Virus record (IMG/VR): IMGVR_UViG_3300042301_003612
Location: 19,559-83,558 of that record
DNA length: 64,000 bases
Strand: one strand, 5' to 3'
DNA from: a virus
Part shown: in pieces, positions 1 to 64,000 of the stretch
Position numbering within the stretch: the stretch's first letter is position 1
How the letters are laid out: each line of letters begins with the position of its first letter
Position numbers and translations under genes: made by a program
Notes under the pieces: generated by a model
What the model saw: only the letters and a program-made list of their open reading frames with translations
Database searches by the model: none
What the model was told of the DNA's origin: nothing

Positions 1-923
1 CTAACGTATCTTTAGGTTTTTCAGTAAGTGCACTTGATATTGCACATACAACAACTAAACTATGGTTGGATACTGGATTGATAATTAAAGAATATAACAT
101 AACATTAAACCCTTGGTCAAAAACGTTCAACAGAAACATCGCATACCCTTCAGGTGTTTCTTTAGGGGCTGGTTTAGGTGCCATTAGCAGCTCTCAGTTA
201 ATCTCAACAAACACTTCAGTATCTCCTAATCAAATAATTACTTTAGATATTACCACAAGTACCGCAGTTTCAACTGTGATTGGAACACTACTGCCTGGTA
301 GGGAGGTTTCGGGTGATATTTTATTAACAACAACAAATAAAATATTAGTTACTAATTCAACTACCTCAGGTCCATATCTTACATATCTAACCCAATATAG
401 TTATCCGTCAGGTACTTTTGAAGTTGAGGTCGATATTACGTCAACCACACCCCAACCGTATGGTATATTTATCGATAGTGGTAATATATATGTTTGTAAC
501 AATGGTGGTCAAATATATAAGGTTAATGTTAACTTTCCATATACACAAACATTATTTAATAACTCAGGGTTATATGTTGAAGGAGCATCTCAAGTACCAA
601 GTTGTTGTAATACTAACCTAAACTTACCTATAACATACTATACTTGGTTTACTAATCTTGATACCTACACATCATCTGATATTACTCCCTGTATAGCCAC
701 TGGTTGTGGGGCAAATTTATACACAGCAACATCGACAATAGCTCCTGGAATTGTAATATATCAGGATAATGCTTTAACAATACCATTTGTTGGTACTAAT
801 TATGGTGTTTCAGGTGGTGGATGGGGTAGATTGTTTTTATCAGATGATTGCCCAATAATTGGATTGAGAAATATTGCACAAGTAAATGGTTCAGGACAAG
901 TTCTAAGTAATTATACATGTTAA
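1..923 (+). CDS. Virion adhesin-like protein, 5' end outside window
   Basis: The frame is open from base 3 with no stop, so the true start lies upstream and only the last 306 residues are visible. The sequence is rich in Thr, Ser, Asn, Gly and Tyr with almost no charged residues, typical of beta-rich secreted or virion fibre proteins. A stretch around base 460-540 reads like a beta-propeller blade (PYGIFIDSGNIYVCNNGGQI). The C-terminal part has several Cys residues. It precedes two further adhesin-like genes, so a tail fibre or baseplate-associated role is inferred from composition and context. No catalytic motif was seen. Confidence 0.6.
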   Translation, partial: NVSLGFSVSALDIAHTTTKLWLDTGLIIKEYNITLNPWSKTFNRNIAYPSGVSLGAGLGAISSSQLISTNTSVSPNQIITLDITTSTAVSTVIGTLLPGREVSGDILLTTTNKILVTNSTTSGPYLTYLTQYSYPSGTFEVEVDITSTTPQPYGIFIDSGNIYVCNNGGQIYKVNVNFPYTQTLFNNSGLYVEGASQVPSCCNTNLNLPITYYTWFTNLDTYTSSDITPCIATGCGANLYTATSTIAPGIVIYQDNALTIPFVGTNYGVSGGGWGRLFLSDDCPIIGLRNIAQVNGSGQVLSNYTC

Positions 924-954
924 TATATGACAAACTCAATTAGTTTACTGGTAA

Positions 955-1131
955 TTAATCAATTGGGTCTTTTTTACCTAAACCACCATAAAGTCTCATA
1001 AGTTTTAGGGATTCATGATAGTTTTTTTCTAATCTGTCTAGTTCTTTTTCAGGGACACCTTTTTCACAGGCAACCTCATACGCATCTTTAGATTCAGAAA
1101 CCAATTTTGATATTGTTTTTAGTAGTTTCAT
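955..1131 (-). CDS. Small hypothetical protein (58 aa)
   Basis: A 58-codon frame on the minus strand (MKLLKTISKLVSESKDAYEV...) fills the gap between two plus-strand genes. It is highly charged and predicted helical, without Cys motifs or membrane segments. On its own strand the start codon is preceded by GATATTTATA five bases upstream, the same element seen before many genes here; this is the best argument that the frame is real. Function unknown. Confidence 0.6.
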   Translation of the reverse strand: MKLLKTISKLVSESKDAYEVACEKGVPEKELDRLEKNYHESLKLMRLYGGLGKKDPID

Positions 1132-1135
1132 ATAG

Positions 1136-1143
1136 TATAAATA
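1136..1143 (-). promoter_or_regulatory. Late-promoter-like element TATTTATA
   Basis: Reads GATATTTATA on the minus strand, directly before the 58-codon gene at 955-1131. A minus-strand instance of the recurrent element. Confidence 0.5.
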
Positions 1144-1182
1144 TCTACCAAAACACCATTTATTAAGATGGATGATTAATTA

Positions 1183-1190
1183 TATTTATT
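1183..1190 (+). promoter_or_regulatory. Late-promoter-like element TATTTATT
   Basis: ATATTTATT lies 12 bases before the glycosyltransferase start at 1203. Variant of the recurrent element. Confidence 0.4.
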
Positions 1191-1202
1191 TTAAAACATA
1201 AA

Positions 1203-2180
1203 ATGGATAAAAATTTAAGATTTGTATGTGCCCAACCTGATGTACCATATTTTTATTGGCAAGTTAGGGTGTACGTTGAAAATTTTATAGAAAAAGGTAT
1301 TTTACCAAACCAAATACATGTTATTTTTGGTATAGTAACACCAAATACCGAACCAACTTCAGATTCGTTAAAATTAAAAGAATTGGGAATTAATATCCAT
1401 CATTATTTAGACGACAGAGAACAAAAACATTATATTCCAAACATTAAGCCATTTTTAATTCATAAATGGTTAAAGGAATTCCCTCAACACGGAGAATGTT
1501 TTTTCTTACATGATGCTGATATAATTTTTAGAGAATTACCTGATTTTAAAACATTAATGGAGGATGATGTTTTATATCTTTCAGATACTGTTGGTTATAT
1601 TGGGTTTAATTACATTATGGATTGTTGTAAAAGATATGAATCTCATCACCCACAATCTAAACAAGGGCAATTACTACAAGAAATGGTTGATGTTATTGGT
1701 GTTACGACCGAATGTGTTGAATGTAATGAAAATAATTCAGGCGGTGGTCAATATTTGATTAAAAAAACAGATTGGATGATTTGGGAAAAAATCTATATGG
1801 ATTGTGCGCCACTATATGACCAAATGATGGATTACCAAAAACGTTTCCCAATAAACCAAGGTGAAATACAATTTTGGACTGCAGAAATGTGGTCTTTATT
1901 ATGGAACTTATGGTATTTTGGAAAAGAAACTAAAGTAGTTAAAGATTTAGATTTTTCATGGGCAACCGACTCAATTTCTATTTACGAACAAAGACCAATA
2001 CTTCATATGGCAGGAGTAACTTCAGATATGAAAACAACTAAATTTTATAAAGGTGATTTTATTAATGTTAATCCATTAATTAAGTTAACGGAAAATTTTG
2101 AATATTTTGATTATGTTGAAGAACATAGTTCTACAAAAAAATATATAGATGTTATGAAATCTATAGTAAAAAAACAATAA
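1203..2180 (+). CDS. Putative GT-A-type glycosyltransferase
   Basis: 325 residues. The central HDADIIF segment (residues about 103-109) has the form of a DxD metal- and sugar-nucleotide-binding motif following hydrophobic beta strands, as in GT-A glycosyltransferases. A later W-rich acidic region (WTAEMWSLLWNLWYFG) resembles an acceptor-binding lobe. I cannot name the family or the sugar. Position between two adhesin genes suggests it may modify virion proteins or host surface glycans; this is inference. Start ATG follows an A-rich leader with no clear Shine-Dalgarno. Confidence 0.6.
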   Translation: MDKNLRFVCAQPDVPYFYWQVRVYVENFIEKGILPNQIHVIFGIVTPNTEPTSDSLKLKELGINIHHYLDDREQKHYIPNIKPFLIHKWLKEFPQHGECFFLHDADIIFRELPDFKTLMEDDVLYLSDTVGYIGFNYIMDCCKRYESHHPQSKQGQLLQEMVDVIGVTTECVECNENNSGGGQYLIKKTDWMIWEKIYMDCAPLYDQMMDYQKRFPINQGEIQFWTAEMWSLLWNLWYFGKETKVVKDLDFSWATDSISIYEQRPILHMAGVTSDMKTTKFYKGDFINVNPLIKLTENFEYFDYVEEHSSTKKYIDVMKSIVKKQ

Positions 2181-2186
2181 TCTGAT

Positions 2187-2203
2187 TATTTATAGTATAA
2201 ATA
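2187..2203 (+). promoter_or_regulatory. Paired late-promoter-like elements
   Basis: TATTTATA (2187-2194) is followed at once by TATAAATA (2196-2203, identical to the T4 late consensus), three bases before the ATG at 2207. Confidence 0.5.
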
Positions 2204-2206
2204 ACA

Positions 2207-3595
2207 ATGACTAACACGACATCTTTACTTCAACAAAAAAACGAATGTGATGTAATTACAATATTTCCAATGACCGTTGAGTGTTTAGTTAACAATCCGT
2301 CATCACAAAATGCGACTGATGGAGGTTTATCTATTTCTATAACAGGAGGAACACCACCATACATAGTTGCTTGGAGTAATGGTAATATATCTCCGGCAAT
2401 TAATAATTTAGGTGCTGGTAGTTATACGGCAATAGTTACTGACTATTCTTGGTCAGGGAGTGGTCCTGATTATACGGCAACTACAACATGTGTGTTAACC
2501 GCACCTATAACACCTACAACTACAACCACAACAACGGTTGCTCCTGTATTACTCTATGATATTTGTTTAACAGTGTATAAACAACCAAGTAATTATCAAA
2601 TACACTTTAACCCTAATGGTATATATAATGGTATCTATAGTAGTGGTTATCAATCATGGATATCAGATGACTCAGTATACCAAATTGTTTGGGGTACACT
2701 ATACCAGTCATGGACTGTAATTCCGCCCCCAACAAATCCTGGTTATTATTTACTATCACCCTCACCATATCCACCTTTAACGGGATGGTATATAAATGGT
2801 GCGTTAGGAACTGTTGTATCAAATCAAGGTCTTTGTGTACCGTTACCAAGTAACCCGTCATTTACATATTCACTTACTCAACCAACTTGTATATGTGATG
2901 GTAATATAATTATAACGGCTTCTAATGGAACACCACCATATCAGTACTCAGTTGATAATGGAGTGACATTCACTAGTAATTCAGGGCTCTTCACAGGAAA
3001 ATGTCCTGGAACTTATAGTTTACAAATTAAGGATTCGTTAAATAATTTAAGTACTGTTTCTACGGCTACCTTAAATAATTTTATTGGAATAACAACATAT
3101 ACTCTTAGTTTGTCACCAGTATCTATTACAACGGTAAACAATAACACAACTGTAACAAAACAATATACTTGTACCGTAAATGTTTCACCACCAATCCCTG
3201 TTGGAACAACAATTACGTTTGATGCACAACACATAAATGTGCTTGGTAGAGGGCCTGCCTCAACTGACGCAACTATTGTGACTAATAGTGTTTTAACTAA
3301 AAATTCAACAGTAATACCAATAACTTCAAGCCCGTCATCAAGTAATACTACCACACAATTAGGTGCCGGTTGTCAATCGGCGCCAATACATAATACAACC
3401 CAAACTGATAACTGGATTTCGGTATCAATGACAAATGGTGATACCATGGTTATTAATACCACAACAACTATGACTAAAATACAACCAGTACCTCATTGTT
3501 TCTTTGCGGATTTCGGTGACACATTTTTTGCAGTAAATGGGGTTATTAATGGATGTAGTTGTTGTACGTTAATTATGCCAAATAAAGCGGTATAA
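2207..3595 (+). CDS. Virion adhesin with SprB-like repeats
   Basis: 462 residues. Two segments match the SprB repeat pattern known from Flavobacterium gliding adhesins and other Bacteroidota surface proteins. The first (residues about 38-80) has SITGGTPPYIVAWSNG then LGAGSYTAIVTD. The second (about 225-270) has ASNGTPPYQYSVDNG then [21 protein letters not shown] linker joins the first repeat to the next domain, and the C-terminus is Cys-rich (GCSCC). Lacking a signal peptide and lying among virion genes, it is more likely a tail fibre or appendage than a cell-surface protein. Start is preceded by TATTTATA and TATAAATA elements. Confidence 0.65.
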   Translation: MTNTTSLLQQKNECDVITIFPMTVECLVNNPSSQNATDGGLSISITGGTPPYIVAWSNGNISPAINNLGAGSYTAIVTDYSWSGSGPDYTATTTCVLTAPITPTTTTTTTVAPVLLYDICLTVYKQPSNYQIHFNPNGIYNGIYSSGYQSWISDDSVYQIVWGTLYQSWTVIPPPTNPGYYLLSPSPYPPLTGWYINGALGTVVSNQGLCVPLPSNPSFTYSLTQPTCICDGNIIITASNGTPPYQYSVDNGVTFTSNSGLFTGKCPGTYSLQIKDSLNNLSTVSTATLNNFIGITTYTLSLSPVSITTVNNNTTVTKQYTCTVNVSPPIPVGTTITFDAQHINVLGRGPASTDATIVTNSVLTKNSTVIPITSSPSSSNTTTQLGAGCQSAPIHNTTQTDNWISVSMTNGDTMVINTTTTMTKIQPVPHCFFADFGDTFFAVNGVINGCSCCTLIMPNKAV

Positions 3596-3613
3596 TAAAA
3601 TAAAAATTAAGGA

Positions 3614-3621
3614 TATTTATA
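3614..3621 (+). promoter_or_regulatory. Late-promoter-like element TATTTATA
   Basis: GGATATTTATAAACATG places the element four bases before the start of the 810-residue structural gene. Confidence 0.55.
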
Positions 3622-3624
3622 AAC

Positions 3625-6057
3625 ATGACTTATATATTAAAAAATACATCGGGATTAATTAATACTAGATTAACAGACACTGGAAGACAAAAATTATCTC
3701 AAGGTAATTTTAACATCGAGTATTTTCAAATTGGTGACGGAGAAGTTTCATATAACTCTTTACCAAGTTCATATAATCAAGCTAATACAAACATATTTGA
3801 ACCTAATTTTAATTCACAAAATTCAGCACCAACACAATCAAATAAACAATATGTAAAATATCCTTATTATGTTGATGGTGTAACAGGTAATACTTATGGT
3901 ATTCCTTATTCAGAACCTGTGGTTTCTCCTGTATATAACCGAGCGGCAATGAGAGGATTTTTTACGGGAGACCTTAGTGCGACAACAATTAATTGGAGTG
4001 CAATTACAAATAGTTCTCATGTTATTAATTCTAATTATGTTGTTGATATGTCAGTATTAACTGGCGGTACCACGATTATGTTAATTTATTCAGGTTGTAA
4101 CACCAATATTGTTAGAATGCCTGCTATAGGTGATTTATTAACAATCTATTATGATGGTAATGGTGACCACAATTGTGCCTGTAGTACTTACCCAACGCCA
4201 AGCCCAACACCTTCACCAACCCCAACTCCAACCCCATCATATGACCCTTGTATCTTACCACCAACCCCAACTCCGTCACCAACATTTTGTCCAATAACAC
4301 CGACACCAAATTGTGACCCTGTTGTGGAACCAGAATGTCTTATGGATATGAGTAGTTGTTACCCAATGATGACATATAAAATTGTCGATATTTGTTTAGG
4401 TGTTTACACATTAGATAGGCCAACACCTAATTTTTCAGGAAGTTCAAATGTTTGTTATGCGAGAACTATCGTATATCCGCCAAATATGACATCACTTTAT
4501 GATACACTAACACCATGTAAACATTGGAATGAGGATGTTATTAATTTTGAGTCTGTTTGTTATACAGATGAGTTTGATGTTAAAATTTGGAATATGAATA
4601 TTCCATGGTCGGAAAATCCTGCGGGGTTAATTCCGACAATAAATGAAGGATTTGCGGATTTTGGTTCAGCGACATATATCGGGTCAAAAGAATATTTGGG
4701 TTATATGTCGAATAGTGGGCAGACTGACAGCAGTTCAGTATACTACTACAACTCTTTCGATGAAAAAGTTACTGTACAACCAAAAGACCAAAAATCTATT
4801 GCCATTATTCACTATACAAATCAAAGTATTGATTTCTTTTATGGTGAAAAATTTGCATTAGAACCTTATGACCCTACGGCGCCTGCTAATACTATTGGGC
4901 AAGCAAGAAACTTTAGACTACATATTCCATGGCTTATGTGGCATAAAAATCCTGAATGTTGTTTAGGTGAAACTTTTTGGGTTGACCCTCCAGGGTATGA
5001 CGGATTAAATTTATTTCAAGTACAATACTTGAAATCTACTAAGAATGCGGATATGAATAACCCTGGTATGAGATACTACCAATTATGGGATACTAATACA
5101 AATGATGACGGGTTCCCAAGTAGAGTTGGTAAAGTTTTCCCTGACCAAAAAATTATAGTGATTGATGATGAAGAGATTATTGCTGCTATGTCTTATAAAT
5201 CAAATCGTAATTGGACTCTACCTTCACCAAAACTTACTTTAGTTGCACCAAATACATGTGGTACTGATAATACTTCATATATTGGTGTGTTAACAGGTGA
5301 TACTGAGTATATGTATGTGACTTATAGAATTAGTAATACGATTAATTTTACTAATTCATTACATTGTAACTATTATACTAGAATACAAGGTCCAAATTTA
5401 ACTTGTATACCAAGTGCGTCGCAAAACGTGTCAATTAGGTTTGGTCCGGAGTTTGGTTGTTTAAATCAACCAGATTATACACCAACAACTACAACAACTA
5501 CAACTACAACAACATTATGTCCATCTGTTTGTTATACGCCACAAGGATTTTACGGTGATAAATTTGAAATTATATGTCAAAAAGTTATTGGTGATATTAG
5601 ACCTGATTCGTCCGAGTGGAAAATAATCGATGTAACATCACAATTAAGTGCAACAACCGTTGGAGGGTATATTACTCAAAACGGTATAACAGGTAATACA
5701 TTTACTATTACTCAAGATGACTATGATAATGCACCTTATTACGATTTAAATACATATATACCTCTAACCCCTGTTGGAAGCACTACACCATCTTTAAATT
5801 TTGGGGACGAATATTATTTCTATGGTTCGTTAGAAACGGATATTCAAGCTACAATATATGAGATGAGGTATAAAATTAATTTAGGTGTTGCTGAATTTCA
5901 AGCAACTTCAAACCCAACATGGACTCAAGGGACTGACTCATATATAACTGATATTGGTCTTTACGATTCTGATAAGAATCTTATGATTATATCAAAGATG
6001 CAATCACCTGTTTTAAGACAAGGGATTCAACAGTTCCTGGTTAAATTTGATTTCTAA
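3625..6057 (+). CDS. Large baseplate or tail-fibre protein
   Basis: 810 residues. The N-terminus (residues 1-45, with LTDTGRQKL and IGDGE) and the C-terminal end (ITDIGLYDSDKNLMIISK, then a beta strand ending KFDF) have the form of phage baseplate or fibre proteins, where an 'IGLYD...' strand closes the attachment domain. Two low-complexity linkers interrupt the chain: a Pro-Thr/Ser stretch (about 192-232) and a run of Thr (about 617-630). Both linker types recur in the neighbouring adhesins, suggesting one appendage complex. No enzymatic motif was seen. Start follows GGATATTTATAAACATG. Confidence 0.65.
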   Translation: MTYILKNTSGLINTRLTDTGRQKLSQGNFNIEYFQIGDGEVSYNSLPSSYNQANTNIFEPNFNSQNSAPTQSNKQYVKYPYYVDGVTGNTYGIPYSEPVVSPVYNRAAMRGFFTGDLSATTINWSAITNSSHVINSNYVVDMSVLTGGTTIMLIYSGCNTNIVRMPAIGDLLTIYYDGNGDHNCACSTYPTPSPTPSPTPTPTPSYDPCILPPTPTPSPTFCPITPTPNCDPVVEPECLMDMSSCYPMMTYKIVDICLGVYTLDRPTPNFSGSSNVCYARTIVYPPNMTSLYDTLTPCKHWNEDVINFESVCYTDEFDVKIWNMNIPWSENPAGLIPTINEGFADFGSATYIGSKEYLGYMSNSGQTDSSSVYYYNSFDEKVTVQPKDQKSIAIIHYTNQSIDFFYGEKFALEPYDPTAPANTIGQARNFRLHIPWLMWHKNPECCLGETFWVDPPGYDGLNLFQVQYLKSTKNADMNNPGMRYYQLWDTNTNDDGFPSRVGKVFPDQKIIVIDDEEIIAAMSYKSNRNWTLPSPKLTLVAPNTCGTDNTSYIGVLTGDTEYMYVTYRISNTINFTNSLHCNYYTRIQGPNLTCIPSASQNVSIRFGPEFGCLNQPDYTPTTTTTTTTTTLCPSVCYTPQGFYGDKFEIICQKVIGDIRPDSSEWKIIDVTSQLSATTVGGYITQNGITGNTFTITQDDYDNAPYYDLNTYIPLTPVGSTTPSLNFGDEYYFYGSLETDIQATIYEMRYKINLGVAEFQATSNPTWTQGTDSYITDIGLYDSDKNLMIISKMQSPVLRQGIQQFLVKFDF

Positions 6058-6103
6058 TTTTAAGGTTGGATATAATCACTAAAACTTTTTTATAGAACAA
6101 AAA

Positions 6104-6706
6104 ATGATTAGAAATAAATTAAAAGAAAGTCCAAAAGTTTTAGGTCTTGATGTGTCAACTCGAACAATCGGTGTTGCATTATTTGATATACAAAGTAGAG
6201 AATTATTAGAATTAACTCACGTATCACCAGTTCCAAAACCAAAAGAAGAGTCTAAAATTAAGGAATTATTACTTAAGAGTGATATTTTTAGAAATAAGTT
6301 AATTGAATATAAAGACTTAGGTATTGTTAAGGTTATTATTGAAGAACCATTATTAAATTCAAATAATGTTTATACTATTAGTATTTTATTAAGATATAAT
6401 ACCTTAATTACTAAAGAAATTTATGATGTTTTAGGTATTGTACCTGAATTTATATCCACCTATAATTCACGTAAGTTTGCTTACCCTGAATTAGTTAGAG
6501 AAAACAACAAAAATAAGTTTGTTTTATTTGGGGGATTCCCAAAAGACTGTGATAAAAAACAAATCATATGGGAACAAGTTGCTAAAAGAGAACCACAAAT
6601 ACAGTGGTTGTATACTCGAAACAATACATTAAAGAAAGAAAACTTTGACCAAACAGACGCCTATACTTGTGTATTAGGTTATATGAGACAAGAAAAACTT
6701 TGGTAA
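6104..6706 (+). CDS. RuvC-like Holliday junction resolvase
   Basis: 200 residues. The N-terminus LGLDVSTRTIGVALFD (Asp16) is the first RNase-H-fold strand of RuvC-type nucleases. IIEEP (Glu80/Glu81) matches the second acidic site, and DQTDAY near residue 182 supplies the C-terminal acidic residues. This arrangement fits a resolvase that cuts branched DNA during replication or before packaging, a role endonuclease VII fills in T4. It stands alone between structural genes and ends in a strong terminator. Family confident at fold level; exact subfamily uncertain. Confidence 0.75.
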   Translation: MIRNKLKESPKVLGLDVSTRTIGVALFDIQSRELLELTHVSPVPKPKEESKIKELLLKSDIFRNKLIEYKDLGIVKVIIEEPLLNSNNVYTISILLRYNTLITKEIYDVLGIVPEFISTYNSRKFAYPELVRENNKNKFVLFGGFPKDCDKKQIIWEQVAKREPQIQWLYTRNNTLKKENFDQTDAYTCVLGYMRQEKLW

Positions 6707-6731
6707 TATCGTATAAATAACCGATAATATA

Positions 6732-6763
6732 GAATATCGTCTTTTTAGACGATATTTTTTTTT
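6732..6763. terminator. Bidirectional intrinsic terminator
   Basis: Ten-base arms (GAATATCGTC / GACGATATTT) flank a short T/A loop and a run of T, with A/T on the other side. It separates the convergent resolvase and Thr-Pro-repeat genes. Confidence 0.85.
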
Positions 6764-6783
6764 ACCTTAAAGTTTTGATTTAC

Positions 6784-9700
6784 TCAATTTTGAGCAGTAG
6801 TTGAGGTTATTATAATTGGAACACCACAGTTTGCGGTTGTTACTGTAAAAGAATAGTTTATTTCAAAAACTTGGTCAATAGATAATACAGAGTTGTTGTA
6901 TGAACCAATACTTAATTGAGCATTCGAAATAAATCCGGTACAAAATGATGAAGGTACCATTGCCTGTAAATAAACCGATACCACAGCACCTGTTTGAACT
7001 GAAAAAGTATTTGAATAGACACCAGCAGCTAAGCTAGATTGAAACGTATATACTATAACACCATTAACTTTTATATTACCCGTTGTCCAAGAACAATAGG
7101 TTTTTGTGTGAGTGTAAGACATGGTACAAGGTTGTGGTGTTACAGTTGTTGTTGTTGTTGTTGTTGGTGTTGCCGCCGCAGAACAAGCATTACAACTAGG
7201 GTATGTTGAGAAACCAGTGAAGTAATTACCAGACCAAGTAATTACATTTGTGTTTGGGGAAAATTGTCCCGGTGAACATAAGGAAGAGCCAATAAATTTC
7301 CAACACACCCCTGTAGTAGGGTTACGTAAAACATTCCCAACAATAGTTGTTGGTGTTGCCGGTACAGTTTGAACTAAGACCTGCAGGGTACTAGATGAAT
7401 TGTTATTATTGTTAGTACAATCTGTAAACACATAATAAGTTAAACATGGAGTTGGAGTTACGGTTGATGATGGTGTTGGAGGTAATCCTGATGTTACGGT
7501 AGGAGTTGGCGTTTGTGTTGGTGTTTGGGTTGGCGTATTTGTTGGTGTACTTGTTGGCGTAATAACACAGTTTAAACAATCACCTAAATTAGAAAAACCA
7601 AAAGGACCTGCAAGTAAATCCATTTGGTTAATACCTATGATATCGTTGTTTACCCCAATATAACTCACACATTTTGACACACCATCAACAAGTGATTCAA
7701 AAACCATATATATTTCTATATCAAGACCTGGAGTTGGGTTCTCAAGGACACTTGTTGTATAATACATACTACCATTAAAACAGTCTTGGAATTGTTTACT
7801 TGATGGACATTTAATTAAGTCATTAACAGTATTAAATGTTACGTTTCCTAAAAAGTCACACGGTCTGTCAATTGCGGGTGTAGGTGTTGGTGTGGTTGTT
7901 ACTGTAGGTGTTGGTGTTGGTGTAATAGAACTAATCGTTGCATCAACACTAACATTTGAACATACATTTATTGGTGTCTGAGTAGGTGTCTGAGTAGGTG
8001 TTGGGGTCTGAGTAGGTGTTTGCGTTGGAGTAGGAGTAAAGTCACAATCAAATAATGCCGTAAAGTCAACATCACACGGTAATGTAGGTGTTGGCGTTGG
8101 TGTAGGACAAATACCTGCAAGTAAATTGTCGTCACATAAATCAGGACAAATACTATAACAAGGTGATTTACCCGATAATAAACAAATACCACCTAAACTG
8201 GTCGATAAACACCATTGAGTGTTTGTCGTGTCATAATAAATAAATAATGAATTTAATGTACCAACCCAATAAAAATTAATACCATAAGCACCAACTCTTA
8301 CGTAGTTATCGTCCCATAAGACATTGCCCGTATCATATAAACAATAGTTTATTACCGTACAAAAACCTACAGGTATTGATGTTTCAGTTGGTGTTGGCGT
8401 TGGTGTTTCAGTTGGTGTAGGAGTATTTGTTGGTGTTTGGGTTGGAGTTTCGGTTGGTGTAGGAGTATTTGTTGGTGTTTGGGTCAGCCCATTTGTTGGC
8501 GTATTTGTTGGTGTTTCAGTTGGTGTTGGTGTTTGGGTTGGTGTATTTGTTGGTGTTTCAGTTGGAGTATTTGTTGGAGTTTCAGTTGGTGTTTGGGTTG
8601 GTGTTTCAGTTGGTGTTGGTGTTGGTGTTTCATTTGGGGTTGGAGTATTTGTTGGTGTAGGTGTATTTGTTGGTGTTTCAGTTGGCGTATTTGTTGGTGT
8701 TTCAGTATTTGTTGGTGTATTTGTTGGTGTTTCAGTATTTGTTGGAGTATTTGTTGGAGTATTTGTTGGTGTTTCAGTTGGAGTATTTGTTGGAGTATTT
8801 GTTGGGGTATTTGTTGGTGTTTCAGTTGGCGTTGGTGTAACTGTTGGTGTTGGAGTATTTGTTGGAGTATTTGTTGGTGTAGGTGTATTTGTTGGTGTTT
8901 CAGTTGGCGTATTTGTTGGTGTTACAGTATTTGTTGGGGTAACTGTTGATGTAGGTGTATTTGTTGGGGTATTTGTTGGGGTATTAGTCGGAGTTTGAGT
9001 CGGCGTTTGAGTCGGAGTATTTGTTGGAGTTACAGTATTTGTTGGAGTATTAGTTACAGTATTTGTTGGAGTATTTGTTGGAGTATTTGTTGGAGTATTT
9101 GTTGGTGTTTCAGTTGGAGTATTTGTTGGAGTTACAGTGTTTGTTGGAGTATTAGTTGGCGTAGATGTTGGAGTTTCAGTTGGGCTTGGTGTAGGAGTAT
9201 TTGTTGGAGTTATTGTATTTGTTGGTGTTACAGTATTAGTTGGAGTATTAGTTGGAGTATTAGTCGGTGTATTAGTTGGTGTATTTGTTGGAGTTACAGT
9301 ATTAGTTGGCGTTATTGTATTTGTTGGTGTTGAAGTATTTGTTGGAGTATTAGTTGGAGTTGTTGTTGGTGTTGGTGGAGGATTTGTTGAGGTAAGAGTT
9401 GGGGTGGGTGTTGGAGTTTCAGTTGGACTTGGTGTAGGAGTATTTGTTGGAGTTACAGTATTTGTTGGTGTTGGTGTATTTGATGGTGTTGAAGTATTTG
9501 TTGGTGTTATTGTATTTGTTGGTGTTGATGTATTTGTTGGCGTTATTGTATTTGTTGGTGTTACAGTATTAGTTGGAGTATTAGTCGGCGTATTAGTCGG
9601 CGTATTAGTTGGAGTATTAGTTGGAGTTGGAGTTGGGGTTGGGGTTTGGGTTGGAGTGTTAGTTGGAGTTGGAGTTGGGGTAGGTGTTGGGCTAAGTGGT

Positions 9701-10278
9701 GGTGTACAATACCAACTTGGAGCATTACACATGTTTAGAGTAACAGTTACAGTTGAATAAGTTGCGTTAGTTTTAACGTCATTAATATATAAATATGGAA
9801 TTGGGTTTAGTATATTAACACACATGTTGAATGTACCAGGCACCTCAAATGGGTATGATAAAGTTTCTCCAAGCTGACAATTATACATGTCAACAAATAC
9901 TACTCCGTCAACTGCAGGGTCAGTATTACCTACGGCATCATTTAAGTCCTTAGAATCAATATAAATGTCAACACACGTACAAGTTGGTAATGGTATAATA
10001 TTGGGACTTTGACATTTTGCCGTATGGTCGACCATACAAGCGGCACAACCACCTCCAGGTGTATACTCAAAATAGGTGTTAACACTATTATAGTGAGTCT
10101 CAACATAACCAGCAAGTTTGGCCTCCCAACATACATCATTTGTGTCATAATAAATTTTACCTGCAATAAACTCTGAGTTTGTAACTCCATCAATTGTTGG
10201 CGTACATGGCCTAATAATTACTGCATTGTTAAAACAACATCTTAAAAATACTGTATTACATTCTGGTATTTGCGGCAT
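6784..10278 (-). CDS. Giant Thr-Pro-repeat virion adhesin
   Basis: 1164 residues on the minus strand. An N-terminal Cys-rich beta domain (1-195, with CCF, CAAC and CTC) is followed by about 440 residues made almost only of T-P-T-N, T-P-T-E and T-P-T-Q units. Several Cys-containing globular segments then alternate with short PTPT or poly-Thr linkers and a beta-rich C-terminus. No signal peptide or sortase or type IX secretion tail was seen, so a phage appendage with an extended stalk is more likely than a host-type surface protein. Similar PT and poly-Thr linkers occur in the genes at 2207 and 3625. The start ATG lies 36 bases after a TATTTATA element. Confidence 0.7.
8378..9692 (-). repeat. 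Degenerate 12-base repeats encoding Thr-Pro-Thr-Asn/Glu/Gln
   Basis: About 1.3 kb of imperfect tandem units (plus strand GTATTTGTTGGA-type words) within the minus-strand adhesin, coding residues about 197-634. Third-position variation between units (GTT/GTA/GGC/GGA) shows selection for the protein rather than recent slippage alone. Confidence 0.9.
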
Positions 10279-10314
10279 TTATTTTAGTTTTTTTGTTATA
10301 TGGTTATCTCAGTC

Positions 10315-10322
10315 TATAAATA
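10315..10322 (-). promoter_or_regulatory. Late-promoter-like element TATTTATA
   Basis: On the minus strand, 36 bases before the start of the Thr-Pro-repeat adhesin. Confidence 0.4.
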
Positions 10323-10468
10323 CCTTTAAGGTTCTTTTTATTTTTAAAAAAAATTGTAATACAAATAACGTTTTTTACAAATTTCTCACTTAACCCAACG
10401 TAAATTTGTTGTATATTAATTAATTTCATATTCCATTCCTATAATAGTATCAATTTAGGTTTTAATGG

Positions 10469-10684
10469 TTATAAACTTAAATAAGTGATAACTTCACAAC
10501 TATTATTATCAATAACCTTTAGATTAAAACTTAACTGACTTCCCATAACTGACGGAATAACAAACGAGTATGGCGCCGAATTGATTGTGTCAATATAAAT
10601 ACATATTGTTATTGGGTCGTCACAAAGATAAATATCAAATGGAGATGCTCCTGTAATGTTGTTAATTGTTATATTTGTTGACAT
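10469..10684 (-). CDS. Small hypothetical protein (71 aa), virion-cluster
   Basis: 71 residues, beta-rich and poorly charged (ITGASPFDIYLCDDPITICI...), with three Cys residues. The composition matches the globular segments of the neighbouring adhesins. It sits upstream of, and on the same strand as, the Thr-Pro adhesin with a 190-base A/T-rich spacer that holds no other gene. It may be an accessory fibre or chaperone protein; function unknown. Confidence 0.55.
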   Translation of the reverse strand: MSTNITINNITGASPFDIYLCDDPITICIYIDTINSAPYSFVIPSVMGSQLSFNLKVIDNNSCEVITYLSL

Positions 10685-10769
10685 TGAGATTTCTTTTTAG
10701 ATAAATATAATCAGAGCCAAAAACTTGTGAAGGTTGATTAACTTAATATTTTTAATTATTATGTGTTAT

Positions 10770-11672
10770 ATGTCAGACGATAAAGAAATTTTATTAGAAT
10801 TACTTAGGGAAATCCTTGGTGATGAAAAACAACATTATGAGTCTAAAGGGCAAATCGCGTTCGACTGTGTAATATGTGATGAAGATAGACATAAAGGTAA
10901 TTTAGAGGTTAACTACTTACATCACGTATATAAATGCTGGAGTTGTGGTGACGTTAATAATACTAAAGGACCTCTTGGTAAATTATTTGACCAATTTGGA
11001 AATAAAAAACAAAAAAAAGTCTATAAACTACTACAACCCGAAGAGTTTAAACCCAAAGAAGAAAAATTTCAAAAATTAAGACTACCTGAAAGTTTTACTT
11101 TATTTAAGGACTCAAGTACCGTTTATCCTGTTAGAAGACAAGCCTACAACTACTTAAAGAACCGTGGTATTGGTGATGATATTATTGAAAAATATGGTAT
11201 TGGATTTTGTGATAATGGTTCCCATAAAGGTAGAATTATTGTACCATCGTATGATAAGAAAGGTGAACTAACTTATTATATCGCAAGAAGTTGGGACCCA
11301 AACACACGAGCTAAATATAAAAATCCACAAGCGGAAAAAGATAAAATAATCTTCAACGAACACTTAATTGATTGGAAAAAAGATATATTTTTAGTTGAGG
11401 GTGTTTTTGACGGGTTTTTCCTACCAAATAGTATTGCAATGTTGGGTAAACATATGAGTGAATTATTATTTAACTCGTTATACAATAAAGCAAAAAAAAA
11501 TATAATAATTTCATTGGATGGCGACGCTTGGGACAATTCAACTAGATTATACGAAGAATTAAACGGTGGTGGTCTATATGGTAAAATAAAACTATTAAAA
11601 TTACCAAAAGATAAAGACGTTTGTGATTTAAAAGGTGAAATTAACGACTATTATTATACTATGAAGTTTTAA
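10770..11672 (+). CDS. DnaG-type DNA primase
   Basis: 300 residues from the ATG at 10770; another ATG at 10761 is possible, and a TTG further upstream is unlikely. An N-terminal zinc-binding domain has C33-x2-C36 and C56-x2-C59 around HHVYKCWSCGD. The Toprim domain follows, with the acidic Glu in FLVEGVFDG (about residue 208) and ISLDGDAWD (about 245). It makes RNA primers for lagging-strand synthesis. It is shorter than bacterial DnaG, lacking a long helicase-binding C-terminus, as in phage primases. First gene of a co-directional replication and recombination run. Confidence 0.85.
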   Translation: MSDDKEILLELLREILGDEKQHYESKGQIAFDCVICDEDRHKGNLEVNYLHHVYKCWSCGDVNNTKGPLGKLFDQFGNKKQKKVYKLLQPEEFKPKEEKFQKLRLPESFTLFKDSSTVYPVRRQAYNYLKNRGIGDDIIEKYGIGFCDNGSHKGRIIVPSYDKKGELTYYIARSWDPNTRAKYKNPQAEKDKIIFNEHLIDWKKDIFLVEGVFDGFFLPNSIAMLGKHMSELLFNSLYNKAKKNIIISLDGDAWDNSTRLYEELNGGGLYGKIKLLKLPKDKDVCDLKGEINDYYYTMKF

Positions 11673-11673
11673 T

Positions 11674-12021
11674 ATGGAAATTGGTAAATTAATTAAAGTT
11701 AAAGTTGGTGATATCAAAGCTCCTGAATGTATTGTTTGGACGACGGACAATTTAGATATGGTTGATGAAATTATTAAGAATTACGATGTGAATATTAGTG
11801 CTATTAAGATATCAAAAGATTTTAAACTCATTGATGGTGGTCATCGACTTTGCATACTTTGGGAAGAATATGGGGATAAACATGAGATAATGGTTAGACA
11901 AGTTCCAATCAATCAATGGTTGTTTTATACCATATTATTTACGTTTTTACCAATATTATTTCCCGTGGGAATTGTTTTGAGGGTTTTAAAACAAAAAAAA
12001 AATAAAAAAAAATGGAATTAA
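11674..12021 (+). CDS. ParB/sulfiredoxin-like domain with membrane tail
   Basis: 115 residues, starting one base after the primase stop. The first two thirds match the ParB N-terminal nuclease-like fold: IKISKDFKLIDGGHRL has the characteristic DGxHR signature. The last third is a hydrophobic segment (about residues 83-104) followed by a Lys-rich tail, predicting a C-terminal membrane anchor with the ParB-like domain in the cytoplasm. A membrane-tethered ParB-like protein beside primase and nuclease genes is unusual. Activity, whether nuclease, CTPase or DNA binding, cannot be assigned. Confidence 0.65.
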   Translation: MEIGKLIKVKVGDIKAPECIVWTTDNLDMVDEIIKNYDVNISAIKISKDFKLIDGGHRLCILWEEYGDKHEIMVRQVPINQWLFYTILFTFLPILFPVGIVLRVLKQKKNKKKWN

Positions 12022-12872
12022 ATAAGATTGCGGAAGAAATTCGAGAGATTTTACAGAAAAGGAGAGATGAGTTAGATTTAACCTTTGTGGAGGACACTCA
12101 CACATATTATATGAAGGATTTAGATGGTAATATCAAAGATGATTACCCTTCGGTGAGTAAGGTTATGAAATATTTTTACGAGGAGTTTGATAGTGAAGGT
12201 ATCTCTTTAAGAAAGGCTAAGGGTGACCTTGAAGTCCAACAACAATTACTTGATGAGTGGAAAGCTGCTGGTGATTATTCTACAAACATGGGTAGTAGAG
12301 TACACTATTTGTTAGAGAAGAAACTTATAGAAATGTTTGGTAATTACAAGGAAGTGCGACAACCAATTTTTGATTGTGACTTTACACAGATACTTAAAGG
12401 TGATTCAATGGTCTCGGCTGGAAGTGATTATTTAAATCTTATGATTGAAAGAGGTGCGGTGTTATTAGATACTGAGATTGTGTTAGGTGACCCTGAATTA
12501 GGTTATACAGGACAACCTGATAAGGTGTGGTTAATCTTTAATAAAGAAATGACCGAGTTTGGTTTGATAATTACCGATTGGAAATCCAATAAACCTAAAA
12601 ACTTTGAACAGACTCATTTTACGACAAAAATGAAATACCCATTTCAAAAACACCCAAACAATGCTTTAGGTCACTATTTCACACAATTACCATTCTATGG
12701 TAAATTGTTACTTAAAATGTTGAAGGGTACTAAATATGAAAATATTAAACTATACGGATGTATTGTTGTTTTAGTAAAAGAGATTGGTGAGTATGAGGAA
12801 TTTAGAGTACCTAAAGAAGTAATTACAACTATTCTTGATATGGATATGAAAAAATATTTGACTAAAAAATAA
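12012..12872 (+). CDS. PD-(D/E)XK nuclease (RecB/Cas4-like)
   Basis: 286 residues; its start overlaps the previous gene by ten bases. GSRVH (94-98) is the helix often preceding RecB-type nuclease cores. GQPDK (Asp170) and ITDWKSNK (Asp189, Lys191) are the two metal-binding strands of the PD-(D/E)XK fold. Phage members act as recombination exonucleases or in DNA degradation. Position between primase and gp47/gp46 supports DNA processing. The exact substrate is unknown. Confidence 0.75.
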   Translation: MELNKIAEEIREILQKRRDELDLTFVEDTHTYYMKDLDGNIKDDYPSVSKVMKYFYEEFDSEGISLRKAKGDLEVQQQLLDEWKAAGDYSTNMGSRVHYLLEKKLIEMFGNYKEVRQPIFDCDFTQILKGDSMVSAGSDYLNLMIERGAVLLDTEIVLGDPELGYTGQPDKVWLIFNKEMTEFGLIITDWKSNKPKNFEQTHFTTKMKYPFQKHPNNALGHYFTQLPFYGKLLLKMLKGTKYENIKLYGCIVVLVKEIGEYEEFRVPKEVITTILDMDMKKYLTKK

Positions 12873-12891
12873 AAAATAACTATATTTTATT

Positions 12892-12984
12892 ATGAAAAAT
12901 AATATAACATTGGTATGGGTGCATACCACAACTTTGGATTATTTTATTCCAAATGGATTAACAATAAATTATATAATTAAATAA
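12892..12984 (+). CDS. Possible tiny ORF (30 aa)
   Basis: A 30-codon ATG frame (MKNNITLVWVHTTTLDYFIP...) exactly fills the 113-base gap between two genes and ends one base before the next ATG. Mixed hydrophobic composition with no motif. Supported only by spacing. Confidence 0.3.
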   Translation: MKNNITLVWVHTTTLDYFIPNGLTINYIIK

Positions 12985-12985
12985 A

Positions 12986-13222
12986 ATGGAAGATATTTTA
13001 AAACCAAAAATTGACCTTAAAAAACAACCAACTGTTGAATGTGAAAAATGTTCCTCAAAATATTTTAAAGAAGTTGTTTTGATAAAAAAAGTTTCTAAAC
13101 TAATGACTGGTAGTTTTGATGATACGTTAGTTCCATTCCCAACATACCGATGTGATGATTGTGGGCATGTTAATTCGGATTTTGTGTTATTTGACGAAGG
13201 TAATAATACTAATTTAGTTTAA
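12986..13222 (+). CDS. Small zinc-ribbon protein
   Basis: 78 residues with two CxxC knuckles: CEKCSSKYF (about 19-22) and CDDCGHVN (about 56-59), separated by a basic and hydrophobic segment. This is a zinc-ribbon layout used in transcription and DNA-binding proteins. It lies in the replication run with one base between it and the next gene. Specific role unknown. Confidence 0.65.
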   Translation: MEDILKPKIDLKKQPTVECEKCSSKYFKEVVLIKKVSKLMTGSFDDTLVPFPTYRCDDCGHVNSDFVLFDEGNNTNLV

Positions 13223-13223
13223 G

Positions 13224-13445
13224 ATGGACTATAAAGAATTTTACATTTGGTTAGATGGGTTTATGACAAATAGATGTTGGACAACAATTAAACAGATTGA
13301 CATTCAAAGCATTCAAGATAAAATGAAAGAAGTTAAAGATGATTTACCTAAATTAGGTGGTAATAAGTTATCTAATGAATTTATACCAAACGCGGCACCA
13401 ACCAATCCTTTAAGAGATATGATTTGGGATATCCAAAAAAAATAG
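13224..13445 (+). CDS. Hypothetical protein (73 aa)
   Basis: Predicted largely helical, with aromatic residues at the N-terminus (MDYKEFYIWLDGFM) and a charged middle. No motif recognised. Part of the co-directional run, one base after the zinc-ribbon gene. Confidence 0.6.
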   Translation: MDYKEFYIWLDGFMTNRCWTTIKQIDIQSIQDKMKEVKDDLPKLGGNKLSNEFIPNAAPTNPLRDMIWDIQKK

Positions 13446-13455
13446 TAATGTGATT

Positions 13456-13788
13456 ATGATTGAAGATATTAAAGTTATACACCTTAAGAGTAATGCTCAA
13501 CAACTTGAAACATGGATTGCCATGTTAAATGGTGAAATTATAGGCCACATATATATGGAACGAGAAGAAAGTAATAAAATAAAATTCTTAGATGCTTGGG
13601 TACATGAGGAACATAGACTAAAAGGTGTTTTTAGAATGTTGTGGGATACTAGATGGGAATATGTTAAAACTCGTTATAGTGGATATACAGTATATGCTTG
13701 GTGTAAACCAGGTTCATTACCATTATTAATTGAAAAAGGATTCACTGAAGGTGAGACATCAACTTATGTTGAAAAAATAATAGAATAA
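13456..13788 (+). CDS. GNAT-like acetyltransferase
   Basis: 110 residues from the ATG at 13456; an in-frame GTG lies two codons earlier. GEIIGHIYME then FLDAWVHEEHRLKGVFRML has the GNAT beta4-alpha3 layout, although the acetyl-CoA loop is R-L-K-G-V rather than the usual Q/R-x-x-G-x-G/A. The C-terminal KPGSLPLLIEKGF resembles GNAT beta6-beta7. Small phage acetyltransferases can modify host proteins; the target is unknown. Confidence 0.6.
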   Translation: MIEDIKVIHLKSNAQQLETWIAMLNGEIIGHIYMEREESNKIKFLDAWVHEEHRLKGVFRMLWDTRWEYVKTRYSGYTVYAWCKPGSLPLLIEKGFTEGETSTYVEKIIE

Positions 13789-13801
13789 ATAAATTAAAAC
13801 T

Positions 13802-14137
13802 ATGAAAAACTTATTAACCATCATTGTTAGTACATCAATTCTTATTGGAATATTTGCCGCCATTATCAATAATAGAGCGAATACCAAATTCAGTGGAGTA
13901 ATAAAAGATAAAGAAAGAATAATTGATAGTCTTAAAAAAAACCCCCATGTAGACACTCTATGGTTATCATTACCTGAAGACTCCATTAAGGTTCAAATAG
14001 GAAAACAATTAAAAAAAATTCAATCTCAAAGGGATAGAAATCGGGCGTTGAAAGAATATATTATTTTTTTAGAAAATGATAACCAATTTTTAGGTAGTGT
14101 TCTTGCAGAGAAAGAATTAAAAGACGGTATCAAATAA
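13802..14137 (+). CDS. Single-pass membrane protein with coiled coil
   Basis: 111 residues. An N-terminal hydrophobic segment (about 5-24) is followed by a charged helical domain (KDKERIIDSLKK, KKIQSQRDRNRALKE). Topology predicts an inner-membrane anchor with an extracytoplasmic coiled coil, as in i-spanins, but it is not beside the endolysin, so this is only one option. Confidence 0.6.
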   Translation: MKNLLTIIVSTSILIGIFAAIINNRANTKFSGVIKDKERIIDSLKKNPHVDTLWLSLPEDSIKVQIGKQLKKIQSQRDRNRALKEYIIFLENDNQFLGSVLAEKELKDGIK

Positions 14138-14163
14138 TAAATAAATTACTAAAAACATAAAAA

Positions 14164-14409
14164 ATGAAAAAAAGAACACTTAACGAGTTAAGACAAGAAA
14201 AAGAATTTGGTTACAAACCACCGGTAGATAAGAAAACAAAACCGGAACAAATTTTTGAGATTAAAATTACCATAACAGATGGAGAAAAAAAAATAAAATC
14301 AAAAATTAATGTTTCCGATTATAAAACATCAAAAGAATTACATAACGTTAGTTTAGTTGATGAAACAGTGGCCGCTTTATTAGTTGAATTTGAAAATAAT
14401 ATCAAATAA
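14164..14409 (+). CDS. Hypothetical protein (81 aa)
   Basis: Lys/Glu-rich small protein with a basic N-terminus (MKKRTLNELRQEKEFGYKPP) and an alternating beta-like middle. No recognised motif. Short spacing on both sides. Confidence 0.55.
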   Translation: MKKRTLNELRQEKEFGYKPPVDKKTKPEQIFEIKITITDGEKKIKSKINVSDYKTSKELHNVSLVDETVAALLVEFENNIK

Positions 14410-14420
14410 TAGAAGTAAAA

Positions 14421-14522
14421 ATGATTGATATGTTATATAGATTAAGATATAAATTATTAAAATATGTGTTGTATAATCAACGTAAGATTGATAAAACAAC
14501 AAAGATTACCCTAAACGATTAA
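14421..14522 (+). CDS. Possible tiny basic ORF (33 aa)
   Basis: A 33-codon ATG frame (MIDMLYRLRYKLLKYVLYNQ...) begins 11 bases after the preceding stop and ends 12 bases before cysteine synthase. Basic and amphipathic; may be membrane-associated. Supported by fit and spacing only. Confidence 0.35.
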   Translation: MIDMLYRLRYKLLKYVLYNQRKIDKTTKITLND

Positions 14523-14534
14523 ACTTAATTTAAA

Positions 14535-15416
14535 TTGGAAAATTATTTAGAGGTGGGCCAAACACCACTTATCCCTATTGATATTGATGGAGTCATTATT
14601 TGGGGTAAGGCAGAATTTATGAACCCATCAGGTTCTGTTAAAGACAGACCAATCAAAAACATTTTAACACGAGCGGTAGAGAATGGTTTATTATCCAAAG
14701 GAGGTACCGTTGTTGAAGCAACTAGTGGAAACGCAGGTATTTCATTTGCCATGTATTGTGCCGAAATGGGGTTTAAATGTGTTATTGTAATGCCATCTAA
14801 CATGAGTGAAGAACGTAAAAAAATGTTACGTCTATATGGTGCGGAACTTATTGAAGTTGGACCTGGTGATTTTGATTCTGCAATTAAATTAAGAGATGAG
14901 TTGGCAGAAAAAAATGGATGGTTTAATGGAAATCAATTTGCATCGCCTTGGAATATAGAGGCTCATAAAGAAGGGACAGGTGTTGAACTAATGTATCAGG
15001 CAATTAGTAATAAAATTAGACCATCAGCATTTGTATTAGGAACTGGTACTGGTGGAACACTAATGGGGGCGGGAGAAACACTTAAAAATTTTTATTATGA
15101 TATGGAAATTGTTGCGGTTGAACCATCAGAGTCACCAGTAATGAGTGGAGGAGAATCAGGATTACATGGGATTCAGGGAATTGGTGATGGTTCTAAGTTT
15201 ATGGTTGATTTAGATTTTGTTGACCACATTATTACAATATCAACAGAAGAGGCGACTCAAATGAGTCGTAGATTATCTAAAGATTATGGAATCTTTGTTG
15301 GAATTTCTGCGGGAGCAAATGTTTTGGCCTCACTTAAATACGGACAAAAGTTTGATAAGACAAATATTTTCACTATACTTTGTGATAGAGGAGACAGATA
15401 CCTTTCAATATTATGA
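14535..15416 (+). CDS. cysK: Cysteine synthase (O-acetylserine sulfhydrylase)
   Basis: 293 residues from a TTG start; the in-frame stop at 14526 rules out earlier starts, and VGQTPLI aligns with the normal N-terminus. PLP-dependent enzyme converting O-acetylserine and sulfide to cysteine. The key sites are present: Lys36 in NPSGSVKDRP forms the PLP Schiff base, TSGNAG (63-68) is the substrate loop (usually TSGNTG), GTGTGGT (169-175) binds the PLP phosphate, and GISAGA (256-261) is the later active-site loop. It looks intact. It overlaps the gp47 gene by four bases, so it belongs to the phage operon and is not a host fragment. A cysteine desulfurase-type or other fold-II enzyme activity cannot be fully excluded. 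Confidence 0.85.
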   Translation: MENYLEVGQTPLIPIDIDGVIIWGKAEFMNPSGSVKDRPIKNILTRAVENGLLSKGGTVVEATSGNAGISFAMYCAEMGFKCVIVMPSNMSEERKKMLRLYGAELIEVGPGDFDSAIKLRDELAEKNGWFNGNQFASPWNIEAHKEGTGVELMYQAISNKIRPSAFVLGTGTGGTLMGAGETLKNFYYDMEIVAVEPSESPVMSGGESGLHGIQGIGDGSKFMVDLDFVDHIITISTEEATQMSRRLSKDYGIFVGISAGANVLASLKYGQKFDKTNIFTILCDRGDRYLSIL

Positions 15417-16192
15417 TTAAAACTTTAGTACACTTTTCTGATTTACATATCAGATTATATAAAGACCACAATTTATACCGTTCAATATTAGAACCCGCAA
15501 TTGAACAATGGAAAGAATTGTCTCCTGACCGTATTATATTTACGGGAGACTTGGTCCACAGTAAGAATCAATTAACTCCAGAACTTATTGAGTTTGTTGT
15601 TTGGATTTTAACAGAATGTTCTAACATTGCTAAAACAATTATTATACCTGGTAATCACGATTTTTTAACAAATAATACCGAAAGATTAGACGCTCTTACA
15701 CCTATCATTAATTCTTTGAATAATGATAATATTGTATACTACCGAGATAGAGGTGTGTATGAGGATGATAACATTAGTTGGTGTGTTTATTCTCAATACC
15801 AAGGAAATATTCCTCCTGATATTATTGATGGTAAGGGAAGAAAGATTGGTTTATTTCATGGTCCTATTTCAGGTTTAAAAACAGACCTTGGATTTGAGTT
15901 TGGTGAGGAAGCGTATGAGATTGAAAAGTTTGATGGTTTGGAAACCGTATTATGTGGTGATATTCACAAACGAGCTGAGTTCCAAATTAAAGGGGGTAAA
16001 GGTTATATGATTGGTTCAACAATTCAAAATAATTTAGGTGAAAGTATTAGTAAACACGGATATGGTATTTATGATGTTGAAAACAAAGAATATAAATATA
16101 AAGATTTATTTAATCCAAAACCTTATCTTTCATTTAAAATAACATCATTTGAGGATATTATAAATGGAAAAGAAAAACTCACAAATGTATAA
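15413..16192 (+). CDS. gp47/SbcD-like recombination nuclease subunit
   Basis: 259 residues. Calcineurin-type metallophosphoesterase motifs occur in order: SDLHIR (Asp10, His12), GDLVHS (Asp46), PGNHDF (Asn81, His82), LFHGPISG and CGDIHK. These place it with T4 gp47 and bacterial SbcD/Mre11, the nuclease partner of an SMC-like ATPase in double-strand-break processing and recombination-dependent replication. The gp46-like partner lies 1.2 kb downstream. Start overlaps cysteine synthase (ATGA). Confidence 0.85.
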   Translation: MIKTLVHFSDLHIRLYKDHNLYRSILEPAIEQWKELSPDRIIFTGDLVHSKNQLTPELIEFVVWILTECSNIAKTIIIPGNHDFLTNNTERLDALTPIINSLNNDNIVYYRDRGVYEDDNISWCVYSQYQGNIPPDIIDGKGRKIGLFHGPISGLKTDLGFEFGEEAYEIEKFDGLETVLCGDIHKRAEFQIKGGKGYMIGSTIQNNLGESISKHGYGIYDVENKEYKYKDLFNPKPYLSFKITSFEDIINGKEKLTNV

Positions 16193-16793
16193 TATTGATA
16201 TTAATAACACTAAAGAAATCTATGATTTTTGTTTATTAAATAAAATTTTGGATATTGATGGGTTTATTAATAAATGTTTTAAGAATGGATTTCATATTGA
16301 AAAGTATGGTTTTATTGGGGAAGACTCAGGTAAAACACTTAATGATGGTGAAAAAGACTTAAAAACGGGTGGGATTCAGGAAAAACGTGTAGAAATCGAG
16401 GTAATCCGAGAAATACGGGTGGAAGTACCTGTTGAAGTGATTAAAGAAGTTGAAAAAATTGTGGAGGTTATTAAAGAAGTTCCTGTTGAAAAAATAATTG
16501 AAAAAATCATCCAAGTTTCTGATGATACTCAAATAAATGAACTGTTGTTAAAAATACAACAGTTGGAAAACAGGCCACCTGAAATTGTTGAAGTTATTAA
16601 AGAGGTCATTACCCAATCAAATAACGATAAGTCATTAATGTTACAAGACACATTGAATAAATTAAGAAAAGAACTTACAGAAAAAAATAGTAAGATAACA
16701 GAACTTGAGGGGACTATCAAAAAATTAGAACAAATAAACATAAATCAAGGGGCGGCTTATATGAAAGGGTCGAACCTAACAAAAAACATATAA
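16164..16793 (+). CDS. Coiled-coil protein with VEVIKEV repeats
   Basis: 209 residues, lying between the gp47 and gp46 genes and overlapping gp47 by 29 bases; an ATG at 16185 would nearly remove the overlap. The N-terminal 65 residues look globular. Residues about 75-115 are a repeat of Val/Glu/Ile/Lys (VEVPVEVIKEVEKIVEVIKE), followed by a heptad-like coiled coil (KLRKELTEKNSKITELEG). The same repeat appears in the membrane protein at 21560. Role unknown; association with the recombination nuclease is only positional. Confidence 0.6.
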   Translation: MEKKNSQMYNIDINNTKEIYDFCLLNKILDIDGFINKCFKNGFHIEKYGFIGEDSGKTLNDGEKDLKTGGIQEKRVEIEVIREIRVEVPVEVIKEVEKIVEVIKEVPVEKIIEKIIQVSDDTQINELLLKIQQLENRPPEIVEVIKEVITQSNNDKSLMLQDTLNKLRKELTEKNSKITELEGTIKKLEQININQGAAYMKGSNLTKNI

Positions 16794-16794
16794 T

Positions 16795-17133
16795 ATGGCA
16801 ATTTTAATTTGGTTAATCGCCGCTTATGGAATGAGTAACATACTTGTGTACAGTTCCATATTCGCAGGAATGAGAGAGTTCTTCAAAAAATGGGGAAGTA
16901 ATAAATTAGTACCTTTACACGGGATTGGACAATTCATATCGGATTTACTATCTTGTATGATGTGTACTAGTACATGGGTTGGATTTTTCTTCTCATTATG
17001 TTATTACTCACCATCACATGAATTGATTGGTACAAATATTACATCATTCTTTTTTGATGGTATGATAGCCTCAGGATTTGTATGGGGGATAAATGCAATA
17101 ATAGAATGGTTCGAAGAGAATCGACCTAAATAA
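16795..17133 (+). CDS. Membrane protein, DUF1360-like
   Basis: 112 residues with about three hydrophobic segments. The middle has FISDLLSCMMCTSTWVGFFF, matching the Cys-x-x-Cys plus W-x-G pattern of small phage and Bacillus membrane proteins called DUF1360. Starts one base after the preceding stop. Function of the family unknown. Confidence 0.6.
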   Translation: MAILIWLIAAYGMSNILVYSSIFAGMREFFKKWGSNKLVPLHGIGQFISDLLSCMMCTSTWVGFFFSLCYYSPSHELIGTNITSFFFDGMIASGFVWGINAIIEWFEENRPK

Positions 17134-17155
17134 TTTATAAATAAAAAACAAAAAA

Positions 17156-17425
17156 ATGGGAAAAAAAGCAAAAGAACACAGAAAAAAAACTCAAGCGAGA
17201 AACGTAAAAATTAAGGGAGAACAAAAAAAAATGCAAAAACTTTACCAAGACATGTTCAGTAAACAATTAACTGACTTAGAATCTAAATTTTCCGGCGAAA
17301 CAGAAAATTTAACTGTTAAAGTTGGAGATGTTGAGGTACCTTTTGAGGTGGTGAATAACCCAATTGAAAATATCCTTGAACAAAAACAAGTTGAAAAAAT
17401 AGAAATTTCTGATTTAGAAAAATAA
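17156..17425 (+). CDS. Hypothetical basic protein (89 aa)
   Basis: The first 25 residues are strongly basic (MGKKAKEHRKKTQARNVKIK), then an acidic, helical C-terminal half ending ISDLEK. Could bind nucleic acid through the N-terminus. Four bases before the gp46 start. No family recognised. Confidence 0.55.
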   Translation: MGKKAKEHRKKTQARNVKIKGEQKKMQKLYQDMFSKQLTDLESKFSGETENLTVKVGDVEVPFEVVNNPIENILEQKQVEKIEISDLEK

Positions 17426-17429
17426 TAGA

Positions 17430-19802
17430 ATGGATTTATTTAATCCACCAATAGAATTTAATTATAAAATAATGAATAGTGAATTAGAGTTTGAAACTTT
17501 TGATAATCCATATGTACAAGTTGTATGGGATGATTATGCTGAAAATTTTACTCAAGAAAAGATTAAAAGTGTTAGACATTATTTCCAAAAAAAATACAAT
17601 ACGACTAATGTAAATGTTATTACTAAGACTAAGGCTAGTGATGATGTCACTCATACTGTTGACATATCTTTTAATATCTTGGACAAGAATTATCAGTCTG
17701 AATTAGTTAAAACATATCTAACATCTAAATCTTTAGAGAAGTATTTTGATGAGGTAATTCATCTTGATGGGATTGTTGATAATAAATTATTGGTTAATAA
17801 CAGTGAAGTTACCCCATTTAAACGATGGTTCATTAAGAACATTGAGTTCTCAAATTTCCTTTCATATGGTGAGAATCAGAAATTGGATTTTGAAAAATGT
17901 GATGGGATTACCGTAGTTGAGTCTAACCCACCAAATTTTGGAGGTAAAACAGTTTTAACTGTGGATTTATTATTGTTCTTATTCTTTAATGAGACTACTA
18001 AAACATCCAAAGCCGAAGAGGTCTTCAATCGATTCACCGATAAGAATAAAGTATCCGTTAAAGGAGAAATCATTATCGATGGTGATGAATATATAATTGT
18101 TAGACATATTGAAAGAAAAAAATCTAAGGCGGGAGAGTGGAATGTTAAAACTGAATTGGACTTTTTTAAAAAGTTGTCTGACGGTAGTTTACAAAACTTT
18201 ACAGGAGAACAAAGACGAGAAACAGAGGCGTTCATTAAAACTTCCATTGGGTCTAAAGAAGATTTCTTAATGACAATCTTAACTACTGCAACTAACTTAG
18301 AGGATTTAATTGATTCTAAACCAACTGCTAGAGGGCAAGTTTTGTCAAGATTCATGGGGTTAGATTTTCTTAAAAAGAAAGAAGAGGAGGGAAAGGAAAT
18401 CTACAGTGATTTCTCAAAATCAATGATGTCTAACATTTATAGTAGTGAAAAGTTAAAAACCGATAATGAAGATTATAATTCTAAAATAGTTGGGTTTAAT
18501 GAAGAGAACCAACAACTCCAAAAAGATTTAATTAATGTTCAGGAGAGAATCATTAAAGGTCAGGAATACAAAGATAATTTGTTAAAGAGTAAACATAATG
18601 ACATTGATAAAGAAATCAGTTTACTTTCCCCTGATAAAGTAATTTTGGATATAACAACTCTTAAAAGTCAAAGACAAGGTGTTGAAAAACAATTTTCCGA
18701 AATAAAAGTTGTTGAACCATCATCTTTTTATCATGAGGATGAACATGATAAAGTTAAAGAAGACTACAATGAGGAGTATAAGAAAAAAGTTGAGGTTGAC
18801 CATAAAATAAAAACTATTGAGGATTTGAAGAGTTCTGTTGATGGCGGAATTAAATGTGAACATTGTGGAATTAATTTAATGATGGCATCAATTACCCAAT
18901 CTAAAATTGCCGAACTTGATGGTTATATTAAGCATAAAGACCAAATTTCGGAGTTAATGCAGGTTTTATTAGGCAAAGAACAAAGTTTCGTACAACTTAA
19001 AAAAGAGTTTGATGAGTATGAAAAAAACAAACTAATAAAAGAAAAATACGAACTTAGTATTGAATCGTTTGATTTAAAAATTAAAAGACTCCAAGAGAAG
19101 TTAACAAAATATAATGAGTTACAGGATAAGATAACATCCAACGAAAAAATTGAAACCCAATTAATTAAAGCGGGTTTACGTTTAGATGACCTTGATGTTG
19201 AAAAAAGTAACACAACAAAAAAAATAAACAGTAACGATTATCAAATCCAAACGTATAAAGATAAGATTGAACAAAATTTAAAAACAATTGTTAAGATTGG
19301 TGAAGAGGCGGAACGAGAAAAAATCTACAAAATTTATTTGGAAATATATGGTAAAAACGGAGTATCAAAAATGATTATGAAAACGATGATGCCGTTAATC
19401 AATTCTGAATTACAAAGGTTGTTGGAGAATAGTTCTCATTTCAGATTGGAAGTTAATATTAATGATAAGAACGAAGTTGAGTTCCTGATGATTGATAACA
19501 ATACTCAGGTAGAAAAACTTATGGCCTCAGGTTCAGGTTACGAAAGAACAATCGCCTCTTTAGCGTTAAGAGCTGTATTAAGTAAAATTTGTTCATTACC
19601 TAAACCAAATATTGTGGTATTTGATGAAGTCTTTGGTAAAATATCTAACGATAACTTGGATATGGTTTCCGAGTTCTTTACAAAGATTAAAGAATATTTT
19701 GAAAAAATATTTGTTATAACACATAACCCATTGGTGACCAACTGGTCTGATAATGTGGTTAAGATTAGGAAGGAAGAAAATATTAGTTTTGTGTCACAAT
19801 AA
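17430..19802 (+). CDS. gp46/SbcC/Rad50-like recombination ATPase
   Basis: 790 residues. The P-loop region is at NFGGKTVLT (Gly171, Gly172, Lys173, Thr174). Long coiled-coil arms flank a zinc hook KCEHCG (Cys476, Cys479), followed by an ABC signature ASGSGYERTIASLALR, Walker B NIVVFDEVF (about 727-735) and an H-loop VITHNP. It pairs with the gp47-like nuclease to process DNA ends. The P-loop is unusual: the first Gly of GxxxxGK(T) is replaced (PPNFGGKT). A long N-terminal extension of about 130 residues precedes the ATPase domain. Confidence 0.85.
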   Translation: MDLFNPPIEFNYKIMNSELEFETFDNPYVQVVWDDYAENFTQEKIKSVRHYFQKKYNTTNVNVITKTKASDDVTHTVDISFNILDKNYQSELVKTYLTSKSLEKYFDEVIHLDGIVDNKLLVNNSEVTPFKRWFIKNIEFSNFLSYGENQKLDFEKCDGITVVESNPPNFGGKTVLTVDLLLFLFFNETTKTSKAEEVFNRFTDKNKVSVKGEIIIDGDEYIIVRHIERKKSKAGEWNVKTELDFFKKLSDGSLQNFTGEQRRETEAFIKTSIGSKEDFLMTILTTATNLEDLIDSKPTARGQVLSRFMGLDFLKKKEEEGKEIYSDFSKSMMSNIYSSEKLKTDNEDYNSKIVGFNEENQQLQKDLINVQERIIKGQEYKDNLLKSKHNDIDKEISLLSPDKVILDITTLKSQRQGVEKQFSEIKVVEPSSFYHEDEHDKVKEDYNEEYKKKVEVDHKIKTIEDLKSSVDGGIKCEHCGINLMMASITQSKIAELDGYIKHKDQISELMQVLLGKEQSFVQLKKEFDEYEKNKLIKEKYELSIESFDLKIKRLQEKLTKYNELQDKITSNEKIETQLIKAGLRLDDLDVEKSNTTKKINSNDYQIQTYKDKIEQNLKTIVKIGEEAEREKIYKIYLEIYGKNGVSKMIMKTMMPLINSELQRLLENSSHFRLEVNINDKNEVEFLMIDNNTQVEKLMASGSGYERTIASLALRAVLSKICSLPKPNIVVFDEVFGKISNDNLDMVSEFFTKIKEYFEKIFVITHNPLVTNWSDNVVKIRKEENISFVSQ

Positions 19803-19833
19803 TTTGATATTAACTAAATAATTTGTAATTTTG
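19803..19833 (+). promoter_or_regulatory. Bacteroidota-type promoter
   Basis: TTTG at 19803-19806, 19 bases, then TAATTTTG at 19826-19833, matching TTTG-N-TAnnTTTG. It precedes the ATG at 19846 and would drive the two-gene unit ending in the sigma factor. Confidence 0.6.
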
Positions 19834-19845
19834 TAAAAAAAACAT

Positions 19846-20400
19846 ATGAATGATAGATTAACTAGTTATATTTTATTTGTCTTTGCTAAACACGATGAAC
19901 AGGAAGAGTTTATAACATCGTTAGCTGAGGAACTATCGGTCATATCCGATTCATTAAATATAAAATTTTATTATGGGCCCGAATCTGGTATATTTACTTT
20001 TGATACCAAAGATGATTTCTCGGTTATTAAAGAATATATGGATATAATGTTTTGTGAAAGTAAAATTGTTTATATGTTGTTACCATATGACCATGACAAA
20101 ATATCAGTTGGTTTTTCGGATGATATTTATAACCACTTATTTACACAAAATGTTGGTAAAAATATATCAAGTTTTGAATCTGAGTCGCAAAAAACGTTAA
20201 GTGAAGAATTAAAAAGTAGAGTTGATTTATTTTTTGATAAGATAATTGACGATGAGGACGATGATGAGGATGAGATTAAAAAAATTAAATCTAAACTTTC
20301 AGTTCCTTCTTTAGATGACTTACTTGATAAAATAAATGATAAAGGCCTTGTATCATTAACAAAAAAAGAACTATCTTTGCTAAAACAATACTCTAAATAA
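19846..20400 (+). CDS. Hypothetical protein upstream of sigma factor
   Basis: 184 residues. An N-terminal alpha/beta region is followed by a very acidic stretch (DDEDDDEDEI, about 141-150). The C-terminal tail PSLDDLLDKINDKGLVSLTK (about 159-178) resembles the short motif at the end of Bacteroidota rhomboid-family proteins (recalled as DUF6576). Five bases separate it from the sigma-factor gene. By position it may be a sigma cofactor or anti-sigma protein, comparable to T4 gp33 beside gp55, but nothing in the sequence proves that. Confidence 0.6.
   Translation: MNDRLTSYILFVFAKHDEQEEFITSLAEELSVISDSLNIKFYYGPESGIFTFDTKDDFSVIKEYMDIMFCESKIVYMLLPYDHDKISVGFSDDIYNHLFTQNVGKNISSFESESQKTLSEELKSRVDLFFDKIIDDEDDDEDEIKKIKSKLSVPSLDDLLDKINDKGLVSLTKKELSLLKQYSK
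20348..20379 (+). promoter_or_regulatory. Bacteroidota-type promoter for sigma gene
   Basis: TTG at 20348-20350, 21 bases, TATCTTTG at 20372-20379. It lies inside the end of the preceding gene, 26 bases before the sigma-factor ATG. Confidence 0.55.
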
Positions 20401-20405
20401 AAAAT

Positions 20406-21206
20406 ATGAAAGAAAAAAGCTCATCAATTTCAATTAACCAAGAAGAGATACAAATATATCTTAAGGACATTCGTAAAATAAAAGTTATGACTCCTGAAAG
20501 GGAGAGAGAACTTGCAAAGATGATAGCTACTGAGGGTATTACCCAAAGAGAAAAAGATGCAATTCACAAAGAACTTTTAGAAGGTAATTTACGTTTTGTA
20601 ATTACAGTGGCAAAACAATATCAAAATCAAGGATTAGATTTTCCTGATTTAATAGCCGAAGGTAATTTAGGGCTAATGAAAGCCATTAATAATTTTGATT
20701 GGTCTAAAAACCTTAGATTTATTTCTTATGCGGTTTGGTGGGTTAAACAATCAATCTTACAGTCTTTAAATGACAACTCAAGAACAATTAGATTACCTGT
20801 TAATGTTGTTCAAGATTTACATCGAGCAAAAAAAGAGGTTGAATCTAATGGTGCTCAACTAGATGATAAATTCCAAAGGTTACCATCGATGATTGATTTG
20901 GATATGAATATTAACGAAGATGGTGATACTTTAATTGATATTATTAAGAATGACCAAGCGGAGATGCCTGATGAGATATTTAATAGTAAGGATATGTTAA
21001 AGTCAAAACTATTAAATCTTCTTGATTTTTTAGATGAAAGAGAAAAAGTGATTATTGAAGATTATTTTGGATTAACAGGGACACCAAGAACTTTAGAGGA
21101 TATAGGTGGTGATTTTAACTTAACAAAGGAGAGAGTTCGTCAGATAAAACAAAAGGCTTTAAGGAAAATAAGAAATGAAAGTGATTGTTTATACGATTAT
21201 ATGTAA
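20406..21206 (+). CDS. Sigma-70 family factor, primary (RpoD) type
   Basis: 266 residues, near the usual length of Bacteroidota RpoD. Region 1.2 is EIQIYLKDIRKI. Regions 2.1-2.4 include NLRFVITVAKQYQNQGL, then DLIAEGNLGLMKA and FISYAVWWVKQSILQSL, close to the host-type sequence. Region 4.2 has a helix-turn-helix, TLEDIGGDFNLTKERVRQIK. It would direct host RNA polymerase to TAnnTTTG-like promoters, or to phage variants of them. It is more like a housekeeping sigma than the short T4 gp55 late sigma. Ends in a strong terminator. Confidence 0.88.
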   Translation: MKEKSSSISINQEEIQIYLKDIRKIKVMTPERERELAKMIATEGITQREKDAIHKELLEGNLRFVITVAKQYQNQGLDFPDLIAEGNLGLMKAINNFDWSKNLRFISYAVWWVKQSILQSLNDNSRTIRLPVNVVQDLHRAKKEVESNGAQLDDKFQRLPSMIDLDMNINEDGDTLIDIIKNDQAEMPDEIFNSKDMLKSKLLNLLDFLDEREKVIIEDYFGLTGTPRTLEDIGGDFNLTKERVRQIKQKALRKIRNESDCLYDYM

Positions 21207-21213
21207 AAAAAAG

Positions 21214-21248
21214 AAAACCTTCTATTTATTAAGATAGAAGGTTTTTTA
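21214..21248 (+). terminator. Intrinsic terminator after sigma gene
   Basis: AAAACCTTCTAT and ATAGAAGGTTTT pair as a 12-base stem with an eight-base loop, followed by T residues. Confidence 0.88.
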
Positions 21249-21272
21249 CTTTTATAAAAAAAACAAAATATT

Positions 21273-21563
21273 ATGAAAGCAATTTTAAATTTTATTGACA
21301 CTTGGGGAGTTAGAATCATTACATTATTAATATTAATTATCTTTTTTAAAACTTGTTCGACTAATGGAAAAGTTGAAAAAGTTCAAAAAAGTGTAGTGGA
21401 GACTAACATTAAAGTAGATTCATTATCACTTGAATTACAAAAACAAATTAAGATTGAAGGTCTTAAATCTGAAAAAAGAATGATTCAATCTACTGATAGA
21501 AAAATTATGGATGTTAACAGACAGACAGAAATTGATAAAGAAATATCTCAACTTGATAAATGA
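21273..21563 (+). CDS. Small membrane protein with coiled coil
   Basis: 96 residues. A hydrophobic segment at about 13-27 (RIITLLILIIFF) is followed by a charged helical domain. The stop overlaps the next start by four bases (ATGA), suggesting translational coupling. Could be an i-spanin-type lysis protein given its distance to the amidase, but this is not established. Confidence 0.6.
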   Translation: MKAILNFIDTWGVRIITLLILIIFFKTCSTNGKVEKVQKSVVETNIKVDSLSLELQKQIKIEGLKSEKRMIQSTDRKIMDVNRQTEIDKEISQLDK

Positions 21564-22432
21564 AAATAATTTTTTCATGGATTAAATCCAACCCAATTAG
21601 GGCTATGTTTTTATTCCCGATTATATTAGTTGGGATTATTTCTATTTCCCACGTAGTCTCTTGGTATGATTTAGCGAATCCACTTAGTTGGGCAATCTAC
21701 CTATCAATAGCTATAGAGATTGGCGCTATGACGGCATTGATTGCGGCAACAAATCGAATTAAAGGTGGGGTGTGGTTTATGTTTGGGTTAGTTACTTTTG
21801 TACAAATGATTGGTAATATATTTTTTTCTTATAAAGAAATTGACTCCAACGGGGAATTATTCAAATCTTGGGTAGAACTTACTGGCCCAATATGGGAAGG
21901 TTTAGGTTCTGACATTACAGATGTTGTATCATTGAAAAGATGGTTAGCATTTTTAGAAGGTGGTTTATTACCAATAATATCTTTAACCTCATTACATTTT
22001 TTCATTAAATACGATGAAGGTAATAGGACTGTTGTTGAACCTGAAGTGTTTGAAAAAATTGTTGAAGTAATTAAAGAAGATTCAGAGAGGGACACCAATG
22101 TCCCTCACAAAGAAGATACCATACATGATACTATACATGATGAGATTGAGATTCCTGAAAGTTATTTAACACATCATACCACACATTATACCCCTCAAGT
22201 CGAAACAATTGTAGTTGAAAAAATTGTTGAGGTACCTGTTGAGGTTATTAAAGAAGTGGAGAAAATTGTTGAGGTACTTGTTGAGGTTATTAAAGAAGTA
22301 CCTGTTGAAGTAATTAGAGAAGTTGAGGTTATTAAAGAAGTATTTGTTGAGGTTATTAAAGAAGTTGAGGTCACAACAACCACAACAACTGAAGATAATA
22401 TTAAAAGATTAAGTTATATAAAACCTGATTAA
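21560..22432 (+). CDS. Four-segment membrane protein with VEVIKEV tail
   Basis: 290 residues. About four transmembrane segments lie in residues 12-160. A His/Thr-rich linker then leads to a C-terminal tail with repeated Val-Glu-Val-Ile-Lys-Glu-Val units (about 213-275) and a run of Thr. The tail is almost the same as that in the protein at 16164. The hydrophobic part matches no family I recognise. A role at the membrane during lysis or superinfection exclusion is possible; the tail suggests self-association or binding to the other repeat protein. Confidence 0.65.
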   Translation: MKIIFSWIKSNPIRAMFLFPIILVGIISISHVVSWYDLANPLSWAIYLSIAIEIGAMTALIAATNRIKGGVWFMFGLVTFVQMIGNIFFSYKEIDSNGELFKSWVELTGPIWEGLGSDITDVVSLKRWLAFLEGGLLPIISLTSLHFFIKYDEGNRTVVEPEVFEKIVEVIKEDSERDTNVPHKEDTIHDTIHDEIEIPESYLTHHTTHYTPQVETIVVEKIVEVPVEVIKEVEKIVEVLVEVIKEVPVEVIREVEVIKEVFVEVIKEVEVTTTTTTEDNIKRLSYIKPD

Positions 22433-22463
22433 GATAACTAAATAAAATTTTAAGTTATATGTT

Positions 22464-23069
22464 ATGTTTGATATAATTAACTACAAAAAATTTAAACCTA
22501 AGGGTAAACAAAAGAAAAAATATCAAATAATACTAACCCACACCTCAAGGAACGTTACAGATTATTTAAACTCTATTAAGTATAGATACTCGGGAAATTA
22601 TCCTAAAATCCCAAACTATATTATAACTATGGATGGAAAAGTATTACAACTATTAGACAATACGGAACACACCCAATACTTTGAAGAACCTAATATTAAT
22701 AGGAATTCAATTATCATTTCATTAGAAAATTTAGGATGGTTACAAAAAGAACCGTTAAAAGACTATTACGTTAACTGGATTGGTGATATTTATAAAGGTA
22801 ATGTGTTTGAGAAAAAATGGAGAGACTATTTTTTTTGGCAACCTTATACCGATATCCAAGTACAGAATACAAGTATATTGTGTAATATATTGTTTAAAGA
22901 AATGTCTATAAAACCAATGATTGTTGGGCACAACACAAAAATAAATGGTATTGAAAAATATGAAGGTGTGGTCACTAAAAGTAATTTTGATTTGAATTTT
23001 ACTGATGTTAGTCCATCTTTTAATTTTGAAAAATTTTTAAAAAAAATTAATAATGAAAAAAATTGTTAA
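22464..23069 (+). CDS. N-acetylmuramoyl-L-alanine amidase (endolysin)
   Basis: 201 residues with an Amidase_2/PGRP fold. IILTHTSR supplies the first zinc ligand (His26), IISLENLGW is the central strand with a catalytic-type Glu88, IVGHNTKI gives His156, and the third ligand position is FTDVSPSF (Asp181), as in amidases with an Asp ligand. It cleaves peptidoglycan between MurNAc and the stem peptide. No signal peptide, so it would need a holin or similar to cross the inner membrane. Membrane and spanin-like genes nearby form a lysis cluster. Confidence 0.8.
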   Translation: MFDIINYKKFKPKGKQKKKYQIILTHTSRNVTDYLNSIKYRYSGNYPKIPNYIITMDGKVLQLLDNTEHTQYFEEPNINRNSIIISLENLGWLQKEPLKDYYVNWIGDIYKGNVFEKKWRDYFFWQPYTDIQVQNTSILCNILFKEMSIKPMIVGHNTKINGIEKYEGVVTKSNFDLNFTDVSPSFNFEKFLKKINNEKNC

Positions 23070-23361
23070 ATTAAATGAATCTGAATTAATAAATTTTATT
23101 AAAAAATTTATTGCTGAAGAAGAATCTGAAGATGATTTTAATGATAATAATTTTACGGTTGAACCTAATGTTAATATGATACCAAGAGAAAAACAACTAC
23201 AAGGTATGTTTGGTAAATATGAAGACCAAGTCCCAAATGATGTTTTAAGGTATTTAAGAAAAAATCCACAACTAATTATGAACCGATTAGTTAAAATTTA
23301 TGGGGATAAATTTTTAGAGTTTGCCGAAAAAGCTTACATTAAGAACTATAAAATAAAATAA
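23053..23361 (+). CDS. Leader-bearing candidate internal virion protein
   Basis: 102 residues; the start lies 17 bases inside the end of the amidase gene. The first 22 residues (KLNESELINFIKKFIAEEES) are the clearest example of a leader shared by many proteins here. The segment F-I-A-E is identical to the end of the T4 internal-protein targeting peptide, which is cleaved after Glu. The rest is a small helical domain (NDVLRYLRKNPQLIMNRLVK). I infer a prohead-packaged protein. Confidence 0.65.
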   Translation: MKKIVKLNESELINFIKKFIAEEESEDDFNDNNFTVEPNVNMIPREKQLQGMFGKYEDQVPNDVLRYLRKNPQLIMNRLVKIYGDKFLEFAEKAYIKNYKIK

Positions 23362-23383
23362 TATTTAAATTAATTAAAATACA

Positions 23384-23980
23384 ATGAATAATTCGCACGA
23401 TGAAATTAAAAATTTATTAAAAGCCTCTAGAAAATTATTAAATAATGAGACTATTAATGAAGATATCCGTAGACAATATGGGGTATTAACCGAACAAGGT
23501 GTTGACATGACTGACGATAATGTTACTAAAAAACTTAATATTACACAATCTGTTGAAGACGAAATAGATGATAATACAGAATCCTCAAAAGATAAAACAC
23601 AAGGGTATAGAATATCTGGTGGTGTATTGGTTTTACATGGTAAAACCCAAACTGAATTAGAATTAACAACTGATGAAAAAACTGCATTCCAAGAAACTAT
23701 GGATGAGTTTGTTACTGGGGTTTCTGATTTAGTTGATTTTAATAAGTTAAATGTATTCCCAAACAATGTTGAATGGTCGGGTAAAATAATTGATTTTGAT
23801 ATTGAGTTTTTTTTCACAATTGGCGAAGAAAATGGAGTTTATATTAATGGACAAATGATTAAGGTAGATGATAAATTTTTAGATATGGTTAATAAATTAA
23901 AAACTTTTTATGAAAAGTTTAAATCAAAATGGGCTAAAATTATGGCATCAAGAAAAAAAACAAAAAAAACCGAAGAATAA
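23384..23980 (+). CDS. Hypothetical virion- or assembly-associated protein
   Basis: 198 residues. Helical N-terminus (DEIKNLLKASRKLLNNE) with RRQYGVLTEQG (about 30-40), an acidic linker, a beta-rich middle (GYRISGGVLVLHGKTQ) and a Lys-rich C-terminus. No recognised family. Location between two leader-bearing or structural genes suggests capsid assembly. The stop overlaps the next start by one base. Confidence 0.55.
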   Translation: MNNSHDEIKNLLKASRKLLNNETINEDIRRQYGVLTEQGVDMTDDNVTKKLNITQSVEDEIDDNTESSKDKTQGYRISGGVLVLHGKTQTELELTTDEKTAFQETMDEFVTGVSDLVDFNKLNVFPNNVEWSGKIIDFDIEFFFTIGEENGVYINGQMIKVDDKFLDMVNKLKTFYEKFKSKWAKIMASRKKTKKTEE

Positions 23981-24321
23981 TGAAAAAATTTTTTAATGAA
24001 CAAACAATTTTATTATTAATTATTGCCGTATTGGCAATTTGGAATATATTCAACACTAACAGTATTAAAACGGATGTTGATTCATATAAAGATAAGATAA
24101 AGACAATTCAAGTACAAGTAGACTCTGTCCAAACGGTAAATAAAGAAATTGATGGAAAAATTGGTAAAGTTGACAAAAAAATTGTTAATGTTACTAAAGA
24201 GATTCATCATATTGATAATACAATAACAATAGTAAAAAATAACACAAATGAAAAAATTAATACTGCTGACAATTTTGGCGTTAACGAGCTTGAATTGTTT
24301 TTCGCAAACAGGTACCAATAA
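23980..24321 (+). CDS. i-spanin-like membrane coiled-coil protein
   Basis: 113 residues. A single transmembrane segment (about 10-24, ILLLIIAVLAIWNIF) is followed by a long extracytoplasmic coiled coil (DSYKDKIKTIQVQVDSVQ...). This is the topology of an inner-membrane spanin. It overlaps the next gene by 74 bases in another frame, as Rz and Rz1 genes do. Close to the amidase. The coiled-coil protein alone could have other roles. Confidence 0.6.
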   Translation: MKKFFNEQTILLLIIAVLAIWNIFNTNSIKTDVDSYKDKIKTIQVQVDSVQTVNKEIDGKIGKVDKKIVNVTKEIHHIDNTITIVKNNTNEKINTADNFGVNELELFFANRYQ

Positions 24322-24670
24322 AGAATCAGACACCACTAAAGTTGTTTTAACTAAAGAGGTTGCTAAACAAATTGTGAAAGACTTGATTAGGCTAGATGGA
24401 TGTCAAGAAGAGTTAAAATTAACTCAAAATAAAATTATTAAACTTGAAGAAAGAGAAATTCAAAAAGATACAATCATTTCTTTATTGAGAGATAAAGATA
24501 AGAATAACCAATTTGTTATTACTCAAAAAGATAAACAATTACAAATATCTGACGAGTTATCTAAAAGTTTAGGTAAAGAATTAAAAAGTTCTAAACGTAC
24601 CACTTCCTTATATAAATTAGGAACTTTAGTTGGGATTATATCAACATCACTTTTATTAATTATTAAATAA
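24248..24670 (+). CDS. Exported coiled-coil protein, spanin candidate
   Basis: 140 residues. An N-terminal signal peptide (MKKLILLTILALTSLNCFSQ) has the flavobacterial FSQ ending and a Cys at 17, although the residues before it are not a standard lipobox. A coiled coil follows and a C-terminal transmembrane segment (LGTLVGIISTSLLLIIK). Signal or lipid anchor plus C-terminal membrane segment is the layout of unimolecular spanins. The start is nested in the end of the preceding coiled-coil gene. Role in outer-membrane disruption is inferred. Confidence 0.6.
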   Translation: MKKLILLTILALTSLNCFSQTGTNKESDTTKVVLTKEVAKQIVKDLIRLDGCQEELKLTQNKIIKLEEREIQKDTIISLLRDKDKNNQFVITQKDKQLQISDELSKSLGKELKSSKRTTSLYKLGTLVGIISTSLLLIIK

Positions 24671-24671
24671 C

Positions 24672-25403
24672 ATGAAAATTAAAGAAACATATTCTGGTGA
24701 CCTAAAAACTAAAATGGCGGATGAAATGAGTAAAACAGGTGTTTTCTCACAAGGTTCAGACGCGGTCCAAACTGCAAACTCTTTTATTAGAAGTATACCT
24801 GAAAGTAAAAACAAAAAAGAAGAGATTATTCGTAAACCATTAAAGAAAGGTTTTACCAATAAGTTAGTTAGTACTAAAAAAATAACAAAACCTATAGGCA
24901 AATTAACTATGGGAATGCCAATAATGGGTGAAAAAAAAACAGAATCAACAGAATCAACAGGTTCAGGTTCTGCGGGAGGATTCTCAGAGCCATTATTCTC
25001 AACAACTAAAAAAGAAATGGAAGAAAATACGTTCAAAGCCCCAAAACTAACTATGTTTTCGGATGAAAAACCAAAACTTAAAAAAGTTGAGGCGACAGAA
25101 GCTACAGGTTCATCATCTTCAGGTGCTTATGAAACCAATGCGGCTTGGGCAAAATCCACAAGTAAAAAAGATTGGAGAGGTAAATCTAAACCTCAAATAC
25201 CTGGAGGTAAGTTCGTCCAAGTTAAAGAGAAGTGTAAAAAATTCCCATACTGTAATCAAGGAGATATTAAAGCTTTAAAAATATTTGAAAACAATACTGT
25301 TAAAAAAGTGATTACAAATATTAGTAAAAAACATAACATAAGTGAAAACGTGATTAAAACGATACTATCTTATGAGTATGAAAATAGTAAATCTAACAAA
25401 TAA
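24672..25403 (+). CDS. Probable virion protein with Cys motif
   Basis: 243 residues. Long Lys/Ser/Thr-rich and probably disordered regions, with two similar 'TEATGSSSSGAYETNAAW' and 'TESTGSGSAGGF' segments. A more conserved C-terminal domain follows: PGGKFVQVKEKCKKFPYCNQ (about 180-199) and a helical end. This C-terminal pattern recalls uncharacterised structural proteins of large marine myophages; I cannot confirm the family. Ends 38 bases before the next gene. Confidence 0.55.
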   Translation: MKIKETYSGDLKTKMADEMSKTGVFSQGSDAVQTANSFIRSIPESKNKKEEIIRKPLKKGFTNKLVSTKKITKPIGKLTMGMPIMGEKKTESTESTGSGSAGGFSEPLFSTTKKEMEENTFKAPKLTMFSDEKPKLKKVEATEATGSSSSGAYETNAAWAKSTSKKDWRGKSKPQIPGGKFVQVKEKCKKFPYCNQGDIKALKIFENNTVKKVITNISKKHNISENVIKTILSYEYENSKSNK

Positions 25404-25418
25404 ACTGAAATATTTAGA

Positions 25419-25426
25419 TATTTATA
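25419..25426 (+). promoter_or_regulatory. Late-promoter-like element TATTTATA
   Basis: GATATTTATATTAAAAAC upstream of the ATG at 25441; near-identical context to the one at 31509. Confidence 0.55.
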
Positions 25427-25440
25427 TTAAAAACAAGAAA

Positions 25441-26988
25441 ATGAAAAACACAAATAACAAATACCTTGATAATTTGGTCGCTAGATTGGTTAAAGAAACC
25501 TTAGAGGAAAGAACCGATGAGTTAACTACCAAGATAAATGAATTAGGTGGTATGGATGATGGTCATCCTAAATTTGGTAAGTTAAATTTAAATAAAATGT
25601 CAGATGAAGACTTAAATGACTTAATGAGTTCTAATGTTGAAGGTGATGACGACGACTATAAAGACCGAAGTGCGTATAAACCATATTATGGTGAAGAAGA
25701 TGGTGACGATGATTTCCAAGACGATGATTTCCAATACAATGGTGACATTGACAATGACTTTGATAATGATGAGGAATTAGACGAATCATCAGAAGTATGT
25801 GAATGTGGTGGTGGTATGTATGAAGGTATTTGTGAAGAATGTGGTTATAGTAAAGTAGACGAAGGAATTGATGATGAAGAAGACCTTAATGGTAAATTTG
25901 ATTATGTTGAGGAAGAAGTTGATTTTGAAGATGAGGAAGAAATTGAAGACGAGACTCAATCAGAAGATAAAGAGGCTTGCAAGTACCATATGGATAATTT
26001 TGGTCCTGAGGACAAAAGAACACAACAGTTCTGTGGTTCAAATAAAATGGGTTTAAACAAATTTAAATTCTCAATGAATGAAAGATTAAAAGGTCGACAA
26101 AGAAATATTGACAAAAACAAAAATGGTAAAATTGATTCTGAAGATTTTGAAATGTTAAGAAAAGGTGAGACTAAAGAAGGTAAAATGAATGAGAAATTAA
26201 AAGGTCGACAAAGAAATATTGACAAAAACAAAAATGGTAAAATTGATTCTGAAGATTTTGAAATGTTAAGAAAAGGTGAGACTAAAGAAGGTAAAAAATC
26301 TGTTAAACTTTCTGAGAACGAAATGATTGATTTAATAGAAAAACTTGTTAGAGAAGAAAATGCTGGCAAAAAACAAACTAATAATATTAAAAGTGCCGGA
26401 AAACCTAAAGGACTTACAAAATACGAACAAATTCACACTAAAGATGGTAAAGAAAATGATAACTATCTTAAGGATGTTTCTAAAAAAATGAAAGATTATT
26501 TAAAAGACGGTTCTAAAGGTGATTTTGATATGAACCCTAAAATGTTTCCTAAAGGAAATGGTGAATTAGCAACAATGAAAAAGAAAGCATATATCCCATC
26601 AACTGCGGTTGAGGACTACGTTGACAACTTTACGGCTGCTGCGTTAGAAAATTTAGATTACGATGGTATCCATGCAAATGAAGAATGGGTAACAGATAAC
26701 ATCGAAGGTTCTTCAAGAACAGGTAATAACCCTGAATGGGCTAACACGGGGGAATCTGATGTGAACAAAAAACGTAACAAAATCAGAAAAGATAATATGT
26801 TGGCTAAACTTAAGAGAAAGGCCTACAACAAATCACCACAACCAGTTGTTAACGATACTGCGGGTGAAGATAAAGGTAGTGTGATTATGGCTAAATTAGA
26901 GTCAACTGAACCAAAACAAGCGAAACAAATTAATGAAGAGTTTGATAGAATGAAATCTTTAATAGGTTACAATCAAAAAACTCAATAA
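25441..26988 (+). CDS. Acidic virion protein, zinc knuckle and EF-hand repeats
   Basis: 515 residues from the ATG at 25441, chosen because it follows the GATATTTATA element; an in-frame ATG at 25372 would add 23 residues. The N-terminus has a leader-like helix (LDNLVARLVKETLEE). An acidic region holds a zinc knuckle (Cys120, 122, 131, 134). Two consecutive identical 37-residue units (212-285) each contain DKNKNGKIDSED, a canonical EF-hand calcium loop. A second leader-like segment lies at 286-306 (VKLSENEMIDLIEKLVREE). The C-terminus is NEEFDRMKSLIGYN. Probably a processed prohead-core or internal protein. Confidence 0.65.
   Translation: MKNTNNKYLDNLVARLVKETLEERTDELTTKINELGGMDDGHPKFGKLNLNKMSDEDLNDLMSSNVEGDDDDYKDRSAYKPYYGEEDGDDDFQDDDFQYNGDIDNDFDNDEELDESSEVCECGGGMYEGICEECGYSKVDEGIDDEEDLNGKFDYVEEEVDFEDEEEIEDETQSEDKEACKYHMDNFGPEDKRTQQFCGSNKMGLNKFKFSMNERLKGRQRNIDKNKNGKIDSEDFEMLRKGETKEGKMNEKLKGRQRNIDKNKNGKIDSEDFEMLRKGETKEGKKSVKLSENEMIDLIEKLVREENAGKKQTNNIKSAGKPKGLTKYEQIHTKDGKENDNYLKDVSKKMKDYLKDGSKGDFDMNPKMFPKGNGELATMKKKAYIPSTAVEDYVDNFTAAALENLDYDGIHANEEWVTDNIEGSSRTGNNPEWANTGESDVNKKRNKIRKDNMLAKLKRKAYNKSPQPVVNDTAGEDKGSVIMAKLESTEPKQAKQINEEFDRMKSLIGYNQKTQ
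26074..26295 (+). repeat. Two tandem 111-base repeats (EF-hand units)
   Basis: Copies at 26074-26184 and 26185-26295 differ only at a few positions near their starts and at the junction. Each encodes 37 residues containing one calcium-loop motif. Near identity at the DNA level indicates a recent duplication. Confidence 0.9.
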
Positions 26989-27016
26989 TTTACAAACACA
27001 TAATATAACTTATAAT

Positions 27017-27050
27017 TTCTCCATAGACTAACTCTATGGAGAATTTTTTT
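27017..27050 (+). terminator. Intrinsic terminator overlapping a start codon
   Basis: TTCTCCATAGA and TCTATGGAGAA form a perfect 11-base stem followed by seven T. The ATG of the next gene (27036) lies inside the 3' arm. Confidence 0.85.
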
Positions 27051-27503
27051 AATTACATATCAAATCCGTTAACTCCTGAGGATGTTGACATCTGGTTTAG
27101 GGTAAATAATATCATACCTGAAAAAATAGAGTTATTTTCCGACTTCTCACATTCCCTGAACATATTAATTGTTGAAACTTATTTAGGTGAGAATAACACC
27201 GCAAATGAAACCAAAATTGTTATGTCGTTAGACGATAATCACAAACATTTTGAATGGTGTTGGAATAAAATAATTGATAACTTTACTAAAGAGAATATTA
27301 GATTCCAACCAATTGGTGACCACTACGAATACTTCCAATCATTTTTTGTTGATATCTTTTATAATCAAAGTGACGTTAAAATTAGACATTCTATTGATAG
27401 TTACCTCAACGACCTTTTTGACACCAAAAAATCTTTCACTAAATCTGATTTAGATATGATATTAACCATATATAAAGTGTTAGATAAAAATCTTAAAATT
27501 TAA
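27036..27503 (+). CDS. Hypothetical protein (155 aa)
   Basis: Acidic alpha/beta protein with many aromatic residues (MENFFNYISNPLTPEDVDIW, then HKHFEWCWNKII). No family recognised. Its start codon sits in the 3' arm of a terminator hairpin, and the T tract encodes residues 3-6; the next in-frame ATG is about 65 codons later, so this start is probably real. Expression would require readthrough or an unfolded hairpin. Confidence 0.6.
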   Translation: MENFFNYISNPLTPEDVDIWFRVNNIIPEKIELFSDFSHSLNILIVETYLGENNTANETKIVMSLDDNHKHFEWCWNKIIDNFTKENIRFQPIGDHYEYFQSFFVDIFYNQSDVKIRHSIDSYLNDLFDTKKSFTKSDLDMILTIYKVLDKNLKI

Positions 27504-27585
27504 AAAATACCTTTATAGTGTTTACTATAGACCAAAAAAAATTATTTTATAATAAAACAATAAATAAACTAATTGAATTTTAAAA

Positions 27586-27762
27586 ATGGAAACATTAGAA
27601 CAAATTAAAACACTAACTGAAGAATTGTCACAAGAAGTGGCCAAATTCTTTAAAGGTAATAAAAGTGCGGGTACTAGAGCTAGAAAAAACGCTCATGACT
27701 TGAAAAATTTATTACAAACACTAAGAACTGAAATACTTGAAGAAAGAAAAAAACCTCAATAA
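27586..27762 (+). CDS. Histone H1-like protein Hc1
   Basis: 58 residues: helical acidic start (METLEQIKTLTEELSQEVAK), then GNKSAGTRARKNAHDLKNLL. The KGNKxAGTRARK segment with a following leucine helix is the signature of the small Hc1-type histone H1-like proteins common in Bacteroidota. It would bind or compact DNA, of the host or inside the capsid. Too short for most ORF cut-offs. The stop overlaps the next ATG by one base (TAATG). Confidence 0.72.
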   Translation: METLEQIKTLTEELSQEVAKFFKGNKSAGTRARKNAHDLKNLLQTLRTEILEERKKPQ

Positions 27763-27950
27763 TGCATAATTTAAATGCAATATATTTGTTTTTATTTATC
27801 TTTTCGGTTCTGACCGTAATTAGAACGGTCGCTAGGTTTATAAGTACCCTATTACAGAACCCACCAAGTCAACTAAAATTGACTAGGTGGGAACTTATAC
27901 ACTTAGGATTATCACTATCCTATGTCATAACCTATTTTATTAAAAATTAA
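27762..27950 (+). CDS. Small membrane protein (62 aa)
   Basis: Two hydrophobic segments (about 5-25 and 45-60) joined by a charged loop. Start is coupled to the Hc1 stop. A strong hairpin (27860-27891) lies within the coding sequence of the loop. Holin-like in size and topology, but not next to the endolysin. Confidence 0.55.
   Translation: MHNLNAIYLFLFIFSVLTVIRTVARFISTLLQNPPSQLKLTRWELIHLGLSLSYVITYFIKN
27860..27891 (+). other. Strong hairpin inside a coding sequence
   Basis: CCCACCAAGTCAA and TTGACTAGGTGGG are 13-base arms with one mismatch and a six-base loop (CTAAAA). There is no T tract. Possible RNA processing or regulatory structure within the membrane-protein gene. Confidence 0.5.
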
Positions 27951-27952
27951 TT

Positions 27953-28402
27953 ATGAGTTTATATAAAGAGTTTTCAACATTACTTCCATACATACAGTCT
28001 GTAAGGAAACTTAAAAACTATTTAAGTTTTGACGTTAGTTTTCCTAAAACATGGAAATTACCTAAAAAATATATTGAAGAAGATAAAATTTTAGAACAAG
28101 AAAGTACTATTATTGATAATAGATTTTTTTCTTTTGTATCTGAGATAACTGAAGAAGGTGTTGAAAACACATCTAAAAATATTCAAAATATTATTAAATA
28201 TAATTTAGAAAGAGAAGAGAAAGAAAAATTATTCCAAAATAAAGTAGATGAATTAAAGCATATTTTTGAAAAACAAAATCTTAAAAACTTAAAAAGTTTA
28301 CAATTTGAAATAAAAAATAATAAATTAGAACTTGAATACGATGAAGAAGAGCTCGAAGGTGCTAGAGTGGTTCCAGAACGAATTAACAAAGGACAAGATT
28401 GA
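27953..28402 (+). CDS. Hypothetical protein (149 aa)
   Basis: N-terminal region with YIQSVRKLKNYLSFDVSFPK and KLPKKY, then a long Glu/Lys-rich coiled coil. No recognised family. Two bases after the small membrane protein; overlaps the next gene by about 60 bases. Confidence 0.6.
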   Translation: MSLYKEFSTLLPYIQSVRKLKNYLSFDVSFPKTWKLPKKYIEEDKILEQESTIIDNRFFSFVSEITEEGVENTSKNIQNIIKYNLEREEKEKLFQNKVDELKHIFEKQNLKNLKSLQFEIKNNKLELEYDEEELEGARVVPERINKGQD

Positions 28403-28535
28403 TTTAGATAAAGGAAAGTCTGATTTAATCAACCAAATTAAAAAATTAAAAAAGGAAGAAATACTTCCTAAAATACCTCAAACCCCTGAAAAAATATCAC
28501 TATGGAAGAGAATCAAAAAAGTATTGATGGGATAA
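28341..28535 (+). CDS. Small basic helical protein (64 aa)
   Basis: Starts at ATG 28341; an upstream TTG at 28332 is in frame. Lys-rich helices (DLINQIKKLKKEEILPKIP) and a basic end (WKRIKKVLMG). It overlaps both neighbours in other frames, indicating tight packing. Function unknown. Confidence 0.5.
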   Translation: MKKSSKVLEWFQNELTKDKIDLDKGKSDLINQIKKLKKEEILPKIPQTPEKISLWKRIKKVLMG

Positions 28536-28816
28536 TTGAAAAATTAGCGTTAGTTGCTGATGCGATTGACAGTTTATTTCCTGATGGAAAATCCGCAATC
28601 GCCTTTGAACTTAAATCAGAAGATTTTAAAAGAGTTCAAAATAACTTTCGACAAGTTGACCATACACATAAACAATTCAAAATAGTTATTTCAAATACCG
28701 AATTTATGTTTTTGTTGGATGGGTTGTTGATTGACGAAACAGATAGGTTTTCGGAAACCCTTTCTCAGATAAAATTAAATAAAGATACTTCCTCTGAGCA
28801 GTTGAATAATCTTTAA
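28502..28816 (+). CDS. Hypothetical protein (104 aa)
   Basis: Mixed alpha/beta small protein (IEKLALVADAIDSLFPDGKS; KQFKIVISNTEFMFLLDG). Overlaps the preceding gene by 34 bases, and its last 113 bases overlap the minus-strand gene at 28704. Both members of the convergent overlap have coding-like composition. No family recognised. Confidence 0.55.
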   Translation: MEENQKSIDGIIEKLALVADAIDSLFPDGKSAIAFELKSEDFKRVQNNFRQVDHTHKQFKIVISNTEFMFLLDGLLIDETDRFSETLSQIKLNKDTSSEQLNNL

Positions 28817-29351
28817 CAAACATACAATCACTTCTTTTTTGAGATATGAAATTTTCAGAAAGATTATCTAATAGTCTTGATGAATCATCATCATTTTTTA
28901 ATGTGAATAAATTATAATTGTCATCGTTTTGTACAATTACTTTATTATTTAATTTAGATATCATTTTTAAACCAGGTGGGTCTAAATATTTTTTAATAAA
29001 ATCATTGATTGTTATTCTAGTATTGGTGGAATAGTCAACAATAAGTTCCTCTAAATTATATTTTGATATTTTGATAATTGAGAAATCATTATCGTCTAAG
29101 TCAACTTTAACCTGTCTACCAAAAACATCTTTCATATACATTGGTGACAAAGTTCCTGATGTTTTTTCTAACAATGCTAATTCATACAATGATTCGTAAC
29201 CATTTTCATATTTTTTATCAAAAAAAATGGAATTACTTTTCTCAACCAATAAATTATATAACTCATTTGCTTTTTTATGTGTTTTAAATTTATTGATTAT
29301 TTTCTTTTTTACTTTATTCTTAAACAGTACTACTTGATAGTTGTATGACAT
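28704..29351 (-). CDS. Hypothetical protein (215 aa)
   Basis: Begins MSYNYQVVLFKNKVKKKIIN with FKTHKKANELYNLL, a beta hairpin plus helix pattern, and continues as an alpha/beta protein ending with KYLYLILSEKGFPKTYLF. No recognised family or catalytic motif. Its 3' end overlaps the convergent plus-strand gene by 113 bases. It is divergent from dnaJ, with a 49-base A/T-rich spacer containing TATATTTG on the minus strand. Confidence 0.6.
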   Translation of the reverse strand: MSYNYQVVLFKNKVKKKIINKFKTHKKANELYNLLVEKSNSIFFDKKYENGYESLYELALLEKTSGTLSPMYMKDVFGRQVKVDLDDNDFSIIKISKYNLEELIVDYSTNTRITINDFIKKYLDPPGLKMISKLNNKVIVQNDDNYNLFTLKNDDDSSRLLDNLSENFISQKRSDCMFVKDYSTAQRKYLYLILSEKGFPKTYLFRQSTTHPTKT

Positions 29352-29400
29352 TGAAAAATGATAATATTAACTAAATTAGTTTCAAAACAAATATAAGTAA

Positions 29401-30324
29401 ATGAGTATGGATAATTTTTACAATACAATAGGGGTTAATGAAACCGCAACACAAGATGAGATTAAAAAAGCTTACCGTAAATTAGCAATTGAACATCATC
29501 CAGATAAAGGTGGTGATGAAAATAAATTTAAAAAAATTTCGGAAGCCTACGATACTTTAGGTGACGAGATTAAAAGAAGTCAATATGACAATCAAAGGCA
29601 AAATCCTTTTAATAACATGGGAGGTGGAGGATTCAACCCATTTGAAGATTTGTTTAAAGGAGCATTTCATACTCAAAGAAGACGAACTGTTCCTGATAAA
29701 GTAATTGAAGTTCAGATTAGTGCTCTTGAATCGTTTATTGCGGGGGATAAGGTAATTAGTTATTCAAGACAACATATGTGTAATGATTGTGTTGGACAAG
29801 GTGGAGATAGAGACACTTGTAATGTATGTAATGGAGATGGATTTATTGTTCAAAAAATTGGTGGAAGTATGTTTTCTCAGGTGGTTAGACAAACGTGTAA
29901 CAAATGTAAAGGGAATGGATTCGCCTATAAAAAAACTTGTGGTACTTGCCACGGACAAACAACTAGGTCTGAAACGGAATCAATTAAGATTAAATTACCA
30001 CATGGGATTGATGATGGACAATTTTTAAGGTTACAAGGTAAAGGTGATTATAAAGATGGTATGTATGGTAATTTGGTTATTAGAGTTAAAGTGATGTCTG
30101 AAAATAATTTTGAAAAACTTGGGGATGATTTAATCTATAACGCTTATTTTGATTTAAATGGGTTACACAGTGATAATTTAGAGATTCCGCATCCACAAGG
30201 GAATATATCAATTAAATTACCAACTCAATTTGATACATCAAAACCCCTTAGAGTTAAATCTAAAGGGTATAATAATGTTGGTGATATGTTTGTTAAACTT
30301 TTTGTTAGGTTTAACCGTAATTAA
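29401..30324 (+). CDS. dnaJ: DnaJ-family co-chaperone (type I)
   Basis: 307 residues. J domain with HPD at 33-35, a Gly/Phe-rich linker (GGGGFNPFEDLF), a four-knuckle zinc domain (CNDC, CNVC, CNKC, CGTC) and a C-terminal peptide-binding region (LPHGIDDGQFLRLQGKGDY). All parts of a class I DnaJ are present, though the C-terminal domain is shorter than in bacterial DnaJ of about 370 residues. It stimulates DnaK, so the phage may tune the host chaperone for capsid assembly. It overlaps the convergent gene at 30321 by four bases. Confidence 0.88.
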   Translation: MSMDNFYNTIGVNETATQDEIKKAYRKLAIEHHPDKGGDENKFKKISEAYDTLGDEIKRSQYDNQRQNPFNNMGGGGFNPFEDLFKGAFHTQRRRTVPDKVIEVQISALESFIAGDKVISYSRQHMCNDCVGQGGDRDTCNVCNGDGFIVQKIGGSMFSQVVRQTCNKCKGNGFAYKKTCGTCHGQTTRSETESIKIKLPHGIDDGQFLRLQGKGDYKDGMYGNLVIRVKVMSENNFEKLGDDLIYNAYFDLNGLHSDNLEIPHPQGNISIKLPTQFDTSKPLRVKSKGYNNVGDMFVKLFVRFNRN

Positions 30325-30524
30325 TTTGTGAAGTAATTTTGAGCTTCGTGTATTAATTTTATAGTCCCGTATATTGCGGCAAATAAAATATAGAATGATA
30401 TTGCAATTAAAAACCACTGTTGTTTTCGGAATTTACCACAAGAACTACATTTTTTTGTTGATTTAGAGGATTTACCTGTATTAATTTCGGTTTCATCAAT
30501 TACTGTTCCTTCGACTGTATCCAT
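30321..30524 (-). CDS. Small membrane protein with CxxC
   Basis: 67 residues. A KKCSSCGKFRKQQW zinc-knuckle-like segment (about 25-38) directly precedes one transmembrane helix (WFLIAISFYILFAAIYG). N-terminus Thr/Glu-rich. Function unknown. Confidence 0.55.
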   Translation of the reverse strand: MDTVEGTVIDETEINTGKSSKSTKKCSSCGKFRKQQWFLIAISFYILFAAIYGTIKLIHEAQNYFTN

Positions 30525-30642
30525 TGTTTTTTAAATTTAAATAGTTTATGACCCAAAAGTAATCTAAAAATACATTAAAGTAAAATACCTAAAACATTTG
30601 CCTTTTTGGTTTTTTTCACTTATACTTTTAAAAAAAATAACT

Positions 30643-31482
30643 ATGCTATCATACATCGGAGGTAAAAGTAAAATTGGAAAGTGGATTGTCCCTTTCTACC
30701 CTGAGGATATGGAGACGTACGTAGAAACATTCGGAGGGATGTTTTGGTGTTTCTTCAACATGGATTTATCCAAATATCCAAATCTTAAAGAAGTCGTATA
30801 TAACGACTTCAATCCATTAAATTATAACTTGTTTCAATGTGTTAAAAATCCTAAACTATTATTGGATGCGATTAATGCAATACCATGTCAACAATTTGGT
30901 GAAGAAATTACACCGTCAATTTACAAAGAACAATTTATCAGCTTCCAAGCTGAAATATTTGCCGATAATTACAGCGTACAACCTGGCGATTATGTTGTTG
31001 CCGCGAAATATGCTTACGTATTAACACAAGTATTTAGTGGTAGTAAACCTGAAACGAGTGGTTTTATTGACTTAAAAGGTAAGTATAAATCAAAATACCT
31101 TACATTTAGAGATAAGTTATCTAAACCTGAATGGGTTGAACATTTTTTAAAGATAACCAAGGTTGAGAATATGGATTTTGAGGATGTTATTAAAAAATAT
31201 GACTCACCAACAACATATATCTATTTGGACCCACCTTATTGGAAAACGGAAAATTATTACAATAATCATGACTTTGATAGAGATGACCATGAGAGATTGG
31301 CTAATGTATTAAAAGATATTAAAGGTAAATTTAGTTTATCTTATTATGACTTTGAATTATTACATACTTGGTTTCCTGAACCAAAATATCGATGGGAGAA
31401 AAAAGAATTCGCCAAAGCTGCGGCGGCTAAAAAAGGTAAGACTCAAAACATGGGGGAAGAACTTTTAATTATGAATTACTAA
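30643..31482 (+). CDS. Dam-type N6-adenine DNA methyltransferase
   Basis: 279 residues from ATG 30643; the frame is open 15 codons upstream but without a better start. YIGGKSKIG (residues 4-12) is the SAM-binding motif of the D12 class and YLDPPYW (Asp196-Tyr199) is catalytic motif IV. The domain between them would recognise the target. It methylates adenine in a short DNA sequence, probably against host restriction or to mark phage DNA. No cognate nuclease is adjacent. Target sequence unknown. Confidence 0.82.
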   Translation: MLSYIGGKSKIGKWIVPFYPEDMETYVETFGGMFWCFFNMDLSKYPNLKEVVYNDFNPLNYNLFQCVKNPKLLLDAINAIPCQQFGEEITPSIYKEQFISFQAEIFADNYSVQPGDYVVAAKYAYVLTQVFSGSKPETSGFIDLKGKYKSKYLTFRDKLSKPEWVEHFLKITKVENMDFEDVIKKYDSPTTYIYLDPPYWKTENYYNNHDFDRDDHERLANVLKDIKGKFSLSYYDFELLHTWFPEPKYRWEKKEFAKAAAAKKGKTQNMGEELLIMNY

Positions 31483-31508
31483 ATAATGGATTATTTCTTA
31501 ATTCTGAA

Positions 31509-31516
31509 TATTTATA
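31509..31516 (+). promoter_or_regulatory. Late-promoter-like element TATTTATA
   Basis: AATATTTATATTAAAAACAT upstream of the ATG at 31532; spacing and sequence almost the same as at 25419. Confidence 0.55.
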
Positions 31517-31531
31517 TTAAAAACATTTAAA

Positions 31532-32908
31532 ATGAGAATAACAACATTACTTTCGAATTTAATAGTAGAACAATCTAGATTTCAGGTTTTATTTGATAAA
31601 TTAGTTAAACCTGCCACTAAATCTAAAAATATTGAGACAGGAAAAAAACCAAAAGGTATTATGGATTTTGAAACCCTAAAGGCGATTATCCTTGCTGACC
31701 CAACAACTAGAGTACCTGAAGGTAAAGATATAGACACTTTATCCATGGAAGATATGGAAAGAGTTAAAGTTGGTAAATACTCACAATGGTTACTTAAAAA
31801 CTATGTTAGTCCTCAGATTGAAACTGATGATGAAGTTGATTTTAAAAGTCCTGCATATCAAAAGTCTTTAGTTGAAGGCCGAAGATTATTCATGGAGGAT
31901 TTATATAAAACTACCGCTGATTTAGTTAAGTTTGAAAAGGCTAAACCCTATTTACCCCAAGAACAAAGAGACATCAATAAATTTACGGTAACATCATTAT
32001 TTGATACTTTAAAAGATTTTCAAATTCCTGAAAAGAAAAGGGGTGAACTTGAAAAGAAAGAAGCTAAAAAATCAAGAGAAGGTTTTAACCACGCTGGTGG
32101 TAAAATCGTTTATGAAGGTCCAAATTGGACAATGATTAAAATTGAAGACCAAGGTAGTGTTGGTAAAGACGCGGCGGTTTACTATGGTGGATTCCATGAG
32201 TACGACCAAGGAGAATCAAGATGGTGTACGTCATCACCTGGATTAACTTATTTTAATGGATACATTAAAGATGGCCCATTATATGTCGTATTTCCAAATG
32301 ATGACAAAGGTTTAGTTGGTAAAAAAACAGGTTTACCACAAGAAAGATTCCAATTCCATTTCCCTTCAAATCAGTTTATGGATAGACATGACAGACAAAT
32401 TAATTTAGTTGAATATTTGAACGGACCTATGTCTGAACTCAAGGACTTCTTCAAACCTGAATTTGCGAAAGGATTAGTAACTAAAGGTGGTAATAAGGTT
32501 GAAATTAACTATCCTGATAGTTCTGCGGGTAAATTTGTTGCTTTATATGGATTTGATGAATTATTTGATAGTTTACCTGAAAATATAGAACACTTATTAA
32601 TTAATAACAAATCAAAAGAAGAGATTGCGTTAACAGTTCCTGAGTCTTTAGGTAGATTCAAAGACTTACAAGCATTGTTATTACAAAATATCGCTAAAAC
32701 ATTACCTGAGTCAATCGGTCAATTACAGAATTTAAATTTCTTGGCGTTACCGTCAAATAAATCGTTACAAAGTTTACCTGAATCAATTGCTGATATACCA
32801 GGTTTAGCGTTTATTAACTTAAAAGATAGTAACCCTGGTGTTAAAATACCTGAAAGATTAAAAGAAAAACTATCTGATGAAGGTAGTGGGTTTTATTATG
32901 TAAACTAA
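31532..32908 (+). CDS. Leucine-rich-repeat virion-associated protein
   Basis: 458 residues. The N-terminus MRITTLLSNLIVEQSRFQ resembles the leader family, with IVEQ as a possible processing site. The middle contains GESRWCTSSPGLTYFNGYI, a W-C-T motif seen in several uncharacterised phage proteins. C-terminal residues about 345-440 hold three or four leucine-rich repeats (LPENIEHLLI, VPESLGRFKDLQALLL, LPESIGQLQNLNFLAL). LRRs suggest protein binding. A late-type element precedes it. Function unknown. Confidence 0.65.
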   Translation: MRITTLLSNLIVEQSRFQVLFDKLVKPATKSKNIETGKKPKGIMDFETLKAIILADPTTRVPEGKDIDTLSMEDMERVKVGKYSQWLLKNYVSPQIETDDEVDFKSPAYQKSLVEGRRLFMEDLYKTTADLVKFEKAKPYLPQEQRDINKFTVTSLFDTLKDFQIPEKKRGELEKKEAKKSREGFNHAGGKIVYEGPNWTMIKIEDQGSVGKDAAVYYGGFHEYDQGESRWCTSSPGLTYFNGYIKDGPLYVVFPNDDKGLVGKKTGLPQERFQFHFPSNQFMDRHDRQINLVEYLNGPMSELKDFFKPEFAKGLVTKGGNKVEINYPDSSAGKFVALYGFDELFDSLPENIEHLLINNKSKEEIALTVPESLGRFKDLQALLLQNIAKTLPESIGQLQNLNFLALPSNKSLQSLPESIADIPGLAFINLKDSNPGVKIPERLKEKLSDEGSGFYYVN

Positions 32909-32937
32909 TTTACTTATTTTTTTACAAAAATAATGTT

Positions 32938-33228
32938 ATGGGAAATGTTGACGTAGACATATATGTTAATCAGTTTATATCATTTTTTGATAAAAACCCT
33001 GAAGAGTTAAAAATTTTAATCGGTGATGTGGATAAAAATGAATTTTATCTTAAAGTTACTGAACAATGTTATGTTAATGTTGAAAATGGGGAAGAAATTT
33101 CTTTAACAAGGCCTCAGATACTTAAAATAATTGTTAAACTTAGAAAGAGTGAAATTACTATCTTTGAAAAAACTAAGATTTACGAAATTCACCAAAAAAC
33201 AAAATTCGGAAACATTTGTTTAAATTAA
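32938..33228 (+). CDS. Hypothetical protein (96 aa)
   Basis: Compact alpha/beta protein starting MGNVDVDIYVNQFISFFDKN and containing ISLTRPQILKIIVKL, a helix-turn pattern. Looks like a conserved small phage protein, but no family can be named. Confidence 0.55.
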   Translation: MGNVDVDIYVNQFISFFDKNPEELKILIGDVDKNEFYLKVTEQCYVNVENGEEISLTRPQILKIIVKLRKSEITIFEKTKIYEIHQKTKFGNICLN

Positions 33229-33238
33229 ATTTGGTAAT

Positions 33239-33253
33239 ATGAATGGTATTCAT
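33239..33253 (+). promoter_or_regulatory. Possible operator dyad
   Basis: ATGAAT-GGT-ATTCAT is a perfect six-base dyad 35 bases before the DUF932 gene, in an otherwise plain A/T-rich leader. Could bind a regulator; weak evidence. Confidence 0.25.
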
Positions 33254-33287
33254 TACTTTTGTATTATAAATTTAAAAACAACAAAAT

Positions 33288-34043
33288 ATGTCATACACTT
33301 CCGAGTCAATTAAATCAACCGCACCAGCAGTATTTGCAACGTTCCCATCTCAAAAGATGTCGGATAAGTATGTTTTCGTACCAACATTTGAAATTCTTGA
33401 GAATTTTGAACGTGAGGGATGGCAATTATCATCTGTTAAACAAACAGGTCGTGGTGAACATGGTGTTCACGAATTAAGATTTCGTAATGGGGAATTACCT
33501 AAAGTTGGTGATTCAATCGTAGAGGCAATTATTCGTAACTCGCATAACGGATTGGCAACATTCTCAGTTAGTGCTGGCCTTCATCGATTAGTATGTAGTA
33601 ACGGTTTAACGGTACCTACGTCACTTTCTGAGTCATTCAACCTTAGACATCAAAGATTTGATTTAAATGAGGTAAAACAACTTACAGAGAGTTTTGCGGG
33701 ACGGTTACCTGTAATCCAAAGGTCAGTAGACCGAATGATGAATAAAGAACTGACTTTACCTGAGAAAATTCAATTCATTAAGAAAGCTATCAACACTCGT
33801 TGGAAGACTGGTACTGTACCGCCAACTCTTGATGTTATGGAGATTATGTACCCTAAACGTGAGGAAGATAACAAGAATGACTTATGGACGGTATTCAATG
33901 TGGTACAAGAGAAGTTTATTAAAGGTGGTCTTGAGTATCAAACACAAAGAGGTAGAAAAACATCCTTAAGAGGTTTAAGTAGTATTATGGCGGTTAACCA
34001 AGTTAATACCAAACTTTGGGAACTTGCAGAAGAGATGTGTTAA
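33288..34043 (+). CDS. DUF932 family phage/plasmid protein
   Basis: 251 residues. The family features are clear: KYVFVPTFEILENFEREGWQ, HELRFRNG, IIRNSHNGLATFSVSAGLHR, and RLVCSNGLTVP, with the N-S-H and C-S-N-G signatures of DUF932. These proteins are common in large phages and plasmids, and their biochemical role is not established. Monocistronic: preceded by a possible dyad and followed by a hairpin. Confidence 0.8.
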   Translation: MSYTSESIKSTAPAVFATFPSQKMSDKYVFVPTFEILENFEREGWQLSSVKQTGRGEHGVHELRFRNGELPKVGDSIVEAIIRNSHNGLATFSVSAGLHRLVCSNGLTVPTSLSESFNLRHQRFDLNEVKQLTESFAGRLPVIQRSVDRMMNKELTLPEKIQFIKKAINTRWKTGTVPPTLDVMEIMYPKREEDNKNDLWTVFNVVQEKFIKGGLEYQTQRGRKTSLRGLSSIMAVNQVNTKLWELAEEMC

Positions 34044-34047
34044 TTTA

Positions 34048-34070
34048 AATGGGGGTAATAATCCCCCATT
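34048..34070 (+). terminator. GC-rich hairpin after DUF932 gene
   Basis: AATGGGGG and CCCCCATT pair with a seven-base loop. The T tract is poor, so termination is likely but not certain. Confidence 0.55.
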
Positions 34071-34085
34071 CATTTAATTTAAATT

Positions 34086-35852
34086 ATGAAAGAAATTTAT
34101 TCATATACTTTGACGGATTACACCACGATAAAATTCGAGGGTACTAATGATTTATGTTTTGATAAACATGAGACTGTGAATCCATTGGGGGATGACGAAC
34201 CATTAAAGAAAAAAGTTACACTATCAACCGATGATTGGGATGGAGGGTATTATGGTAAATTTAAACAAGAATCTGTTAGTGAAGACAAAGAGGATTTTAT
34301 TAAAAACTATGGTAATCCTTTATGTACTGTAAGGTTGTACAGAAGAACCATTGTTGTTACTGAGAAGGATAATAAGATTGCTTTAAAAATATTTGAATAT
34401 AACCGAGTTAGGATTAAGGCGACCAAATATTTTAGGTTATCAACAAGAGTTGAATTTCTAACATTTAATCATACAACAAATTCATTATATACGGGTTATA
34501 TTCTAGACTATCATAAAAAAAGAAAGTGTCGTAAAAAAATTAGAAGGTGTATTTTTGCTGAAGACCCAATTAATCGTTTTCGTTCTTTAATAAATTCTTT
34601 ATTTGGTGACTACAATAAAAAAGTTATTGAACCTAAAATTTGGGGGAGGTCTGATTTAATTAATCATATTATTAATTTGTTTGTTAACTCAATCCCTGGC
34701 ACTGAAAAATACCCTGAATTATCACCTGAGTTAAAATTATATAAACGATACTTAGATTATTCGGGTATTAAATTCTCAAACAATTGGAGTTCGTTTATAT
34801 TATATAATCCACAACCTAAAAAGGTTGAGTTGGTTAAGAATGGTATGAAATATATTGATACTATTATTAGTAACGCAGGTCTTAATGGAGATAAACTTAA
34901 ACGTGTATTACATAAAGTAAAACAATGTGATTTTACAACATTATCTTATACTTATGAGGTTTTTGGTAAGAATTTTATAATGTCACAAAATGACGATATC
35001 ATTAAAAAAATGATTGAAAACTCCGTGGTTAACGGTAGTGGCGTACAGGTTAATTTTACTAACAAGGAAAACCAAAACTCGTTCGATATCTTCAAGTTAG
35101 TATTAGATGGACAAATAAATTATAATACCTTCCATGACCATTTAAACTTTCATAATTTCTTAAATAATTTAGAAACAATTAAGTGGAAGTCTTCTAATTA
35201 CGAAGACTTTATGGATGAACACTTTGAGTGGTCAGAAAAACAAGCGTTCTATACGTCAGGTGACTTTAAAAGATATTATGGTGAGAAGTTTAAGTCAGAA
35301 GTTGAAAGACCGTTATTGGGTGTAAATGTTCATTTTCCTGTTTTATTGACCACTAGTAAAGAATATAATAAAGAATCTTTCATACAGTCTAATTGTGTTA
35401 AAACTTATATTAAAAAACCACACTCAGTTATTGTATCTTTAAGAAGAGATAATGTTGATTCTGAATATAGAGTGACTATTGAATACTTTATTAAGTATAG
35501 TGGTGGTAAAGTAGTTGAATTGAAAAGAGTACAATCATTAGGTAAATTTAATTATAACTTTGGGGAAGATTGGTCAATTATTTTAGAAAACCTTGATAGA
35601 CGAATAGATAACTTGGTTAAAAAAGAATTGTTTGTTTTACCTGAGATAGAATCTATATTTGGTCACAAAACAATCAAAAGTAAATTAGTTGAAATAGGCC
35701 CAAACCAATTTTATGATGTTCATAACAGAGGTAGTGAAACTAAATTAGATTGGGATAATGATATGATATATAATGTTGCTTTAAAACAAAGTATATTTGA
35801 TGATTTTGAACCTAATAATTTACTAAATATGATTAATGAATTAGATTTTTAA
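34086..35852 (+). CDS. PcfJ-like protein
   Basis: 588 residues. The C-terminal half carries the pattern of the PcfJ-like family: FIQSNCVKTYIKKPHSVIVS followed by EYRVTIEYFI and LKRVQSLGKFN. The N-terminal half is basic and unrecognised. PcfJ was named from an enterococcal conjugative plasmid; phage homologues are common, and their role is unknown. One base separates it from the next gene. Confidence 0.65.
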   Translation: MKEIYSYTLTDYTTIKFEGTNDLCFDKHETVNPLGDDEPLKKKVTLSTDDWDGGYYGKFKQESVSEDKEDFIKNYGNPLCTVRLYRRTIVVTEKDNKIALKIFEYNRVRIKATKYFRLSTRVEFLTFNHTTNSLYTGYILDYHKKRKCRKKIRRCIFAEDPINRFRSLINSLFGDYNKKVIEPKIWGRSDLINHIINLFVNSIPGTEKYPELSPELKLYKRYLDYSGIKFSNNWSSFILYNPQPKKVELVKNGMKYIDTIISNAGLNGDKLKRVLHKVKQCDFTTLSYTYEVFGKNFIMSQNDDIIKKMIENSVVNGSGVQVNFTNKENQNSFDIFKLVLDGQINYNTFHDHLNFHNFLNNLETIKWKSSNYEDFMDEHFEWSEKQAFYTSGDFKRYYGEKFKSEVERPLLGVNVHFPVLLTTSKEYNKESFIQSNCVKTYIKKPHSVIVSLRRDNVDSEYRVTIEYFIKYSGGKVVELKRVQSLGKFNYNFGEDWSIILENLDRRIDNLVKKELFVLPEIESIFGHKTIKSKLVEIGPNQFYDVHNRGSETKLDWDNDMIYNVALKQSIFDDFEPNNLLNMINELDF

Positions 35853-35853
35853 G

Positions 35854-36165
35854 ATGAAAGAAATTCCTTTATTTTGTGTTGAAATGTTTACCAAAAAGTA
35901 TGGTGTTCATCCTAGTTTTGTTGAGGTGATGTTACCATATTCAGAATCCGCAATTAAAACGGTAATTAAGAAATCGTATTTACTATGGTACAATGACTTT
36001 GTTAATGAGAAAGGTGAAGTGTTAACTAAAGACACGTTATATGAATACGATTCAACAGGAGTTCTTTTGTATTTTAAAAACGGTACTCATATATTTATAT
36101 TAACAAAACCCGACAAGAAAAGTATTGTTGAGTTTTTTATACATAACTTAAAAAAAATAAAATAA
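35854..36165 (+). CDS. Hypothetical protein (103 aa)
   Basis: Small alpha/beta protein (EIPLFCVEMFTKKYGVHPSF; DSTGVLLYFKNGTHIFILTK). Co-directional and close to the PcfJ-like and thioredoxin genes. No family recognised. Confidence 0.55.
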   Translation: MKEIPLFCVEMFTKKYGVHPSFVEVMLPYSESAIKTVIKKSYLLWYNDFVNEKGEVLTKDTLYEYDSTGVLLYFKNGTHIFILTKPDKKSIVEFFIHNLKKIK

Positions 36166-36168
36166 ACT

Positions 36169-36492
36169 ATGGAAATTACACAAGAATTATTACAGGAAAA
36201 AATTAACAACGGAGAAAAATTAGTTGTGGATTTTTGGGCACCTTGGTGTGGCCCTTGTAAAATGATGAAACCTGTTTTTGAAACCGTTGCGGAAAAATAT
36301 CAAAAAGAAAATTCTGAAGTACAATTATATACATTGAATGTTGAAGAGAATAAAGAATTTTCGTCCAAGTTAGGAATTAGAGCAATCCCTACAATAAAAT
36401 CTTTTGCCAATGGTAAAGAACAATTTTCAAGACCAGGATTACAAATGGAGTCTCAAATAAATGATATTGCAAAAAATTTATTAAATGGATAA
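36169..36492 (+). CDS. trxA: Thioredoxin
   Basis: 107 residues, normal thioredoxin length. VDFWAPWCGPCKMMKP contains the redox pair Cys27/Cys30, and IRAIPTIKSF gives the cis-proline loop. A cytoplasmic disulfide reductase that can feed ribonucleotide reductase or other reductive enzymes. It overlaps the glutaredoxin-like gene by eight bases, so the two are probably co-translated. Confidence 0.88.
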   Translation: MEITQELLQEKINNGEKLVVDFWAPWCGPCKMMKPVFETVAEKYQKENSEVQLYTLNVEENKEFSSKLGIRAIPTIKSFANGKEQFSRPGLQMESQINDIAKNLLNG

Positions 36493-36769
36493 AGTATTAA
36501 TTCTTTTCACAATGGAGGGTTGTCCTTTTTGTGATATAATGAAAGAACAATTAAATGAGATTGATATCGATTATGTGGTTAGGGATATTAACGAATATGA
36601 GGAAGAATATGACATGTTTGTTGAGATTACCGAAAATGACTTTGTACCGGCATTTATGATTATTGAATCACCTGATGAAAATCCTAAGACCATGTTATTT
36701 GCTCCTGATAGAGATTTCAATGAAATTGAAGACGGGGTTAAAATAATTAAAGAACATTTTAATTTATAA
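36485..36769 (+). CDS. Glutaredoxin-like protein
   Basis: 94 residues. FTMEGCPFCDIMK has the CPFC redox site (Cys13, Cys16), and NDFVPAFMII corresponds to the cis-proline strand (VPA). Acidic overall. Likely acts with the adjacent thioredoxin in disulfide reduction. A small terminator follows. Confidence 0.78.
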   Translation: MDKVLILFTMEGCPFCDIMKEQLNEIDIDYVVRDINEYEEEYDMFVEITENDFVPAFMIIESPDENPKTMLFAPDRDFNEIEDGVKIIKEHFNL

Positions 36770-36791
36770 AAATCCTTCACTGGATTTTTTT
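36768..36791 (+). terminator. Intrinsic terminator after redox pair
   Basis: AAAAATCC and GGATTTTT form an eight-base stem with loop TTCACT and a T tract. Confidence 0.7.
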
Positions 36792-36804
36792 ATGTATTTA
36801 CGAT

Positions 36805-37329
36805 ATGAATTTGACTTTTAAAAAAAATGGTGTCACTCATCATCCTGCAAGAACTTGGGAATTAACTGACGGTAATTACATTAATATTTATCAGGGTAGT
36901 CGTGGACACAATCCAGAGTTAGATTTTATTGTTAAATATAAAACTGAAAAATCTAGATTAAGAGCACCATCACATACTCATTGGATTGTTGATTTACTTT
37001 TAAAATGTGAACATAATCCAAATGGAGTTAATTCTTATGTAACTGAATGGTTAGAGATATACGATGTTGCCTCAGCATTCAACTCTATTGAGGAACGTAA
37101 TAATTATTGTTTAATGTATAACGATTATTTTACCGAAAAATATGATTTATTACAAAATTTAGGTGTTTTTTCAGTTGAATTTTTATCCGCAATGATTGAA
37201 TTGTTTATTAAGTGTGAAAAACAAACGCCCAATGCCTTCATGTTTAAAACCCTTTTAGTTTTAATTAAAGATTATTGTGAGGGTAAAAAAGACTTCTACC
37301 AAGTAGTGTCCTATTCTAAACGAGTTTAA
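36805..37329 (+). CDS. Hypothetical protein (174 aa)
   Basis: Contains HHPARTWELTDGNYINIYQG and RAPSHTHWIVDLLLKCEH, rich in His and Trp, then a helical C-terminal half. Possible metal-binding or enzyme fold, but no family recognised. It overlaps the convergent gene at 37326 by four bases. Confidence 0.58.
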   Translation: MNLTFKKNGVTHHPARTWELTDGNYINIYQGSRGHNPELDFIVKYKTEKSRLRAPSHTHWIVDLLLKCEHNPNGVNSYVTEWLEIYDVASAFNSIEERNNYCLMYNDYFTEKYDLLQNLGVFSVEFLSAMIELFIKCEKQTPNAFMFKTLLVLIKDYCEGKKDFYQVVSYSKRV

Positions 37330-38147
37330 AAAATAATTAAATCTTTTGTTCTATCATGGATTAACCATGGTTTATCACTAATAGGATTATTTAAATCCTC
37401 AGAAACATCGTAGTTTAATATGGTAGTTTGAAATTTATTTAAATTAAAATCAAATACATCCAATACCATAGATTTAATTGTTTCTTCCTGATAAATCGAA
37501 TCTGAAATTATTCTTATATTAAAATCGTAATCTTGGTTTTTAAGCGTTGATATTTTGAATAATATCTTATTTGAATTAATTACTTTGAATAACTGATTAC
37601 AAATATATTCTGAATAATAAAAATATAATCTACCCATACTTAAACTATGTCCGTATGGGAATTCTGATGAAATATTAAGAGGTGAATAAGAGAAGTAACT
37701 TAATTTTGTTGTATCTTCATGACCAAAATCTAACTCAACCATGAACCCTTTATGGTCCGATACTGAATTATATTTAACAGTATTATCTGATTGAACAAAG
37801 TCAATCATTTTTTGGTTAAATGACGGTCTTTCAGTATTATAGAAGGTGAACCAATATTCTTCCTTCTTAACTAATTCATTATTGTATAAGATTAGGTCGA
37901 CAACATTTATATTATCATAACCGTACTTGTTCAACAAGGATTCGTTTTCTTTATAAAACCTTTCTTTAACGTCAGACATGTCTAATATCTTAGAAGAGTT
38001 TGTCATACCGTTTATTACAAAGAATTTACCACAATCAGTTATCTCAACTACCGTATCGTATTTTGTATCTTTGTTTATCTCTTTTAAAACAAAATCGGCA
38101 AAACTGTTTACGATTCCTTTATTTGAATATTTATTGATGTAGTTCAT
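37326..38147 (-). CDS. Hypothetical protein (273 aa)
   Basis: Begins MNYINKYSNKGIVNSFADFV. The first 60 residues (FADFVLKEINKD... VVEITDCGKFFVINGMTNS) faintly recall the N-terminal domain of S-adenosylmethionine synthetase, but the catalytic signatures are absent. The rest is beta-rich. Function unknown. Confidence 0.58.
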   Translation of the reverse strand: MNYINKYSNKGIVNSFADFVLKEINKDTKYDTVVEITDCGKFFVINGMTNSSKILDMSDVKERFYKENESLLNKYGYDNINVVDLILYNNELVKKEEYWFTFYNTERPSFNQKMIDFVQSDNTVKYNSVSDHKGFMVELDFGHEDTTKLSYFSYSPLNISSEFPYGHSLSMGRLYFYYSEYICNQLFKVINSNKILFKISTLKNQDYDFNIRIISDSIYQEETIKSMVLDVFDFNLNKFQTTILNYDVSEDLNNPISDKPWLIHDRTKDLIIF

Positions 38148-38188
38148 TTTTAATAATTATACCAATTAATAGTAAAAATAATTTAGAT

Positions 38189-38196
38189 TATAAATA
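38189..38196 (-). promoter_or_regulatory. Late-promoter-like element TATTTATA
   Basis: Minus-strand element 42 bases before the gene ending at 37326, next to the hairpin at 38198. Confidence 0.35.
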
Positions 38197-38197
38197 G

Positions 38198-38224
38198 AAA
38201 AAGAGGTGTTTATCACCCCTTTTT
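38198..38224. terminator. Bidirectional intrinsic terminator
   Basis: AAAAAGAGGTG and CACCCCTTTTT pair (one mismatch) with loop TTTAT, giving T tracts in both directions. It ends the small minus-strand gene at 38247. Confidence 0.7.
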
Positions 38225-38246
38225 AATAACAGAAATAAGAAATATA

Positions 38247-38420
38247 TTACTTCTTATTGTAGTACTTCTCAACAACTTTCTTAATTGACTCTTGAATAGA
38301 AGAGTTATTAGTAGTTTGCCCTTGAACCTGAGCCAAAGTTTGATTTTGACTACTTTGTTGAGGGGTCGAAACTGTTTGAGGTTGAGTTTGATTTCCTTTA
38401 TTTTTGCAACCGCAGCCCAT
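38247..38420 (-). CDS. Small Cys- and Gln-rich protein (57 aa)
   Basis: Starts MGCGCKNKGN and continues with a Gln/Thr/Ser-rich disordered stretch and a helical end (SIQESIKKVVEKYYNKK). The CxC near the N-terminus suggests metal or thiol chemistry. TATTTATA lies 33 bases upstream on the same strand, and a terminator follows, so it is an independent transcription unit. Function unknown. Confidence 0.6.
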   Translation of the reverse strand: MGCGCKNKGNQTQPQTVSTPQQSSQNQTLAQVQGQTTNNSSIQESIKKVVEKYYNKK

Positions 38421-38452
38421 GGTAATAATATTTAGATTTGTTTATTCTTATT

Positions 38453-38460
38453 TATAAATA
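38453..38460 (-). promoter_or_regulatory. Late-promoter-like element TATTTATA
   Basis: Minus-strand GATATTTATA upstream of the small MGCGCK gene. Confidence 0.4.
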
Positions 38461-38516
38461 TCACCAATTAATATTTAATGTCAAGAAAATCAAGTTAAAT
38501 TTATTTTATTTTCAAG

Positions 38517-38524
38517 TATTTATA
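38517..38524 (+). promoter_or_regulatory. Late-promoter-like element TATTTATA
   Basis: Only three bases separate the element from the ATG at 38528, which implies a nearly leaderless transcript if it is a -10 element. Confidence 0.55.
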
Positions 38525-38527
38525 GAC

Positions 38528-39892
38528 ATGGCAAATAAAGTGAGACTTACTGAACAGGGGTTACAACAACTAATTAAAAGAATTGTTGAGGAAGTTGATG
38601 GTGAATATTATAAAATATCACCAGAAGAATATTTAGAACTATTAAAGTTATCGGGGTATCACGGACAAGGAATTAGCAGATTACCAAAGTTTCAAGGAAA
38701 ACCTTTGTGGATAACCGGTGATTTAAAAATAAGTAACACATCAACAGATTCTTTAGGGAATGTTGGTTATGTTGATGGTAGTTTAGATATATCAAACACT
38801 AAGATAAGTGACATATCAAAAATTAATGTTAAAAACCATGTATGGGATGGCGGGACTCCAGTTCAACGAAAAAGATTGGCGGCCGAATTACAAAAAAAGA
38901 AAAATGAAATGGATGTTCTTCGCGATAACGATGAATGGAACATTAATAATACAGATGATGTAGGTTTAAAGGCTAATGCCTTATTTAAATATTTAGTTTC
39001 TGTCGGTTTAGATGTATTAGACGAAGAGGGTCAAGAAAAATTATCTAACTTAAAAATTGAGTTAGATAAACTACAAGACAAATATAACAACGTTGAAGAA
39101 CCTGAATTAGTTTCTGGTTTATATGATGAAATTAGTGATTTAGAGGGTGATATTGAAGGTTTAGAGAATGAAAATAATGATGTTTATATCATTTCCCCAA
39201 ATCGTTATAGTACCTATGGGTTACAAAGTTTTGAAGTCTTAAGCCCTGAGTTTACAGACATGGTTTATAGTGTTGGGACCTCTGATGAGATGGATGACGC
39301 GGCGTTAATATACGCTAAAAATTATATTGATGAGGTTGGACTTGATGGGTTTAATCGGGGTTTTATTGATGAATACATTGATATTAATTATCTTAGAAGT
39401 TACTTTAGTGATTGGTTTGAAGATGATATACGACAAAATTCTGAAGTTTATTTTAGTGAAGATGATTTTAAATTAACTCAAAAACAAGAAGAAGAAAAAA
39501 CTAAATTAGAACAAGAGATTGAAGAATATGAAGAAAGACAAAGTAATTTAGATTTTGACACTGAAGCTCCTGAGGAATTTCATAGAATGTATGACCAAAT
39601 ACAAGACCACATCGATACCTTACAAGAAGAATTAGATAATATAACACCTGATGATGAACCTACCGAGGAAATGATAGAAGAACTTCTTGAAAGTAGGTTA
39701 AATGATGTTGAAGACAGTCCTATATATTATATTAAAGAATATGGTGCTGACATTAGAAATTTTATTGACGAAGACGCTTTAGCTAAAGGACTTGTTGATA
39801 GCGACGGATGGGGTGTTATGAACGGGTATGATGGAGATTATGAGGAAGTAACCGTAAATGGGCAAGATTTTTATATTATGAGAGTCGAGTAA
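38528..39892 (+). CDS. Leader-bearing acidic virion protein
   Basis: 454 residues from ATG 38528, chosen for the late element just before it and the leader at its N-terminus. VRLTEQGLQQLIKRIVEE (4-22) is a prototypical shared leader with I-V-E/E as a possible cleavage site. Then come a beta-solenoid-like part (LWITGDLKISNT, GSLDISNTKIS), coiled coils and a very acidic C-terminal domain ending DGDYEEVTVNGQDFYIMRVE. Internal capsid protein inferred. Confidence 0.62.
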   Translation: MANKVRLTEQGLQQLIKRIVEEVDGEYYKISPEEYLELLKLSGYHGQGISRLPKFQGKPLWITGDLKISNTSTDSLGNVGYVDGSLDISNTKISDISKINVKNHVWDGGTPVQRKRLAAELQKKKNEMDVLRDNDEWNINNTDDVGLKANALFKYLVSVGLDVLDEEGQEKLSNLKIELDKLQDKYNNVEEPELVSGLYDEISDLEGDIEGLENENNDVYIISPNRYSTYGLQSFEVLSPEFTDMVYSVGTSDEMDDAALIYAKNYIDEVGLDGFNRGFIDEYIDINYLRSYFSDWFEDDIRQNSEVYFSEDDFKLTQKQEEEKTKLEQEIEEYEERQSNLDFDTEAPEEFHRMYDQIQDHIDTLQEELDNITPDDEPTEEMIEELLESRLNDVEDSPIYYIKEYGADIRNFIDEDALAKGLVDSDGWGVMNGYDGDYEEVTVNGQDFYIMRVE

Positions 39893-39934
39893 AAGTATTC
39901 ATTTATTTATAAAATTTTTGTATATTTTTAATAA

Positions 39935-40711
39935 ATGGAAAAGAAAGGGAGACATAAAAAAGTTGAGTTTATAATGGATACTGATTGGTTATTTCAAGGT
40001 ATCTTAGATGCTGAACAAAAACAATACGTTTTATTAGACTATTTCCAAAAATTAAATAAACATTTGGAATTAATGGAGGTCTATCCAATGTTTATTGAAC
40101 TATCACTACATTTAGGGAATATTCAAACCTTACTTAATAAAAACCAAATTTTATATACTGATAAAAAATTTTTAACTAATGATGATGAGTTAGTATTATC
40201 GGATTTAAAAGTTAAAGACATTCCTGTTCTTGCGGACGAAGAAATTGACGAGTACCATCAGATTTTAAAAAATACACAACCACAATTATTTTACTACTTT
40301 AATTTTGCAAAATCAATTTGGAGTATGGTGTATGATTCTGTCGATATTGTTGTAAAAAAAAATAAAAATAATTTTAAAAGTAATTCAGGGTTTTTTTATT
40401 TTAAATCTAAAAATATTGTTTATGTATGGCAATATACCACCAAAAAAGTTTATAGGGTTAAGAATCAAAGTAAAACAACTACAAAATTAGTTTACGAAGG
40501 ACCACAAAATAATTTGACAATGTTAGAAATTATTTCTAAATTTTCTAAAACATATGAAAAGAACGAGGAAGTTAATAATCCTGTTTTTGAAATGTTTTGT
40601 AAAGATATATTTCCGCTTGAGGAAACGTTAATTCCAATCTTTAAAAGAAAAGTGTTAACATATATTAGTCAAAGTGGTGGTAGTAAAAAAACGGTTAAAT
40701 ATATAGAATAA
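39935..40711 (+). CDS. Hypothetical protein (258 aa)
   Basis: Mostly helical N-terminal part (FQKLNKHLELMEVYPMFIEL), a beta-rich middle (FFYFKSKNIVYVWQYTTKKV) and a basic end. No family or catalytic motif recognised. Its stop overlaps the next start by one base. Confidence 0.58.
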   Translation: MEKKGRHKKVEFIMDTDWLFQGILDAEQKQYVLLDYFQKLNKHLELMEVYPMFIELSLHLGNIQTLLNKNQILYTDKKFLTNDDELVLSDLKVKDIPVLADEEIDEYHQILKNTQPQLFYYFNFAKSIWSMVYDSVDIVVKKNKNNFKSNSGFFYFKSKNIVYVWQYTTKKVYRVKNQSKTTTKLVYEGPQNNLTMLEIISKFSKTYEKNEEVNNPVFEMFCKDIFPLEETLIPIFKRKVLTYISQSGGSKKTVKYIE

Positions 40712-40917
40712 TGGGGCTCAAAAGTAGATTTATTGATATTGATAGCATCAATCATTACTTAAAAGGTAATGAAAAATTAGATATGTTATTTAAGGCGGAT
40801 TCTTTTATTTTTATGGATGAAACTGCGTCTAAAGTTTACGAGTGGTATATTAAAAAGTTAACTGATGAAGAAATAAAATTAAAAATCAGTGAGTATTATA
40901 TAAATAAAATAAAGTAA
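40711..40917 (+). CDS. Small hypothetical protein (68 aa)
   Basis: Helical, charged small protein (RFIDIDSINHYLKGNEKL). The start is coupled to the previous stop (TAATG) and it ends five bases before glutamine synthetase. Function unknown. Confidence 0.5.
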   Translation: MGLKSRFIDIDSINHYLKGNEKLDMLFKADSFIFMDETASKVYEWYIKKLTDEEIKLKISEYYINKIK

Positions 40918-40922
40918 AAAAG

Positions 40923-42116
40923 ATGATAAAAATTGAATATGTATGGTTAGATGGATATGCACCAGAACCTAATTTAAGAAGTAAGATAAAAGTAATTGAA
41001 GGTGTGATTACTGATTTAACAAAAGTACCTGAATGGAACTTTGATGGTTCGTCAACAAAACAAGCCGAAGGATATAGTTCTGATTGTATATTAAAACCCG
41101 TTCGAATATATCGTGAGAATGATTGTTATAATAAAGTGTATGTGTTTTGTGAGGTAATGAATCCTGACGGAACACCACATGAATCAAACCATAGAACCAT
41201 GTTAGGTGACGAGGTTAATGATATGTGGTTTGGGTTTGAACAAGAATATTTTATTCAAGAGGGTATTGGGAAATCAATATTAGGATTTAATCGAGGTCAT
41301 ATTGAAGGACAAGGTAAATACTATTGTGGTGTCGGTAGTAATGTTGTTGGACGACAATTAGTTGAAGAACATATGGATTTATGTTTAAATATGGGGATTG
41401 AAATTACCGGAGTTAATGCTGAAGTTGCTTTGGGACAATGGGAATATCAAGTGTTTGCTAAAGGTAAAATTAAAGCTGGTGATGATTTATGGATGTCAAG
41501 ATATTTGATGGAGAAATTATCTGAAAAATACGGATATCATATTAACTACCACCCAAAACCTATTACTGCGGGTGATTGGAATGGTTCGGGTTTACATACA
41601 AACTTTTCAACAAAAAAGATGAGAGAAGTTGGGGGTGAAGGTTATTTCAAAACACTATTCAATGCGCTTGAGTCAAGAAAAGAACAACATATTGAAGTTT
41701 ACGGTTCAGATAATAATCTTAGATTAACTGGTAAACATGAGACACAATCAATCCATAAATTTAGTTGGGGGGTAAGTGACAGAGGAGCTTCAATTAGAGT
41801 TCCAAGGTTAGTTGCAGAATTATGGAAAGGGTATCTTGAAGATAGACGGCCAGCATCCAATGCAAACCCATACGAGGTTATCAAAGCAATTAGTGATACT
41901 ATTGATATGGCTGACGAATTATCGGTTACATTAAGTAATATGTTTTCAAATGTTAATACTAAAAACTTTGATGATTTAAAATCTAAATACAATGGAATAC
42001 CAACCGCAGAAGAACTTTTGGAGGAGTATAAAAATGATGATGATTATGAGTTATCTGAAAAAATGATGGAGTCTAAAGCAAATGTTAAACCAGAGTTTAT
42101 TAATAACAAAAACTAA
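40923..42116 (+). CDS. glnA: Glutamine synthetase, type II
   Basis: 397 residues. EWNFDGSSTKQA, GFEQEYF, NAEVALGQWEYQ, GSGLHTNFST and SDRGASIRVPR are the metal-, glutamate- and ATP-binding signatures of GSII, the type found in eukaryotes and some bacteria rather than the longer GSI. All active-site blocks are present. The enzyme makes glutamine from glutamate, ammonia and ATP. It is embedded in a co-directional phage gene run with close spacing on both sides, so it is part of the phage. No regulatory site recognised. Confidence 0.9.
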   Translation: MIKIEYVWLDGYAPEPNLRSKIKVIEGVITDLTKVPEWNFDGSSTKQAEGYSSDCILKPVRIYRENDCYNKVYVFCEVMNPDGTPHESNHRTMLGDEVNDMWFGFEQEYFIQEGIGKSILGFNRGHIEGQGKYYCGVGSNVVGRQLVEEHMDLCLNMGIEITGVNAEVALGQWEYQVFAKGKIKAGDDLWMSRYLMEKLSEKYGYHINYHPKPITAGDWNGSGLHTNFSTKKMREVGGEGYFKTLFNALESRKEQHIEVYGSDNNLRLTGKHETQSIHKFSWGVSDRGASIRVPRLVAELWKGYLEDRRPASNANPYEVIKAISDTIDMADELSVTLSNMFSNVNTKNFDDLKSKYNGIPTAEELLEEYKNDDDYELSEKMMESKANVKPEFINNKN

Positions 42117-42124
42117 TAATATAA

Positions 42125-42424
42125 ATGAAAGATAATTGTGTGTGTAACCCAATAAATGGGGGAGATGGTAATTGCCAGTGTGTAAATTCATCTAATGTTA
42201 ACATAGAAAAAGAAATGGTAAATCATCCTGACCATTACCAATTTGGTAAAAATAATGAATACGAAGCAATAAAAGTTATTGACGCTTGGGATTTAGGGTT
42301 TAGTTTAGGAAATGCAATAAAATATATTAGTCGTGCAGGAAAAAAAAGAAAAGATACAGAACTTGAAGACCTCAGAAAAGGACTTTGGTACCTCCAACAC
42401 CATATCGAAAACATCGAAAAATAA
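42125..42424 (+). CDS. DUF3310 protein
   Basis: 99 residues. A Cys-rich N-terminus (CVCNPINGGDGNCQC) precedes the DUF3310 core: HPDHYQ, YEAIKVIDAWDLGFSLGNAI, KYISRAGKK, LEDLRKGLWYLQHHI. Common in phages, often described as a nucleotide-kinase-associated or SaV-like protein, with no proven activity. The Cys-rich extension is not typical. Confidence 0.78.
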   Translation: MKDNCVCNPINGGDGNCQCVNSSNVNIEKEMVNHPDHYQFGKNNEYEAIKVIDAWDLGFSLGNAIKYISRAGKKRKDTELEDLRKGLWYLQHHIENIEK

Positions 42425-42728
42425 AACAGGACTTAGTAAAGAAATTTCAGTTTTAGATGCAATTACAACACCAAGTGAATTACTACGAGAAACTTTTATT
42501 AATTTTATGTGGGGATTTTTAGGTAATTCTATTGTTGTGTTTGTCGCAAAAGAATTGGACTTTTTAGTTTTAATAAATTATATTTTGTATTACGTTTTAA
42601 TTTCGTATATTGTCAACAGAAAAAAATATGATACAATTTTAGGTAAGTTTATAGTTCTCCCTGGTTCGGCCGCGGGAGGAGCATTTGCGGGATATAAATT
42701 AGCTCAAATAATTACAGAAATGGTTTAA
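42363..42728 (+). CDS. Small membrane protein, uncertain start
   Basis: The frame overlaps the DUF3310 gene and has no ATG early on; TTG at 42363 (or GTG at 42333) would begin it. The part after 42424 encodes about two transmembrane segments (FINFMWGFLGNSIVVFVA; LVLINYILYYVLISYIV) and a Gly/Ala-rich helix (GSAAGGAFAGYKLA). Membrane topology is clear; the start is not. Confidence 0.5.
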   Translation: MKTSEKDFGTSNTISKTSKNKTGLSKEISVLDAITTPSELLRETFINFMWGFLGNSIVVFVAKELDFLVLINYILYYVLISYIVNRKKYDTILGKFIVLPGSAAGGAFAGYKLAQIITEMV

Positions 42729-42745
42729 TTAAAAAAAGATAAGAT

Positions 42746-42817
42746 ATGATAGGTAGTTTAGTGTATGTAAGTTTGTTATTGAATGTAGTATTAATTTTAA
42801 AATTGATACGCAAATGA
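42746..42817 (+). CDS. Tiny membrane peptide (23 aa)
   Basis: MIGSLVYVSLLLNVVLILKL plus a short basic end; nearly all hydrophobic. Its stop overlaps the next ATG by four bases (ATGATGA region). Confidence 0.4.
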   Translation: MIGSLVYVSLLLNVVLILKLIRK

Positions 42818-42903
42818 TGATAGTAATGGGAATTTTAATTGTTGTTGCGATAGTGTTAACAACTGTGTTAGTGATGGACATTTTAATTGATATAATAATA
42901 TGA
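42814..42903 (+). CDS. Tiny membrane peptide (29 aa)
   Basis: MMIVMGILIVVAIVLTTVLV followed by an acidic end. Begins in the stop of the 23-residue frame and ends in the start of the next gene (ATGA overlaps on both sides). Such chained overlaps support translation. Confidence 0.42.
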   Translation: MMIVMGILIVVAIVLTTVLVMDILIDIII

Positions 42904-43430
42904 AATACTACAAAATAATTTTGGCCGGTAAAGGAGCTGAACTTTACCCATTTCAATTAAACACAAAACAATACGAAACTTTTCGTGATAACGGGGTAGA
43001 ACAAGATGAGATGGAATGCGATGATATATGTGAAATATTAGAAGTTGAAAGTTTCCTTGATTCGACAAACGAATCTATTATGGGGCCTTTTGCGGATTCA
43101 TTTATTTTAAGAGTTGAAGATGAGTATGGAAAAGTTGTTTATGAAACAGAAGTTTTGGATATAAAAAAAATTGATTACGAAGAAAAATATTGTAGTAATA
43201 AAGCTTTTTTAATTGTTGAAAATTATTGTAAAGGTGAACAAGTAATTTATGATATACCACTTGAAGAAGATTTTGATATTGATAAATTAAGATTAAAAGT
43301 CTATGATGTTGGTTGTAGAGTCGAAGTAGTAAACGAAATTATATATGATGAAAAATCATATGAAATTTATAAATCATATGGTGATACAACTAGTAAAGGA
43401 TTTAATTATCATTTAACCGCAGGAATTTAA
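42900..43430 (+). CDS. Hypothetical protein (176 aa)
   Basis: Acidic protein beginning MKYYKIILAGKGAELYPFQL, two apparent alpha/beta halves with strands such as DSFILRVEDEYGKVVYETEV. No family recognised. Coupled to the preceding tiny ORF and five bases before the methyltransferase. Confidence 0.58.
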   Translation: MKYYKIILAGKGAELYPFQLNTKQYETFRDNGVEQDEMECDDICEILEVESFLDSTNESIMGPFADSFILRVEDEYGKVVYETEVLDIKKIDYEEKYCSNKAFLIVENYCKGEQVIYDIPLEEDFDIDKLRLKVYDVGCRVEVVNEIIYDEKSYEIYKSYGDTTSKGFNYHLTAGI

Positions 43431-43435
43431 AAATT

Positions 43436-44287
43436 ATGGAAACAGGAAAAATAATAAATGGAGATTGCATCAAGGTAATGAAAACATTATCTGATGGGTG
43501 TGTTGATTTGGTTGTGACATCACCACCATATAATTGCGGAATTAAATATGATACCCACATAGATGACTTACCTATGGATAAATATTGGGGTTGGACAAGA
43601 GAATGGTTAACAGAAACTTACCGATTGATTAAAGATGACGGTAGAGTCTCAATTAACATTCCCTACGAAGTGAATGTTCAAGATAGAGGAGGTAGAGTAT
43701 TTTTTGTTTCAGAATTTTATCAAATAATGAAAGAGGTTGGATTTAAATTCTTTGGAATCGTGGATTTAGAAGAAGATTCGCCACACAGAAGTAAGACAAC
43801 CGCATGGGGTTCTTGGATGAGTCCTAGTTCTCCATATATTTATAATCCAAAAGAATGTGTAATATTAGCTTATAAAAAACAACACATTAAAAAAGTTAAA
43901 GGTGAGCCAGAGTGGAAAGGAGTCCCAACTGAGATTGAACAGGAAGATGGGACATTAAAGAAAAAAATTGTATATGAGGAAAAAGATAAGAAAGAGTTTA
44001 TGGAACTTGTATTTGGTCAGTGGAATTACTTTGCAGATACTAAATCACTCACCAAGGCAACTTTCTCGATGGACATACCAACAAAAGCAATTAAAATATT
44101 GTCCTACAAAAACGATGTAGTTCTTGACCCATTTGCGGGTAGCGGGACATCATGCGTTGCTGCGGAAATATTAGATAGACGATGGATAGGTATAGAACTA
44201 AGTCCTGACTACGCTGAGATTTCTCGTAAACGAATACAATCTTTTGTGGATAAGAAAAAACAACTTAAATTAGAATTTAATAAATAG
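43436..44287 (+). CDS. DNA methyltransferase, beta class (N4/N6)
   Basis: 283 residues. Catalytic motif TSPPYN (28-33) comes before the SAM-binding motif DPFAGSGTS (231-239), the order of the beta class. TSPPY is often found in N4-cytosine enzymes, but N6-adenine is possible. It is unlike the Dam-type enzyme at 30643, so the phage may mark DNA at two targets. No restriction nuclease is adjacent. Followed by a terminator. Confidence 0.83.
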   Translation: METGKIINGDCIKVMKTLSDGCVDLVVTSPPYNCGIKYDTHIDDLPMDKYWGWTREWLTETYRLIKDDGRVSINIPYEVNVQDRGGRVFFVSEFYQIMKEVGFKFFGIVDLEEDSPHRSKTTAWGSWMSPSSPYIYNPKECVILAYKKQHIKKVKGEPEWKGVPTEIEQEDGTLKKKIVYEEKDKKEFMELVFGQWNYFADTKSLTKATFSMDIPTKAIKILSYKNDVVLDPFAGSGTSCVAAEILDRRWIGIELSPDYAEISRKRIQSFVDKKKQLKLEFNK

Positions 44288-44311
44288 GGGAATTTAATAT
44301 CCCCTTTTTTG
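44286..44311 (+). terminator. Intrinsic terminator after methyltransferase
   Basis: AGGGGA and TCCCCT stem with an A/T loop, followed by six T. Confidence 0.72.
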
Positions 44312-44320
44312 TTTTCATGA

Positions 44321-44328
44321 TATTTATT
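44321..44328 (+). promoter_or_regulatory. Late-promoter-like element TATTTATT
   Basis: GATATTTATTATA 13 bases before the ATG at 44342, directly after a terminator. Confidence 0.5.
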
Positions 44329-44341
44329 ATAAAAAATACAC

Positions 44342-45490
44342 ATGAAAGGAATGAAACTTAATGAGTCTGAATTAAAAGACAGGATATTTCAAATTTATAA
44401 AGAGGAACAATATAAGATTCTTGAAGAAAAATGGAACAAATTATCTAAAGAAGATAAAATATTTGTTTTTGAATTTGCAAAAAAAATATACACTGAACAA
44501 ACCAAGTTAATAAAAGAATCTAAATGGTATAATACTCTTGGTGATGTTGTCGGTATCTTTGACCCAACAGGTATTGTTGATATTGTTAATGGTATTAGTT
44601 ATTGGAGACAAGGTGATAAATTATATGCAATTCTTTCATTTGTTTCGGCAATCCCTTATTTAGGTGACCTTATCGCTAAACCTGTCATTGGTGTTATGAA
44701 ATTAGGTGGTGGAGCCGCTAAAGCGTTTAAAGCAGCAACTTTAACTGGCGATGCCGTTAAAATTGCTGGTACGGCAAAAAGAGCTGGTGGACCTATTGCT
44801 AAGATGGTTGAGACTGCTCCAACTTGGGGTGAGAAATTAGTGACCGCTTTAAAAGGGTCTATTGGCCGAGTTCCTTTGTTAGGTTCTGGCTTAGTAAAAG
44901 TTATTGAAGAGTACGTCCAAATTTTTGGTAAAGCCGGAAAAGAAATGAAAGCGGGAACTGAAATTGGTAAAGGTATTGTAAAAAGTGAAAAGGCGTTAAG
45001 CGCTGTTGAAAAAGAAGAATTATTAAAACAAATGAGTAAAGACCAATCTTTCAGAGGGTTTAGAGATTTAGGCACTGGAAAAAATAGTTGGTTAAGTTTT
45101 ATGAAATCGGATGCAAGTTTAGGCGCTAAATTTTATGCGGGGGTTCCTAGAATTTTTGGTGGTAATCCTGCAACAAGGTCTTTGATGAAAAGAACTAAAT
45201 TTTATGCGGGGTTTTTAGATTGGTTAGGTGTTGGAAATTTTGTTGGTCCTGATGAGCTTGAAAAAATGTACCCTGACGTTGAAAAACAGTATGAACAATA
45301 CGCTCAATTACCCGAATCACAAAATTTATGGAATCAGGAGTTTGCCTCAGGACAAACAACACAAACTACTGTAGCGTCCGAGTTACCATCATTGTCTACT
45401 GCAAAACAATCAACATCAACTGCGGTTAAAACAGATGCATTCACATCATTAATTAGTTCACTATTAGGTGGGGGAAAAGCGTTAGTATGA
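44342..45490 (+). CDS. Leader-bearing candidate ejected protein
   Basis: 382 residues. The N-terminus MKLNESELKDRIFQIYKEEQ is a shared leader. Residues about 60-115 (LGDVVGIFDPTGIVDIVNGI, then YAILSFVSAIPYLGDLI) form a hydrophobic domain similar to the DPTG-containing pre-toxin regions that precede polymorphic toxin tips. A Gly/Ala-rich helical part follows, and a Ser/Thr-rich C-terminus. I infer a capsid protein that inserts in a membrane or is delivered with DNA. No toxin active site seen. Confidence 0.6.
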   Translation: MKGMKLNESELKDRIFQIYKEEQYKILEEKWNKLSKEDKIFVFEFAKKIYTEQTKLIKESKWYNTLGDVVGIFDPTGIVDIVNGISYWRQGDKLYAILSFVSAIPYLGDLIAKPVIGVMKLGGGAAKAFKAATLTGDAVKIAGTAKRAGGPIAKMVETAPTWGEKLVTALKGSIGRVPLLGSGLVKVIEEYVQIFGKAGKEMKAGTEIGKGIVKSEKALSAVEKEELLKQMSKDQSFRGFRDLGTGKNSWLSFMKSDASLGAKFYAGVPRIFGGNPATRSLMKRTKFYAGFLDWLGVGNFVGPDELEKMYPDVEKQYEQYAQLPESQNLWNQEFASGQTTQTTVASELPSLSTAKQSTSTAVKTDAFTSLISSLLGGGKALV

Positions 45491-46893
45491 AAAACTTACT
45501 AAAAGAAAGTGGTATCAGAGATATCAATAAGTTAGCTAAACGTTATTCTAAAGCTGAAATTTATTTTCACCAAGATTTGGATGGCGTAACAACCGCACTT
45601 GCGATGAAAAAATACCTTGAAGACAATGGTATTAAAGTTGTTGATGCTCACGTTATTCAATACGGGGATAAAGAGTTCTCGGTAAAGAAGAATGACGCTC
45701 AAGGTGATATTATGCCAGTACTTGTGGATTTTGCTCATGGTAAACCAATGTTTGTTATCCATACAGACCACCACGATAGACAAGCGGGTGCGGAAGACAC
45801 TAAATCAACTTCATTTAGAAGTTCACGTTCAAATGTTGAAACAATATCCCAGGTGGTATCACCTAATGAAATATTCTCACCTGAAGATATTCAATTAATA
45901 TCTATGGTTGACTCAGCTAATTACGCGGCGAACGAAGTAACGGTTGACCAAGTAATAAATTATTTATTCAAATTAGATAAAGATAAATCTTTGGGTAAAA
46001 ACAAAACTGCCTTAGGTTTAGTTGCTAATAAGTTATTATTGGCGTTTAAAAATAAACCAGGGTTTTTAGAAGAACTTGTTATGGTTGGAACCCCATCACT
46101 TATGAATCTTGTTACTAACATAAAAAGAATCATGATTGAAAAAGGTTACGCTACCGTACCCGAATTACAGAAAAACAAAGAAGGTTATATTGACCAAATG
46201 AAAAACCACCATAATGTTAAAATTGAAGGTAACATTATTGTTCAATACGGAGGTGGTAGTATGATGAAACCTGGTTCTTATGATAGATACACGCCCTTCA
46301 AAAATAACCCTGACGCTGATTTCTTAGTTATTGCTTGGCCATTAGGTTTAGTTCAAGCGTCTTGTAATCCTTATAAAAAAGAACGTGAGTTAAAAGGTGT
46401 TAACTTAGGTGAGATTGCTCAGGAAGTACTTGCTAAATGGGAGACTCAATTACAAGAAAGACAAATACCGTTATCAACAATTAAATGGATTTCTGAAGGT
46501 TCAAAAGGATTTGGTCCTGAATCAGTTGGGTTTACCTTTAAAGATTTTGTTGCGTTATATGGTAACAATTTTAAAACAATGGAGAATGGTAAAAAACATT
46601 TAACTCAAATTGGTAAAATGATGGAAATTCCTTTTACTGAATTAAGCGAGGAAGAAATGAAAATGTTAGATGGTGTCACAATTAATGCTTGGGATTTAAT
46701 TCAAGCTAATAGTGGTGGACATAAATGTATCACGAACATTTCGGGGCTTAGTTATTTAGGTAGGTCTAAAAGACCGCCAGATGGAAAGTACAAGTATAAT
46801 GCTGAGTCAGATGATTCTCCTTATGTGAAGTTTACTAAAATGGTTCAAAAAGAATTGGTAAATGTGTTACAGTCTAAAATTAATGAAGGTTAA
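45487..46893 (+). CDS. DHH/DHHA1 family phosphoesterase
   Basis: 468 residues, overlapping the previous gene by four bases. HQDLDG (His28, Asp30, Asp32) is motif I, HTDHHDR (Asp94, His95, His96) the DHH motif, SMVDSAN a further metal ligand, and SGGHKC (409-414) the DHHA1 substrate-binding motif. Relatives degrade single-stranded DNA (RecJ), very short RNA (NrnA) or cyclic dinucleotides (GdpP). The sequence alone does not select between these. Co-translated with a candidate ejected protein. N-terminus MKNLLKESGI is faintly leader-like. Confidence 0.75.
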   Translation: MKNLLKESGIRDINKLAKRYSKAEIYFHQDLDGVTTALAMKKYLEDNGIKVVDAHVIQYGDKEFSVKKNDAQGDIMPVLVDFAHGKPMFVIHTDHHDRQAGAEDTKSTSFRSSRSNVETISQVVSPNEIFSPEDIQLISMVDSANYAANEVTVDQVINYLFKLDKDKSLGKNKTALGLVANKLLLAFKNKPGFLEELVMVGTPSLMNLVTNIKRIMIEKGYATVPELQKNKEGYIDQMKNHHNVKIEGNIIVQYGGGSMMKPGSYDRYTPFKNNPDADFLVIAWPLGLVQASCNPYKKERELKGVNLGEIAQEVLAKWETQLQERQIPLSTIKWISEGSKGFGPESVGFTFKDFVALYGNNFKTMENGKKHLTQIGKMMEIPFTELSEEEMKMLDGVTINAWDLIQANSGGHKCITNISGLSYLGRSKRPPDGKYKYNAESDDSPYVKFTKMVQKELVNVLQSKINEG

Positions 46894-47231
46894 AAATTAA
46901 CCTCATCACCGATTTGTAATCCTAATTTTTTTGCGGTACCCCCCATAATTTCTAAAATTATATCACCTTCACCACAGTAATTAACACATTCATCTGTCGT
47001 ACATGGGGAACAATTATGGTGTATTTTAGTTATGGTATTACTATCAATAAAAATAATGTCTAACGGGATAATACAATTTTTCATCCAAAAACAATGTTCA
47101 CCATCATCTATTAAAAATAACATACCATTATAGGAACTGTCAAATTTTTTACCCATCATACCACTTTCAGTATCTTTTGGAGTAATAACTGTTTTAACTT
47201 TAAACTTATTGTTATTAATTTTTATTATCAT
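46890..47231 (-). CDS. DUF192 family protein
   Basis: 113 residues. GMMGKKFDSSYNGMLFLID, then HCFWMKNCIIPLDIIFIDS and PCTTDEC, ending LGLQIGDEV: the full DUF192 pattern with the WMKN-x-x-IPLD core. Bacterial members are usually exported; here no signal peptide is present. Function of the family unknown. The 3' end overlaps the DHH gene by four bases. Confidence 0.8.
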   Translation of the reverse strand: MIIKINNNKFKVKTVITPKDTESGMMGKKFDSSYNGMLFLIDDGEHCFWMKNCIIPLDIIFIDSNTITKIHHNCSPCTTDECVNYCGEGDIILEIMGGTAKKLGLQIGDEVNF

Positions 47232-47235
47232 ATTT

Positions 47236-47243
47236 AATAAATA
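47236..47243 (-). promoter_or_regulatory. Late-promoter-like element TATTTATT
   Basis: GATATTTATT on the minus strand, a few bases before the DUF192 start. Confidence 0.45.
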
Positions 47244-47300
47244 TCTTAAGTTTTTATAATAAAATTTTAAAAATAGTTTTTCTTTTTGAAAAGTTTAATA

Positions 47301-47308
47301 TATTTATA
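47301..47308 (+). promoter_or_regulatory. Orphan late-promoter-like element TATTTATA
   Basis: No start codon follows it closely. About 50 bases downstream lies a terminator, so it may drive a short RNA. Confidence 0.35.
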
Positions 47309-47313
47309 TCCTA

Positions 47314-47388
47314 CAAAGCCCCAACGACCCCCTTTCTTGAGTTGGTTAATAATTAAACCCTAACAGTGTAAAAATTGTTAGGGTTTTT
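47314..47388 (+). ncRNA. Candidate short non-coding RNA
   Basis: A late-type element, a C-rich stretch that is unusual in this genome (GCCCCAACGACCCCC) pairing partly with GAGTTGG, and then an 11-base terminator stem with T tract. No reading frame of note. About 75 bases if transcription starts just after the element. Family unknown; prediction from layout only. Confidence 0.3.
47355..47388 (+). terminator. Intrinsic terminator before smpB
   Basis: AAACCCTAACA and TGTTAGGGTTT, an 11-base perfect stem with a short loop and T tract. Confidence 0.88.
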
Positions 47389-47401
47389 AATTTTTAATCA
47401 C

Positions 47402-47409
47402 TATCTTTG
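47402..47409 (+). promoter_or_regulatory. TAnnTTTG promoter element for smpB
   Basis: TATCTTTG five bases before the SmpB start. A TTG lies 24 bases upstream within the terminator, a little farther than ideal. Confidence 0.42.
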
Positions 47410-47413
47410 CTTT

Positions 47414-47848
47414 ATGGGGACTCAAATCAGCATAATAAATCGTAAAGTTAAGTTCGAATATTCATTTATTGAAACTTTGATTGTTGGTATAAAATTGGTT
47501 GGTCCTGAAGTTAAATCAATTCGTAGTGGTAAAGTGTCATTAGTTGATGCTTATTGTTTTTTTATTGATAACGAGTTAGTAGTTAAAGGAATGAATATTC
47601 CAGAATATAAAATGGCGTATACTCACGAACCATTGCGAGATAGAAAGTTATTACTTAAGAAAAAAGAAATTGTTAAATTACAAAAAGAACTTGTTAAAGG
47701 ATTAACATTGGTCCCATATAGAATATTTTCAAATGATAGAGGATTGTTGAAGATGGAAATAGTTTTGGGTAAGGGTAAAAAATTACATGATAAGAGAGAA
47801 TCTATTAAAGAAAGAGATATTAATAGAGAAATTATGCGTGGCATTTAA
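47414..47848 (+). CDS. smpB: SsrA-binding protein SmpB
   Basis: 144 residues from ATG 47414; the frame is open upstream, but this start aligns with SmpB N-termini. LVGPEVKSIRSGKVSLVDAY, RDRKLLLKKKEI, GLTLVPYRIF and LGKGKKLHDKRESIKERD match the SmpB core and basic C-terminal tail closely. SmpB delivers tmRNA to stalled ribosomes. Length is close to bacterial SmpB (about 150). No tmRNA gene was recognised in this window, so it may work with host tmRNA or one encoded elsewhere. TATCTTTG lies just upstream. Confidence 0.88.
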   Translation: MGTQISIINRKVKFEYSFIETLIVGIKLVGPEVKSIRSGKVSLVDAYCFFIDNELVVKGMNIPEYKMAYTHEPLRDRKLLLKKKEIVKLQKELVKGLTLVPYRIFSNDRGLLKMEIVLGKGKKLHDKRESIKERDINREIMRGI

Positions 47849-47858
47849 AAATTTTTTG

Positions 47859-47866
47859 TATCTTTG
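47859..47866 (+). promoter_or_regulatory. TAnnTTTG promoter element
   Basis: TATCTTTG 20 bases before the ATG at 47887. A matching -33 TTG is not clear. Confidence 0.45.
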
Positions 47867-47886
47867 TAATCACAAACACCGATACT

Positions 47887-48630
47887 ATGACAGACGCATT
47901 AACACAAAAAAAAATTGCAAAAACTAAGTACCAAGACGCTAAGCGTAGTGCGTTAAGAAGTTATGACCAACAAAAGTTGGTAATTGACATTAAACAAAAA
48001 GTTTTTGAAGATTTTTATACCGATATGGTTAAAGTATCTCCTGATTTTGAATTGGTTAAAACTCAAAATTCTTTGGACTATAAAGTTTGGGTTAATTCAT
48101 TTCCTGTTGAAACTTTAACATTAAATTATTTTGATTATGAAATTAAATACACAGGTAAATTACCTGAAGTAGTATCAAAAGGTAAAATTCGTATTGATGT
48201 TAGTGAACACTATGTTACTCCAAGAGGTTCGTGGAAACAAAAAAACTTGGGTTTTAAAATTAAAACTTTATTAGGTTATAATGAAGAAAGTCCATATTAC
48301 AAATCTGGTAGAACTGTTGCTAAGAAAATAATTGAATATGTAGATTCTTTATGGGTAATTGAAAAAGACAGATTATTAAAACAAGATATAAGAAGCCGTG
48401 CCTTCAGAGAATTAATTGGCATGTTTAGTTTTTCTAGAGTTGATTTTGGTACACCAACAACGCCAAACGACCCTAATACTTTTACAGTAACTAATGTTAA
48501 TAAAACCAAGATTATTTTAGGGTACAGATATCGTTCTGTTAATGATAAGATTGAGTTTATTAAAAAGGATATCATTGTACCTAAAGAATTTAATTTAACT
48601 TCTTTAGTGGAAAAATTAGGAGAATTGTAA
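47887..48630 (+). CDS. Hypothetical protein (247 aa)
   Basis: Lys-rich N-terminal helix (QKKIAKTKYQDAKRSALRSY), a beta-rich middle (TLTLNYFDYEIKYTGKLPEV) and an alpha/beta C-terminus. No family recognised. TATCTTTG upstream suggests early or host-polymerase expression. Confidence 0.58.
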   Translation: MTDALTQKKIAKTKYQDAKRSALRSYDQQKLVIDIKQKVFEDFYTDMVKVSPDFELVKTQNSLDYKVWVNSFPVETLTLNYFDYEIKYTGKLPEVVSKGKIRIDVSEHYVTPRGSWKQKNLGFKIKTLLGYNEESPYYKSGRTVAKKIIEYVDSLWVIEKDRLLKQDIRSRAFRELIGMFSFSRVDFGTPTTPNDPNTFTVTNVNKTKIILGYRYRSVNDKIEFIKKDIIVPKEFNLTSLVEKLGEL

Positions 48631-48639
48631 AAAACTCAG

Positions 48640-48647
48640 TATATTTG
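48640..48647 (+). promoter_or_regulatory. TAnnTTTG promoter element
   Basis: TATATTTG 17 bases before the ATG at 48665; -33 match poor. Confidence 0.38.
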
Positions 48648-48664
48648 TAGAAACAATTAAGGAT

Positions 48665-48940
48665 ATGAACACACAGACATACAACATCAGAATCGAGAAC
48701 GAGAAATTTGGTAAACTTTTGAATGAAACATTCATTGATGGAATCCAATTCAAATTATTTTTGAAGATGGTTAGTGGATGTTTAGAGTTAAAAAATGACT
48801 TAACATTTTTCAACGGAACCGATTTCTTAATCAACATTCCTTACAAATTTTTAAAGGATTCAATTATTGTTACATCAACTAACGAGTTCACTTTGGCTGA
48901 CCATGCAAAAAGCAAAATTGAAGCGTTAGTTACTAAATAA
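48665..48940 (+). CDS. Hypothetical protein (91 aa)
   Basis: Small alpha/beta protein (TYNIRIENEKFGKLLNETFI; GTDFLINIPYKFLKDSIIV). No family recognised. Own TATATTTG element upstream. Confidence 0.55.
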   Translation: MNTQTYNIRIENEKFGKLLNETFIDGIQFKLFLKMVSGCLELKNDLTFFNGTDFLINIPYKFLKDSIIVTSTNEFTLADHAKSKIEALVTK

Positions 48941-48948
48941 AATAAATT

Positions 48949-49191
48949 ATGAGCATTGAAACAGGATTATTAATCTCAATTTTAGCATCACTTTATATCA
49001 TCTATAAGTTTTGGAAAAAAATTCTTAAAACTTTGTTGATTATTACAGTACTTTTTTTTGTTTTTTTAGTAATTAAAGTAAAAAGTGTTTACGATAAATT
49101 AATTTCAAAAGATACTATTGAACAACCTAGTGAAACAATTCTTAATAAAAAAGAACTTAATAAAGTTTGGGAATTAATTACTAAAGAATAA
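48949..49191 (+). CDS. Small membrane protein (80 aa)
   Basis: One or two N-terminal hydrophobic segments (about 6-21 and 27-45, TLLIITVLFFVFLVIKV) followed by a charged cytoplasmic or periplasmic helix. Function unknown. Confidence 0.55.
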   Translation: MSIETGLLISILASLYIIYKFWKKILKTLLIITVLFFVFLVIKVKSVYDKLISKDTIEQPSETILNKKELNKVWELITKE

Positions 49192-49198
49192 TAAAAAA

Positions 49199-49309
49199 AT
49201 GTCTTTTATTAATATAAGAACAATTTTGTTAATAAAAATGTTGATGGTTTTAGAGTTTTACCTGTTTCTGAATTCTCATAATATATTGTTTCCTTGTTTA
49301 AAAAAATAA
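49199..49309 (+). CDS. Possible tiny hydrophobic ORF (36 aa)
   Basis: MSFINIRTILLIKMLMVLEF and 16 further residues, hydrophobic with a few basic residues. It lies in a 207-base gap. A frame of this size could arise by chance in A/T-rich DNA. Confidence 0.22.
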   Translation: MSFINIRTILLIKMLMVLEFYLFLNSHNILFPCLKK

Positions 49310-49342
49310 GGTGGTGGTGTCTGACATAACCTGTCGGCCCTA

Positions 49343-49368
49343 AAGGAGACTTAGGTCTCCTTTTTTTT
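49343..49368 (+). terminator. Intrinsic terminator
   Basis: AAGGAGAC and GTCTCCTT stem with loop TTAG and eight T. A smaller GACA...TGTC stem lies just before it. Confidence 0.85.
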
Positions 49369-49378
49369 GTTTTAATGA

Positions 49379-49386
49379 TATTTATA
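49379..49386 (+). promoter_or_regulatory. Late-promoter-like element TATTTATA
   Basis: GATATTTATAACTAAAACAATT then ATG; lies immediately after a terminator, as expected of an independent promoter. Confidence 0.58.
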
Positions 49387-49398
49387 ACTAAAACAATT

Positions 49399-49719
49399 AT
49401 GGCTAAAGATATTATTATTTCGGAAAAACAATTAGAACTGTTAGTTAATGGCGTTAAAAAAGGAAATATACAAGAGCACGGACAAGAAGGGTCTTATATG
49501 GCAAAACAACAATTATTCACTATTGCAACATTAGCACATGCTATGTGGGAAAAAATGGAACAAGGTGAACAACTTGAGGATTGGATGGAGACTAAACTTG
49601 CTCAGGCCGAACAAAGTGTTGTTAGTGTTGTTAAGACATATATGTATGACGAATTTGAGTCTAAAGACTCTGAAGGTATGGGTAAATTAAATTACGATGA
49701 AATAGTAATTGGTAAATAA
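49399..49719 (+). CDS. Leader-bearing helical protein (106 aa)
   Basis: Start at ATG 49399; an in-frame upstream start lies before the late element and is unlikely. IIISEKQLELLVNG is leader-like. The core (YMAKQQLFTIATLAHAMWEK, then LEDWMETKLAQAEQSVVSVV) has the layout of a helical domain that recurs in myophage proteins of unknown function. I infer an internal or scaffold protein. Confidence 0.6.
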   Translation: MAKDIIISEKQLELLVNGVKKGNIQEHGQEGSYMAKQQLFTIATLAHAMWEKMEQGEQLEDWMETKLAQAEQSVVSVVKTYMYDEFESKDSEGMGKLNYDEIVIGK

Positions 49720-49740
49720 TTAGAAAATACTTTTACATTT

Positions 49741-49778
49741 AAAAACTTTTGTTTTATTATTAAGACAAAAGTTTTTTT
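49741..49778 (+). terminator. Intrinsic terminator abutting rmlB start
   Basis: AAAAACTTTTGT and ACAAAAGTTTTT, a 12-base stem. The T tract ends at the ATG of the following gene (49779). Confidence 0.82.
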
Positions 49779-50675
49779 ATGAGTAAAATTATAGTAACAG
49801 GTGGGTTAGGTTTTATTGGGTCACATTTTGTAAATTATGTTAGAGAAAATACATACCACAAAGTATTAATTATTGATAAACTTACATACGCAGGTAATCT
49901 TAATAATCTTATATTACCAACCGATTATTTAAAAAAAGATATATGTGATGTGATACCTGAGGATTTAGGTGACTACGATTACATAGTTAATTTTGCTGCT
50001 GAGTCACACGTTGACAATTCAATTAAAGACGGATTACCATTTGTTAAATCAAATGTACAAGGTACCTTCAACATGATTGAGGTCGCAAGAAAAAACAAAA
50101 ACCTAATTAAATTCTTACACATTTCAACGGACGAAGTTTATGGTGATATAGATGAGTATTCAGCAATTGAATCCGATAACATTATTCCAAGTTCATATTA
50201 TTCTGCAACTAAAGCATCTGCCGATATGTTGGTAATGTCTGCAGGAAGAACATATGGGTTTCCATATTTAATCACACGTACTTGTAATAATTACGGGGAA
50301 AATCAACACCACGAAAAATTTATACCAAAGATTATTAGGTCAATTAAAAACGGTGATGAGGTACCGGTGTATGGTGATGGTGAACAAGTTAGGGAGTGGA
50401 TACATGCTGATGATAACGCAAAATCAATATTAACCTTATTAATGTCGGATGAAGTTAATGAAATATATAATATTGGAACTGGAGAATCATACACTAACAA
50501 CCAAATAATCAAAATGATTGGTGATATATTAGGTAAGGATGTTAAATTTAAATACGTTGAGGATAGACTAGGCCACGATAGAAGATATTCATTAAGTTCT
50601 TTAAAATATGAAAACAAATTTGGTGTAATGCAAAATACTAAACTAACCGAATGGTTAAAAAAAATAATTAAATAA
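49779..50675 (+). CDS. rmlB: dTDP-glucose 4,6-dehydratase
   Basis: 298 residues, short-chain dehydrogenase fold. TGGLGFIGSH (7-16) binds NAD, NFAAESHVDNS and ISTDEVYGD are family signatures with the catalytic Asp-Glu pair, and YYSATKASAD holds the YxxxK catalytic pair. The C-terminal part (DGEQVREWIHADDNAK; YNIGTGESYTN) binds the sugar nucleotide. It converts dTDP-glucose to the 4-keto-6-deoxy sugar used for rhamnose and other deoxysugars. With RmlC nearby it makes part of that pathway; RmlA and RmlD are not in the window. Starts directly after a terminator. Confidence 0.88.
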   Translation: MSKIIVTGGLGFIGSHFVNYVRENTYHKVLIIDKLTYAGNLNNLILPTDYLKKDICDVIPEDLGDYDYIVNFAAESHVDNSIKDGLPFVKSNVQGTFNMIEVARKNKNLIKFLHISTDEVYGDIDEYSAIESDNIIPSSYYSATKASADMLVMSAGRTYGFPYLITRTCNNYGENQHHEKFIPKIIRSIKNGDEVPVYGDGEQVREWIHADDNAKSILTLLMSDEVNEIYNIGTGESYTNNQIIKMIGDILGKDVKFKYVEDRLGHDRRYSLSSLKYENKFGVMQNTKLTEWLKKIIK

Positions 50676-50681
50676 ATAAAA

Positions 50682-50903
50682 ATGGTAGAAAAACAAAACA
50701 GATTACTTAATGCGTTAGACGCAAAATATCGAGCGGAAATAATGGACGCTTTAGCAAGATTAGAAGTTTACGTAACTTCACCCGTTGCAATTGGGGAACA
50801 TCCACAACATACTGAAGAAATGGATAAATTAATTGAACAGTATGCAAATGCTAAAGATAAAGCTGAATCATTAATGATTATGAAAGCGGAATTAGGATTT
50901 TAA
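50682..50903 (+). CDS. Small helical protein (73 aa)
   Basis: Helical and charged (NRLLNALDAKYRAEIMDALA; EEMDKLIEQYANAKDKAESL). Lies between rmlB and rmlC but has no sugar-metabolism motif. Probably a small phage protein of unknown role. Confidence 0.52.
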   Translation: MVEKQNRLLNALDAKYRAEIMDALARLEVYVTSPVAIGEHPQHTEEMDKLIEQYANAKDKAESLMIMKAELGF

Positions 50904-50933
50904 ATGAGTTAATTTAAACAAATAATAAATAAT

Positions 50934-51455
50934 ATGGAAGAAGGTTTATTAATACATAATTCAGTATTCAAAGATAGTCGAGGAACATTTGCACCTTTAC
51001 CTTTAAAATTTGATGAAAGTAACTTATCTGTTTTACGTAAAGATTGGGTACAAAGTAATATTAGTGTTAACCCTAATAAATTTACGTTTAGAGGATTACA
51101 TTTTCAAGTTGGTGAGTTCGCTCAGTCAAAGTTAGTTAAGGTCATTACGGGGAAGATAATCGACTTCATCGTTGATATTAGACCTAATTCGCCTAACTAT
51201 CTAAAGACTTATGAGTTTGTTGTAGAACCTAACAATGAATTGTTTGTCCCTAAAGGATTTGCCCACGGGTTTATAACTACTGAGGATAACACGGTAGTTC
51301 AGTACTTGGTAGACAATGATTACTCACCATTAAAGGAGGGTTCCATTTTTTGGGCTGACTTTAATTTAGTTAAACAAACCGTAGAACGAGTGATTGAGGA
51401 TAATGAGTTAACAATTTCAACAAAGGATTTGGTAACTAAAAATTTTAATGTATAA
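50934..51455 (+). CDS. rmlC: dTDP-4-dehydrorhamnose 3,5-epimerase-like
   Basis: 173 residues, cupin fold. DSRGTFAPL, FTFRGLHFQ (RGLHxQ active site with His), KLVKVITGKIIDFIVDIR and VPKGFAHGF match RmlC. It epimerises the product of RmlB; some homologues epimerise only one carbon. Forms a nucleotide-sugar pair with RmlB, presumably for modifying phage or host surface glycans. Confidence 0.85.
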   Translation: MEEGLLIHNSVFKDSRGTFAPLPLKFDESNLSVLRKDWVQSNISVNPNKFTFRGLHFQVGEFAQSKLVKVITGKIIDFIVDIRPNSPNYLKTYEFVVEPNNELFVPKGFAHGFITTEDNTVVQYLVDNDYSPLKEGSIFWADFNLVKQTVERVIEDNELTISTKDLVTKNFNV

Positions 51456-51714
51456 TCAAGCGATAAAATTTCATGAGAATAAGACAATACCAATTGAACT
51501 ACCAAGTCCAACAGGCACAACTTCTGTTGATATAAAGTTAAAAAGTGGGAAGAATGACCTCAGTTTTATTGTTGAAGTTTATAGAACCAAGGATATTAAT
51601 GGTTTAACTAATAAAGTAATACAACACTATATCTACAAACAATTATCATTGTATCTAACATTATTCTCAATCGATGACGAATATAACATAGAGACTTTTA
51701 ATTTTATTGATTGA
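51448..51714 (+). CDS. Hypothetical protein (88 aa)
   Basis: Overlaps rmlC by eight bases. Beta-rich start (IPIELPSPTGTTSVDIKLKS) followed by a helix (IQHYIYKQLSLYLTLF). No family recognised. Confidence 0.52.
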   Translation: MYNQAIKFHENKTIPIELPSPTGTTSVDIKLKSGKNDLSFIVEVYRTKDINGLTNKVIQHYIYKQLSLYLTLFSIDDEYNIETFNFID

Positions 51715-51719
51715 TAAGA

Positions 51720-51727
51720 TATTTATA
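51720..51727 (+). promoter_or_regulatory. Late-promoter-like element TATTTATA
   Basis: GATATTTATAGTGAAAACATTACT then ATG at 51742; 14-base spacing. Confidence 0.55.
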
Positions 51728-51741
51728 GTGAAAACATTACT

Positions 51742-52185
51742 ATGAAAAATGAAATTTTAAAAGATAAAATATTTGAGGTTATTAAACAACAAGAATTATT
51801 AACCGAACAAAAAACAGGTACTAAAGATTTTATTGAGATGGTTTCTCTGTTATTTCACTCTAGAACTCAAGCACATACATTACATTTACAGACCAAATCA
51901 TTTGCTGAACATAGTGCATTAAATGGGTATTATGACGAAATTGGAGGATTGGTTGATGGGATTATAGAATCATACCAAGGTAAATATAGTATCCTCAAAG
52001 GGTATAAAAAATACGATATTGAAGATTATAAAGACTCAACAACCACAATTAATTATTTTAAAGACCTTTGTGGACAAGTTAATGATTTAAGAGATTGTTG
52101 TAAAGATTCTTATATTCAAAATCAAATTGATACTGTTTGTGAATTAATTAACTCAACATTATATAAATTAAGATTTTTAAAATAA
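51742..52185 (+). CDS. Leader-bearing Dps/ferritin-like protein
   Basis: 147 residues. ILKDKIFEVIKQQELLTEQ (5-23) is leader-like, with L-T-E as a possible cleavage site. The helical core has LLFHSRTQAHTLHLQTKSFA then EH, and LVDGIIESYQG, an arrangement of His, Asp and Glu like Dps or ferritin four-helix proteins; it resembles the phage family recalled as DUF5856. Could bind iron or DNA inside the capsid. Preceded by a late-type element. Confidence 0.65.
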   Translation: MKNEILKDKIFEVIKQQELLTEQKTGTKDFIEMVSLLFHSRTQAHTLHLQTKSFAEHSALNGYYDEIGGLVDGIIESYQGKYSILKGYKKYDIEDYKDSTTTINYFKDLCGQVNDLRDCCKDSYIQNQIDTVCELINSTLYKLRFLK

Positions 52186-52194
52186 TTAAATCAA

Positions 52195-52202
52195 TATTTA
52201 TT
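52195..52202 (+). promoter_or_regulatory. Late-promoter-like element TATTTATT
   Basis: AATATTTATTTTT three bases before the ATG at 52206. Confidence 0.42.
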
Positions 52203-52205
52203 TTT

Positions 52206-53393
52206 ATGAATAAACGAGAAATTCTTAACGATTTAATTAAAAAAATAATTTCATGTAATACTCAACATGAACTTAAAGAAATTGTTAAAGATATTAATGA
52301 TTTTATTAATGATTATTCTATTGTCAATAATTCTAATGAGTATAAGAGGCTCAAAAATGCCGTTGGAATTATGAGAATAAAACTAAAAAAAGATTTTAAG
52401 ATTGATGAGTCAAAAACAATTCGTGTTACTGAGTTTGACTTAGTTAAAATTGTTAAATTAATTATTAAAGAACAACTTGAAGGTCAAGGAGAAAATCCTT
52501 TGTCGGAAAAAGAGATTAGGTTATTCAAATATCTTAATAAAAATAAACAAGATATGGGTAACCAATCTAAAATGTTAGCTTTTGTTAAAACCATGATGCC
52601 TTTTGTGGGGAGACCTGAATCTGATGCAAGATTCTATTACGAAATTTATACCGCGAACTACAGACCTGATGGTGATTACGAGAATTTAGATAAGACAACT
52701 TTCAGAAACTTCAAAGAGTTTAAACAAAGAAGAACGCCAAACAATAACGCGTACCAATTCAGTAGCGCTAAAATTCCTTTTAAAGGTTCTAATATTGAAG
52801 GGTATTGGGATGTTAATAGAAAAAATGAATGGTATTATGTTGTTAAGTCTTATGGTTGGTATCCAGTTTATTTATTCATTAACAATCAATGGTATGTAGT
52901 TAGTAATACCTATTCATCATCAACATCTAAACAAATGTCACACGCTAATCCTGTAAGATATAATTCAGGTTTAGATGCTAAAGTTATTAGTGTAACAAAG
53001 GAAGAAATCCAAAATCTTATTAACGGAAAAAGTTTAGATGATGTTAAATCCGAAAGAGTAACTAATTTTGGTGATAAATTTGCTAGTTCTTTAATTGGTA
53101 CTAAAAAATTATTAACTATTGATTTTGGATGGGGTGATAACAGAAAGAAAGTTAATTATACTATCACAGACGTTAAGAATGACGGTGGTAAAATTAAAAT
53201 TGACATCACTATTAATAAAGCAGGTACCGTTGAAGGTACAAATAAGATGGTTGTTAATCCTGAAGGTTATGTACACCCAAGCCCTTTCTCAGAAGATTTG
53301 GAAAATGGTATTGAGTTAAAAATAATTTCTGATAATAAAGATTATTTAACTGATGATAATACTGAGTTTACTTTTCATCACCCCTCAAAATAA
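52206..53393 (+). CDS. Virion-associated protein with internal leader
   Basis: 395 residues. An N-terminal helical region of about 68 residues precedes a leader-like segment at 70-92 (TIRVTEFDLVKIVKLIIKEQ), suggesting a longer propeptide with cleavage near residue 89-92. The mature part has AYQFSSAKIPFKGSNIEGYW, NEWYYVVKSYGWYPVYLF and a beta-rich C-terminal domain. No enzyme motif. Preceded by AATATTTATT. Confidence 0.6.
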   Translation: MNKREILNDLIKKIISCNTQHELKEIVKDINDFINDYSIVNNSNEYKRLKNAVGIMRIKLKKDFKIDESKTIRVTEFDLVKIVKLIIKEQLEGQGENPLSEKEIRLFKYLNKNKQDMGNQSKMLAFVKTMMPFVGRPESDARFYYEIYTANYRPDGDYENLDKTTFRNFKEFKQRRTPNNNAYQFSSAKIPFKGSNIEGYWDVNRKNEWYYVVKSYGWYPVYLFINNQWYVVSNTYSSSTSKQMSHANPVRYNSGLDAKVISVTKEEIQNLINGKSLDDVKSERVTNFGDKFASSLIGTKKLLTIDFGWGDNRKKVNYTITDVKNDGGKIKIDITINKAGTVEGTNKMVVNPEGYVHPSPFSEDLENGIELKIISDNKDYLTDDNTEFTFHHPSK

Positions 53394-53396
53394 GGT

Positions 53397-54101
53397 TTAA
53401 AATTTTATTAAAAAATCTATTGAGATTGGTACTTCTTCTTCTCGATTCTCGGAAAAGTCTAAGGTAACATCCTTTGACTCATTATTAAAGATAAAACGAC
53501 CTTGAGAACCTTCATTAATTTCCCATCCACCCATGTGTTTTTCTAATTGTTCGTAAATGAAATTAACAATTTTAACGTCTAAATTTATCCGGCCTTCAAA
53601 ATCTCCGTATGCAAAGTCATTACAGTCACCACTATCACCACCACCACTAAAATCAACATAACCTTCAGAAACATTTTTTTCGTGAAGTTGGTCAAATAAA
53701 TTCACAATTGCTTCATACAATTCATCACTATAATCTTCTTTAATTTCTTCTAATGTGGTTTCTGATTGAGATTCTAATGTTGTGTATTGCATTTCCCATA
53801 CGTTTAAAAATAATATACGTTCTTTACAATCAATATTAATTCTAATTGTGCCTCTATACTCACAATCTGACATTACTTTGTAGACCTCATTTTTGTCTAA
53901 AATATGTTCTAAAGTGTCAGATATTGCTTCATATAATTCTATTGTTGTTCCGTCGTCACTGTACGCACTGTCGTCCATGTAATCAAGGTGGCATTCTTCA
54001 GTATAAACGGTAATGTTAACCTCACTACTTCCATATGACATGCAATAATATGAAAATAGTTTAAGGGTTTTTAATTGTTCTTCAGTTACTTGAGGTGTCA
54101 T
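53397..54101 (-). CDS. Hypothetical protein with GGGDSG motif
   Basis: 234 residues, acidic. SEGYVDFSGGGDSGDCND (about 143-160) and HMGGWEINEGSQGRFIF (about 190-206) resemble an uncharacterised family with a G-x-G-D-S-G core (compare DUF6878-type proteins). N-terminus TPQVTEEQLKTLKL is faintly leader-like. A late-type element precedes it on the minus strand. Confidence 0.58.
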   Translation of the reverse strand: MTPQVTEEQLKTLKLFSYYCMSYGSSEVNITVYTEECHLDYMDDSAYSDDGTTIELYEAISDTLEHILDKNEVYKVMSDCEYRGTIRINIDCKERILFLNVWEMQYTTLESQSETTLEEIKEDYSDELYEAIVNLFDQLHEKNVSEGYVDFSGGGDSGDCNDFAYGDFEGRINLDVKIVNFIYEQLEKHMGGWEINEGSQGRFIFNNESKDVTLDFSENREEEVPISIDFLIKF

Positions 54102-54113
54102 ATTGTTTTTAAC

Positions 54114-54121
54114 TATAAATA
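54114..54121 (-). promoter_or_regulatory. Late-promoter-like element TATTTATA
   Basis: Reads AGTATTTATAGTTAAAAACAAT then ATG on the minus strand, gene at 53397-54101. Confidence 0.52.
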
Positions 54122-54123
54122 CT

Positions 54124-54471
54124 TTAATCTATGTTAATATCTAAAGTTCTCATCATCCACATAGGTCTTTCTTTAGATTCTAAAGCCATTATCCATTCTT
54201 TAGCACAAGGTAAATGGTTATAACAATCTTCTCTAACATGTTGTTCACCAACATAACGAGTGTAAACAATCTTATCATCACTATTTACAAATGACATACC
54301 AAAAACCTTTTCCATTTCAAAAATACCCTCACTATGATGTCTAAACATTCTGTGATTAGAATGTCCATACCAAGCCTTGGTCTCGTCAAACCAATTGTGT
54401 ATGTTTATGTATTCTTCCCAAGTTCCACCAAATTTTTTGGCCGATGATTTTGCGTGAATAATAGGGTGCAT
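54124..54471 (-). CDS. DUF6915-like protein
   Basis: 115 residues. MHPIIHAKSSAKKFGGTWEE, then IHNWFDETKAWYGHSNHRMF and RHHSEGIFEMEKVFG with GEQHVREDC: a highly conserved His-rich pattern that I recall as DUF6915. The many His and acidic residues suggest metal binding. Function unknown. Confidence 0.68.
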   Translation of the reverse strand: MHPIIHAKSSAKKFGGTWEEYINIHNWFDETKAWYGHSNHRMFRHHSEGIFEMEKVFGMSFVNSDDKIVYTRYVGEQHVREDCYNHLPCAKEWIMALESKERPMWMMRTLDINID

Positions 54472-54538
54472 AATGTTTTTAATGTAAATATAAGTATTTT
54501 GTTCACATGATAAATAAAAAATATTTCTTAACCCAATA

Positions 54539-54546
54539 TATTTATT
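54539..54546 (+). promoter_or_regulatory. Late-promoter-like element TATTTATT
   Basis: ATATATTTATTAATATG; three bases before the ATG at 54550. Confidence 0.42.
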
Positions 54547-54549
54547 AAT

Positions 54550-54987
54550 ATGGAAAATACATCATTCGGTAATGATTACCAATTTGGACATTGTCATTAC
54601 TTTGCAAAATATCTAATAAAAGTATTCCAAGAGTTACTTCCTAATGAGGAAATTAATTACCATTTAATATTAGCTGAAAGACTTGATGATGATAATGAAA
54701 ATATTGACGATGTGTTAGTCCATGTTTATCTTAAAGTAGGTGACTATCTAATTGATTCTGAAGGTGTACATTCTATTGATATTGCTTCAGAAAGAGAAAA
54801 AGAATGGGCCGACAGAGAAATGGATTTAACCCCTGATGGGTATGACTTCTCAACTTGGGAAGAAAGTAGAGATGAGATTCCTGAAATGTTCTTCAATAGA
54901 TTCTGTTCAACCAAAAAATTAAAACAAGATGTAATTGATTTTGTTAAAAGACAAGATGTTCAAGAAGTTATTCAAAAATTAAAATAA
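54550..54987 (+). CDS. Putative papain-fold (Cys-His-Asp) protein
   Basis: 145 residues, acidic. FGHCHYFAKYL places Cys15 at the start of a helix, VLVHVYLKVG puts His58 on a strand, and DYLIDSEG supplies Asp69, the order and spacing of a Cys-His-Asp triad in small transglutaminase or NlpC-like hydrolases. Catalysis not proven. Thirteen bases before the next gene. Confidence 0.55.
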   Translation: MENTSFGNDYQFGHCHYFAKYLIKVFQELLPNEEINYHLILAERLDDDNENIDDVLVHVYLKVGDYLIDSEGVHSIDIASEREKEWADREMDLTPDGYDFSTWEESRDEIPEMFFNRFCSTKKLKQDVIDFVKRQDVQEVIQKLK

Positions 54988-54999
54988 ATTTACTACATT

Positions 55000-55569
55000 A
55001 TGAAACTTAAAATAACAGAACAACAATTACACAGTATCAACGAATTCCTTGCCGAAAAGAAAGCTTTCTTTAAATATTGGGATAGATTTGGTGGTAAAAT
55101 TGATGATAACTTTTATAAGTTATTTGGTTTTGACGGTACTCGATTACCTGAGTTAATTGTTGGTAAAACTAAAATTAGGTATTACGATGTTTTAGGTTTT
55201 TTAAGAGAGTGGTTAGGTGAGTCTAAATCAATTGAAATGACTGAAGAATTGTTAAAAGGCACCCACCATGTTGTTGGGCCTATTTATGGTGGTTATGATT
55301 ACAAATTTACTGTATCTGAAGTACAAGAAAAAAATTCAACCCAATTTACAACTACAGTACTTATTGATGATGTTAATGGTGAGGTGACTTTATTTCAGAA
55401 TGAAGAACTTTATAAATTAATTGACGCGAGAAATGAAGAAAATTTTGGATGGGAGATTGAAAATGAAATTCAAGACTGTACTGATGAATACCTTTCAAAA
55501 GAAATAACTAGCCGTACGGGAATTGTAATTGTGTTTAATGATATTGATTTCACAAGTGGTGAAAAATAA
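55000..55569 (+). CDS. Leader-bearing hypothetical protein (189 aa)
   Basis: The N-terminus LKITEQQLHSINEFLAEKK is a clear shared leader with F-L-A-E as a predicted cleavage site, close to the T4 F-I-A-E. The rest is an alpha/beta protein (VVGPIYGGYDYKFTVSEVQE). No family recognised. Candidate internal capsid protein. Confidence 0.62.
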   Translation: MKLKITEQQLHSINEFLAEKKAFFKYWDRFGGKIDDNFYKLFGFDGTRLPELIVGKTKIRYYDVLGFLREWLGESKSIEMTEELLKGTHHVVGPIYGGYDYKFTVSEVQEKNSTQFTTTVLIDDVNGEVTLFQNEELYKLIDARNEENFGWEIENEIQDCTDEYLSKEITSRTGIVIVFNDIDFTSGEK

Positions 55570-55959
55570 TTATCTTTTTTGTCTTTGTTCCCAATCTGTT
55601 TTACCTGTACTTCCAGGTTTCATTTGACTTAATCTATGTTCCCAATCAAAAATTGAAATACCTTTTCCATCGTAAATAATTACTTGATAATCATAACTTT
55701 TAAGCGGTAAATGTTCAAAAGGAATTAATTTTGAAACGACATTCATTATTTGATGGTCAATCAACCAAAGAACGTCAATGTCATCCTCTACCTCTTCTAT
55801 GGTTATATCTTCATCTTTCATATAAATTTTATAGATAAGATATGGCTGACGCACCCCATGTATAGACACATCAATATGGTCAACATTGGGGTACGTCGAT
55901 AGTATAAGACCTGAATTAACAATCTTGTTTAACGCTTGTATTTCTTGGTCTTGAGTCAT
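55570..55959 (-). CDS. Hypothetical protein (129 aa)
   Basis: Acidic protein (VDHIDVSIHGVRQPYLIYKI) with a basic C-terminus. Overlaps the start side of the minus-strand gene upstream by one base, so they form an operon. No family recognised. Confidence 0.55.
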   Translation of the reverse strand: MTQDQEIQALNKIVNSGLILSTYPNVDHIDVSIHGVRQPYLIYKIYMKDEDITIEEVEDDIDVLWLIDHQIMNVVSKLIPFEHLPLKSYDYQVIIYDGKGISIFDWEHRLSQMKPGSTGKTDWEQRQKR

Positions 55960-56555
55960 TATTTAATATCGTTACTTCCGATTAAAGTATAACTGAATGA
56001 GTTACCATGGATGTTTTTAGACTTTCTACAGATTGACATGAATTCCTCAAAATCCGCAGCTTTCTTAAATACTTGACAACCTTCAGACCAATTCTCTACG
56101 TAAGTTGAGTCAGCACCCGCTTTATGAATATTAATACCGTAAACACCTTCAGTTATTTTTGTTTCATCATATTTCATATCACGATTTGCATCACGATAAA
56201 CCTTAACATTCTTTGCTTGACCTAACGCTTCATATTTACCTTGGTGTAATCTAATAGTGTGGGAACCACGATATTGGCCCTCAACTAAACGAGCAACACC
56301 CGCAGCGTTATGATATTCCATAACACCTTTTTTACCTGGGTCAGTAGTTGCTGGCCAAATATGGAATTTCCATTCACCATTTTCTTTGTATGATAATGTA
56401 ATATAATCATCAAATACATTGGTAACTTTATCACCTGTAGAATCATTTCTAACTCCCACAATGTTCACATCAAAACCTTTGTTGTTTGCATCCTCAAACC
56501 ATACGTGACCTTTACTTTTAACCGCCGATTCAATTTGCTCTCTTTTGTAAGACAT
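55959..56555 (-). CDS. L,D-transpeptidase/YkuD-like protein
   Basis: 198 residues. GVYGINIHKAGAD (His144) and ENWSEGCQVFKK (Ser157, Gly159, Cys160) match the H...S-x-G-C active site of the YkuD fold, which acts on peptidoglycan. Phage homologues with a 'wSxGCQvf' motif are common and may be lysozyme-associated or wall-modifying enzymes. No signal peptide, so it may be a virion enzyme or need lysis to act. Confidence 0.65.
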   Translation of the reverse strand: MSYKREQIESAVKSKGHVWFEDANNKGFDVNIVGVRNDSTGDKVTNVFDDYITLSYKENGEWKFHIWPATTDPGKKGVMEYHNAAGVARLVEGQYRGSHTIRLHQGKYEALGQAKNVKVYRDANRDMKYDETKITEGVYGINIHKAGADSTYVENWSEGCQVFKKAADFEEFMSICRKSKNIHGNSFSYTLIGSNDIK

Positions 56556-56652
56556 AATTTAATTTTTAATTGTTTATTTATTAAATAAATATGAGGTTAA
56601 CATTTAATCTGCGGTTTTGAAGTTAAATAATAATATAAACTATTATGGGATA

Positions 56653-56660
56653 TATTTATA
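56653..56660 (+). promoter_or_regulatory. Late-promoter-like element TATTTATA
   Basis: GGATATATTTATATTATAG then ATG at 56667; six bases between element and start. Confidence 0.52.
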
Positions 56661-56666
56661 TTATAG

Positions 56667-57401
56667 ATGAAAAAAAATTTGTATATCTCTGAGGTTGAGA
56701 AGGTGGTAAAACAAATATTACCTAAATTTATTGATAGGTTTAAATCTCAACACAATTTTGAATTACCTAAATTTGTGATTGACATTAGTGGGTACCCAAA
56801 CAATATGTGGAATCGGAGAGGTGAGTATGAACCTATTAGTTTTAATACAATAGTTGCTAAAGTCAAAGTTGATGTTAAAGATGGTCGTTTAGGTAGATTA
56901 AAGAAACTATTAAAAATTGTAATAGAACAATCTCTTAGTAGTTTAGGGTATAATTACGGTGAGGTTTATATTGAGTTTGATAAAGAGTCAATCCAAGAAC
57001 AAACAAACTCGGTTGATAGATTTAAAAGTATTATAACTAAGTTGATTAGCGATAAACCTACACATCAAGGGTCATACACAATGCCTTATACTGATAATGA
57101 TGATATGGTTGATTGGCACGTTGAGTACGTGGTGAAAAATGTTGAATTATGGAAACCAAATGAACGTGAACTTAGTTTATGTGAACAAGATACTTTATAT
57201 ACTGGTACTGTATATATTAACGTAAATAGAATCTTAGTTGGGTTTGAAGAAACTGACGAATGGGAAAGAGGTCATGGTGAAGATGATTTACCTAGTTGGT
57301 GTTGGGACGATGTTCAAGAAAATGTTATGAATACTATTGAACAAATGTTACCGCAAATATGTATTGATGTAGATTTAAGTTTTAAAGTTAATTATGAGTA
57401 A
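56667..57401 (+). CDS. Hypothetical protein (244 aa)
   Basis: N-terminus KKNLYISEVEKVVKQILPKF is leader-like but diverged. Two similar halves each contain an acidic alpha/beta unit; DWHVEYVVKNVELWKPNERE and CEQDTLYTGTVYINVNRILV are the best defined. No enzyme motif. Overlaps the next gene by eight bases. Confidence 0.57.
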   Translation: MKKNLYISEVEKVVKQILPKFIDRFKSQHNFELPKFVIDISGYPNNMWNRRGEYEPISFNTIVAKVKVDVKDGRLGRLKKLLKIVIEQSLSSLGYNYGEVYIEFDKESIQEQTNSVDRFKSIITKLISDKPTHQGSYTMPYTDNDDMVDWHVEYVVKNVELWKPNERELSLCEQDTLYTGTVYINVNRILVGFEETDEWERGHGEDDLPSWCWDDVQENVMNTIEQMLPQICIDVDLSFKVNYE

Positions 57402-57888
57402 AGAAAAAAAAATATACGAATTAATAGAAAATCTTGGGTTAACTAACGCATCTAATATATTGGGGTTACCAAAATATGAATTAGTTAGGATTGCAAATTA
57501 CCCTATTAATTATGAAACCGCAAATATGTTACTTTTTGATTTGAATAGAGATAATTTATTACCTACTGTTTATAAAGATTGTGAGATAAGTGTTAGTAAT
57601 TGGGATGGTATATTTTATTGGGAGTATAAAGGACCTGACGATGAAAAAATGTTAACCATGGCGACACCATTTTGGGATGGTAATAACATCACACCCGTTG
57701 AATCAATAGAATATAAAATCAACGGGTTTACAATTGATGAGGGTTTTTATATCGAATTAAAAAGCCAAATAGAATTTGATGGTATTGAAGATTTATTAAC
57801 TTGGTATAAACACTTTTATTTGCCAAAAGTTTATAATCTGATATTAAGTAATTTAGAAAGATTTAGAGATAATGCAACGTTCTATTAG
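57394..57888 (+). CDS. Hypothetical protein (164 aa)
   Basis: The N-terminal 45 residues (IYELIENLGLTNASNILGLP) look like a small helix-turn-helix that repeats in phage proteins as a possible DNA or protein binding unit. The rest is beta-rich and acidic. Coupled to the gene before it. Confidence 0.55.
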   Translation: MSKEKKIYELIENLGLTNASNILGLPKYELVRIANYPINYETANMLLFDLNRDNLLPTVYKDCEISVSNWDGIFYWEYKGPDDEKMLTMATPFWDGNNITPVESIEYKINGFTIDEGFYIELKSQIEFDGIEDLLTWYKHFYLPKVYNLILSNLERFRDNATFY

Positions 57889-58743
57889 TTAAACATAAAG
57901 ACCTATAACCCTTAATGCACCTGAAAGATTTTGTAATTCAATCATTGGTTTTAAATCTACAGTAATAAATACTGTTGTATTATCTTCCAAATCAAGAAGA
58001 CCATGGTCATCAGACTCATCAACCCATTCTTTATTAAAGAATACTAATGATTGAGAGTTATCTATTAATTTAAGATAGGTTTCGTTATTAATTACTTTAG
58101 GTTGTTCCATAGTTTCAAACAAATCTCTAAATTTACTATTCCAAGATAATACAAAGAAATATTCTAATTTAAGTGAATCGTTAGTCGCAATATCACCATT
58201 ACCATCACAATTATAACAATCAACACTACCAGTGGAATCACATGAGTTACATTCAATATCCCCATCACCACCACATTCATCACAATACACTTGTCCGCCA
58301 CCTTGACACTTACCACAATCTTTACCTTCCGAATCTTCATCTTCACCTGAACCCTCACAATCAATACACGTAACTTCACCTGAACCATCGCACAAATCGC
58401 ATCTTAAATACGAATCTCCCATACAATCTTCACAACCATTTTGGCCAGCACCGTCACAGGAAGGACACTCAACATTTGGGTCATGTTCTAATATAGTTGC
58501 AATTGATACCCCAAATAAATTGGATTTCATAATATCATAAGCAACGTTAATATCTCTACCTTTTTTTTCTTGAGGTATAAGAAAACACATATATGCTAAA
58601 TCTTCACCAGATATCCTATCACCAAATAATTCTGTAATAAACTTATTTTCTCTTAATGTACCTAATACATTACCAGGATGTAAACCATTTTTATATTGTA
58701 TTGATAATTTTTTAACTAATGACAGTAATTGTTCTTTTTTCAT
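57889..58743 (-). CDS. Multi-CxxC zinc-finger protein (DnaJ-type knuckles)
   Basis: 284 residues. Residues about 93-186 contain at least eight CxxCxGxG-like units (CPSCDGAG, CDLCDGSG, CIDCEGSG, CGKCQGGG, CDECGGDG, CYNCDGNG), as in the DnaJ zinc domain but more numerous. No J domain or HPD is present. Flanking regions are unrecognised. May be a thiol-dependent chaperone or scaffold. Two bases from the next minus-strand gene. Confidence 0.7.
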   Translation of the reverse strand: MKKEQLLSLVKKLSIQYKNGLHPGNVLGTLRENKFITELFGDRISGEDLAYMCFLIPQEKKGRDINVAYDIMKSNLFGVSIATILEHDPNVECPSCDGAGQNGCEDCMGDSYLRCDLCDGSGEVTCIDCEGSGEDEDSEGKDCGKCQGGGQVYCDECGGDGDIECNSCDSTGSVDCYNCDGNGDIATNDSLKLEYFFVLSWNSKFRDLFETMEQPKVINNETYLKLIDNSQSLVFFNKEWVDESDDHGLLDLEDNTTVFITVDLKPMIELQNLSGALRVIGLYV

Positions 58744-58744
58744 T

Positions 58745-59233
58745 TTAACTAATTTTTCTTACTGAACTATAGTCATAACTAACATCTGTTGTTTCACCAT
58801 CGTAATAGTCTTCATCAATCATATCACCATCGTAATAATCAAATACCCCTTCGCCTTCAGCCATTCTACTTGTTGGAATAACTAAGTTTGCATCATAAGA
58901 ACTCATTTCATGGCGATATGTTCTTGTAACATGCTCCGTTCTATCTTCAGAAATTTCAAACTTATAGACACCAACTGACGGTCTTTTAATTTCACCATTT
59001 GGTTTTTGTGTTGAAAAATCATAATTTGTATTTAGGTGTAATGTTGCGACAATATAATTTTCGTCAATTGGAAAATTTAAATCCAACCCAACAATTTTTG
59101 CTGCGTGGTCACAATTATTTGATAAACCATAATCTTCCATATCAGGCGTTGAATCATTAGATTTTGATATAAAACTTTTAAGTAAGTAAAATAATTGTTT
59201 ATTACCAATGTTTTCTAATTTTGACTTTTCCAT
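58745..59233 (-). CDS. Hypothetical protein (162 aa)
   Basis: Acidic with a Tyr/Asp-rich C-terminus (DYYDGDMIDEDYYDGETT). The middle (YIVATLHLNTNYDFS) is beta-like. No family recognised. A late-type element precedes it on the same strand. Confidence 0.55.
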   Translation of the reverse strand: MEKSKLENIGNKQLFYLLKSFISKSNDSTPDMEDYGLSNNCDHAAKIVGLDLNFPIDENYIVATLHLNTNYDFSTQKPNGEIKRPSVGVYKFEISEDRTEHVTRTYRHEMSSYDANLVIPTSRMAEGEGVFDYYDGDMIDEDYYDGETTDVSYDYSSVRKIS

Positions 59234-59237
59234 ATTT

Positions 59238-59245
59238 TATAAATA
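59238..59245 (-). promoter_or_regulatory. Late-promoter-like element TATTTATA
   Basis: TTATATTTATAAAATATG on the minus strand, four bases before the start at 59233. Confidence 0.5.
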
Positions 59246-59261
59246 TAATAATATAATAAAA

Positions 59262-59654
59262 TTAATTTTCAGCAATACTAACCGCATTTAAATCATAACG
59301 TTTGTTTAACCACTCAAGAACTAATTGAGGTGCATATAAATCACCAAACAAATCAACTATTTTTTGGTAGAGATAAGTATCTATCTCAATTAAAGGGTAT
59401 GTTGATAACACATAAGGGGTCGTAATGTTATGATATTCTTCATAATCTTCTGAGGTTCCAAAATAGGTAAATACAAATTCATAGTCAGAATCCATATCCA
59501 TATCCTCACCATCGTTAGGGTATTCGTAAAAAAACTCTCTAACACTATTACCATAACCTGTTCTATGCTCATTAGCATATTTTAATTCATCCTGTGAATC
59601 CAAGTACTTGAACAGTAGTTTTTTAAATTTATCCTTATTTATTTTAATGTCCAT
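59262..59654 (-). CDS. Leader-like acidic protein (130 aa)
   Basis: N-terminus MDIKINKDKFKKLLFKYLDS is a weak leader match, followed by an acidic, Tyr-rich domain (GEDMDMDSDYEFVFTYFGTS). Minus-strand AGTATTTAACAATATG upstream is a variant of the recurrent element. Function unknown. Confidence 0.55.
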   Translation of the reverse strand: MDIKINKDKFKKLLFKYLDSQDELKYANEHRTGYGNSVREFFYEYPNDGEDMDMDSDYEFVFTYFGTSEDYEEYHNITTPYVLSTYPLIEIDTYLYQKIVDLFGDLYAPQLVLEWLNKRYDLNAVSIAEN

Positions 59655-59676
59655 ATTGTTAAATACTTTTAAACTG

Positions 59677-59707
59677 TTGTTTTACCCCAATAATTTTTAT
59701 ATATTTG
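59677..59707 (+). promoter_or_regulatory. Bacteroidota-type promoter
   Basis: TTG at 59677-59679, 20 bases, TATATTTG at 59700-59707. It precedes the ATG at 59759. Confidence 0.55.
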
Positions 59708-59758
59708 TAATATAAAAATAGAATAAAAAAACACATTATTTAAACAATATAAAAAAAT

Positions 59759-59980
59759 ATGCAAACACTCACATTCAACACAACATTTAAAAAAGTAGTT
59801 TTATTATCAGGTTCAAGAGAAGATTCAAAAGTTTTAGAAACATTTGACAATGTTTCAACTGTAAAATGTTCTGAATTAGGATTTTACGAAATTATGCAGA
59901 AATTAGAAACTGATTCGATTTCGGCAATTCCTGTGATGAGACTACCTATTACAAGCACAAATATGATTATTATTAAGTAA
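59759..59980 (+). CDS. Hypothetical protein (73 aa)
   Basis: Alpha/beta small protein (TLTFNTTFKKVVLLSGSRED; AIPVMRLPITSTNMIIIK). No family recognised. Driven by a host-type promoter, so possibly early. Confidence 0.55.
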   Translation: MQTLTFNTTFKKVVLLSGSREDSKVLETFDNVSTVKCSELGFYEIMQKLETDSISAIPVMRLPITSTNMIIIK

Positions 59981-59992
59981 AAAACTAAAAAT

Positions 59993-60211
59993 ATGACTGA
60001 AGAAGAATTTGAAAATTGGAAATCGGTTGATTACCGAATGAGAGAAGAAGGAATTGATTATTGTTTTGAGCATTATAGTCGATTCGAAGAAATCAAAGAT
60101 GAAGAATTCCACAAATTAAGATTGGAGTTTTTATCTAGTATGCACAAAATACGTGAATACGTTAAAAACACAATAGAAAGTTACGAAGAGGAAGACACAA
60201 ATATGTTGTAA
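59993..60211 (+). CDS. Small acidic helical protein (72 aa)
   Basis: Mostly helical with many Glu residues (EEFENWKSVDYRMREEGIDY). Follows the previous gene by 12 bases and ends in a terminator, forming a two-gene unit. Function unknown. Confidence 0.57.
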   Translation: MTEEEFENWKSVDYRMREEGIDYCFEHYSRFEEIKDEEFHKLRLEFLSSMHKIREYVKNTIESYEEEDTNML

Positions 60212-60214
60212 TAC

Positions 60215-60252
60215 TTTTGAGAGGGACATCAATATCCCCCTCAAAATTTTTT
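60215..60252 (+). terminator. Intrinsic terminator
   Basis: TTTTGAGAGGGA and TCCCCCTCAAAA pair with one mismatch, followed by six T. Lies between convergent genes. Confidence 0.82.
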
Positions 60253-60275
60253 ATAATGTTTTTTGGGGTAAAGGA

Positions 60276-60653
60276 TTACCAAGTTTTACACGCCCAATAT
60301 CTTGCTTTCCATCTTGGACCTGGTGTCTCACAATGATGACGAGCTCTAAATGATTTTCTTCTTGCTGGGTTATTCTTTTTTATCACCATTCTTTTTCCTT
60401 TAGCGGATTTACCGCCAAATCCAAAGTTTACTTTAACAACATTACCTTTGTCGTTTTTAACGTAAACTTTAGATTTCTTTACATCACCTTGCATTATCTT
60501 ACCTAATTGAACTTTACGTCCTTGGTATTCTGCTTCCGTTAATAAGTCAGTAACTTTAAATTCAGTCTCCTCGACTGACCCATAAAAACTATCAACCATT
60601 TCTTTTAGGTTAAACAGTTTATTGTATTGTGATTCTGTGATTATGAATTTCAT
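60276..60653 (-). CDS. Leader-bearing small basic protein
   Basis: 125 residues. MKFIITESQYNKLFNLKEM is a shared leader; LLTEAE (about 37-42) could be a processing site. The mature part is strongly basic with GFGGKSAKGKRMVI and SFRARHHCETPGPRWKARYW, a Cys/His/Arg-rich end recurrent in myophage small proteins. Likely packaged with DNA. Its start overlaps the end of the next minus-strand gene (four bases). Confidence 0.65.
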   Translation of the reverse strand: MKFIITESQYNKLFNLKEMVDSFYGSVEETEFKVTDLLTEAEYQGRKVQLGKIMQGDVKKSKVYVKNDKGNVVKVNFGFGGKSAKGKRMVIKKNNPARRKSFRARHHCETPGPRWKARYWACKTW

Positions 60654-61006
60654 TTTTTTTCGTAGTGTGTCATTGTTGGTTTATTACCTTTCCCTATTTT
60701 AGGGTCTTTCTTTTCAGCTCTTCTCTTTTGTTGAGTCATTGCTTTTTTTTCATCTTTATCGTATGATGAAGCAATCTTTGGTGTTTCAGATGAAACTTTT
60801 TTTGAGGGGCGACATTTTGGATATGATTTTCCGTCGGCATCCTTTCTTCCACAAGGTGGATGTTTTCCGTCAACTTTTTTACTTACATCAACCCACTTCT
60901 CTTTAAACCAGTTTCTTAAATCTTCATTAACATTTTTGTTTTTTTCAGAAGTGGTTAAACCGTTAAGTAGTTTTTTGTATTGAGATTCTGTTAAAATAAT
61001 TTTCAT
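60650..61006 (-). CDS. Leader-bearing small basic Cys protein
   Basis: 118 residues. MKIILTESQYKKLLNGLTTS is nearly the same leader as its neighbour's, though the rest differs. KEKWVDVSKKVDGKHPPCGR and YPKCRPSKKV form a conserved Cys-containing core seen in T4-like phages (DUF5872/DUF6321-like; number uncertain). Lys-rich C-terminus. Candidate internal, DNA-associated protein. Confidence 0.65.
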   Translation of the reverse strand: MKIILTESQYKKLLNGLTTSEKNKNVNEDLRNWFKEKWVDVSKKVDGKHPPCGRKDADGKSYPKCRPSKKVSSETPKIASSYDKDEKKAMTQQKRRAEKKDPKIGKGNKPTMTHYEKK

Positions 61007-61009
61007 ATT

Positions 61010-61017
61010 AATAAATA
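61010..61017 (-). promoter_or_regulatory. Late-promoter-like element TATTTATT
   Basis: Minus-strand CATATATTTATTAATATG before the leader-bearing gene ending at 61006. Confidence 0.48.
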
Positions 61018-61023
61018 TATGAA

Positions 61024-61031
61024 TATTTATA
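61024..61031 (+). promoter_or_regulatory. Late-promoter-like element TATTTATA
   Basis: GAATATTTATAAATC 17 bases before ATG 61049; divergent partner of the element at 61010. Confidence 0.5.
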
Positions 61032-61048
61032 AATCAAACAATATAAGC

Positions 61049-62176
61049 ATGAGTAATCAAAAAGCATCGGAGATTTTAAATAGATTTAACGATGGTGAGT
61101 GGGATGAGTTACAACCATATTTTAATAATATAATAACTTTTTTTAAATTTGTTAAAAAATATGGACTTTTAGAAGAGATAGATTTAGGGGAGATTCCTTC
61201 TGGTTATTTTAGTAATGAAGTGTTTGATTATTTGGTTGAAAATGGTATAATGTCTAATTTAGATTATGATTCTGTTCCTGAAGAATTTAAAAACAATTAT
61301 CTAATACATGGTTTAGAACATAACTACGAAAATACTATTAAGTATATTACAAACGACCTTTTAACCGATGTTAAAATTAGACCTGATGGGTTCTATCTAT
61401 ATTTAGGTAATGATAGAGATGATTTAGCTTCTTTTTTCTGTGGTTCCTCCCGTCGTGACGTTTCTTCTGAAGATGTTGCAAAACAAATATTTAGTGAAGA
61501 TGGTTTAGGTCACGATTGGTATTTTGATGTTGATACAAAACCATCTGATGTTATTGACGATTTAGACGAAAAAAATACCACCCATTTAAAAGATGTTATT
61601 TTTAAAGAAATTGGAGATAAAGAATTATCTTTAGAAGATTATGATTCTGATTTTTTTGAAAGTTTATCAGAAGAACAGGGGACTGAAGGTTATTTTAGAA
61701 TTAGGCCTGAAGACTTAAATGAATTAATTAAAGATTCCGAAGCAATAGATGAACTATGTAAAAATGACTTAAGTGAGTTAGGTCAAGAATTACAAAGTGT
61801 TTATTGGAATGCTTATAATTCTGCATATGAAGATGAAATATATGAATTAGTATATGGTGGTTTAGATGAATACTTTGAAGGAAAAATTGATGAAGTCCCA
61901 AAAGAAACTACCAAATCGGATGGTAAAAAAGTAACCACATACTTAAATTATATTAAAATTAGAGATTTTGTTGGAAACATCACTTTATTTTTAGAAAACA
62001 ATAAAGGTCAATCATATTCCGATTCATATTTAGACTATTTTGGTAGTTATACTACTTTGATGAAACAACTAATCGACGATGGTGATTTTGACTGTATAGA
62101 TTTTAGAACTCCTGATTATCCAGATTGGTCTGATATTAAAAAAAATATAAACGAAATGTTTGATGAATATATTTAA
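61049..62176 (+). CDS. Hypothetical acidic protein (375 aa)
   Basis: Start set at ATG 61049 because the TATTTATA element overlaps the earlier in-frame ATG region (61019). Acidic, aromatic-rich protein with helical repeats; parts such as LGNDRDDLASFFCGSSRRDV and a C-terminal DFDCIDFRTPDYPDW recur in no family I recognise. Resembles the acidic domain of the protein at 38528 in composition. Confidence 0.55.
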   Translation: MSNQKASEILNRFNDGEWDELQPYFNNIITFFKFVKKYGLLEEIDLGEIPSGYFSNEVFDYLVENGIMSNLDYDSVPEEFKNNYLIHGLEHNYENTIKYITNDLLTDVKIRPDGFYLYLGNDRDDLASFFCGSSRRDVSSEDVAKQIFSEDGLGHDWYFDVDTKPSDVIDDLDEKNTTHLKDVIFKEIGDKELSLEDYDSDFFESLSEEQGTEGYFRIRPEDLNELIKDSEAIDELCKNDLSELGQELQSVYWNAYNSAYEDEIYELVYGGLDEYFEGKIDEVPKETTKSDGKKVTTYLNYIKIRDFVGNITLFLENNKGQSYSDSYLDYFGSYTTLMKQLIDDGDFDCIDFRTPDYPDWSDIKKNINEMFDEYI

Positions 62177-62223
62177 TTGACAATTTAAATTTTAATTACT
62201 ATTTTTATTTTAAAATTAATAAA

Positions 62224-62601
62224 ATGATTGAAGAAATTAAAATTGAGAAAGATAAAACTCCAAAAACAACTCCTAACAAACCTATTTTAGATGTTGACCA
62301 TAAAAATGGTAAAAAAAAATATTATAAACCTAAAAAGAAAAGAGAAATTTTAAATATTGAAATTGGTAAAATTGGGTTTGATAATTTTCATAAAGTAGTT
62401 CATACAGAAAAACCATATTTAGAATACAAAAAACTAATAACAAATAAAAATGTTGGTAGCGACTTTATTGATAATAGTAAAAAATTTAGTTTTATCAAAT
62501 CAGGAATTAGAATTGTTGCTTGTATTTGTGGATTATTCGGTGAATTTGAGTTGGCGTTTATTTTATTAGGTGTTGCGGAGATTTTTGACGTTTACAAATA
62601 A
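62224..62601 (+). CDS. Small protein with C-terminal membrane segment
   Basis: 125 residues. Lys/Pro-rich N-terminal half (KKYYKPKKKREILN), then a hydrophobic region (about 92-120, IVACICGLFGEFELAFILLG). Could be membrane-bound. Function unknown. Confidence 0.55.
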   Translation: MIEEIKIEKDKTPKTTPNKPILDVDHKNGKKKYYKPKKKREILNIEIGKIGFDNFHKVVHTEKPYLEYKKLITNKNVGSDFIDNSKKFSFIKSGIRIVACICGLFGEFELAFILLGVAEIFDVYK

Positions 62602-62629
62602 TTAGTTTAAAAAAGTCAAATTAATTTTG

Positions 62630-62637
62630 TATCTTTG
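62630..62637 (+). promoter_or_regulatory. TAnnTTTG promoter element
   Basis: TATCTTTG five bases before the ATG at 62642. No clear -33 TTG. Confidence 0.4.
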
Positions 62638-62641
62638 TACT

Positions 62642-62923
62642 ATGGATAAAGAACTAGTATATTTGATTACATGGTTAGTAACGTGGAGCGACTTCAAATC
62701 AAAAGAGGTTGTTCGGATTATTTTTACTAATGAAAAAGAATTACGCAATGTACCAACAATTAAATTAGAAACAACAAAAACTGTTGAGTTTAAAGGTTCT
62801 GTTAAGTCTAAAAAAGAAGAACTTCAAGAGGCATTATCCGTTTTAAAATCCAAAAAGAATAAAACGGTTAAAGATAAAAATTCTATTGGTGTTCTTGAAT
62901 CGGTCCTGAATAATTATCGTTAA
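62642..62923 (+). CDS. Hypothetical protein (93 aa)
   Basis: Starts at ATG 62642. N-terminus ELVYLITWLVTWSDFKSKEV, then a Lys-rich helix (KSKKEELQEALSVLKSKKNK). No family recognised. Probably driven by the TATCTTTG element just upstream. Confidence 0.55.
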   Translation: MDKELVYLITWLVTWSDFKSKEVVRIIFTNEKELRNVPTIKLETTKTVEFKGSVKSKKEELQEALSVLKSKKNKTVKDKNSIGVLESVLNNYR

Positions 62924-62974
62924 CAATAACCCCATTTATAAGGTTGGGTTTATTATTTAATTGTTAATTGTTTA
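62920..62974 (+). terminator. Possible terminator hairpin
   Basis: Nested inverted repeats (TTAACAAT with ATTGTTAA; ACCC with GGGT) with a long, imperfect loop. Weak. Confidence 0.35.
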
Positions 62975-63005
62975 TAATCTTAAATTTTTAACCTATTTAT
63001 GAAAT

Positions 63006-63728
63006 ATGGATTTAAATAAATATATTACCATCGTAATACCTTGTAAAAACGAAAAAGACATTATATTAAAAACATTGGACCTGTTAAATTATCAGTCAGA
63101 TATATATAATGTGAAAGTTATTGTGTGTGATAAATCAAACGATAATATAACAAACCAATCATTAATTAATAGGATGGGGAATAAATCAAATAATGATGTG
63201 TTTGATTTATATGTGATAGACGGTGGATTACCTGCTAAGGCAAGAAATAACGGGTTTAAATTAGTTACAACACCATACGTTTTATTTATTGATGCTGACG
63301 TATTTTTGTTGGATTCAAAAACAATCAAGAGAGCTTTTTTAAAAATATATAAAAATAATTTAGATTTAGTGACCACCAAATTTAGAAGCGACAACGGTAA
63401 ATACAATTACATTTATAAAACATTTGATTTTTTACAAATAATTTCAAAATGGTCAACACCATTTTGTTTGGGTGGATTTATGATGATAAAATCTAAAACA
63501 TTTACTGATTTGGGTGGGTTTGATGAAGAAATAAAAATTGCTGAGGATTATCAATTTTCAAAACAAATTAAACCAAGAAAGTTTGGTAGAATAAATAATG
63601 TTGTTTTTACCCCTCCAAGAAGATTTGAAAATAAAGGAATTTTATATATGACCAAACTATTTTTAGGTTCATTTTTTAACAACAACAATAAACCATACTT
63701 TACAAAAGACAATGACTATTGGACATGA
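63006..63728 (+). CDS. Family 2 glycosyltransferase
   Basis: 240 residues, GT-A fold. ITIVIPCKNEKDIILKTLDL is the first beta-alpha unit, VIVCDKSND the nucleotide-binding acidic loop, LFIDADVFLL the DxD motif, and GGFDEEIKIAEDYQF the acceptor-side E-D motif of GT2 enzymes. No membrane segments except a possible one near the end. Transfers a sugar from a nucleotide donor; the acceptor is unknown. Overlaps the next gene by four bases. Confidence 0.82.
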   Translation: MDLNKYITIVIPCKNEKDIILKTLDLLNYQSDIYNVKVIVCDKSNDNITNQSLINRMGNKSNNDVFDLYVIDGGLPAKARNNGFKLVTTPYVLFIDADVFLLDSKTIKRAFLKIYKNNLDLVTTKFRSDNGKYNYIYKTFDFLQIISKWSTPFCLGGFMMIKSKTFTDLGGFDEEIKIAEDYQFSKQIKPRKFGRINNVVFTPPRRFENKGILYMTKLFLGSFFNNNNKPYFTKDNDYWT

Positions 63729-64000
63729 AAACATGGAGAACAATAATAATGAGTGATTTACATCTTGGTGCAAGACAATCACAAACAGACAATATTATTA
63801 AATTCTTGGAAGAGAATGAGTCTTTAATATTAATTTTAAATGGTGATATCATTGATGGATGGGCACTTAAAAGTGGGGGGAAATGGAAAAAAGAATGTTC
63901 CAAGATATTCCGAAGATTTATGAAAAGAAGTGAGACAGGAACAAAAGTGGTTTATATCAGAGGCAATCATGACGATTTCTTAAAACCATTCGTACCTTTC
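63725..64000 (+). CDS. LpxH-like metallophosphoesterase, 3' end outside window
   Basis: Only the first 92 residues are visible; the gene runs off the edge. IIMSDLHLGARQSQ has the D-x-H motif, LNGDIIDGW the GD motif and IRGNHDDFL the GNHD motif. This layout is that of UDP-2,3-diacylglucosamine diphosphatase (LpxH) and close relatives. Start overlaps the GT2 stop (ATGA), so the two genes are co-translated. Whether it acts on lipid A precursors cannot be judged from the fragment. Confidence 0.65.
   Translation, partial: MKTWRTIIMSDLHLGARQSQTDNIIKFLEENESLILILNGDIIDGWALKSGGKWKKECSKIFRRFMKRSETGTKVVYIRGNHDDFLKPFVPF

Follow-up and report, generated by a model that had tools for sequence, protein, structure and literature searches.

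Genes for SmpB and tmRNA in huge phages have already been published by Al-Shayeb et al. (2020; PMC7162821), and phage tmRNAs were known earlier from mycobacteriophages and Bacillus phage G (PMC4131195). A tmRNA also occurs in phage Melnitz, where tag-and-degrade roles have been proposed for it (PMC9004378). Here, an smpB gene was analyzed that lies in a 64-kb stretch of viral DNA (the window), which the preliminary description had characterized as encoding a full SmpB with a basic C-terminal tail and an element of its own, but no visible tmRNA. An IMG/VR record of 83,558 bp comprises the window and is itself contained with 100% identity in a 177,135-bp contig (IMGVR_UViG_3300044846_004119, hereafter G001). 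The gene and its surroundings comprise the following features (window coordinates):

45487..46893, + strand: 468-aa protein with a weak DHH phosphoesterase match (PF01368, E = 1.9e-4, below cut-off), a conserved neighbor by synteny
46890..47231, − strand: DUF192 protein (PF02643, E = 3.7e-23), conserved neighbor 5' of smpB
47355..47386, + strand: terminator-like hairpin followed by a T run, directly 5' of smpB (13-pair stem, T-rich tail)
47402..47409, + strand: TATCTTTG, putative Bacteroidota-type -7 promoter element 4 nt 5' of the smpB ATG (TAnnTTTG and gap conserved)
47414..47848, + strand: smpB, SsrA-binding protein of 144 aa with start ATG (PF01668, TIGR00086, AlphaFold2 model)
47887..48630, + strand: 247-aa protein (ORF) 3' of smpB; a separate TATCTTTG for this gene is present at 47859-47866

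The window protein matched the Pfam SmpB profile PF01668 with 154.9 bits (E = 1.7e-45; cut-off 27), the NCBIfam equivalog TIGR00086 (smpB) with 153.3 bits (cut-off 119.1), and PRK05422 with 152.6 bits (cut-off 130). These family profiles cover its full length above their curated cut-offs, and phmmer comparison with solved SmpBs gave E-values down to 5.6e-33. The AlphaFold2 model (mean pLDDT 86) has the SmpB beta-barrel fold, and all 21 PDB matches at E < 0.001 were SmpB chains or SmpB complexes, the best being 7ljp (E = 1.3e-14) and others including the structures of SmpB with the tRNA-like domain of tmRNA, 2czj (E = 8e-12) and 1p6v (E = 3e-11). The basic tail is modeled as a helix (residues 124-143) and is near-full with 21 residues past GKK, compared to 22–27 in bacterial homologs; together with the profiles and the fold this bears out the earlier reading of a full SmpB including its tail. 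As start codon, ATG 47414 was preferred over TTG 47375, at which the mechanical ORF opens, because close relatives align from the former. In the SmpB tree the protein belongs to a supported clade of 11 exclusively phage proteins, among them those of contigs G012 and G049, which is placed within the Bacteroidota beside a Chitinophagales sequence. Judged by its sequence and predicted fold, the window gene is an intact, normal SmpB of a very large Bacteroidota virus.

The element attributed to smpB in the preliminary description could be confirmed as TATCTTTG, and its 4-nt distance to the start codon is retained in relatives of 58–99% protein identity bearing TATATTTG or TATCTTTG; one relative with a GTG start keeps the same gap. 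The element would function as a promoter, and the smpB transcript is possibly leaderless. Since this phage shows no general enrichment of TATnTTTG boxes at a 4-nt distance from ATG codons, leaderless expression is argued from the conservation at smpB only. Hairpins similar to the one upstream of the gene (fold of 47340-47402, z = -6.0) also occur in relatives. The DUF192 gene occupies the same position in G006, G007, and G008, which have smpB there and a 244-aa ORF in the place corresponding to 47887..48630, and in G043, where the DHH, DUF192, and NUDIX-like ORFs are present but smpB is absent. The 247-aa protein had no match in Pfam or PHROG. Elsewhere, the window encodes a glutamine synthetase-like protein (40923-42116; Gln-synt_C and N domains) that is also found in relatives, a dTDP-sugar dehydratase-like epimerase (49779-50675), and a dTDP-4-dehydrorhamnose 3,5-epimerase (50934-51455). 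The two dTDP-sugar genes suggest glycan modification, and the left part of G001 contains apparent glycosyltransferase-type genes and repeat-rich proteins.

Neither tmRNA nor tRNA was detected in the window by ARAGORN and Rfam, whose relaxed E-values yielded chance matches only, and the absence of a tmRNA from the window thus stands as first described. No tmRNA was found in the 83.6-kb record either, and neither tRNA nor tmRNA in the whole of G001 (ARAGORN; Rfam tRNA and tmRNA models); one Rfam/ARAGORN pass over pieces of this contig omitted L053 and L054, but the searches with RF00023 and RF00005 covered all of it. The ends of G001 show no terminal overlap of the contig with itself, and it contains no homologs of the T4-like terminase, portal, and major capsid proteins. 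Because relatives carry these genes on a neighboring block (for example G031), G001 is regarded as an incomplete genome. The apparent lack of a tmRNA for this SmpB most likely results from the limits of the window.

A search for neighboring sequences with the end of G001 returned matches to contigs G024 (71,258 bp), G025, and G026. The terminal 147 nt of G001 recur with 100% identity in G024 and G025 and with 99.3% in G026; the segments ahead of them match at about 95% without change of orientation, although insertions and a single displaced segment occur there. G024 carries a one-piece, full-length tmRNA (24371-24780; 104.4 bits, E = 1.6e-39, RF00023 model positions 1-374) located about 45 kb beyond the position of the G001 end, which is 40 kb from smpB. 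A covariance-model search beyond the window, as proposed in the preliminary description, was hence negative for G001 and positive for the adjoining contig, and the statement that a tmRNA is lacking very probably does not apply to the entire phage genome. A 40-nt piece of this tmRNA was found in 19 viral contigs, which include a 108-kb and a 97-kb contig from the two samples that yielded the 177-kb and 126-kb smpB contigs.

The 310,691-bp contig G012, whose SmpB is 56% identical to that of the window, was used as map reference. G001 is colinear with G012 from 252 to 165 kb, the tmRNA-bearing contigs G031, G024, and G032 continue along it from 252 to 292 kb, and G043 (290,887 bp) is likewise colinear with both parts. 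The far end of G031, a contig of the sample that also yielded G001, matches the right end of G001 at 90% and in consistent orientation. The simplest map would be one genome of about 275–290 kb with smpB and tmRNA approximately 85 kb apart. G024 stems from another sample than G001, and the junction region is mosaic, as T4-like genomes are, and rich in repeated leader sequences. Searches for the missing ~100 kb of the exact strain by its end sequence, by the tmRNA 40-mer, and by clustering Clp ATPases by sample did not recover it and returned right-end neighbors only, and no single contig links exactly this smpB to a tmRNA. We infer that the exact strain of the window carries a tmRNA, and the gene for the RNA partner of its SmpB very probably lies in another part of this viral genome, beyond the 64-kb window. 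Similar short amphipathic leaders (MNLQENIQRIREMM, MKLIITESQLEK, MARIVRLTERDLTRIVKRVI) are shared by dozens of unrelated ORFs in G001 (160-177 kb, L057), G031, G024, and G012, for example at 49402-49719 of the window. Such leaders are known in T4 internal proteins, and those observed here may be capsid-targeting or cleaved leaders.

The proteolysis tags of these tmRNAs were compared to those of 12 Bacteroidota genomes, the bacterial tags being called by ARAGORN and the phage tags being read from the resume codon frame. Ten of the 12 genomes have GENNYALAA-like tags of 9–10 aa (the ARAGORN frames were implausible in the other two), and tags of ten aa are the most frequent in general (PMC11915505). 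The tags of the phage lineage, in contrast, are about twice as long, with 20–22 aa (GDVLSKMETLGLLRGSEVTVS in G024, GDVLSKMETLGLLRESEVTVA in G031, GNVLDNLSVVGLISTEQVTVA in G032, and GNVYNNMEVAGLLATSKVAA in G012), and have a conserved VTVA or VTVS end. Their frame is open in all 24 phage tmRNAs, whereas the two other frames are closed in the 12 distinct 63-nt tags, and substitutions are less frequent at codon position 2 than at positions 1 and 3. In most copies the acceptor stem, as read from the sequence, is GGGGGUG/CACCUCC with a G-U third pair, which is a mark of alanine charging. A tag of 20–22 aa ending in VTVA, as opposed to the 9–10-aa GENNYALAA type of bacteria, is possibly new; no report of this difference and of the co-occurrence with Clp genes was found in the literature searched, which left most subscription journals outside its reach.

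Among viruses, smpB was found at 36 loci. Both smpB and tmRNA are present on the long contigs G010, G012, G014, G015, and G016, in three Lak phages, and in LR756504, and they are only ~500 bp apart in G049; G012 carries the genes for SmpB, the Clp ATPase, and ClpP and the tmRNA on one contig. A tmRNA was present in 14 of 14 relatives with the Clp ATPase gene that adjoins it. Since G043 and G044 (~290-304 kb as assembled) contain a tmRNA without smpB, the latter most likely represents the variable, optional part and the tmRNA the steady part in the contigs compared, and SmpB may be supplementary, as these two close relatives manage with tmRNA alone. The tmRNAs of huge phages are probably under-called: in the 735-kb phage LR756501.1, a sub-threshold full-length match (718388-718731, L353) with a 33-codon tag-like frame ending in LVLA was missed by ARAGORN. 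LR756502 yielded no tmRNA match over the cut-off and LR745206 none at E ≤ 1e-10. Of the E. coli phage records with smpB, one was examined (prophage NC_049342.1, L154), and its smpB was rejected as a phage gene, for it belongs to the host flank recN-bamE-rnfH-ratA-smpB.

Close to the tmRNA, relatives encode a ClpC-like ATPase, represented by two genes:

L214:10682-12808 (contig G031): N-domain-less ClpC-type AAA+ unfoldase
L185:10075-12141 (contig G012): N-domain-less ClpC-type AAA+ unfoldase

The similarity to ClpC extends over both AAA domains of the protein (the best match among solved structures being 6em8 ClpC, 1.7e-218), and the [VI]GF ClpP-docking loop and the Walker motifs are kept. The distance of this gene to the tmRNA is about 2-4 kb, or about 25 kb in G012 if that contig is circular. 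A ClpP with the Ser-His-Asp triad is encoded in G012 and G024 and was absent from G001, G031, G043, G044, and G049.

In our view the window gene probably codes for a functional SmpB, which in a large T4-like Bacteroidota phage serves chiefly the phage's own tmRNA in tagging, release, and handover to Clp. The protein would bind the tRNA-like domain of tmRNA, preferentially that encoded by the phage some 85 kb away, and bring alanyl-tmRNA to ribosomes stalled on mRNAs broken during infection. The ribosome would then resume on the phage tag of ~21 aa ending in VTVA or VTVS instead of the ..NYALAA type of the host, and be released. The tagged fragment would probably be passed to a Clp protease, for which the phage ClpC-type ATPase and, where present, the phage ClpP are candidates; degradation of tagged proteins by Clp enzymes of the phage or the host appears likely. 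The earlier suggestion that the phage maintains trans-translation is supported in the sense of a general role during infection.

Two other functions of the protein had been considered in the preliminary description, namely use of the host tmRNA and action as a decoy. If it worked mainly with the host tmRNA, the phage SmpB would top up a falling host supply and the host tag would be used, which would agree with the lack of a tmRNA over the 177 kb of G001, the presence of a tmRNA in all 12 Bacteroidota genomes tested, and the Bacteroidota type of the window SmpB in the tree. As the adjoining contig and relatives encode a phage tmRNA, however, recourse to that of the host is not needed, and we consider this improbable. 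The idea that SmpB interferes with ribosome rescue in the host, as a decoy or inhibitor, at first looked promising from two departures from the E. coli protein, the replacement of E31 by I and of N93 by K, at positions of importance for binding. The central loop, too, is two residues shorter than in all 39 bacterial homologs compared. Comparison with 45 Bacteroidota homologs (E. coli numbering) led us to drop it. Both replacements are ordinary in this phylum, where E31 occurs in none of the 45 SmpBs and K93 in six, although the peptide patterns with which these homologs were retrieved bias the counts at position 93 and around H136. The preliminary description had named loss of tmRNA-contact residues as evidence against its reading, but in the alignment the invariant tmRNA- and ribosome-contact positions are retained (G33, G38, E40, K42, R45, L91, K124, G132, K133, K134, H136, D137, K138, and R139), with tail and decoding-centre residues intact, and the lineage has a complete tmRNA whose tag frame is conserved. 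A decoy is thus highly improbable.

That smpB was recently acquired from a host, or is contamination, and plays no part in the phage is scarcely credible. Such artefacts do exist, as the host flank in the E. coli "phage" record illustrates, but the gene has the same locus and promoter spacing across several phage lineages (58–100% identity), forms a phage-only clade, and recurs at 36 viral loci.

With a phage SmpB working chiefly with the phage tmRNA as the preferred reading, the original finding of an orphan SmpB mostly dissolves, and what is left is a lineage with a steady tmRNA, an optional SmpB, a long and differently ending tag, and adjacent Clp genes. If this tag is read differently from that of the host, these phages would have rewired where rescued proteins go. 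A more far-reaching version would be a private, host-orthogonal tag-and-degrade pathway, in which the VTVA end added by phage SmpB and tmRNA is poorly read by the host ClpXP and selectively recognized by the N-domain-less phage ClpC (with phage ClpP in some), so that chains are routed to phage instead of host proteolysis; we regard this as speculative and rather unlikely.

Compared to the described systems, the window SmpB resembles the SmpB family (PF01668, TIGR00086) in sequence, in its OB-fold and C-terminal helix, and in the tmRNA- and decoding-centre residues, but is phage-encoded, has the shorter central loop, and forms a phage-only branch inside the Bacteroidota. The ATPases of the relatives share with bacterial ClpC-ClpP the ClpC-type AAA+ architecture with the [VI]GF docking loop, and G012 and G024 also the ClpP triad; they differ in lacking the ClpC N-domain and, in the five contigs named above, a ClpP. 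Both genes reported from huge phages by Al-Shayeb et al. (2020; PMC7162821) were likewise seen here in Lak phages and LR756504. The probable large distance between smpB and tmRNA, the optional smpB alongside a steady tmRNA, and a tag that differs from those of bacteria in the host phylum did not appear in the accessible part of that paper. With mycobacteriophages, phage G, and Melnitz this lineage has in common a complete tmRNA in a lytic phage, but while the Melnitz tmRNA is two-piece, the tmRNA described here is one-piece, encodes a tag of 20–22 aa, and lies beside a Clp ATPase gene.
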